From Leptolyngbyaceae cyanobacterium HOT.MB2.61 (GTDB lineage: Bacteria > Cyanobacteriota > Cyanobacteriia > Leptolyngbyales > Leptolyngbyaceae), in the NCBI GenBank assembly GCA_023511615.1, contig JAIMBL010000024.1, forward strand, positions 1 to 34,707: a stretch of DNA of 34,707 nt, in the 5' to 3' direction. The notes under the pieces are model-generated. The model did no database searches, was not told where the DNA came from, and was given only the letters and a program-made list of their open reading frames with translations. Below, in pieces: positions 1-34,707 of this stretch. Position 1 is the stretch's first letter. Each line of letters opens with the position of its first letter. A program made the translations under genes and the position numbers.

Positions 1-106
1 GGTGAAAGAGTAGCCTAAGCTACTCTTTCATCTCAAACAAAATCCCTGGAATATTGATTTTGTTTTGGTGATCAGCGACGCCTATCACCAAACTCTCAGG
101 AGAGCC
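1..106 (-). repeat. MITE-like dispersed repeat, copy 1 (cut by window edge)
   Basis: This is the first of four related copies, in reverse orientation to copies 2 and 4. It ends with the terminal inverted repeat GGAGAGCC at 99-106; the other terminus lies outside the window. It contains a perfect 12-bp hairpin (3-14 pairing with 19-30, loop ctaa), the best preserved version of this stem among the copies. A second imperfect hairpin lies at 67-89. No gene was seen between it and mutL. Confidence 0.85.
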
Positions 107-213
107 AAAGAAATTAGATGTACTGGCAAGTATTTATATAGAAAATCTAACTTCTTAGGAGATCCTTACCTATCCACCATCTACCCACCACTCGTCCAAC
201 CCACTCTCTCCTC

Positions 214-254
214 ACTAACAACTAACAACTAATAAACTAACAACTAATAACTAC
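214..254. repeat. Short tandem repeat (CTAACAA-type heptamer)
   Basis: Iterations of a roughly 7-bp unit (CTAACAA and CTAATAA variants) lie about 45 bp before the mutL start. Such short tandemly repeated repetitive (STRR) sequences are well known between genes of filamentous cyanobacteria. No function is visible. The rest of 107-297 is AT- and CT-rich with no recognisable gene. Confidence 0.6.
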
Positions 255-297
255 TATTCCCTTACTATCCCCTCTCCCATCGCCTACACTAAGAGTC

Positions 298-2064
298 ATG
301 CGGTCTGGGATTGAGGCGTTACCGTTAGACGTTGTTCATCTGATTGCGGCGGGTGAAGTCATTGATTCGCTGGCGGCTGTTGTGCGGGAACTTGCAGAAA
401 ATGCTCTGGATGCGGGAGCCAGTCGAATCTCCATCTCTCTCTATCCCAATCAGTGGCGAGTTCGGGTTGCGGATAACGGCCAGGGGATGAGTCTGGAGGA
501 TCTGCAACGGGCAGCCTCTCCCCATACCACCAGCAAAATTCGCGATCGCCAGGATCTGACCAAAATTACAAGCCTGGGATTTCGAGGTGAAGCTTTATAC
601 AGCCTGGCTCAGTTAGCCAACCTGGAAATTGTTAGCCGCCCTGTTGACAGTCAGGAAGGCTGGTGGGTTGCCTATGATGAGCAGGGAAAGCCCTGCCAGA
701 TAGAACCAGCGGCGATCGCACCTGGCACAGTTGTCATTGCTGATAACATCTTTAGCAACTGGCCTGCTCGCCGCCAGAGTTTGCCACCAATGGTCCAACA
801 ACTCAAGGCTGTACAGACCGTAGTCCACCAGATGGCGCTTTGCCATCCCCAGATCACCTGGCAGGTTGAGCAGGATGAATGTGACTGGCTCAAGTTGTGG
901 ATGGGTAAAACTGCGCGGCAGATTCTTCCTCAAATTCTACGAGATGTGCAGGAGAGCGATTTGCAGGAGATCGTTTGGCGAAACGAAGGCGAAGAACCTC
1001 CCATCTCTCCTCTTTTCTGCTCCTCCTCTCTCTACCTTCTTCTCGGACTGCCAGATCGCTGCCATCGTCATCGACCCGACTGGATTCGTGTGGCACTCAA
1101 TGGCCGATTTGTACGCATCCCAGAACTAGAGCAAACCCTTCTGACGGGATTTCGTCGCACCCTGCCACGCGACCGATTCCCCGTTTGCTTTGCCCATTTC
1201 TACATTCCACCCGAACACATTGACTGGAACCGCCATCCGGCCAAATCTGAAGTTTACCTGCACCACCTGGACTATTGGCGAGCCCAACTGACCCACGCAA
1301 TTGATAAAGCCTTACAACTCAGTTCGATCAATCTCTCCGATACCCTCTACTTCGACCGGGCAGGTAAGGTTTTGAAAACCGCGGAAGCGCAGAGTCAGTA
1401 CAATGTCCGCAGGAGTCAGACGACAGGCGACGGGCAACAGGGGGCAGGCGACGGGCAACAGGTGGACAACAGGGGACAGGGGGCAGAACTTGAAACTCAA
1501 AACTCAAAACTTAAAACTCAAAACTCCTCTCTCCGCGCGATCGCCCAGGTTCACAACATGTACATCCTTGCGGAGCATCCATCGGGGGTTTGGCTGATTG
1601 AACAGCACATTGCCCATGAACGAGTGTTGTATGAACAGTTGTGCGATCGCTGGCAAATGGTGCCGCTGCGATCGCCCATTATCCTGAATCAGCTTTCCAC
1701 TGCCCAGGTAGAACAACTGCAACGCCTGGGAATTGATGTGGAGCCCTTTGGTGAGCAAGCCTGGGTTGTGCGTACTGCCCCCGAACTTTTAGTCCAGCGG
1801 GAGGATTGCGCCGCTGCCCTTTGGGAACTGAGTTTGGGCGGTGATTTGCAAATGGCTCAGGTTGCCACCGCCTGCCGTAGCGCTATCCGTAATGGCACCC
1901 CACTCACCCTGGAGGAGATGCAAACCCTCCTTGACCAGTGGCAGCAGACCCGCAACCCCCGCACCTGTCCCCACGGTCGTCCCATTTGTCTCAGTCTGGA
2001 GGAGTCGGCCCTATCCCGTTTCTTTCGCCGCCATTGGGTCATTGGTAAGAGCCATGGAATTTAA
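298..2064 (+). CDS. mutL: DNA mismatch repair protein MutL
   Basis: MutL is the ATPase that links MutS mismatch recognition to downstream repair. The N-terminal GHKL ATPase is clear: IAAGEV at residues 16-21, the E31/N35/D38 helix, then DNGQGM, TSK and GFRGEAL motifs, and HPAKSEV near the end of that half. The C-terminal half has EQHIAHE (435-441), matching the DQHA(X)2E(X)4E endonuclease motif with D-to-E and A-to-I changes, and CPHGRP (557-562), so it is the endonuclease type expected in bacteria without MutH. The linker at about residues 375-410 is encoded by an in-frame short-repeat tract and is unlikely to be structured. The ATG start has little Shine-Dalgarno signal. The stop overlaps the start of the next gene by 11 bp. 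Confidence 0.96.
   Translation: MRSGIEALPLDVVHLIAAGEVIDSLAAVVRELAENALDAGASRISISLYPNQWRVRVADNGQGMSLEDLQRAASPHTTSKIRDRQDLTKITSLGFRGEALYSLAQLANLEIVSRPVDSQEGWWVAYDEQGKPCQIEPAAIAPGTVVIADNIFSNWPARRQSLPPMVQQLKAVQTVVHQMALCHPQITWQVEQDECDWLKLWMGKTARQILPQILRDVQESDLQEIVWRNEGEEPPISPLFCSSSLYLLLGLPDRCHRHRPDWIRVALNGRFVRIPELEQTLLTGFRRTLPRDRFPVCFAHFYIPPEHIDWNRHPAKSEVYLHHLDYWRAQLTHAIDKALQLSSINLSDTLYFDRAGKVLKTAEAQSQYNVRRSQTTGDGQQGAGDGQQVDNRGQGAELETQNSKLKTQNSSLRAIAQVHNMYILAEHPSGVWLIEQHIAHERVLYEQLCDRWQMVPLRSPIILNQLSTAQVEQLQRLGIDVEPFGEQAWVVRTAPELLVQREDCAAALWELSLGGDLQMAQVATACRSAIRNGTPLTLEEMQTLLDQWQQTRNPRTCPHGRPICLSLEESALSRFFRRHWVIGKSHGI
1420..1527 (+). repeat. Short-repeat tract inserted in frame in mutL
   Basis: Two repeat types follow one another: CAGGCGACGGGCAA-like units, then AAACTCAAAACT-like units. 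They encode a Gly/Gln/Asp-rich then Gln/Asn/Ser/Lys/Leu-rich linker. Similar repeat text occurs between genes at 11731-11779 and 31530-31610, so repeats normally found between genes are being translated here. The reading frame is kept through the tract. Confidence 0.75.
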
Positions 2065-3658
2065 GGATGCTGGTGTTGATCTGTTGACTACGGCAATGCA
2101 ACATCACCAGGCAGGACAGTTGCAGGAGGCCGAGCGGCTTTATCGGCAGGTGTTGCAGCAACAGCCCAATCAGCCAGATGCCTTGTATCTATTGGGATTG
2201 ATTGCCCACCAGGTGGGGAATCTGGACGGGGCGATCGCTCTCTACCAGCAAGCCATTGCCTCCCAACCCAACTTTGCTGAGGCTCATAATAATCTGGGGG
2301 CAGCCTTTCAACAGCAGGGGAATTTAGCCGCGGCGATCGCCCACTATCAAGCAACACTGCGAATTAAGCCGGACAATCCCAATGCCAACATCAATCTGGG
2401 GGTGACGCTGCAACAGCAAGGAAAATTGGAGGCGGCGATCGCTCGTTACCAGAAAGCTATTCGCCTTAACCCCAATCTGCCAGAGGCCCACAGCAATCTG
2501 GCCCATGCCCTGAAAGAGCGGGGCGAGTTAGAGCCAGCCATTTCCCACTATCAAACCACTGTGCAGCTTGCCCCCAATAATCCTGAAGCCTATCGGGATC
2601 TGGGGGATGCCTTGCAGGAACAGGGGCGCATTGACGACGCGATCGCCTTACTGGATAGGGCAATCAATCAGTTTCCAAATCACGTCCAACTGCGGGGAAG
2701 CCGCATCCGAGCAAAGCTCATTTCGGGTAACCTGGGCGAAGGTTTTGCTGAGTATGATCCCTGGCGTTTGAGTCTATCCAATCGGGCATTTTCTCAACCA
2801 GCCTGGGATCGTTCTGATCTGAATGGTCGATCCATCCTGCTCTACACCGAAACTGGAGCGGGGATGGGGGATATCATCCAGTTCATTCGCTATGCTCCCC
2901 TGGTTGCCCGGCAGCATGGACGGGTGATTGTAGAGTGTCAGCCTCCCCTCCTGCGACTGTTTCAGTCAATTCCAGGGATTGAAATTGTGATTGCAACAGG
3001 TAATCCACTCCCCCCCTTTGATGTGCAGTCCTCCATCCTGAGTCTTCCTTCTATCTTTGGCACCACCTTAGAAACGATCCCTGCCTCTATTCCCTACTTG
3101 TTTCCGCCTTCGCTCCCTCCGTTCTCCCTGCCGCCTTCACCCCAACCATCCCGTCTCAAGGCTGGCCTCGTCTGGGGTGGCGATCCCAACCACCGCCATG
3201 ACCGCGATCGCTCCTGCCCGGTTCAGGAGTTTCGCCGGTTTTTGACGACTGGAGAGATAGCTTTCTACAGCCTCCAAAAAGGACCGCACAGCGCTGAGCT
3301 GGCAGAAGTTGAAGGATGGCCCATTCAAGATCTGGGACCGCAACTGAATGACTTTGCCGATACGGCAGCGGCGATCGCCCAACTTGACCTGGTTATCTCT
3401 GTCGATACCTCCGTAGCTCACCTGGCCGGTGCTCTGGGAAAACCCGTCTGGATACTGCTTGCCTTTGCTGCCGACTGGCGCTGGCTGATGCACCGGAAAG
3501 ATAGTCCCTGGTATCCAACCGCCCGGTTGTTTCGTCAGCCCCGCCGCCATGCTTGGGCAGAAGTTTGTGATCAGGTTGCCCAGGAGCTACACCGACTTTC
3601 CTCTTACAGCGAGTTTCAAATGCATAAACGGCTCTCCTGGGAGTTTGGTGATAAGTGA
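2054..3658 (+). CDS. TPR protein with C-terminal GT9-like glycosyltransferase domain
   Basis: The N-terminal roughly 220 residues form about six tetratricopeptide repeats with the usual A-x-x-x-Y-x-x-A-I-x-x-x-P pattern. The C-terminal half resembles the heptosyltransferase-like (GT9-related) domain often joined to TPRs in cyanobacteria: GAGMGDIIQF near its start and DTSVAHLAGALGKPVW near its end. Substrate unknown. The frame is open from 1841, but translation probably starts at this ATG, 11 bp inside mutL, where the TPR region begins, implying translational coupling. A proline-rich stretch (about residues 350-367) interrupts the transferase domain. The last ten or so codons and the TGA stop come from the mobile repeat at 3630-3751, so the native C-terminus has probably been replaced. 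Confidence 0.85.
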   Translation: MEFKDAGVDLLTTAMQHHQAGQLQEAERLYRQVLQQQPNQPDALYLLGLIAHQVGNLDGAIALYQQAIASQPNFAEAHNNLGAAFQQQGNLAAAIAHYQATLRIKPDNPNANINLGVTLQQQGKLEAAIARYQKAIRLNPNLPEAHSNLAHALKERGELEPAISHYQTTVQLAPNNPEAYRDLGDALQEQGRIDDAIALLDRAINQFPNHVQLRGSRIRAKLISGNLGEGFAEYDPWRLSLSNRAFSQPAWDRSDLNGRSILLYTETGAGMGDIIQFIRYAPLVARQHGRVIVECQPPLLRLFQSIPGIEIVIATGNPLPPFDVQSSILSLPSIFGTTLETIPASIPYLFPPSLPPFSLPPSPQPSRLKAGLVWGGDPNHRHDRDRSCPVQEFRRFLTTGEIAFYSLQKGPHSAELAEVEGWPIQDLGPQLNDFADTAAAIAQLDLVISVDTSVAHLAGALGKPVWILLAFAADWRWLMHRKDSPWYPTARLFRQPRRHAWAEVCDQVAQELHRLSSYSEFQMHKRLSWEFGDK

Positions 3659-3751
3659 CGCTTATTACCGAAACAAAATCAATATTCCAGGGATTCTGTT
3701 TTAGATGAAAGAATAGCGTAAGCGACTCTTTCACCGGCAAGCCGGAAGAAA
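3630..3751 (+). repeat. MITE-like dispersed repeat, copy 2
   Basis: It starts with GGCTCTCC and runs through the same ordered hairpins as the other copies to CCGGCAAGCCGG at 3734-3745. The right terminus is decayed (GGAAGAAA instead of GGAGAGCC), and no target-site duplication can be seen, so this is probably an older insertion. The first 29 bp are the 3' end of the TPR/glycosyltransferase gene. Confidence 0.88.
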
Positions 3752-3900
3752 CCCCCTAGCCCCTTAAAGCCAGCTTCTAGCTCCTCAAATTGTGGCTAAC
3801 TCAACTGAAAACCCCTGTAAAAGTACCTGGATGGGGAATACCATTTGGGGAAGACCCTGTTCAGTATAGAGGTGCAAAGCCCAGGCACAGGGATAACAGT

Positions 3901-4821
3901 ATGACTCATGGAACAACAGTCAATGCTACAGTTTTGCGCGTTGTGGATGGCGATACGCTACGGGTCCGGCTGGGTGATAAAGAAGAATCCCTCCGCATCT
4001 CAGCCTTGGATACTGAGGAATCAAATCGTGGCAGCAGTACAAAACCCGTAACCCCTCACGGTAAAGCGGCAAAGCAGGCGGCTCAAAAGTTTTTCCCGGT
4101 CAACTCGCAAATTACTCTGGAATTTGCTGGATCTGAACCGCTGGAGGTTTGCCTAGAGAAGTACCGCGACAACTATGGTCGATTACTGGTTTTCGTACAC
4201 AAAGATGGCAAGGACTACCAGGAGCATATGATTCTGGAAGGGTATAGTCCTTACTTCGTGAAATACGGTAATGTCAATTTTCCAGAATATCACCAGCGCT
4301 ATATTCAGGCAGAACGCAAAGCCCAATCTGAGCGGCGGGGCATTTGGGATCAGATTCAAGCGAATGGCTCAGAAATTAACAATTACGCTTTGTTGACAAC
4401 CTGGTGGCATCTTCGGGCCGCTGTCATTGATGAGTACCGATCGCTCAAGGTAACGATGCCCGCTATTCTGAATACCCGTTTAGATTACGCCAGACTCATT
4501 GAACTGGCAAAAGATAAAAAGGAGACAACTGTGTTCACGGAACTCAGGAGTTTTAAGAGAATTCGCGGAAATCATCTGGTCATTGATATTGGCTCTCAGC
4601 AACAACCCTTCCAGGTTTTCATTGCTGACCTGGAGCGCGAAAACAGCCAGCAAGTCATGGAATTGCTGGTTAACCGCTATTTATCTGACGATGTTATCCA
4701 TCCACGGCGTAACTATGCCTATGTCACAGGTGCTCTGCAATTGTTCCAGAATCGCCAGGATTTACCGCCCATCGTTCAATTAAAGGTGACATCCATTGAC
4801 CAGATCACCGACTATCCTTAG
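3901..4821 (+). CDS. Thermonuclease (staphylococcal nuclease) family protein
   Basis: This 306-residue protein has an SNase-like OB-fold domain in its first 160 residues. VVDGDT lies at 14-19. R32, D37 and E40 have the same spacing as catalytic Arg35, Asp40 and Glu43 of staphylococcal nuclease, and R94 in NYGR matches Arg87, so it is predicted to be an active Ca2+-dependent nuclease. The last 140 residues are an added region I do not recognise. The frame is open upstream to 3790, but that part looks unrelated to the family and ATG 3901 sits just before the domain. No signal peptide is apparent. The gene converges on murF and overlaps its 3' end by 17 bp. Confidence 0.88.
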   Translation: MTHGTTVNATVLRVVDGDTLRVRLGDKEESLRISALDTEESNRGSSTKPVTPHGKAAKQAAQKFFPVNSQITLEFAGSEPLEVCLEKYRDNYGRLLVFVHKDGKDYQEHMILEGYSPYFVKYGNVNFPEYHQRYIQAERKAQSERRGIWDQIQANGSEINNYALLTTWWHLRAAVIDEYRSLKVTMPAILNTRLDYARLIELAKDKKETTVFTELRSFKRIRGNHLVIDIGSQQQPFQVFIADLERENSQQVMELLVNRYLSDDVIHPRRNYAYVTGALQLFQNRQDLPPIVQLKVTSIDQITDYP

Positions 4822-6196
4822 GGTTACGCAGTGCTTCGACGACTCGATCCAGTCCAACAGCACGGGATGCTTTGAACAGCAGGCGATCGCCCGGTTTCAT
4901 GATCTCCTGTAAGCGGGCAGTTAGTGCCTCATGGGTGGTAAACCGTTCAGTGGGTGCGGGAGCGGCCCCGGCTGCCAGCGCACTGGCTTCAGGATCTTCT
5001 GCCAAAATTAGTAATTGATCCAGCTTAAGCTGCCTGACAGCCGCTCCAACCCGTTCGTGAAATTCCGGCGATCGCTCCCCTAGTTCTTTCATGGTTCCTA
5101 ATACAGCAATTCGCCGTTTCCCAGGGGTTTGGGCAAGCAATTCCAGGGAGGCCAGCATTGATTCCAGTCCGGCATTATAGGTTTCGTCCAGAAGAATAAT
5201 GTCTTCTGGCAATTCATAGCGCTGTGCCCGTCCGGCTGGCAGGTCAACGGTTAGCCCCTGTGCCAGGGAAGACCAGTCGATTCCCAGGACTTTTGCAACT
5301 GCGATCGCGGCCAGGTAGTTTAGAGCATTGTGCCGACCGGGGAGGGGTAACGGTAACTCCAGCCCTTCAACCAGCAGCGTTCCTCGATTGGTAAATTGCC
5401 CCTGGACATCCCCGCCCTCCAGGCCATAGGTAATCGTTGTTCCCTGCCACACAGATGCCGCCGTTTTTAGCAACAGCGGATTGTCATAGTTGAGAATGGC
5501 GGTGCCTGTACGAGGCATTTCTGCCAGCAATTCACACTTGGCCTGGGCGATCGCCTCCTCTGATCCCAACCGCCCAATGTGAGCCGTACCCACATTGGTA
5601 ATCACAGCGATATCTGGAGAAGCAATCTGGGTCAGTAAGGCAATCTCTCCTGGTCCCCGCATCCCCATTTCAATCACCGCATAATGATGCTTGGGTTCCA
5701 GTTCTAATAAAGTTTTGGGGACGCCAATTTCGTTGTTGTAGTTTGCCTGGCTCTTGAGCAGGGGAGTGTGGGGTGTAAGGTGGGATAGAACAGCCGCAAT
5801 CAGCTCTTTGGTGGTGGTTTTGCCGACGGAGCCAGTTACCGCAATGACGGGGATCGTAAACTGATCCCGCCACCAGCGGGCGATCGCTTGATAGGCTGCC
5901 AGGGTATCGGCCACCGTCAGAAATGGGCTAGTCGGCAGCATTTTGGATCGCAGGGCACTGAAGGCGGAATCCACACTGACAATCGCAGCGATCGCCCCCC
6001 GCTGCATGGCCTCCCCCACAAACTCATGCCCATCAAAGGTTTCTCCCTTCAGGGCCAGGAAGACTTCACCTGGAACCAGACGGCGAGTATCGGTTGTGAT
6101 CCCCGCTGCTTGCGTTGCCAGAGACGTTGCCGATAGGTTTACTGGCGTTGCATTAAGGACAGCAGTTAATTGAGCTAGCGTGGCACGACAGGGCAT
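4805..6196 (-). CDS. murF: UDP-N-acetylmuramoyl-tripeptide--D-alanyl-D-alanine ligase
   Basis: MurF adds D-Ala-D-Ala to the UDP-MurNAc tripeptide, the last cytoplasmic step in making the peptidoglycan pentapeptide. The three Mur-ligase regions are present: an N-terminal substrate domain with DTRRLVPGEVFLALKG, the ATP-binding loop VTGSVGKTTTKE, and the central NVGTAHIGRLGS and GRHNALNYLAA motifs. The C-terminal domain includes DETYNAGLESM, in place of the more usual DSYNANPDSM. At 463 residues the length is normal. It follows dedA by 15 bp on the same strand and is probably co-transcribed with it. Confidence 0.96.
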   Translation of the reverse strand: MPCRATLAQLTAVLNATPVNLSATSLATQAAGITTDTRRLVPGEVFLALKGETFDGHEFVGEAMQRGAIAAIVSVDSAFSALRSKMLPTSPFLTVADTLAAYQAIARWWRDQFTIPVIAVTGSVGKTTTKELIAAVLSHLTPHTPLLKSQANYNNEIGVPKTLLELEPKHHYAVIEMGMRGPGEIALLTQIASPDIAVITNVGTAHIGRLGSEEAIAQAKCELLAEMPRTGTAILNYDNPLLLKTAASVWQGTTITYGLEGGDVQGQFTNRGTLLVEGLELPLPLPGRHNALNYLAAIAVAKVLGIDWSSLAQGLTVDLPAGRAQRYELPEDIILLDETYNAGLESMLASLELLAQTPGKRRIAVLGTMKELGERSPEFHERVGAAVRQLKLDQLLILAEDPEASALAAGAAPAPTERFTTHEALTARLQEIMKPGDRLLFKASRAVGLDRVVEALRNPKDSR

Positions 6197-6211
6197 GACT
6201 GATTTACCGTC

Positions 6212-6874
6212 CTACTGGCCTTCAACCACCTGATCCTTGACAGGTTGGTTTTCTACTGCAACTTCCTTCGCCTTGCGAGACTCCAGCCAGATTGGAACCA
6301 CAATCCAGGCAGCCACGATCAGTAAAGTCAACAGCGCAAATCGACTGGCCCACTCAACCAGCTTCTCTAAAGGAACAATTTGCCCAGCGAAGTAAGAGAG
6401 TGTCACCATCACAGAGGCCCAGGCGATCGCCCCCAGGGTATTGTAAAGCATGAATTTGGAGTAGGGCATTTCAGCGATCCCCGCCAGTGGACTGGCAAAA
6501 ACTCGCAGCAGGGCCACAAAGCGTCCCAGAAAAACGGCCTTTGCTGCATTCTGGCTGAACTGATTTTTAAGCGATAGCAATTGGGATTCTTGAACCCGAA
6601 ATATTCGACCGATTCCCACCAGCATCGGCCATCCCCCGGATCGACCTGCCCAGTAACCCAGGTTGCCCCCCAGGGTTGCCCCCAGTATGGCGTCGCCTAA
6701 AACGATCCAATAGTTCAGTTGATCACTCCCGGCCAGAAAACCGCCTGCCAGGGTCACCGTTTCTCCGGGAATGGGCAGCCCAACATTCTCCAACAAAATA
6801 CCTAAAAATACTGCCCAGTAGCCATACTGCTGGGCAATTTCCTCAATTCTCTCTAGAGATATTAGTTCAGACAT
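6212..6874 (-). CDS. DedA/VTT-family membrane protein
   Basis: DedA proteins are inner-membrane transporters or lipid flippases; some members recycle undecaprenyl phosphate. This 220-residue protein has the family signature ENVGLPIPGET near residue 30, a re-entrant glycine-rich stretch (GATLGGNLGYWAGR), FLGRFVALLRVFASPLAG in the second half, and a hydrophobic C-terminal helix followed by a charged tail. It lies directly upstream of murF, so a link to envelope lipid-carrier supply is plausible. That link is inference, and not every DedA protein has this role. Confidence 0.9.
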   Translation of the reverse strand: MSELISLERIEEIAQQYGYWAVFLGILLENVGLPIPGETVTLAGGFLAGSDQLNYWIVLGDAILGATLGGNLGYWAGRSGGWPMLVGIGRIFRVQESQLLSLKNQFSQNAAKAVFLGRFVALLRVFASPLAGIAEMPYSKFMLYNTLGAIAWASVMVTLSYFAGQIVPLEKLVEWASRFALLTLLIVAAWIVVPIWLESRKAKEVAVENQPVKDQVVEGQ

Positions 6875-7385
6875 GCAGAAAGGCTTTTACAAAACGTTAT
6901 CATCCCGCTTCAATCTTGACGTGGTTTTACGAAATCTGTCAATTGTACGGAATCTCTACTAATTGCCTTGTAGAAGAGATGGATGGAACAACTGGAAAAC
7001 TGCTTCCCCTGGTACATTTCGTAGCCTCGCTCCGGGTCCAATTCCGGTTCAAAAATCCTCTGTTTGAGAACAAAGTGTCGGGGAATACGGTTTCTGCCGA
7101 AAGTATGAAGTTTATTAAAAACAGATGCCGTAGAGTCTCGTCTATAGAAGTTAAAGATTGCGTAAAGTTACTGAAGAGGACAGTGTATTCAGTGGGATAA
7201 GTCCTGTATTTTGTTGAAATCAACTGTGATTCTACTTAGGTAATCAATCGCTTCAATAACTTCTGAATTGTTCCCTGTAGGCTTAGTGATCTCAATCTTT
7301 GGCTGTTCCAAGAATTGGCTCTTGCCATCACGCCTCTAGTTTGAGATTTGCTAGTTGCTGTCAATAACATTACATATTGGGTTTT
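6875..7385. other. Intergenic region between dedA and the STAS gene
   Basis: This is 511 bp between divergent genes. Open frames occur on both strands (for example 6979-7200 plus and 6939-7223 minus), but neither has a plausible start context or recognisable motif, and they are antisense to one another. I treat the region as non-coding. It should hold the promoters of both flanking genes, but no convincing -35/-10 pair could be fixed. Confidence 0.5.
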
Positions 7386-7769
7386 ATGAATATGAAGTTC
7401 GTACATGAGGGCAGGTTCGTTTTGCTTCAACCCCAGGGTCAACTGGATGCCCAGGCGGGAATGAATCTCAAACAACAGGTGCTGGCTATTGAATCTGATC
7501 AGTTTAATCTTTGCATCGTTGACCTGGCTCAGGTAGATTTTATTGACAGTGCCGGTCTTTTGTCTCTGGTCAGTGGGTTAAATGCAGCCAATCGGAAAAA
7601 CTGCCGTCTGGTATTTTGTAACCTGCGTCCTTCAGTCCGACTAATCTTCGAAATTACTCAATTGGACTCGGTATTCGAGCTATTTGATACCTTTTCGGAA
7701 GCAACCGCAGGGATTCTACAGGGCTCCGAACAAATGTCCTGGCCTACTGCTGAACCTGTCGCTGCGTAG
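7386..7769 (+). CDS. STAS-domain anti-sigma-factor antagonist
   Basis: This 127-residue single-domain protein resembles SpoIIAA/RsbV-type anti-anti-sigma factors. Its central VDFIDSAGLLSLVSG has the conserved Asp-Ser, where the serine is the usual phosphorylation site that controls binding to an anti-sigma kinase. LVFCNLRPSVRLIFEIT matches the second half of the fold. No kinase or phosphatase partner is encoded nearby, so the partner acts from elsewhere. An in-frame TTG lies 9 bp upstream, but ATG 7386 (or 7392) is the more natural start. Confidence 0.88.
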   Translation: MNMKFVHEGRFVLLQPQGQLDAQAGMNLKQQVLAIESDQFNLCIVDLAQVDFIDSAGLLSLVSGLNAANRKNCRLVFCNLRPSVRLIFEITQLDSVFELFDTFSEATAGILQGSEQMSWPTAEPVAA

Positions 7770-7850
7770 GATAGTAGACCTCACGAAGTAAGGCTACACC
7801 CGTTGCGGTTCAGGGACTCGAAGGTCAAGTCGCGGATCCTCTGAGCTTCG

Positions 7851-8093
7851 CTAGTTTTCTAGATCAGTCAGCATCACAACCTGAACTTTGGGTGCCTGAA
7901 CTGGAAAAGCAGGGAGGACAGCCGCTTCAGAATCTTGTGCCTTTGCTTGCTGCTTCCCTGCATCCGTGACCGGAGGAAATGTTGCTAGAATCGCCTGCTT
8001 CAGGGTAGTCCCGATCTCAGCCGCAGCAGACCCCAATCCATCTGCTTAAGAATTGTTCTCAGAGGGGTCTACTACGATCAGAGCGTCTGACAT
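7851..8093 (-). pseudogene. Small gene interrupted by one in-frame TAA
   Basis: The ATG at 8093 overlaps the TGA of the coiled-coil gene (TGATG), a typical coupled start. The frame reads MSDALIVVDPSENNS, then TAA (8048-8046), then continues in the same frame for 64 more codons to a TAG at 7851-7853. Codon choice after the stop still looks like coding DNA, with an Ala/Gln/Val-rich product ending in MLTDLEN. The simplest readings are a recent nonsense mutation or a sequencing error; use of a downstream TTG at 8036 is another. I do not recognise the protein family. Confidence 0.5.
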
Positions 8094-8641
8094 CAAACGC
8101 TGCCAAAAGCTGGTAAGGTTGCGCCTCTAAAGCGACCGAAACTGGGCAGGTCAAGATGGGTTTGACGTCGAGTTCTAACGGCCAGACGGTAGCTGACACT
8201 TTGCAGTTCGGCGTGGAGCTGGCGGTTCTCGCGCTGGATTTGAGCCACTTTTTCTCGAATGGGCACCATGCGCTCGGCAAACTTTTGTCGATAGATTTTA
8301 GGCAGCTCTTGAACCACCTGCTCTAACATGCGGGAGCGATCGGTTAATTCCTGCACTGTCTGCCGTAGCTGATAAATTTCGGCGTCGCGATCGCTAATCT
8401 GCTCCTGATAAAATGTCACCTGCTGTTCTACCCCTTGCAGTTGCTCCCGCAGGGCACGCATTTCGGCCATATGCCGCTCAGAAACTTCTGGATTGGGCAT
8501 GAAGCTGGCATTGCCCTTTACCAGACGAAATAGTTCCTGGGATAGCTGCTGCACCAGGTTATCGCGCATTTGCAATTCTTCGTTCAGGCGGGCAACTTCA
8601 GCTTGCAATTCAGTTGGGTTTTGGCTTGCAAAATAGGTCAC
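8093..8641 (-). CDS. Coiled-coil protein of unknown function
   Basis: The product (182 residues) is mostly heptad-patterned and rich in Glu, Gln, Arg and Leu from about residue 10 to 150, then has a basic, Gly/Pro-containing tail (LDLPSFGRFRG). It has no signal peptide or membrane segment, so it is probably a cytoplasmic structural or scaffolding protein. I chose the GTG at 8641 because GGAG lies eight bases upstream and it sits 16 bp after the flavoprotein stop. The frame is open further to an ATG at 8710 inside that gene. It shares a TGATG overlap with the interrupted gene downstream. Confidence 0.7.
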   Translation of the reverse strand: MTYFASQNPTELQAEVARLNEELQMRDNLVQQLSQELFRLVKGNASFMPNPEVSERHMAEMRALREQLQGVEQQVTFYQEQISDRDAEIYQLRQTVQELTDRSRMLEQVVQELPKIYRQKFAERMVPIREKVAQIQRENRQLHAELQSVSYRLAVRTRRQTHLDLPSFGRFRGATLPAFGSV

Positions 8642-8657
8642 GTCTTTCACTCCGTTA

Positions 8658-9656
8658 TCACGATTTTGGGTTGGCCAGATGCTCTTCCCAACGACGAGGG
8701 GAAGCTGCACGACGGATCTCCCGCCAGATAGCCGTTGCCGCTAATGTCCCATCTGCAACCGCTACTGAAACCTGATTGATGCCTACTTTGAGGTCGCCCA
8801 CGGCAAAGACACGGGGATGGGAAGTGCGGCACATCGAGTCAGTGACCAGATTACTTCCCTGCCACTCCAGATCAAGCCCCTTCAGGTACTCGTTGTAGTA
8901 GTGGGAACCCATTGCCACCAGACCCGTTTCCAGCTCCACGGTAGAACCGTCGGTTAATTCTACCCCAGTCATCTCGTGATCGTGACCTAAAAATTTTTGG
9001 ATCGGGGTTTCGACCAGAGGAAATCCGTGATCTTGAAGTTTCTGGCGCATTTCAGCTCCCACTTCACACAATCCCTGGGTAAAAACAGTGATGTAGGGAG
9101 TAAACCAGTTTAAAACGAAGGCAGTGTTGATGGCCGATTCGCTATTTACGAACAGCCCACATTTTTTATCTGCCATCTCATAGCCGTCACAAATCAGACA
9201 AACATGCAGGTTGTAGCCTGCGTAGTCATACACATTCTGCATGTCTTCTAATTGGGGCAGGTAGTCAATAATGCCGCTGGCTGCGATTAAATATCGGGCT
9301 CGAAATACCGGATAGATGCTTTCTTGCTTGCCGACTTTGATCTTGACAGCAAAGATTTCCCCTTCGTCGCGGACTTCTTCGACAAAACCCATCAAGTAGT
9401 CACCATTCAGGGAAAGATAATGCTGTTGCCCCTGTTGCAAGAGGGTTCGTCCTGGTGTGTCGGGAGGAAGTCCCAGGTAGTTGCGCAGATCTTGCATCCA
9501 GAAGGAACGCCCCCGCCCTTTTTCCACCACCAGCGAAGAGAGCCGATAGCGTTGCAGGTAGATTCCTGCGGATAGGCCACCAGCCCCTCCGCCGACCACA
9601 ATGGCGTCATAAACATGGTCGAGGCGTTGTTCCAGATTTTTTTTGGAGAGCTTCAT
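8658..9656 (-). CDS. FAD/NAD(P)-dependent thioredoxin-reductase-like oxidoreductase
   Basis: This 332-residue flavoprotein begins with a Rossmann dinucleotide site (VVGGGAGGLSAG) and ends with the second FAD motif (HPRVFAVGDL). Between them C153-L-I-C156-D-G matches the CxxCDG redox centre of low-molecular-weight thioredoxin reductases, so a dithiol/disulfide reaction is likely. A clear GxGxxG NAD(P)H-binding motif is not evident at the expected central position (CGLFVNSESA). The electron donor may therefore be unusual, as in ferredoxin- or flavin-linked disulfide reductases known from cyanobacteria. The frame extends to a TTG at 9695, but ATG 9656 is the better start. Confidence 0.82.
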   Translation of the reverse strand: MKLSKKNLEQRLDHVYDAIVVGGGAGGLSAGIYLQRYRLSSLVVEKGRGRSFWMQDLRNYLGLPPDTPGRTLLQQGQQHYLSLNGDYLMGFVEEVRDEGEIFAVKIKVGKQESIYPVFRARYLIAASGIIDYLPQLEDMQNVYDYAGYNLHVCLICDGYEMADKKCGLFVNSESAINTAFVLNWFTPYITVFTQGLCEVGAEMRQKLQDHGFPLVETPIQKFLGHDHEMTGVELTDGSTVELETGLVAMGSHYYNEYLKGLDLEWQGSNLVTDSMCRTSHPRVFAVGDLKVGINQVSVAVADGTLAATAIWREIRRAASPRRWEEHLANPKS

Positions 9657-9732
9657 GGGTTGCTGCGGTGGTTTGGGTGCGCAGTGGGGGCACAAAGTGA
9701 TGGGGCGATACCAGGTTCCAACACTGTATGGC

Positions 9733-10053
9733 TTAAGCCTGAGCCGCTGCCTTTGAGACTTTGGGAGTTTCCTGACGGATGGTGAGAAAGCGAATTACGT
9801 CATCACTCAGACGCATTGCCCTTTCTAGAGTGGCAATCTGGGAACCATCGGCTTCGTAGTTCATCTGGATATAAATCCCTTCCCGATATTTATTAATTTC
9901 ATAAGCCAGACGGCGCTTATTGCGATGGAGGGTCTCTATAATCTGGGCTCCGTTGTCTCGCAGGAGGGTCTGGTACTTCTCAATGGTTTTGTCTACCTCT
10001 TCTTCGCTCATGTCGGGGCGAAGGATGTACATCGTTTCGTAAAGGTTTGCCAT
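9733..10053 (-). CDS. rpsF: 30S ribosomal protein S6
   Basis: This is a full-length S6 (106 residues), the small-subunit protein that pairs with S18 on 16S rRNA. The start ([19 protein letters not shown]) and the RRLAYEI and [11 protein letters not shown] motifs are typical. A strong Shine-Dalgarno AAGGAG lies 8 bases before the ATG. The leader contains a large inverted repeat (10079-10145) that could be an autoregulatory site. rpsR is not adjacent. Confidence 0.98.
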
Positions 10054-10078
10054 GTAATTGTCTCCTTATGGACAAATG

Positions 10079-10145
10079 GCTTCCAGGCTAAGTGAGGCTC
10101 AGAGTCGGGCGATCGCACCGCCCCTCCTCCCATTCGCCTGGAAGC
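10079..10145 (-). promoter_or_regulatory. Candidate structured leader of rpsF
   Basis: Perfect 10-bp arms GCTTCCAGGC (10079-10088) and GCCTGGAAGC (10136-10145) enclose 47 nt that can form an inner GGCG/CGCC hairpin with a CCG-containing bulge. It would fold in the rpsF mRNA about 25 nt before the start codon. S6:S18-binding leaders with a CCG box are known upstream of rpsF in several bacteria; assignment here is inference from position and fold. Confidence 0.5.
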
Positions 10146-10287
10146 AAGGACTCATCATTTTAACCCAGTTTCTGTATCAACGGAAATTGCCGAAAACTTT
10201 GGTTGGTGCGACTCTAATCTAGGCTTTCTCCACCGATAATCATCAATAGTCTCTAAAAAATAGTCTATAAAACAGTTTATTAAGCCT

Positions 10288-11079
10288 ATGGCACAGCGCT
10301 ATGTCCGGGTTCAGGCAGCAGACGGACACATTTACTATGGACTCCTTCAACTTGGACAGGAGGTGAGAGCGTTGGATGCTCCCCCCTGGCTGGAAGGGCA
10401 GCCCACCGATTTAGAATTGCCTCCTGGCAGCTACCGGGTCCTGGCCCCCTGCGCCCCTTCCAAAATTGTGGCCGTTGGCAAAAATTACGCCGCTCATGCA
10501 GCAGAGATGGGAACCCCCGTTCCAGAGGAGCCGCTGTTGTTCCTGAAGCCACCCTCGGCGGTGATTCCTGCGGATATGCAAATTTATTATCCGCCTCAGT
10601 CTCAGCGGGTTGATTATGAAGGCGAGCTGGCGCTTGTAATTGGCGATCGCTGTGTCAACTGCACTCCCGAACAGGCGCAGGGAAAAATTTGGGGCTACAC
10701 CATTGCCAATGATGTCACGGCTCGCGATTTGCAGAGAAAAGATGGGCAGTGGACACGGGCCAAGGGGTTTGACACCTTTTGTCCTCTGGGTCCCTGGGTT
10801 GTGCGGGAGATCAGCCCCGCTGCCCGTTTACAAACCTTTCTCAATGACGAAACTAAACCTGTTCAGTCAGCTCTGATTAACCAGATGGTATTTTCACCGG
10901 AGGTACTGGTGGCTTACATCAGCCAGGTGATGACGTTAATGCCAGGGGATGTGGTGTTAACCGGGACACCAGAAGGGGTGGGGCCGATGCAGGTGGGCGA
11001 TCGCGTCCGGGTCGAAATCGAAGGGATTGGCTACCTGAACAACACCATCGTTGCCAGGAAAACCGACCTGGACACTTAA
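10288..11079 (+). CDS. Fumarylacetoacetate hydrolase (FAH) family protein
   Basis: This 263-residue protein belongs to the FAH superfamily (hydratases, hydrolases and decarboxylases of keto acids). It has KIVAVGKNYAAHAAEMG before the catalytic domain, metal ligands in DYEGELALVIG and NDVTARDLQ, and the C-terminal GDVVLTGTPEGVGP loop. Family members act on acylpyruvates, oxaloacetate or 2-keto acids; the exact substrate cannot be read from sequence. It is a lone gene, transcribed divergently from rpsF, and its stop overlaps that of the Tic20-like gene by 4 bp. Confidence 0.9.
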   Translation: MAQRYVRVQAADGHIYYGLLQLGQEVRALDAPPWLEGQPTDLELPPGSYRVLAPCAPSKIVAVGKNYAAHAAEMGTPVPEEPLLFLKPPSAVIPADMQIYYPPQSQRVDYEGELALVIGDRCVNCTPEQAQGKIWGYTIANDVTARDLQRKDGQWTRAKGFDTFCPLGPWVVREISPAARLQTFLNDETKPVQSALINQMVFSPEVLVAYISQVMTLMPGDVVLTGTPEGVGPMQVGDRVRVEIEGIGYLNNTIVARKTDLDT

Positions 11080-11582
11080 TACCGTACCTGGGAGTAGGCC
11101 GCCTCAGATAAGACTGGAATCTCCGCGTAGCGTCCCCGAATCGCCTGAATAATGGAGTAGATGGACGATACCAGAACGCCCAGGAAAATCGTGCTGAAAA
11201 TAACAACAATAGGCAACGGTAATGGTAGTGCCAGATTTCTCAACAGCCCCAGAAGATCTAAAACTGCGCTAATTAACGAAACTGCAATGCCAATAATCAA
11301 TGCTTGCATCGTGTTAAAGCGGAGAAAATGGCTCAGGCTTTCATTGCGAACAATCAGCAGATAGAGCGCAAAAAAGATGGCGAATCCTCCCCATCCCCCT
11401 AGCAAGGAATTCAAAATTCCGTAGATAGCAGCAAAAGGCGTCAGAGGCAACAGAATCAACCCTAAGGTAGGAAATTGCTGCATCAGGAACGTGCCAAACA
11501 TCATTGACTCGACCATTGGAAATGTATAGGGGAGACAGGCAAAAACCCTGTCCTGAACTGATGTTGACCCGCGCCAAGCCAT
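11076..11582 (-). CDS. Tic20-family membrane protein
   Basis: This 168-residue integral membrane protein has about four hydrophobic segments and the motifs RVFACLPYTFPM near the N-terminus and VRNESLSHFLRFNTMQA in the middle. Both match cyanobacterial relatives of the plastid protein-import component Tic20, whose bacterial role is not settled. ATG 11582 is preceded by GGAGAAGG, a good ribosome-binding site; the frame is open further upstream. It converges on the FAH gene, with 4 bp of overlap. Confidence 0.85.
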   Translation of the reverse strand: MAWRGSTSVQDRVFACLPYTFPMVESMMFGTFLMQQFPTLGLILLPLTPFAAIYGILNSLLGGWGGFAIFFALYLLIVRNESLSHFLRFNTMQALIIGIAVSLISAVLDLLGLLRNLALPLPLPIVVIFSTIFLGVLVSSIYSIIQAIRGRYAEIPVLSEAAYSQVRY

Positions 11583-11730
11583 ATTGCCTTCTCCAATTGG
11601 ATGTAATAGGTGATGAGCCTGCTCTGACCACAATATGCACAGGATAGCGTAGTTAAGCGCGAATGCCCAGGTTTATGGGAGATGAGTAGAGGGGTGGAGG
11701 ATGGGGGTATTTTGAGCTTGGAGTTCAGAC

Positions 11731-11779
11731 CGGGCAATGGGCAATTAGAGGCAACAGGCAACAGGCAACGGGCAATAGG
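11731..11779. repeat. Short tandem repeat (GGCAACA/GGCAATG heptamers)
   Basis: About seven imperfect copies of a 7-bp unit (GGCAACA, GGCAATG, GGCAATA) lie in the gap between the Tic20-like gene and the chorismate lyase gene, just beyond the latter's 3' end. The same unit type is found within mutL at 1420-1470. Confidence 0.65.
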
Positions 11780-11791
11780 CCACCCATTTCC

Positions 11792-12385
11792 TCACCCTTT
11801 CCCACTCTCCACATCACAATGGGTCGGACCTAAATATTTTGTTAAGTAAGGGGAGAACACTTCGTAAATTAGGGTCAACGGTTGACCGTGGTGCCAGAAG
11901 AGGTAGTGGCGGCCCCAAAAAGGGCCCTTCTGCCCGAAGGCCTGTTCTAAAGCTGAGGAATTTCCAAAATAAATGCCCTGCACGTCCCGGTAAAGTTCGG
12001 TACGCAGTCGGGCAAGGCTGGCCCAGATGGGGAGCGATCGGTTTTGCAGATACTCATCCACATGGCTGGCTTCCCACCAGGAAGTGGCATAGGCAAGCCG
12101 TTGCCCGGAGGCTGTTCGCAGCCATACCTGCCGTCGCAATCGGGGACCTGGAACCACCTGAATCTGTGGGGGAGCGTTGTCGGTATCCATGCCAATCGGG
12201 GACATGTCGATCACGTCCACCTCGGTTGGCTCCCCTGTGAGTAACTGCAAGTGGCGGGTGGGAGAGCCATCCCCCAACAGTAGGATCTGCCAGGCGGGAG
12301 CCAGTTGAGCGTGGGGCAGGCCCTGCTGAACAATCTGCTCATTTCCCTGCCAGATGGGGTCGAGGGCATGCCAGGTGGCTGGCAT
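11792..12385 (-). CDS. Chorismate lyase, Ycf21 (DUF98) type
   Basis: Cyanobacterial proteins of this family convert chorismate to 4-hydroxybenzoate and pyruvate, feeding plastoquinone synthesis. The 197-residue product has LLLGDGSPTRHLQLLTG near the N-terminus, RQVWLRTASGQRLAYATSWW in the centre, and RTELYRDVQGIYFG with an E-V-F-SPYL tail. The frame extends upstream to a TTG at 12421; ATG 12385 is preferred. It is separated from the FAD-oxidase gene on the same strand by 136 bp. Confidence 0.85.
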   Translation of the reverse strand: MPATWHALDPIWQGNEQIVQQGLPHAQLAPAWQILLLGDGSPTRHLQLLTGEPTEVDVIDMSPIGMDTDNAPPQIQVVPGPRLRRQVWLRTASGQRLAYATSWWEASHVDEYLQNRSLPIWASLARLRTELYRDVQGIYFGNSSALEQAFGQKGPFWGRHYLFWHHGQPLTLIYEVFSPYLTKYLGPTHCDVESGKG

Positions 12386-12521
12386 GGTGATGCTGTCGGG
12401 GGATCTAAAAGTTGTTGTCAATTTTCTTTACACAACTTAACCTCAGTATCATCATAGCGTTATGTAGGAAAGGATTTGAGCGATCGCCCCATTCTCTCCC
12501 TCAAATCGGTAAAGGATGGGA

Positions 12522-13892
12522 TCAGGACAGGTGTTGAGATCGCTCCTGCCAGGCCTTCATCTTTCCGGGATTCAATAGGCCATAGGGATCCACCATTTGC
12601 TTGAATTTGAGTTGGGCAACGTCTACCGTCTTTCTGCCACCCTCTTCCAGAATGCAGGTGTGGGGATTGAAAATCATGGCTCCCTGTTCCTCGTGATAGT
12701 CCATGATTGCCTGAAGCCGTTCGGGTGTTGTGTAGCGGACAATCTGAAGGGCGGCTGGAATGGCTTCTCCGTTCACTCGCAGGTATTCCAGGTGCATCAT
12801 CACTTCGTCGCCAAAGTGGTTGTACATGTGTTCTACCAGTTTTAAGCTCTTATCCGCTGGAAACAGGGTCTGCAAATAGGTGAGGGTCGGATCGACGCTG
12901 CGGGCATGGAGGGTGGTGTGGTTCCAGGAGTACTCTACCAGGGTGGCTCCTTTGCTGGCTTCCTGGGCGCTTTTTTGATAAGTGACGGTGCCGCCGTATT
13001 CCTTCACCAGTTCGCCAAAGGGTTCCAGACAACATTCGGCCACCAAAATCAGGGCACAATGGCTTCCTTCTGGGATGTAGTTTTTGAGTGCCGCAAAGTA
13101 GGCAGGAATGGGAGAGGCTAGAATGCAGACTAATTTTTTGATAATGCCATCGCTGTCGCTGAGGGCCTGTCCAAAATGGGCAGCGGGCATAAATTCGGGA
13201 AAGGTGACGATCGCCTCTGCCCAGGCATAGGCAGGACCCAGCGGAATTTCCAGTTCCGTCATGATGCCATTGGTGCCCCAAGCGTGGGCAACCTGATAAA
13301 CCTCATCGCCGCGCAGTTGAATTACACGGGGCTCATCTTCCATTGTGACCACGCGCAGTGCCAGGAGATTGCCGCGATCGCGCAGTTGCCCATAAGTCAC
13401 CGACCCAATACCGCCGCTGCCGCCCCCAATAAAACCACCAATCGTCGCTTTGCGGTAGGTCGAAGGAGCCATCCGCATTTCCCAGCCGCTTTCCCGCGCC
13501 TGCTTATCGAGGGCGGCCAGCTTCACACCAGGTTCCACACAGGCCATTCCGGGCTTGATCCATTTAATCTGCTGCATGTTGGACAGATCCAGAATCAGCC
13601 CACCCTGGAGGGGAACACACTGGCCATAGTTGCCCGTTCCGGCTCCTCGTATTGTCAGGGGAATTTTGTGCTGGACGCAGACCCTGGCAATGTGTAGCAC
13701 CTCAGCTTCTGTAGTTGGGCGAACCACTAGATCTGCCCGCTTGTCTCCCAGGATTCCTTGCAGAATGGGGCTGTAGGTGTAGTAGTCCTGGGAGAGCTTG
13801 TTCACCTGGATGGGATCGGTGATGATTTCGATCCCATCCAATTCGGCAGTCAGTCCGTTGAGGTCAATGGGGTTAGTGGTCGTCCAGGTCAT
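12522..13892 (-). CDS. FAD-linked oxidase (GlcD-like, FAD_binding_4)
   Basis: This 456-residue flavoenzyme resembles the glycolate oxidase GlcD / vanillyl-alcohol oxidase class. RGAGTGNYGQ and GGFIGGGSGGIGS mark the pyrophosphate-binding FAD domain, and a C-terminal FNPHTCILEEGG ... DPYGLLNPGKM ending is typical. The ATG overlaps the TGA of the upstream deaminase gene (ATGA), so the two are probably translated as a pair. The substrate is unknown; the neighbours suggest a nitrogen-containing or hydroxy-acid compound, which is inference. Confidence 0.88.
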   Translation of the reverse strand: MTWTTTNPIDLNGLTAELDGIEIITDPIQVNKLSQDYYTYSPILQGILGDKRADLVVRPTTEAEVLHIARVCVQHKIPLTIRGAGTGNYGQCVPLQGGLILDLSNMQQIKWIKPGMACVEPGVKLAALDKQARESGWEMRMAPSTYRKATIGGFIGGGSGGIGSVTYGQLRDRGNLLALRVVTMEDEPRVIQLRGDEVYQVAHAWGTNGIMTELEIPLGPAYAWAEAIVTFPEFMPAAHFGQALSDSDGIIKKLVCILASPIPAYFAALKNYIPEGSHCALILVAECCLEPFGELVKEYGGTVTYQKSAQEASKGATLVEYSWNHTTLHARSVDPTLTYLQTLFPADKSLKLVEHMYNHFGDEVMMHLEYLRVNGEAIPAALQIVRYTTPERLQAIMDYHEEQGAMIFNPHTCILEEGGRKTVDVAQLKFKQMVDPYGLLNPGKMKAWQERSQHLS

Positions 13893-15235
13893 CTAGCGGT
13901 CTCCATCAGTAAATCATCCAGTTCAGCATAGTCTGGCAGCGTCGTATCAATTTCCCTACCCTCGCGCAAGACAATGCGATCGCGCTGTGAGCGGGATAAC
14001 AATTCACTGTAACTGCGTGCCCGAAATAAAACCAGGTCGGCAGGCAATCCTACCCCAATTCGCCCAACCGTTGGCAATCCCATCAGATCGGCAGGGGTCA
14101 TAGTGATGGTGCGACACCAGTTACCGTAGGGGCTATCCAGATGGGCAATTTTAACTGATAGGGAAAAGACTTCCAAGGCATCGTGGTCACCAAAACTATG
14201 GAAAGGGTCACGGCAATTGTCACTGGCGATCGCAACTGGCACTCCCGCCTGTTGAAGTTCGTGCAAAAGCGTAATACCGCGCCAGTATGGCGTTGATCCC
14301 GGCTTTCGGTCCTGCAAATAGAGGTTGCACATCGGTAAACTAACGACCCCAATCCCAGCTTTTTTAACCAGGGCAATGGTCTTTTTCGCCTCCTGCGGTT
14401 CCTGGACAGCCAAGCTGCAACAATGCCCACAGATCACTTTTCCCTGATAGTGATGTCGGATAGCAGCTTCTGCAATGTGGTACAGCGTAGTTGAACTGGG
14501 ATCCCCATTCTCATCCGTATGAAAATCCAGACTGAGTTTGCGTTCCTTTGCCAGGGTAAAGGCGCGATCAATCTGGGCTGTAATATCAGGGTTCATGTAG
14601 GTAACCCCGCCCAAAATTCCTCCCAATTCCGCCATCTGGTCTGCCAGAACCTCGCCCTGGGGAGTTAGAAAGTAGTCCAGGGGGGTCAGGCAAACGGGTT
14701 GCAGGATCAGCCGCCCCTGCCACTCCTGCTGCAAGACTTGAAACACTTCCAGGCTGATCTCTGCCAGATTATGGCCGGCATCCAGATGGGTGCGAAGGGC
14801 TTTGGTTCCGTGGGCATAGCTGCACTTCAGCCCAAACTCCATACGGCGATAAAGATCGTCTGAGTTCCAATAGGTTTCAGCGTCTTTTCTGGCCCTATCA
14901 ATCGCACTGGCAAAGGTTCCATCTGGATTAGAGGCCCGTTCCCAAATCTGCCCTTTGTCTAAATGGGTGTGAATGTCTGCAAAGCAGGGAAAGACTATCC
15001 CATCTCGCAAGTTGACCGACGGAGCATTGTAGTGTGTCAGTGTTCCAGCCGTTGCAATACTGGCGATGAACCCATCGACAATTTCGAGATCAACCGACAA
15101 AAAATCGCCAGGAATTGGTGGCCGGGAATCGGAGGCAACCAGCCAATCCCGGCTTCTGCCCTGCCTGCTGCGCACCATCAAGGGAGTGGGAACACGGGCA
15201 TTGACCAACCAGTAGTGATTTGATTGGGGAATCAT
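13889..15235 (-). CDS. Cytosine deaminase-like amidohydrolase
   Basis: This is an amidohydrolase-superfamily metalloenzyme of 448 residues in the cytosine deaminase branch. Metal ligands are visible in ADIHTHLDKGQ, in FHTDENGDP (His plus catalytic Glu), in ICGHCC and in ASDNCRDPFHSFGDHD. The enzymes remove ammonia from cytosine or related ring compounds; exact specificity cannot be told. ATG 15235 is used (a GTG lies one codon earlier), with AGGG upstream. It overlaps the FAD-oxidase gene and follows the formamidase gene by 119 bp. Confidence 0.87.
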   Translation of the reverse strand: MIPQSNHYWLVNARVPTPLMVRSRQGRSRDWLVASDSRPPIPGDFLSVDLEIVDGFIASIATAGTLTHYNAPSVNLRDGIVFPCFADIHTHLDKGQIWERASNPDGTFASAIDRARKDAETYWNSDDLYRRMEFGLKCSYAHGTKALRTHLDAGHNLAEISLEVFQVLQQEWQGRLILQPVCLTPLDYFLTPQGEVLADQMAELGGILGGVTYMNPDITAQIDRAFTLAKERKLSLDFHTDENGDPSSTTLYHIAEAAIRHHYQGKVICGHCCSLAVQEPQEAKKTIALVKKAGIGVVSLPMCNLYLQDRKPGSTPYWRGITLLHELQQAGVPVAIASDNCRDPFHSFGDHDALEVFSLSVKIAHLDSPYGNWCRTITMTPADLMGLPTVGRIGVGLPADLVLFRARSYSELLSRSQRDRIVLREGREIDTTLPDYAELDDLLMETAR

Positions 15236-15278
15236 CACAAAAGCCCTATTGTTTTCCAGGACTATACTTTGTCAAAAT

Positions 15279-15336
15279 CTCGGAGGTTTAAGTGTTGATG
15301 TGGGTCTTGAAGTACAGTTAGTTTAAAGCCTCCGAG
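15279..15336 (-). terminator. Inverted repeat between formamidase and deaminase genes
   Basis: Reading the minus strand, CTCGGAGG-c-TTTAA (15336-15323) can pair with TTAAACCTCCGAG (15291-15279), 13 base pairs with one bulged base around a loop of about 31 nt, followed by ATTTTG. It could be a weak terminator or attenuator dividing the run of genes, or an operator; its T-run is short for a strong intrinsic terminator. Confidence 0.45.
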
Positions 15337-15354
15337 GTTTGCGTAAGGCGTATT

Positions 15355-16320
15355 CTATAAAGTAACGGTTTTAGGCAGAATTGCTTTTGAAATCAGTCCA
15401 TGCACCCCTTTTTGGGGCTTGTTGACTACTTGCGTAATGTGAAAGTTTACGGCCAGGCTACATAGGACATAAGCTTCTTCAACTGAAATGCCGGTGAAGC
15501 GTTCCAGAAACCTAATCATTTGCTGAAGGGCAACTTCAAAAGCTTCGTCCAGAGTTTGACCAAAGCCCATGGTGATGTAGTCAGTGGGAGTTTCGGCAAA
15601 GGGGGTCGTTAGTTTCAGGTCTTTTTGCAAAATCAGTTGAATCGTACCGTTCATCGAGATTTCAATCGCCGTTACATTCACCTCTCCATCCCCTTGGGCA
15701 GCGTGTCCATCCCCAATCGAAAACAACGCGCCAGGCAAAAACACAGGCAGAAACACGCGCGAGCCTGCCTGCAATTGGCGATTATCAATGTTGCCGCCGT
15801 ACAAACCGGGAGGAATGGAGGATCGGGCGGTTTCGTCCGTTGCGACGCCCAGAATGCCAAAAAAGGGATGGAGTGGAAATTTGATGCCGCTACCGGGGGG
15901 AAACTCGGCCATCCGGTTGGTCAAGTCCAGGGGAATAAAGCGTAGAGCTGGCTCGGTAAAAATCTGTGGTAAGGCTCCCCAACCGGGACGAATGGCGTTG
16001 AACCCAATGGGCAGGCTGGGTGTGATTTCCTCCAGTCGCACTTCCAGTACATCCCCTGGCTCTGCACCCTTAACGTAGATGGGGCCTGTTAGCAGGTGGG
16101 GGCCAGGTCCGACCCGGCGATCGCCCGGCAGGTGTTCACAAATTTCTCGGAATGCGGGCGGCACAAACTCTGGTGGTGCTTTTTGATACACATTCATGCC
16201 CGAAAAGGTTTCGACATGGATGCGATCGCCCGACTCCACCACCAGAGCAGGTTTCAATGCTGATGAGAACCCACCCAGATGAACGGTTTCACAGGTGGCT
16301 TTAAGAATGTGCTCAGTCAT
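15355..16320 (-). CDS. Acetamidase/formamidase family protein
   Basis: Enzymes of the FmdA_AmdA family hydrolyse formamide or acetamide to ammonia and the acid. The 321-residue protein has the family's GPGPHLLTGPIYVKGAEPGDVLEV segment and the GDGHAAQGDGEV motif with its metal-binding histidine, plus EAYVLCSLAVNFHITQVVN near the end. Length is within the family's usual range of about 300-400. It lies upstream of the deaminase and FAD-oxidase genes and may release ammonia from products of that route (inference). Confidence 0.9.
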   Translation of the reverse strand: MTEHILKATCETVHLGGFSSALKPALVVESGDRIHVETFSGMNVYQKAPPEFVPPAFREICEHLPGDRRVGPGPHLLTGPIYVKGAEPGDVLEVRLEEITPSLPIGFNAIRPGWGALPQIFTEPALRFIPLDLTNRMAEFPPGSGIKFPLHPFFGILGVATDETARSSIPPGLYGGNIDNRQLQAGSRVFLPVFLPGALFSIGDGHAAQGDGEVNVTAIEISMNGTIQLILQKDLKLTTPFAETPTDYITMGFGQTLDEAFEVALQQMIRFLERFTGISVEEAYVLCSLAVNFHITQVVNKPQKGVHGLISKAILPKTVTL

Positions 16321-16356
16321 CGGGAGCCAGGGGAAGCGAGGAGTGAGGGGTTTGAA

Positions 16357-17163
16357 CTAAATCCCCGATCCGTCTAAAAACTCTTCGATCACCCTGTCCC
16401 GAATCCGACAGCTACTGGAGTGGGCAACAGAGGGTTGAGTTGGTGTTGGGCGATCGCTCTCAGATTGAGCATTTGTGCCAGTCAGTTCGGCGATCGCAGG
16501 AACAAGTGCAAAAGACTGATCGAGGGACTGTTTGGCTTGCAAAATTTGCAACTGTTGCTCCAGACTCTCGATGCGATCAACCAGAGCCCGAATCACCTGG
16601 GCTTCAGAATCAGGCAGGCATCCATGCTCCAGAGGGTCAACCCGCTCACCCGAACGGTACACAATTCGCCCAGGCACCCCGACCACTGTACAATCCGCTG
16701 GCACATCCCGTAGCACCACAGAGCCAGCTCCAATCCGCACGTTATCACCAATATTGATATTGCCGAGAACCTTCGCCCCAGCACCAACCACAACGTTATC
16801 ACCCAGGGTGGGATGGCGCTTGCCGCTCTCCTTACCGGTCCCGCCCAGGGTAACGCCCTGGTAGATCAGAACGTAATCTCCAATGATAGTCGTTTCCCCA
16901 ATCACCACTCCCATCCCGTGATCGATGAAAACTCCATGCCCAATCTGCGCCCCTGGATGAATTTCAATCCCTGTCAGAAAACGGGCGATATGGGAGATCA
17001 ACCGGGGAATAAAGGGAATGTGCAGCGTGTACAGCCAGTGTGCAAAACGATGAAACAGCAGCGCCTGCAAACCGGGGTAGCAGAACAAAACCTCCAGCCA
17101 GTTGCGGGCAGCCGGGTCGCGCTCAAAGATAATACGGAAATCTGCGATGAGAGTAGAAAGCAC
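16357..17163 (-). CDS. cysE: Serine O-acetyltransferase
   Basis: CysE transfers acetyl from acetyl-CoA to L-serine, making the O-acetylserine used for cysteine synthesis. The N-terminal helical part ([19 protein letters not shown]) is followed by a left-handed beta-helix with hexapeptide repeats; [20 protein letters not shown] and [19 protein letters not shown] carry the active-site and CoA-binding features. The start is a GTG preceded by AGGGA. The 268-residue length includes an extra C-terminal Ser/Thr/Pro-containing tail of about 70 residues beyond the helix. Confidence 0.94.
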
Positions 17164-17231
17164 GAGAATTCCCTAGAAGAGTACACCTCCATTTATCTTA
17201 ACGCCTGGATGGAACCGCAAAATGGAAACCC

Positions 17232-17714
17232 CTACAACTGCCTCACCGTTAACGTGTAGTCCCGTTTGACTCCGGAGTTACTGGTACCAACCCACACTTT
17301 GTAACTGCCTGCACTCCAGTCGGTGTCTGTAATACTGGCATCTTTTTTGGAACCCGTATCATCGCCACAGCGCACCACTCCGTTGGGACCCTGAACAACG
17401 AGTGTGGTATCAAGGCCACCGCTGTTGACCCGGAGGGATAATTTTGGGAAGGATTGCTGTAAAACCAGGATATGGTCAGGGGTGGGATCGCCAAATCCAA
17501 GACAATTGTTGTTGTGGCGATCGCGATTGCTCACAATCGCTGGTAAAGAAGTAGAACCACCCGTTGTACCGTTTAGCACCCATACTGTTTTTTCTGGATT
17601 TAGAGTGATTGTTCCAAAATTAGCAGACTGCGCCAGCGCAGGAATAACAACCAGAGTAGCCAGTCCAGCCAGTGAACTAAATCTTAACTGAGTTCTTCTT
17701 ATAGCCAAACCCAT
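17232..17714 (-). CDS. Small secreted protein with PPC-like beta-sandwich
   Basis: This 160-residue protein has a basic start, a hydrophobic stretch and an ALAQSA-type signal peptidase site near residue 30, so it is probably exported. The rest (TPDHILVLQQSFPKLSLRV, GGLDTTLVVQGPNG, CGDDTG and a final WSAGSYKVWVG) follows the pattern of bacterial pre-peptidase C-terminal (PPC) domains. Two cysteines (in CLGFGD and RCGDD) could form a disulfide. Function unknown. It has a strong AAGGAG ribosome-binding site. Confidence 0.75.
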   Translation of the reverse strand: MGLAIRRTQLRFSSLAGLATLVVIPALAQSANFGTITLNPEKTVWVLNGTTGGSTSLPAIVSNRDRHNNNCLGFGDPTPDHILVLQQSFPKLSLRVNSGGLDTTLVVQGPNGVVRCGDDTGSKKDASITDTDWSAGSYKVWVGTSNSGVKRDYTLTVRQL

Positions 17715-18043
17715 TACTGTTCTCCTTGTTAAATGAGACCCACCCTATGCACTCATTCCACAATTTCTGTCATTATCAAGATTGAACCAAGGGTGCCCTG
17801 ACCAACATCAATTGCCCCTTAAGAATCCTCAACCCATTGACAGGCTCTTGTTCCGGATAATTGATTTCTAACTTAAATTTTCTCTGGTGCTTTTCTATAG
17901 TGGTAGTCATTGTAGTTAGGACGGGGTGCAGGGGTGGAACTCCTGGCTGGGGACAGCCCCCACTCCCTCTCCCATTCCAATGTCTTAACGCACCTGCGTA
18001 GAGCTATAAAAATTTGGTAATAAGTGACGTTTAAGAGAAAACT
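17715..18043. other. Intergenic region before the small membrane protein gene
   Basis: This is 329 bp between divergent genes. It contains a short hairpin GGCTG-GGGA-CAGCC (17945-17958) and, at 18013-18033, a piece resembling the mobile repeat. A TTGACA at 17836 lacks a well-spaced -10 box. No further gene was seen. Confidence 0.5.
18013..18033 (+). repeat. Possible remnant of the MITE-like repeat
   Basis: Nineteen of 21 bases match the internal segment of copy 2 (TTTGGTGATAAGTGACG and onward). The termini and other hairpins are absent, so it is either a decayed fragment or chance similarity. It lies in the leader of the 51-residue membrane protein gene. Confidence 0.35.
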
Positions 18044-18199
18044 ATGCCACTAACAGTCCTGGTTTTGCTGATGGTCATCAGCCTTCTGTTTGCCAAACTT
18101 CTATTACAGCCTCTGGCCTGGTTTGGCTCCATCAGCCTACCGGCTTGGGTGGGGTTGGCGATCGCGCTCGTACTGGTGTCCTGGTGCCTGGGTGAATGA
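18044..18199 (+). CDS. Small hydrophobic membrane protein, 51 residues
   Basis: The ATG is preceded by AAGAG and followed by 50 codons encoding two hydrophobic segments (about residues 3-22 and 34-49) split by a short [10 protein letters not shown] hinge. This suggests a two-pass inner-membrane peptide. A HIP1 site falls inside. The TGA overlaps an ATG (18196) that opens the frame of the sensor kinase, so the two genes are probably co-transcribed. I do not know its function; a partner role with the kinase is inference. Confidence 0.6.
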
Positions 18200-18351
18200 G
18201 TCACTGCTTTAATGCTTCAATAAATTGGTTCATTCATTGGATCTGGTACAGAAAAACCATAGGAGGGCACACTTTAGAACAATCCGTAGCCAGCCAGACC
18301 AGTACCAGCAGTGCCTATGACGTGCTGATTCAAATGTTGCAGGAACCCACT

Positions 18352-21300
18352 ATGACGTCGCTACTGCCAAATAACGAAGCTAAACGATGGGACACGCTAG
18401 CTCCGTATGAAATCTCAGAGGTAGTGACTGATGGAGCACTGAATGAACTGGTTCAATTGGCAGCCTTAATCTGTGAAACCCCGATTGCTTTTGTTATTCG
18501 TTGGGATGGCGATCGCCCGATCATTGAGGCCAGTTTTGGCCTGCAACCCGCAGAAGCGGCGTATATTGTTACTCTTTACCCTCACTGCTTTCGTCATCAT
18601 GAGTTGCTTGTAATTTCAGGTATTGAAGTCGATCGACATTTTGATAGCCATTTAGCTGATGTACAGTCTCCTCCCTTTCAACTCTACGCAGGAGTGCCAC
18701 TGAGTGATGCGGAAACGCCAGTGCGCGGAACTCTCTGTGCAATCGACCAGGTTCCCCAGCGACTAAATTTCAACCAGGTTAAAGCCTTGCAAATTTTGGG
18801 GCGTCAGGTTGTCACCCAATTGAGGTTGCACCCCAACTCAATGGGGTTAACAACTGCTCCCGCAGAGGATTGCCAATCCGATACCGCTCTCACAACGAAA
18901 GAAGAAATATTCCACAACCTGATTCAGAATCTTCAGGTGGGTGTGCTGCTGCAAGGACCGGACAGCGAAATTCTGATGAGCAACCGGGCTGCCCTGGAAA
19001 TGCTGGGGTTGGAGGAAGACCAGTTGCTGGGCAAAACCTCCTTTGACCCCAACTGGAAAGTGATTCATGAAGACGGTTCTCCCTTTCTGAGCGAAACCCA
19101 CCCGGTTCCAGTGGCGATCGCGACCCAGAAGCCCGTCCATGGCGTCGTAATGGGAGTCCATCGCCCCAAATATGACGATTTGATCTGGCTATTGGTGAAT
19201 GCCGATCCTCAGTTTGGGCCAGATGGTAGCGTCCGCCAGGTCATATGTACCTTCAGTGATATCACTGAACGCAAGCGCATTGAAGAAGCCCTCAGCCGAA
19301 GTGAGTTCAGGCATCGTGCCCTGCTCAATGCTATTCCTGATCTGATGCTGCGGGTGAACCGGGATGGCGAGTATCTGGATGTGAAACCAGCCAGGGATTT
19401 CAGTACCCTTCTGGATCCGACGGAAATGATTGGCAAACGGGAAGAGGATATTCTGCCCACCGAGGTTGCCCTGCGCCGTAAGGAGTGCCTGAAGCGGGCA
19501 TTGCAGACGGGGAAAATTCAATTCTTTGAGTACGAAATTCCTCTCAGTGATGGAATTCACTATGAGGAAGCCCGAATTATTGCCAGTGGAGAGGATGAGG
19601 CATTGATTATTGTTCGCGATGTGACTCAGCGCAAGCAGGCAGAGGAAGAACTGCAAAGTCAGAATCACCGGGCCTACCTGCTGACTGCGATCGCCCTCCG
19701 CATTCGTCAATCCCTCAATCTGGATGAAATTCTCACAACCACCGTTGCCGAAGTGCGCCAATTCCTTCAGGCAGACCGGGTAATGATTTACCGCTTCGAG
19801 CCCACCTGGGATGGCACCGTGGTGGTCGAGTCCGTTGCACCTAACTGGACTCCCGCCTTGGGAGCCACCATCCAGGACACCTGCTTCAAAGAAGGGCGCT
19901 GGCAAAAGTACTATCGCGGCAAAATTCAAACCATTGATGATATCGACCAGGTAACACTCACTCCCTGTCACCAAGAGTTACTGGCTCGGTTCCAGGTAAG
20001 AGCCAGCATTGTGGTGCCGATTATTCAGGGGCGGGGAGCCGCTGGTAAACCTCAGCTTTGGGGTTTGCTCATCGCCCATCAATGCTCCGGTCACAGGCAG
20101 TGGCGCTCCTTTGAAATCGACTTCTTGACCCAACTGGCGGATCAGGTCGGAATTGCGATCGCGCAGGCCCATCTGCTTGAGCGAGAAACCCAACAACGGG
20201 AACAACTGGCCCAGCACAATATTGCCCTGGAAGAAGCTCGTAGGGAAGCTGAACGGGCATCTCAAATGAAAAGTATCTTCCTGGCAACCATGAGTCACGA
20301 AATCCGCACCCCAATGAATGCTGTTCTGGGCATGACCAGCTTACTTATGGATACCGACCTCAACCCTGAACAACGAGACTTTGTTGAAACCATTCAGGCC
20401 AGCGGAGAAACTCTCCTAACCCTGATTAATCAGATTCTTGACTTTTCCAAACTAGAAGCAGGTGAAATGGAACTGGAAGTTCTCGACTTTAACCTCAATA
20501 CCTGCATTGAAGAAATTGCCGACCTGCTGGCACCCGCTGCCCACGCCAAAGGATTGGAACTGGCAACCCTGGTTTATAAAAACCTGCCGCTTCAGTTGAA
20601 GGGAGACATAAGCCGCCTGCGACAGATTTTGACCAATCTGGTCAGCAATGCCATTAAATTCACCAGCGTTGGTGAAGTGGTGATTCAGGCCGCACTCAAA
20701 TCAGAGACTTCCACCAGTGCCACGATCCTCTTCTCTGTGACGGACACGGGGATTGGCATTGCCCCAGCCGCTGGAGAAAAACTGTTCAAACCCTTCTCCC
20801 AGGTAGACGCCTCCACTACCCGACGTTACGGTGGAACAGGCCTGGGATTAGCCATTTCCAAGCAACTCGTCGAACTGATGGGGGGTGAAATCGGTGTTGA
20901 AAGTGTCGAGGGACGGGGTTCACGTTTCTGGTTCTCTCTAACCTTTGAGAAGCAAACACCAAAAGAAACGCCTGATTTAAGCTTTACATCCGTAGCGGAT
21001 AACCTTAATCAGTTGAAACTGTTAGTCGTGGATGACAACGCAACCAATCGCAAGATTCTACGCTATCAGGTGTCTTCCTGGGGCATGCAGGTCGATGAAG
21101 CCGATAGTGCCATCGTCGCACTCAATATGTTGCGACAGAGGGCAATCATGGGAGATCCTTACGACCTGGCTATTCTTGATATGCAGATGCCAAATGTCGA
21201 TGGCGAAATGCTGGGCATGCAAATTAAAAGAGACCCCTTCATTTCTGACACTCAGCTGATTATGATGACATCCCTCAACAATCGGGGAAGTACTGGGCGA

Positions 21301-22272
21301 GTGATGCAATTGGGGTTTTCTGCCTACCTGGTTAAACCCGTTAAGCAGTCTCGTCTATTGGATTGCATCATGGAAACACTGGCAAAGTCTAAGACTGATC
21401 TGCAACAGTTAACTCGAAGCCCGCGCAAGCTCTTTCAAAGTAACCAACTTGCCAGGCGTTCTACGGGTTCACTGGAACCTTCCCTTACCCCTGCAAAACT
21501 AAAAATTTTACTGGTTGAAGATAATGTGGTGAACCAGAAAGTCACACTAAAGCAATTAGAGAATATAGGCTATACCGCAGACGTTGCCGCCAACGGTCAG
21601 GAAGCGCTGCAAATGATGGCGCAGATCTCCTATGACCTGGTGTTAATGGATTGTCAAATGCCTGTTTTGGATGGTTACAGTGCAACTCGTGAGATTCGGC
21701 GTCTAGAGGGAGACTCGCGCCGTACCATAATTATTGCCTTAACTGCAAATGCGATGAGAGAGGATCGGCAGCGGTGTCTGGATGCTGGAATGGATGACTA
21801 CCTGAGTAAGCCCATCCTGAAAGAAAAGCTGGCAGCTAAATTGGCTGAATGGGGAGAGGCAATCCGGCTGGCCCATCTAGAATCTTCTAATCCACAAAAC
21901 AACATGCAACCTCATCCACAAGATTTCCACGCTTCATCTCTGAGTGACTTAGAAATTGATTGGAACCACCTGCATCAAATTTCAGATGGCTGTCGTGAGT
22001 TTGAACTGGAACTGTTAAGGGTGTTTGCGGAAGATACTCAGATCCATCTGGCAAATGTTGAGGCAACGATCGTCACTCACAACTTTGAGGCGATCGAACA
22101 ATTGGCCCATCACATTAAAGGGGCCAGCGCAAATGTTGGGCTGACTAAAATGGCAACCACGGCTGGGCAACTGGAACAGCAGGCTGGGCAACAGGATTTA
22201 GAAGGGGCCTCAAACCTGGTCAGTCAACTACATCAAGCCCTCAGTCAGCTTCAGGCATTTCTACAAACCTGA
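18352..22272 (+). CDS. Hybrid sensor histidine kinase with cyanobacteriochrome-like GAF
   Basis: This is a multidomain phosphorelay kinase of about 1306 residues. Order: GAF (about 1-165), PAS (185-305), PAS (320-440), GAF (447-615), HisKA with H649 in SHEIRTP, HATPase ([10 protein letters not shown] near 760, GGTGLGLAI near 827), receiver 1 (D943), receiver 2 (D1100) and HPt (H1253 in AHHIKG). All key phosphotransfer residues are present. The second GAF has Cys539-His540 in PCHQELL, where cyanobacteriochromes attach bilin, and Cys511 in DTCF, matching the DXCF class, so it is a likely photoreceptor. No membrane segment is obvious. The frame opens at ATG 18196, overlapping the preceding stop; I favour ATG 18352 because it has AGGA upstream and lies at the GAF boundary. 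The cognate output regulator is not nearby. Confidence 0.88.
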
Positions 22273-22422
22273 TTGCAAACTATTAAGTAACTCAACACAA
22301 CCAAACTGAGGATGAGTTTGAGGGTGGAGAGGGCGAAATCCCCTGCCCTGGAGCGCGGCTTCCACTTCTTCCCGATCGCTCTCCTCAGCTCTAAGCCTTA
22401 CACAAAAAATTGACACTCTCGT

Positions 22423-22451
22423 GGGGGCTGACCCCATGCAAGGCTGCCCCC
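22423..22451. terminator. Candidate terminator between kinase gene and gap1
   Basis: GGGGGC (22423-22428) pairs with GCCCCC (22446-22451) across an interior with further possible pairs, between two convergent genes and 8 bp from the gap1 stop. On the minus strand a run of six T follows about 17 nt later, further than in a classical terminator. Confidence 0.4.
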
Positions 22452-22458
22452 CTCATGT

Positions 22459-24066
<1,608 letters not shown>

Positions 24067-25326
24067 ATGGCTAAGTCCCTCTCACCGTGGATTTGTTGCC
24101 AGTTAGGAGCACGGGAACATTATGCAATTCCCCGCGCATTGTATCAGGTAGATCATTTAACTTTGTTGCTCACTGATGCGTGGGTTTCACCGCAGTCAGC
24201 ATTGAATCATCTCCCTGGAAAGATTTCAGCCTCTCTGAAAGGGCGCTTCCATGAAGATCTTGCTAATGCTCCAGTCCGGGCATTCAATTCTTCACTATTA
24301 CAATTTGAGTTGACACAAAAACTCAAGAAAACACCGGCATGGAATCGGATCGTTGCTCGCAACAACTGGTTTCAACAGCAGGCTTTGAGATATTTAAGGG
24401 CGATCGCACCCCAACTCAGCCGCTCCACTGTTTTGTTTTCCTACAGCTACACTGCACTGAATCTGTTTCGTTTTGCGAAACACCAGGGCTGGCAAACGGT
24501 TTTAGGACAAATTGATCCAGGTCCCTTAGAAGAGAAAATTGTTGCAGAGGAGCAGGCGAAACACCCAGGGTTGGAGCCTGCCTGGAATCCAGTGCCACCT
24601 GTTTACTGGAAAACCTGGCAGGAAGAGTGCGCTCTGGCCGATCAGATTATGGTGAACTCCCACTGGTCAGAGCGATTGCTGGAGCAGTGGGGAATTGAGT
24701 CTGCCAAAATTCGGATTGTGCCTTTGGTATACAAGCCACCCCAAGATGCTGTGAGCTTTGTCCGTACCTATCCCCAGGCATTTACTGCTGAACGTCCCCT
24801 GCGGGTGCTGTTTCTGGGAACTGTGACCCTCCGTAAGGGAGTGGCGGCGATCTTAGATGCCATCCAGGATCTACAGGGCAAACCTATTGAGTTCTGGATC
24901 GTCGGTTCTCAGCAAATCACTATTCCTCCCCAATTTCGGGATTATCCTCAGATTCGCTGGATTGGGCAGGTTCCCCGTAGTGAAACCCCACGCTATTACC
25001 AGGGAGCCGATGTTTTTCTGTTTCCCACCCTTTCGGATGGATTTGGACTTACTCAATTGGAAGCCCAGGCCTGGAAATTGCCCATTATTGCTTCCCAGTG
25101 TTGCGGTGAAGTTGTTAGAGATGGAGTTAATGGATGGGTGCTGGAGGAGGTGACGGGAGCGGCGATCGCAAATATCCTTCTATCTGCCATCGATTATCCA
25201 ACTCAGTTAAAACGGCTTTCTGATCAGGCGATTTTGACTTCAAGCTTCAATTTATCATTCCTATCTGGTCAACTCCAAAAACTGGCTGCCTCGCAACCAG
25301 TCCCGGTTCTCCCAGCTTGCCGGTGA
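24067..25326 (+). CDS. Glycosyltransferase family 4 (GT-B) protein
   Basis: This is a cytoplasmic or membrane-peripheral sugar transferase. The C-terminal half has the GT4 pattern: LRVLFLGTVTLRKGVAAIL, RWIGQVPRSETPRYYQGADVFLFPT, then DGFGLTQLEAQAWKLPIIAS, with the nucleotide-sugar-contacting E-x7-E region (its second acid in the QLEAQA segment). The N-terminal acceptor domain is unlike well-known families. It is the first gene of the polysaccharide locus. The last few codons (about seven) and the TGA lie inside mobile repeat copy 3, so the tail has been altered by the insertion. Confidence 0.87.
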   Translation: MAKSLSPWICCQLGAREHYAIPRALYQVDHLTLLLTDAWVSPQSALNHLPGKISASLKGRFHEDLANAPVRAFNSSLLQFELTQKLKKTPAWNRIVARNNWFQQQALRYLRAIAPQLSRSTVLFSYSYTALNLFRFAKHQGWQTVLGQIDPGPLEEKIVAEEQAKHPGLEPAWNPVPPVYWKTWQEECALADQIMVNSHWSERLLEQWGIESAKIRIVPLVYKPPQDAVSFVRTYPQAFTAERPLRVLFLGTVTLRKGVAAILDAIQDLQGKPIEFWIVGSQQITIPPQFRDYPQIRWIGQVPRSETPRYYQGADVFLFPTLSDGFGLTQLEAQAWKLPIIASQCCGEVVRDGVNGWVLEEVTGAAIANILLSAIDYPTQLKRLSDQAILTSSFNLSFLSGQLQKLAASQPVPVLPACR

Positions 25327-25427
25327 AAAAGGAGCATAAGCTACTCTTTCATCTAAAACACAATCCCTGGAATATTGATTTCGTTTTTGTGATAAGCGTC
25401 GCTTATCACAAAACTCTCAGGAGAGCC
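25305..25427 (-). repeat. MITE-like dispersed repeat, copy 3
   Basis: Its 123 bp run from GGTTCTCC (one change from the consensus terminus) to GGAGAGCC. Flanking octamers CCAGTCCC (25297-25304) and CCAATCCC (25428-25435) match at 7 of 8 positions, consistent with an ageing 8-bp target-site duplication. The element overlaps the end of the GT4 gene, and its open frame runs into the next gene, giving a false upstream extension. Confidence 0.9.
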
Positions 25428-25457
25428 CCAATCCCCTTTCGCCATAGGAACTTAAGA

Positions 25458-26396
25458 ATGAATCCCATAGTAACAGTTACTTTTGTCGGCTGGAAACGCC
25501 AGGAAGCCCTTAAAAAGGGCATTGAAAGTACCCTGACGCAAACCTATAACAACATTGAAATTCTGGTTCTGGATAATTCTCCAACCGATGAAATCTATCG
25601 ATGGTTATTAGAAGAATATCCTCAAGTAAAAGCAATTAAAACAGCACACCCGATCCCACTTCCAGCAGCCCGCAATATTTTGGTTGCCACAGCTAAAGGG
25701 AAATATGTCATTTTCCATGATGATGACAGTCGGTTTTCTAGTTCCGAAGATGTTGAAAAAGCTGTTTCCTATCTGGAAACGCATGATAAAGTTGCCTGCC
25801 TGGCTTTTAGAGTTGGAAGTGACAATAACGATGTTAATCCTCAGTTTGAAGCAGATTCAGCCAGGCCTATTTATACTTACATCGCCTGTGCTACTATCTT
25901 CCATCGCTTAGATTTTGCTAATGCTGGCTGGTATTTTGAGGACTTTTGGCTCTATGGTGAAGAGCTCATTATGTCATTAGGTTTTTTCGGACTCGGAAAA
26001 GAAATTCATATATTTCCAGATGTATTTATTATTCATAAACCTGAAACAATTGGGCGTGCAAAAGATAATTGGAGGCAATACCTGGTCGCTGATGTAGTCA
26101 TGAAGCCAGGAGCTTTTCTACTCAAATTTCCAATGCCCAGTGTACTCTTCTGGTATCCAGCATCACTGGTTTTCTATACATTTCAAGCGGCTGTTATGCG
26201 AAGAAAACCACTTTCTGCATTGATGGCTTTCCTTAAGGCTTTATCATTGTTCCCTATCTCCTTGAAAAATAGAAATCCCATTTCAAACGAAGCCGCATTA
26301 AGGTGGCTAGAGGTTCGTAAACAGTACCAGGAAGAGTACTACAAGAGAATTGGGAAATGGACATGGTTCCGTAAATATATTCCAGCTACACATTAG
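25458..26396 (+). CDS. Glycosyltransferase family 2 protein
   Basis: This is a GT-A fold sugar transferase of 312 residues. VTFVGWKRQEAL, STLTQTYNNIEILVLDN and the metal-binding FHDDDSRF (DxD) are the GT2 features, with a hydrophobic segment (about residues 222-245) that could anchor it to the membrane. ATG 25458 follows AGGA at good spacing; the open frame further upstream is only translated mobile repeat. The gene is more AT-rich than its neighbours and has no HIP1 site, suggesting transfer from elsewhere. Confidence 0.88.
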   Translation: MNPIVTVTFVGWKRQEALKKGIESTLTQTYNNIEILVLDNSPTDEIYRWLLEEYPQVKAIKTAHPIPLPAARNILVATAKGKYVIFHDDDSRFSSSEDVEKAVSYLETHDKVACLAFRVGSDNNDVNPQFEADSARPIYTYIACATIFHRLDFANAGWYFEDFWLYGEELIMSLGFFGLGKEIHIFPDVFIIHKPETIGRAKDNWRQYLVADVVMKPGAFLLKFPMPSVLFWYPASLVFYTFQAAVMRRKPLSALMAFLKALSLFPISLKNRNPISNEAALRWLEVRKQYQEEYYKRIGKWTWFRKYIPATH

Positions 26397-26410
26397 CTTT
26401 TATTTGCATT

Positions 26411-27532
26411 ATGGGACTAATGACCAAGATCCGTGTTGTCTTTTATTTAGTTGTGCCATCCCCCTATCAACGGGATCTGTTTTTTGCCCTATCACAACGT
26501 CCTGAAATCGATTTGAAGGTCAATTATCTGGAACCGGCCAGTCCCGATTCACCCTGGCCGCAAAAGGCGTTGCAGCCCTATGAATCCATCCTGCTAGGAC
26601 AGTACCTTTCCTGGGGATCGTCTCGCTTCCATATCAACTGGCATTTGCCCAGCCTTAAAACAGTTGATGTTGTTGTTTTGAATGGATATCAGAGTTTAAC
26701 GTCCCAAATCATTTTGAACCACACTGCAAAACGAATTCCCTGCATTTTTTGGGGTGAAAAGATGGTTGCCTCCTCCGGTGGAGTCAAGGGCAAATTGCAA
26801 AAAGTCCTGGCAGGGGGATTGCAGCAGTGCTGGGCGATCGCTGCTATTGGCTCCAGGGCCGTCGAGGATTACCAGAAACGCTTTCCTGGCAAGCCGATTT
26901 TCAATATTCCCTACTATTGCAACCTGTCCCAATTCGGCACCAATATTCCCCAGCGACCACGGGAACCCGTCACTATTTTGCTATGTGGGCAGATGATTGC
27001 TCGCAAAGGGGTGGATTTGTTGCTGAGTGCCTTTGAACGACTGGTGCGATCGGGTTTCAAAGCTCGCCTTTTACTGGTTGGCCGGGAAGCAGAGTTACCT
27101 CAAATGATGGCAACCCTATCTCCTGAAACCAGACAATGCATCGAATATGCAGGCTTTCAGGCCCCTGAAAACTTGCCTCACTTTTTTCGGCAAGCTGATT
27201 TGTTTGTGTTGCCCAGTCGATATGACGGTTGGGGTGTAGTTGTGAATCAGGCATTAGGAGCGGGTCTACCCATTATTTGTTCAGATGGGGTTGGTGCAGC
27301 CCAGGATCTTGTTGAACCGGGTGTGAACGGATTTATTTTTCAAAATGGTGATGCAGACGGCATCTTTCAGGCCCTGACCCATTATCTTCAAAATCCGGAG
27401 GCAATCCGGACAGCCAGCCAGGCGTCTCTGGCGAAAGCAGCCATCTGGTCGCCTGAAGTGGGGGCAAAACGCTGGCTTGAAGTTTTGGAAAAGTTTACGG
27501 ATCGGAGCGATCGCTTCAGAAAAGAGGTTTAG
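26411..27532 (+). CDS. Glycosyltransferase family 4 protein
   Basis: GT-B sugar transferase of 373 residues. VTILLCGQMIARKGVDLLLSAF opens the donor-binding half, and LPHFFRQADLFVLPSRYDGWGVVVNQALGAGLPIIC carries the GT4 nucleotide-sugar site. The acceptor half (VVFYLVVPSPYQRDLFFAL) resembles other polysaccharide transferases of unknown acceptor. It begins 14 bp after the GT2 gene and is followed 22 bp later by another GT4 gene, so these are one transcription unit. ATG 26420 is an alternative start. Confidence 0.88.
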   Translation: MGLMTKIRVVFYLVVPSPYQRDLFFALSQRPEIDLKVNYLEPASPDSPWPQKALQPYESILLGQYLSWGSSRFHINWHLPSLKTVDVVVLNGYQSLTSQIILNHTAKRIPCIFWGEKMVASSGGVKGKLQKVLAGGLQQCWAIAAIGSRAVEDYQKRFPGKPIFNIPYYCNLSQFGTNIPQRPREPVTILLCGQMIARKGVDLLLSAFERLVRSGFKARLLLVGREAELPQMMATLSPETRQCIEYAGFQAPENLPHFFRQADLFVLPSRYDGWGVVVNQALGAGLPIICSDGVGAAQDLVEPGVNGFIFQNGDADGIFQALTHYLQNPEAIRTASQASLAKAAIWSPEVGAKRWLEVLEKFTDRSDRFRKEV

Positions 27533-27554
27533 AGGTTGTTTAACCGTAAGAACC

Positions 27555-28799
27555 ATGCCCTCTCGTCGCCTGCGAGTTTTATTCCTGGCATCCTACTTTC
27601 CCAAGCCAGATAATCCACTAATGGGTACCTGGGCACTGTCGCAGGCACAGGCGCTTGCCCGCCAGGACATTGATTTACTGGTGGCATCCTTCACTTCCTG
27701 GGTTCCCAAAAGTTTGGCGATCACTTCTGGTGCAAAAGCCTATGCCAGTTGTCCCCGGTCTTATACCTGGGAAGGGGGAGTAGAGGTTCGGTATCCTCGC
27801 TGGCTTTATTACTCGGTCAGGCCGATTAAACACTGGGCCTATGGTAATCCTATTCCTTACCTCAAGCTGGCATGGTGGTCGGCTAAACGTGAGCTTTGCC
27901 GGATGGTTGAAGAATTTCAACCCGACGTGATTTTTTGTCATCACAGTCTACCAAATGGGTGGATGGTGGCTCAGCTTCCAACCAATTTACGCCGACCATT
28001 CATCACCCTGGATCACGATTTTGATGAGATCACAGACTGTCATATTTATCCCTGTCGGAAAAAGGCGATCGCAGTTGTTGCCGATCAGTCCTGGGCCATG
28101 TTAGCAGTCGCCAACCGGATGAAGCGTGATATTCAGCAACTGTTTCCCCAGACCCAGGTTTTGACCCACCACAACGGAGTTGAACCCGTTCCTGAATCAT
28201 TGTTTGATAACCATCGTCCACTGGAATTGCGCAAGAGAAAAGTTATTCTGGCCTGTGCTCTGTTTGCAGAGCGAAAAGGAATCCCCCTCCTGATTGAAGC
28301 CTTTCACCAAATTGCCTCAGCCCATCCCGATGCTGTTTTACGCATTATTGGCAGTGGCCCCGATGAAGAGAGAATCAGGAATACGGTCAATCGACTTGCC
28401 CTGAACCAGAAAGTGCAGCTAATCGGGAAGAAACTACACCATGAGGTACTCCAGGAAATGGTATGGGCGGATTGTTTTGCTCTGGTTGGCTGGGATGAAC
28501 CTTTTGCAACCGTTTATCTGGAAGCGATGGCAGCGGGTTTACCCATTATTTGTTGCAGTGATGGGGGCATTAATGATGTCATCTGTGATGGCGTTCATGG
28601 CTTTGCGGTGCCTCCCAAAAATGTTGCGGCTACTGCCACTGCCCTGGATCGGATGTTAAGCAGTGACGCCAGGCGGATTGAAATGGGGATTCAAGCGCAA
28701 CGACTGATCCATCAAAAATTGACCTGGAATGCCAGAGCGAAAGAGCTTTCAAGTTTGTTTGAAATGGCGGTTTCGGGTCAGATGCAGTATGCCGCGTAA
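27555..28799 (+). CDS. Glycosyltransferase family 4 protein
   Basis: GT-B transferase of 414 residues with FLASYFPKPDNPLMGTW at the N-terminus, LACALFAERKGIPLLIEAF at the donor domain and WDEPFATVYLEAMAAGLPIIC for the donor site, where the E-x7-E acids are EPFATVYLE. A frame-open extension to 27477 lies inside the previous gene and is unlikely to be used. It is most like exopolysaccharide mannosyl- or glucosyl-type transferases, without a firm specificity. Confidence 0.88.
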   Translation: MPSRRLRVLFLASYFPKPDNPLMGTWALSQAQALARQDIDLLVASFTSWVPKSLAITSGAKAYASCPRSYTWEGGVEVRYPRWLYYSVRPIKHWAYGNPIPYLKLAWWSAKRELCRMVEEFQPDVIFCHHSLPNGWMVAQLPTNLRRPFITLDHDFDEITDCHIYPCRKKAIAVVADQSWAMLAVANRMKRDIQQLFPQTQVLTHHNGVEPVPESLFDNHRPLELRKRKVILACALFAERKGIPLLIEAFHQIASAHPDAVLRIIGSGPDEERIRNTVNRLALNQKVQLIGKKLHHEVLQEMVWADCFALVGWDEPFATVYLEAMAAGLPIICCSDGGINDVICDGVHGFAVPPKNVAATATALDRMLSSDARRIEMGIQAQRLIHQKLTWNARAKELSSLFEMAVSGQMQYAA

Positions 28800-28839
28800 T
28801 CAGGTTTGAAAAAGTTAATTACCAACCAGGGGTATCTCC

Positions 28840-30285
28840 ATGTCAACACCAAATTACTCGCTTCAGCCTTTTTCCTATCCATATTTTGAACAGAAGCATT
28901 ACCCACCTGCTGCTTCCGTTGCCAGCACCTCTATCTTTTTAATCGGACTGGCGGCAGCCTATGCGTTTATTCCTACTTCTGCAACTCCTTCGGCAATGGC
29001 GAGGACGGTTGCCATTACAGTGGCGATCGCTTTAGGGATGAGTGTTTATTTGGATAGTAAGAAAGGTCTACAAAACCTTTTTCGTACCGATTTACTATGT
29101 CTGGTTGGATTATATTTTTTAACTCTAGTCGAGTTTCTGTTTCCTCAAGAGGAATTTGATAGGCTTCTGACAGTTGAACAAACCAATCAGGCCATCAGTA
29201 TTGTCTTGATTGGGATGGGTTCTCTAGCGATCGGTCGTCATTTAGTGGGTCAAAAGGCTGCGCGATCAAGCCAGCTCAATTTTGGAGATATTTCAAATCA
29301 ACTACTATTTAATATCGTCATTGTAGCGGCATTTCTAGGATTTCTAGACATGCTGCTCTCAGTTAATTTTGATATTTTCAGAATGATTGATGCCATGATA
29401 GCCCCCAGGTTTGCTCAACCCTGGGGACGAGGCAGATTAGGAGGGTGGCGTACATTTCTGTCCGAACTAAATTTGCTGCTTTATGTAATTCCGGCAATGG
29501 CAGGAGTCGTTTGGAACCGTCGTCGGTCCTTTCCAAAGCTTCAACTTAGTATTATCCTCTTCCTCTTTTTATTTGTTCTATTTCAAGGATTTGCCGGTGG
29601 GACCAGAAACGTCTTTATTGCCTACTTATCTATTTTTGTCGTCAGTTATCTTGTTACGCTGCCAACTCATAATTTTAGAAATACCGTTATTCCGCTCCTT
29701 ATAGCGGGGTTTATCACAGTATTTGCTTCCTATCACATGCTTGAATTTAGAACGATGGGGTTGAGAAATTATCTTGAAAATCAAGTCTATGCCAGTGACA
29801 CTGTGAGAGATACATTGTCCGTTGACTACAACTTATGGTCAATTGGACTAATTGCAGATGCCATACCCAAAAAACATGACTTTCTTGGATTTGAAGTGAT
29901 TTACTGGGCATTGATCCGGCCCATTCCCAGAGTGCTTTTTCCAGATAAGCCAGAAGGTTTAAGTGTCAGTATTGAAGAAATTGTGGATGCTGCAGGGTGG
30001 ACTGTATCATCCACCTATCTGGGGGAAGCTTACATGGCCGGAGGAATGGCTGGAGTTATTCTTATTTCCTTGTTTTTTGGAGCGCTGGCTGCCCGGTGGA
30101 ATCGAATGGCACTGCAACGACAATCCGCCTATGCCATGATGACCTATTCCCTGGGGTTTGCTGCCGCCGGGATCACGATGCGGAGCTTGTTTTGGTTGAC
30201 CACGATGATTTTGCCGGTTATTGCACTACTTCTGTTGAAGAATTTAAAGCTTGTCCGGTTGAAAAAGGTGAATTCTATTCGCTAG
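28840..30285 (+). CDS. Wzy-like polysaccharide polymerase (O-antigen polymerase family)
   Basis: This 481-residue inner-membrane protein has roughly 11 to 12 hydrophobic helices. It has the topology of O-antigen or oligosaccharide repeat-unit polymerases: hydrophobic helices, a long loop between about residues 300 and 395 (SVDYNLWSIGLIADAIPKK ... PRVLFPDKPEG) and a last cluster of helices. Polymerases of this type join lipid-linked repeat units at the periplasmic face. No flippase (Wzx) gene is in this window, so transport must be encoded beyond it. The gene is AT-rich for the region and has a single HIP1 site. Confidence 0.82.
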   Translation: MSTPNYSLQPFSYPYFEQKHYPPAASVASTSIFLIGLAAAYAFIPTSATPSAMARTVAITVAIALGMSVYLDSKKGLQNLFRTDLLCLVGLYFLTLVEFLFPQEEFDRLLTVEQTNQAISIVLIGMGSLAIGRHLVGQKAARSSQLNFGDISNQLLFNIVIVAAFLGFLDMLLSVNFDIFRMIDAMIAPRFAQPWGRGRLGGWRTFLSELNLLLYVIPAMAGVVWNRRRSFPKLQLSIILFLFLFVLFQGFAGGTRNVFIAYLSIFVVSYLVTLPTHNFRNTVIPLLIAGFITVFASYHMLEFRTMGLRNYLENQVYASDTVRDTLSVDYNLWSIGLIADAIPKKHDFLGFEVIYWALIRPIPRVLFPDKPEGLSVSIEEIVDAAGWTVSSTYLGEAYMAGGMAGVILISLFFGALAARWNRMALQRQSAYAMMTYSLGFAAAGITMRSLFWLTTMILPVIALLLLKNLKLVRLKKVNSIR

Positions 30286-30298
30286 TTTTTCTAATCTC

Positions 30299-31528
30299 AT
30301 GAAGGTTCTACATGTAATTCCGTCCATTAGTCCAGTGATGGGAGGGCCTCCCCAAGTGGCTCTTAATCTGGTGAAAGCATTAAGGGAGTGTGGCGTTGAA
30401 GCTGAAATTGTCACGACCAATCACAATGGCTCTGAGCCAATGGAAGTTCCTTTAGGCCAGCGGGTTGATTACCAGTTCGATGTGGATCACAATGCATCAG
30501 TACCTGTCTGGTTTCTTCCCTTTCAACCTCCAGCTTTGAAAGAGTTCATTTTTTCTCCGGCAATTACTCGGTGGTTGTGGCAGCATGTTCAGGATTATGA
30601 CGTTCTTGATAATCATTATTTGTTTTCCTATGTGCCTACCTGTGCTGCGGCGATCGCTCGCTTCAAACGAATCCCCTATACCATTCGCACAATGGGGCAG
30701 TTGACCCCCTGGGCACTCAGTCAAAGCCGCTTAAAAAAACAAATCTATACCACTTTGATTGAACGTCATAATCTGAATCGTGCCGCTGCCATCCACTGCA
30801 CCACAGTCGTTGAAGCCGAAGATGTCCGTAACTTTGGCATCCAGGTACCTACCATCACACTTCCACTGGGCGTCAATCCATCTCCAACTCTGGTTGCACC
30901 CCAGGCTCAGTTACGCGAACAGTACAATATTCCAGCGGAAGTTCCAATCGTTCTATTTCTGTCGCGGCTTCATTACAAGAAGCGTCCTGATCTCCTCTTA
31001 CAATCCCTTGGCCAGCTCCACGCACAAGGGCAACGATTTCACCTGATCCTGGCTGGTGCAGGAGAACCGGATTACCTGACGGAGTTGAAAGATTTAACCG
31101 CATCGTTAGGGCTTACTCCCCATGTGACATTTCCGGGGTTGGTGACGGGACAGGCAAAAGATCTACTGCTGCAAGGAGCGGATCTATTTGTTCTACCTTC
31201 CTATTCTGAAAACTTTGGAATTGCTGTAGCAGAGGCACTGGTTGCCGGTCTGCCCGTGGTGATTACACCAGGAATTCAGATTGCTTCGGAGATTAAGGCT
31301 GCCAAAGCTGGCCTGGTAGTTGATGGAGAGGTTGATTTACTGGCCACAGCGATCGCCCAACTCCTGACTTCCCCAAACCTGCGGCAAGAACTGGGTGACA
31401 ACGGCAGACGACTGGCAAAGGAGCATTATTCGTGGAGAGCGATCGCTCAGAATTTGATTCCAGTCTATTCAATCATTGCAACCCAGAAAAGACTGCAGCA
31501 TGATGTCAATTTTGATTGTTCTGTGTAG
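30299..31528 (+). CDS. Glycosyltransferase family 4 protein
   Basis: GT-B transferase of 409 residues. MKVLHVIPSISPVMGGPP is the classic GT4 start with a glycine-rich acceptor loop. VLFLSRLHYKKRPDLLLQSL and GADLFVLPSYSENFGIAVAEALVAGLPVV form the donor site, with E-x7-E in ENFGIAVAE. It is 13 bp after the polymerase gene, in the same unit. The end of the gene is followed by purine-rich tandem repeats and mobile repeat copy 4. Confidence 0.9.
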   Translation: MKVLHVIPSISPVMGGPPQVALNLVKALRECGVEAEIVTTNHNGSEPMEVPLGQRVDYQFDVDHNASVPVWFLPFQPPALKEFIFSPAITRWLWQHVQDYDVLDNHYLFSYVPTCAAAIARFKRIPYTIRTMGQLTPWALSQSRLKKQIYTTLIERHNLNRAAAIHCTTVVEAEDVRNFGIQVPTITLPLGVNPSPTLVAPQAQLREQYNIPAEVPIVLFLSRLHYKKRPDLLLQSLGQLHAQGQRFHLILAGAGEPDYLTELKDLTASLGLTPHVTFPGLVTGQAKDLLLQGADLFVLPSYSENFGIAVAEALVAGLPVVITPGIQIASEIKAAKAGLVVDGEVDLLATAIAQLLTSPNLRQELGDNGRRLAKEHYSWRAIAQNLIPVYSIIATQKRLQHDVNFDCSV

Positions 31529-31529
31529 C

Positions 31530-31610
31530 CGGGAGCCAGGGGTGGGGAATGGGGAGCAGGGAGCGGGGAAGCGGCAACTCAAAACTCAGAACTAGAACTC
31601 AAAACTCATC
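31530..31610. repeat. Short-repeat tract
   Basis: A G-rich part (GGGGAGCAGGGAGCGGGG-like) followed by repeated AACTCAAAACTC units. The second part is the same kind of repeat as in mutL at 1490-1527. It stands directly before mobile repeat copy 4. Confidence 0.6.
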
Positions 31611-31635
31611 CACCCATCCACCCCCTCCCTGTTTC

Positions 31636-31758
31636 GGCTCTCCTGAGAGTTTGGTGATAAGCGACACTTATCACCAATACAAAATCAATATTCCAAGGAT
31701 TTTGTTGTAGATGAAAAAGTAGCTTACGCTCCTCTTTCACCGGCAAGCCGGGAGAGCC
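31636..31758 (+). repeat. MITE-like dispersed repeat, copy 4, with intact TSD
   Basis: The best complete copy: 123 bp from GGCTCTCC to GGAGAGCC. A perfect octamer CCTGTTTC flanks it on the left (31628-31635) and right (31759-31766), as expected for an 8-bp target-site duplication. Inside, in order, are CTCTC-ct-GAGAG, a near-perfect GGTGATAAG/CTTATCACC hairpin, a CAAAATC/GATTTTG pairing, a long GAAAGAG-type stem and CCGGC-aa-GCCGG. No protein is encoded. Confidence 0.92.
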
Positions 31759-31777
31759 CCTGTTTCCCAGCGCCCCC

Positions 31778-32677
31778 CTAGATTTTGCGACGAGTTGCAA
31801 TACACATCAGCAGTAGCGCTGATTCGATCGCATCGGGATTAACCCCAGACAGGCGTTGAGCCAACCGGATTTTCCAACTTGCCCGCCCAGGATTTCCCTG
31901 TAAAACCTCTGAACCAGCAATGTTGTGAGGGTAGAGGTTGACCGTAAAGCCAAGTGGCTCCAAAACTTGTTGGAAAAGTTCACTGGATACTCCATCCCCA
32001 ATTTTATGATGGGCTTCGGTTGCCAGGCTCAGATGTTGTTCCCTGGCGGTTGCATGGCCCCCTCGTCGCATTAATCGGTAGATGGGTAGTCGTGCATTCC
32101 AGATAAACTTGGCAATGAAATTGTTGTTCCAGGCTGTGCGTTGAGGGTCGTGATCCGTAATCAGCAAACCACCTGGACGCACCAGCCGGGCTGCCTCCGC
32201 CAGCACTTTTGCCATGTCGTCACAATGGTGTAACGAGGCATTGAGCATTACGACATCTGCAAAACCTGAGACAAAGGGAAGCTGTTGAGCATCTGCCAGC
32301 ACTGGGGCGTACCCAATTTGTTGAGCCACTTTTAGCGCTCCAAGAGCTACATCAACGCCAATGAGTAGTTTGGGTAAACCGCAATATTGACGCAGCGCTG
32401 CATAGAGGTTTCCGGGGCCGCAGCCAATATCTACAACAATTTTGCCCTGCCAGCTTCCAATCGCTGTTCGCCAGCGGTCTACAAAAATATCATCCCGGTG
32501 ACAGGCTGCAAGATAGCTTCTCGTCCATTCTGGGTGGCTAAAGTACTCACTATTTGCCTGAATGGCAGCAGTCAGTTTGGGTATCTTGAAAACGGGAATG
32601 TCTCCATCCCAATGACTGAGGCTGTTGTCCGGTTCCGACAGAAACTGAGGAAAGGTAACGGATAACTGTTCCAACAT
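31778..32677 (-). CDS. Class I SAM-dependent methyltransferase
   Basis: This 299-residue Rossmann-fold methyltransferase has VVDIGCGPGN (SAM-binding motif I), VADAQQLPF-type motif II (read as LADAQQLPF), and LVRPGGLLI (motif III). Its N-terminal roughly 80 residues are an accessory region. Members of this group methylate small molecules or sugars; because it lies inside the polysaccharide locus it may methylate a sugar precursor (inference). A TTG lies one codon before the ATG used. It is the only gene of the locus on the minus strand. Confidence 0.85.
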   Translation of the reverse strand: MLEQLSVTFPQFLSEPDNSLSHWDGDIPVFKIPKLTAAIQANSEYFSHPEWTRSYLAACHRDDIFVDRWRTAIGSWQGKIVVDIGCGPGNLYAALRQYCGLPKLLIGVDVALGALKVAQQIGYAPVLADAQQLPFVSGFADVVMLNASLHHCDDMAKVLAEAARLVRPGGLLITDHDPQRTAWNNNFIAKFIWNARLPIYRLMRRGGHATAREQHLSLATEAHHKIGDGVSSELFQQVLEPLGFTVNLYPHNIAGSEVLQGNPGRASWKIRLAQRLSGVNPDAIESALLLMCIATRRKI

Positions 32678-33196
32678 CAAACTCTACCTTGTGAGACTGA
32701 ATCACTGCACACAGGGAATGAACAGGTCAGGTATAAATCAACACCACATGTTGCAGTTTAGTTGCGCGAATGGTAGAGAGCGACCCTGAGAAGATGAACC
32801 AGCAACAATGATAATTTTTCTACATTGAGAATAGATTACCGTGATCCACCAAGTGTTACCGGAATTTTAGTCCGATTGTTTTTCTGGCATACCTCATGAT
32901 TCTTCCTCAGCCATCCTCTAAATTTCATCCGTATATTCCCATGAATTTGTAGTCCGGAGTTTGTGAAGTACTTAGACAATATCCATTGGAGTTGGGCAAG
33001 ATTAACCCCTGAATCTGCTTTCTGGCATTAGAAGTTGACATCCGGATTCTTCAAAGTCTCCCTGAAAATATTTAAAGGGAGTTCTGCAAGCTTGTAGTGC
33101 TGCTCTCCTGGCTTGCTAATAAAGGAATTGCACCAGATTCCTCAGGAGAATGGTGCTGAATTTTTGTGGAGTTATTTATTGAAGTTGTTACAATTG
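32678..33196. other. Intergenic region between methyltransferase and oxygenase genes
   Basis: About 520 bp between divergent genes. It contains a small hairpin CTCCCT (33058-33063) with AGGGAG (33076-33081) over an AT-rich loop and a TTGACA at 33035 without a well-spaced partner. In-frame TTG codons from 33113 could extend the next gene upstream. No other gene was seen. Confidence 0.5.
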
Positions 33197-34027
33197 GTGA
33201 ACCTGAATAAATCGCGACAGGAGTTTGCGGATCAAATTTGTTCGCGTCTCGTTGCCTGTCAGGAAGATTTAAAGAGGGCGTTTCGGCTGGGCGATCGCAT
33301 TCCCAGTGGATACGTCGATAACCTGTTGCCTGAAACCGATGCCCAGGAAATTTATACTGCCTTTCCAGAGCCATCGGAGATGCTGCTGCTTAAAGATCTG
33401 CGTGAATACAAGTATGTTGGAATGCAGATGAATCGCTATCATCCAATCCTGGAAGAAATCATCTACGCATTCCAGGATCCCAGGGTCGTCCAACTCATTT
33501 CTGAAATTACAGGAATTCCAAACCTGCTACCCGATGAATATCTGTATGCAGGAGGGGTCAGTCTGATGCACAAGGGTTGCTACCTGAATCCCCATCTGGA
33601 CAATTCCCATGATAAGGATCGCCAGAATTATCGAGTCATGAATTTGCTGTACTACGTCACTCCAGACTGGAAAGAGGAGTACGGCGGCAACCTGGAACTC
33701 TGGGATCGGGGAGTTAAACAACCCTGTCGGGTCATCCATAGTAAATTCAACCGACTGGTTCTGATGGTCACCCATCGAACATCCTGGCATTCGGTAAGTA
33801 AGGTAGTACACGACGGTCGGAGATGTTGCGTGTCCAACTACTACTTTTCTCCCCAACCATTAGAGTCAACGGACTATTTTCACATCACCTCTTTCCGCGG
33901 ACGCCCGGAACAGCCATTGAGAGACATTGCTCTGCAAGGAGATATTGTGCTCCGGAGTGGCATCCGCAAAGTTTTTAAGCATGGAATTCGCAAGCCTCAT
34001 TTTTACCGCAAGGAAGACAGGCACTAA
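33197..34027 (+). CDS. 2-oxoglutarate/Fe(II)-dependent oxygenase (prolyl-4-hydroxylase-like)
   Basis: These enzymes use 2-oxoglutarate, O2 and Fe(II) to hydroxylate a substrate. The HxD pair in NPHLDNSHD, the distal His in THRTSWHSV and the arginine in GRRCC give a full Fe/2OG-binding set in a double-stranded beta-helix fold. No ATG exists before the catalytic domain (the first is near residue 60), so the start must be GTG or TTG. GTG 33197 gives 276 residues and a normal family length; TTG 33113 is the outermost possibility. Substrate unknown; its position suggests a polysaccharide or lipid precursor. Confidence 0.78.
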   Translation: MNLNKSRQEFADQICSRLVACQEDLKRAFRLGDRIPSGYVDNLLPETDAQEIYTAFPEPSEMLLLKDLREYKYVGMQMNRYHPILEEIIYAFQDPRVVQLISEITGIPNLLPDEYLYAGGVSLMHKGCYLNPHLDNSHDKDRQNYRVMNLLYYVTPDWKEEYGGNLELWDRGVKQPCRVIHSKFNRLVLMVTHRTSWHSVSKVVHDGRRCCVSNYYFSPQPLESTDYFHITSFRGRPEQPLRDIALQGDIVLRSGIRKVFKHGIRKPHFYRKEDRH

Positions 34028-34039
34028 GGGGGTAGGAAT

Positions 34040-34600
34040 ATGCGGCTTGATGACTATACTCTGGGTGACTATACTCCTGGAGCGTCCCTCTGGAAACAGC
34101 TTGCCTGGTATTACCTGGGCGATCCGCTAGTCCGCAGTCGCTGGTTGCCCTTTTCTGCTCTGAAAGTCTGGACTCTTCGCATTTTTGGGGCGCAGATTGG
34201 TCGGGATGTGCGGATTAAGCCAGGGGTGCAGGTGAAGTTTCCCTGGCGGTTAACGGTGGGAGACTATGTTTGGATTGGAGAAAATGCTTGGTTAGATAAC
34301 GTGGCCCCTATCAAAGTAGAAAGTCATGTTTGTATTTCCCAGGGGGTTTATCTCTGTACAGGTAACCACGACTGGCGACATCCTGACTTTAAGCTGGTAC
34401 CAGACTCAATCTGTGTTGAGCAAGGAAGCTGGATTGCGGCAAACGCGGTGGTAGGGCCTGGGGTGACGGTGGGTAAAGGGGCTGTTTTATGTCTGGGTAG
34501 TGTTACGGGGCGATCGCTGCGTCCTATGACAATCTATGCTGGAAACCCAGCCCAGCCTATCAAACAGCGAATTCTATCTGCCAAAACCCCGGAGGTCTAA
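34040..34600 (+). CDS. WcaF-like acetyltransferase (hexapeptide repeat)
   Basis: This 186-residue acyltransferase of the left-handed beta-helix family resembles colanic-acid WcaF. LRIFGAQIGRDVRIKPGVQV and IGENAWLDNVAPIKVESHVCISQGVYLCTGNHDW are the hexapeptide and active-site portion (catalytic His in GNHDW). WIAANAVVGPGVTVGKGAVL continues the repeats. It would O-acetylate sugars of the exopolysaccharide. It lies 12 bp after the oxygenase gene with AGGA before its ATG. Confidence 0.9.
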   Translation: MRLDDYTLGDYTPGASLWKQLAWYYLGDPLVRSRWLPFSALKVWTLRIFGAQIGRDVRIKPGVQVKFPWRLTVGDYVWIGENAWLDNVAPIKVESHVCISQGVYLCTGNHDWRHPDFKLVPDSICVEQGSWIAANAVVGPGVTVGKGAVLCLGSVTGRSLRPMTIYAGNPAQPIKQRILSAKTPEV

Positions 34601-34648
34601 TTTCTTCAGAGGAAGTCTACAGATGAAGAAGCTAGTGTTCCGCCAGGA

Positions 34649-34680
34649 AAATTTTGACGGGTCGCAGACCCTCAAAATTT
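34649..34680. terminator. Long hairpin after the acetyltransferase gene
   Basis: Arms AAATTTTGA-c-GGGTC (34649-34663) and GACCC-TCAAAATTT (34667-34680) pair over 14 bp with one bulged C and a GCA loop. Because the A/T arms supply T-runs on both strands, it is a good candidate for a bidirectional terminator at the end of the locus. A 19-codon open frame (34623-34682) runs through it but is probably chance. Confidence 0.6.
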
Positions 34681-34707
34681 AACCCCCATCAACTTCCTGG
34701 GTATTCG

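What the first reader, a model, noticed from the sequence alone, without database searches (positions are those of the whole stretch)
31628..31766. Complete MITE with perfect 8-bp target-site duplication
Copy 4 has 8-bp terminal inverted repeats (GGCTCTCC / GGAGAGCC) and identical CCTGTTTC octamers on both sides. With copy 3 showing a 7/8 duplication, this shows a mobile, non-autonomous element of about 123 bp. The 8-bp duplication is known for IS1, IS6, IS66 and IS256-type transposases, and IS6 ends also begin GG, but the driving transposase is not in this window.
Basis: seen in the sequence. Interest (0 to 1): 0.75.

Follow-up and report, generated by a model that had tools for sequence, protein, structure and literature searches.

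The report
Cyanobacterial ISL3-type miniature transposable element
This 123-bp stretch is one of roughly 250 copies of a small passenger transposon in a cyanobacterial genome; its ends and its 8-bp target duplications match the ISL3 family of insertion sequences, so it is a real mobile element but of an already known kind.

Summary
Window 31636-31758 is a complete 123-bp element with 8-bp inverted ends and identical CCTGTTTC octamers on both sides. About 249 copies of its left end lie in the 5.29-Mb genome, against 0 for a reversed control. Of 105 full copies with both flanks, 49 have an 8/8 and 29 a 7/8 duplication; shuffled flank pairs reach 7/8 in 0.08%.

The attribution to IS1/IS6/IS66/IS256 is not supported. 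The terminal signature GGYTCTYC-N9-GGTGA and the 8-bp duplication are those of ISL3-family elements (PF01610) in other cyanobacteria (up to 20/26 matching terminal bases). No ISL3 or IS1595 transposase was detected in the own draft assembly, so the driver is lost, unassembled or elsewhere. An ISL3-linked MITE with 8-nt duplications is already published in Microcystis (PMC11448079), so this is a new family of a known kind.

Beyond the finding: the family is nearly confined to this species. MITEs with the same ends but different interiors occur in other Cyanobacteria, Planctomycetota and Chloroflexota. A discrete 56-bp internally deleted form sits at 11 sites, each with a 7-8/8 duplication, and may itself be mobile.

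The parts
31636..31758 (+). complete 123-bp MITE copy (the given finding, 'copy 4')
   Evidence: the query itself; 94% identical to the consensus of 109 full genomic copies
31628..31635 (.). left target-site duplication CCTGTTTC
31759..31766 (.). right target-site duplication CCTGTTTC
31636..31661 (+). left terminal repeat GGCTCTCCTGAGAGTTTGGTGATAAG, inferred transposase-binding end
   Evidence: 249 genomic matches with up to 3 mismatches, reversed control 0; 20/26 identical to ISL3 ends L067 and L250
31733..31758 (-). right terminal repeat (read on the - strand it begins GGCTCTCCCGGCTTGCCGGTGAAAGA)
   Evidence: GGYTCTCC-N9-GGTGA signature shared with the left end
31651..31677 (.). hairpin 1, TTGGTGATAAG/CTTATCACCAA
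   Evidence: 11-bp perfect arms; fold
31677..31707 (.). hairpin 2, AAAACAAAATC-type / GATTTTGTTTT-type arms of the consensus, partly mismatched in this copy
   Evidence: fold of the consensus
31710..31741 (.). hairpin 3, GTGAAAGAGTAGC-type / GCTACTCTTTCAC-type arms of the consensus, imperfect in this copy
   Evidence: fold of the consensus
25305..25427 (-). second full MITE copy, 7/8 duplication (CCAGTCCC/CCAATCCC on the + strand), directly after a GT4 glycosyltransferase gene; the MITE end supplies its present stop codon at 25324-25326
3630..3752 (+). third full copy, no recognisable duplication; supplies the stop codon of the TPR-protein ORF 1841-3658
1..109 (-). fourth copy, cut by the contig end

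Best explanation
It is a non-autonomous ISL3-type miniature element (MITE). It carries only the two ends (about 22-26 bp, GGYTCTCC-N9-GGTGA) that an ISL3-family DDE transposase would bind and cut, around a non-coding, hairpin-rich core of about 75 bp. A transposase supplied in trans would join the ends to an 8-bp staggered target, leaving 8-bp duplications. Shown here: fixed ends, fixed length, 8-bp duplications, about 250 dispersed copies, near confinement to this species, and the shared end signature with ISL3 elements elsewhere. Inferred: that an ISL3 transposase drove it, that this driver has been lost or is missing from the draft, and that amplification has now slowed (copies are 2.4-17% from the consensus, median 7.3%).
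For: Copy number: 126+123 left-end matches in the own genome, reversed control 0. Duplications: 78 of 105 flanked copies with at least 7/8, null 0.08%, and only length 8 stands out. Length classes are sharp: 98 of 128 sampled left ends pair with a right end at 120-127 bp. Insertions avoid genes: 27% of 70 empty-site reconstructions fall in a frame of at least 100 codons, against 88% of random window positions, as expected for random insertion followed by selection. ISL3 elements with PF01610 in other cyanobacteria have matching ends: L250 (1346 bp, GGCTCTCCTGAGTTTATGGTG and GGCTCTCCTGTACTTAAGGTGATAAG), L067 (1248 bp, GGCTCTCCGTAACTTATGGTGATAAG), L075/L084/L072 (about 1800 bp); best 20/26 identities, chance about 4e-8 per comparison. 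Plasmid relatives of L250 are annotated 'ISL3 family transposase'. An ISL3 element of G042 has 8/8 duplications in most copies whose ends were found. G074 and G100 hold both ISL3 remnants and MITEs with the same ends. Precedent: a 187-bp MITE in Microcystis, 8-nt duplications, ends GGCTCTTCG as on ISL3 elements, with two extra insertions in a laboratory strain (PMC11448079). 8 bp is called the classical ISL3 duplication (PMC7643977).
Against: No ISL3 transposase was detected in the own assembly, by PF01610 or by a related protein with E up to 10 (no positive control for that query in this genome), so the driver is inferred from other genomes. Of the 26 terminal bases, most identities to ISL3 lie in the outer 8 and the inner 9; the 9-bp spacer is poorly shared. 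No orthologous empty site was found, because the only same-genus genome is too diverged and rearranged at these places.
Confidence: 0.88

Rival explanations
1. A MITE driven by another 8-bp-duplicating family (IS1, IS6, IS66, IS256, or IS1595).
For: These families also make 8-bp duplications (general knowledge), and no ISL3 transposase was seen in the own assembly.
Against: The ends match ISL3 elements of related genomes at up to 20/26 bases. IS1595 is also absent from the own genome. IS6 ends, as recalled, agree only in the first few bases.
Confidence: 0.06
2. A dispersed structured repeat kept for a function (RNA hairpin, terminator or regulatory element) rather than a transposon.
For: Three stable hairpins. 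Mostly intergenic. Double compensatory cells 29 against a shuffle mean of 12 and maximum of 21.
Against: Precise 8-bp duplications at about 80% of flanked copies. Pairing across copies is barely above shuffles (94.7% against 94.1%), and slid controls give as many double changes (21-35), so no clear selection for structure. No Rfam family. The family is nearly species-specific.
Confidence: 0.04
3. Chance match of a short inverted repeat and a flanking octamer.
For: None beyond the shortness of the two features taken alone.
Against: About 249 genomic ends against 0 in control; duplication statistics.
Confidence: 0.005

Closest known systems
187-bp ISL3-linked MITE of Microcystis aeruginosa PCC 7806 (PMC11448079)
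   Same: Cyanobacterial, non-coding, hairpin-forming, mainly intergenic, 8-nt duplications, ends beginning GGCTCT and shared with ISL3-family elements.
   Different: 123 bp instead of 187 bp; ends GGCTCTCC/GGTTCTCC rather than GGCTCTTCG; about 250 diverged copies rather than about 31-33 identical ones; no driver detected in the own assembly.
ISL3-family insertion sequences (PF01610) of cyanobacteria, e.g. L250 in G074 and L067 in G042
   Same: GGYTCTYC-N9-GGTGA ends (best 20/26), 8-bp duplication.
   Different: Autonomous or formerly autonomous, 1.2-1.9 kb with a transposase; no shared interior was identified, so this is a type II MITE in the sense of PMC10969869.
MITEs of G050 (= Leptolyngbyaceae cyanobacterium MP9P1.79), L051/L048/L044
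   Same: 123 bp (L051, L048), same ends, three hairpins in the same order, 8-bp duplication in L051.
   Different: Interior sequence much diverged; another family of the same class.
Nezha MITE of Anabaena/Nostoc (Zhou et al. 2008, cited in PMC10969869)
   Same: High-copy cyanobacterial MITE.
   Different: Original paper not held, so its ends and duplication length could not be compared here.

Membership tests
[quoted passage not shown]
   123 bp, about 249 ends, no transposase
[quoted passage not shown]
   GGYTCTCC-N9-GGTGA at both ends, 241 exact matches, control 0
[quoted passage not shown]
   8 bp, 78/105 with at least 7/8
[quoted passage not shown]
   same-genus genome too diverged or rearranged at the window sites
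ISL3-derived MITE | ends shared with ISL3-family elements | tested here: met
   in other genomes
ISL3-derived MITE | 8-bp duplication as in ISL3 | tested here: met
   PMC7643977
ISL3-derived MITE | cognate ISL3 element in the same genome (usual, not strictly required) | tested here: not met
   no PF01610 match in the draft assembly; 383 contigs, so an unassembled copy is possible. I therefore claim 'ISL3-type ends and duplication', not a proven ISL3 derivative
ISL3-derived MITE | mobilisation by an ISL3 transposase | not testable with these tools
   needs a transposition assay
IS1595-derived MITE | IS1595 transposase in the genome | tested here: not met
IS6/IS1/IS66/IS256-derived MITE | ends shared with an element of that family | not tested
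   no search with those families; disfavoured by the ISL3 end match

The most novel reading that the evidence does not exclude
The 56-bp form (GGCTCTCCTGAGAGTTTGGTGATAAGCTACTCTTTCACCGGCAAGCCGGGAGAACC, the two ends almost touching) is itself mobile and has inserted at about 11 sites, which would make it close to the smallest possible DDE-transposase substrate, its two ends separated by only a few base pairs.
Probability: 0.5. Interest if true: 0.5.

Novelty: new member of a known kind. Interest (0 to 1): 0.34.

Why it matters
It documents a clean, high-copy ISL3-type MITE burst in one cyanobacterial species and replaces the suggested driver families by a better supported one. The end signature GGYTCTCC-N9-GKTGA is enough to find MITEs in three phyla, so a family-level catalogue of ISL3-type MITEs is feasible. 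The 56-bp form gives a testable lower size limit for ISL3-type transposition.

Tried and rejected
IS1595 as driver: no PF12762 match in the own genome. A full-length partner among widely spaced end pairs: C23 (1066 bp) is two separate MITEs without a transposase ORF, C112 (4.2 kb) is two copies each with its own duplication, and the 212-bp forms are MITEs holding a second small element. Partner by end sequence in 390 genomes of the class: only G074 and G100 ring, and the matches I could pair there are 121-122-bp MITEs. Hairpins under RNA selection: not supported. Rfam: nothing. Orthologous empty site in G001: flanks diverged or rearranged. An apparent 733-codon frame across copy 3 after removing the MITE looked like a split bifunctional glycosyltransferase, but the G001 gene ends at the corresponding place, so the read-through is probably incidental. 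Virus contigs and plasmids: no match. 'Smallest MITE' in the literature: no useful paper; a review cites 39-bp members of QMITE1, so no size record is claimed.

Full report
CHECK OF THE OBSERVATION. The sequence at 31628-31766 reads CCTGTTTC | GGCTCTCC...GGAGAGCC (123 bp) | CCTGTTTC. Three further copies lie in the window: 3630-3752 (+), 25305-25427 (-) and 1-109 (-, cut by the contig end). The window is contig C156 of a 5.29-Mb, 383-contig genome. It is a cyanobacterium: genome G050, listed as 'same class', holds a MITE locus letter-identical to that of Leptolyngbyaceae cyanobacterium MP9P1.79.

A search with the element gave 40 scored copies out of 353 first-look candidates. The end pattern GGYTCTCC-N9-GGTGA gave 121+120 exact matches and 0 in the reversed control. 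The 26-bp left end with up to 3 mismatches gave 126+123, control 0. I pulled about 134 distinct copies. Of 105 full copies with both flanks, the flanking octamers match 8/8 in 49, 7/8 in 29 and 6/8 in 6. Pairing the left flank of one copy with the right flank of another gives at least 7/8 in 0.08%. Identity in the 8-bp register is 83%, and 23-33% for every other length from 2 to 13. The target shows weak preferences just outside the duplication (T, A on the left; T, A on the right), without strong sequence specificity.

ANATOMY. The consensus of 109 full copies is 123 bp; copies differ from it by 2.4-17%, median 7.3%, and the given copy by about 6%. The ends are imperfect repeats of about 22-26 bp (GGCTCTCCTGAGAGTTTGGTGATAAG and GGTTCTCCCGGCTTGCCGGTGAAAGA; 14/26 shared). 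The core folds into three hairpins. Across copies 94.7% of pairs are kept against 94.1% in shuffles, and slid controls give as many double changes, so I see no clear selection for structure. Insertion sites avoid genes: 19 of 70 reconstructed empty sites fall in a frame of at least 100 codons, against 88% of random window positions.

DISTRIBUTION. The left end is absent from the other 41 genomes of the order, including the same-genus genome G001, which holds one truncated copy. Of 390 genomes of the class, only G074 and G100 match besides the own genome; the copies I could pair there are MITEs of 121-122 bp with 8-bp duplications and another interior. G050 has a 123-bp relative with the same three-hairpin layout. 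A scan of 84,980 species for GGCTCTCC-N9-GKTGA-N62..90-TCAMC-N9-GGAGAGCC found 37 stretches, in Planctomycetota, Cyanobacteria and Chloroflexota (Ktedonobacteria, Chloroflexia); most have 7-8/8 duplications although neither the interior nor the flanks were part of the pattern. The end signature thus marks a wider class of MITEs.

DRIVER. ISL3-family (PF01610) elements of related cyanobacteria carry the same kind of ends: L250 in G074 (1346 bp), L067 in G042 (1248 bp), L072/L075/L084 (about 1800 bp, 560-residue type), and one end of L071 in G050. Best agreement with the MITE left end is 20/26, chance about 4e-8 per comparison. The abundant ISL3 element of G042 has 8/8 duplications in most copies whose ends were found. 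Plasmid relatives of L250 are annotated as ISL3 family transposase. In the own draft no PF01610 match was found, nor a match to a related protein, nor IS1595. The driver is thus inferred, not found.

COMPARISON WITH THE LITERATURE. A 187-bp MITE of Microcystis aeruginosa has 8-nt duplications and ends GGCTCTTCG shared with 1215-bp ISL3 elements, and a laboratory mutant carries two insertions more than the wild type (PMC11448079). 8 bp is the classical ISL3 duplication length (PMC7643977). The present element is therefore a new family of a known kind, not a new kind.

THE 56-BP FORM. Besides 120-127 bp, the only sharp short length class is 55-56 bp (5 of 128 sampled left ends; one copy of 111 bp; nothing else below 117). 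The genome holds 11 copies of 54-56 bp, all with the same internal junction and each with a 7-8/8 duplication at a different site. Two readings are open. One is a derivative that transposes as such: there is a single junction class, and a rare variant T at position 7 occurs in 3 of 11 short copies against 1 of 109 long ones (Fisher p about 0.002 by my arithmetic, post hoc, and part of the long sample was retrieved by a pattern that excludes that variant). The other is recurrent deletion in place between two TAAGC repeats that exist in long copies with the GTAA loop variant (11 of about 63 scored loops are GTAA). I cannot decide between them.

VERDICT. Observation confirmed; mobile-MITE reading supported; driver families replaced by ISL3 (0.88). 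Interest is moderate to low because the kind is known; the 56-bp form is the part that could reward follow-up.

Noticed in passing
L276-L280, L282-L284, L286 (L278 and L282 near their ends, the others at the centre), L133:1501-1555, L205:419-472: 56-bp (54-56) internally deleted form of the MITE at 11 sites, same junction, each with a 7-8/8 duplication; possibly a mobile minimal element, possibly recurrent deletion between TAAGC repeats.
   Followed up: partly
L032 about 270-352 and L033 about 205-290: A second small repeat of about 80 bp (GGTAGTGCCC...GGTCTACC) is inserted inside two copies of this MITE, with apparent 8-bp duplications (TAAAACAA; TAAAATCC/CAAAATCC). It looks like another MITE family, and uninterrupted copies of the first MITE serve as its empty sites.
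   Followed up: partly
window 34632-34692: A 60-bp dispersed repeat (GTTCCGCCAGGAAAATTTTGACGGG...) with at least 35 copies at 91-97% identity in the same-genus genome G001, internally palindromic; not identified.
   Followed up: no
window 25305-25326 and 3630-3658: MITE ends supply the present stop codons of two upstream genes, a GT4 glycosyltransferase and a TPR protein.
   Followed up: partly
window 24067-31528: Cluster of glycosyltransferases with a weak Wzy-like polymerase match (below cut-off), probably a polysaccharide locus; the GT2 gene 25317-26396 has no counterpart at the corresponding place in G001.
   Followed up: partly
L096, L099-L101, L103-L105, L108-L110, L112-L125, L128-L132: Planctomycetota MITEs of about 131 bp with the same ends around a long near-perfect palindrome (GTGAGCCGCAAGGCGCTAGCCGCGGGT...), many copies in one MAG, mostly 7-8/8 duplications.
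   Followed up: partly
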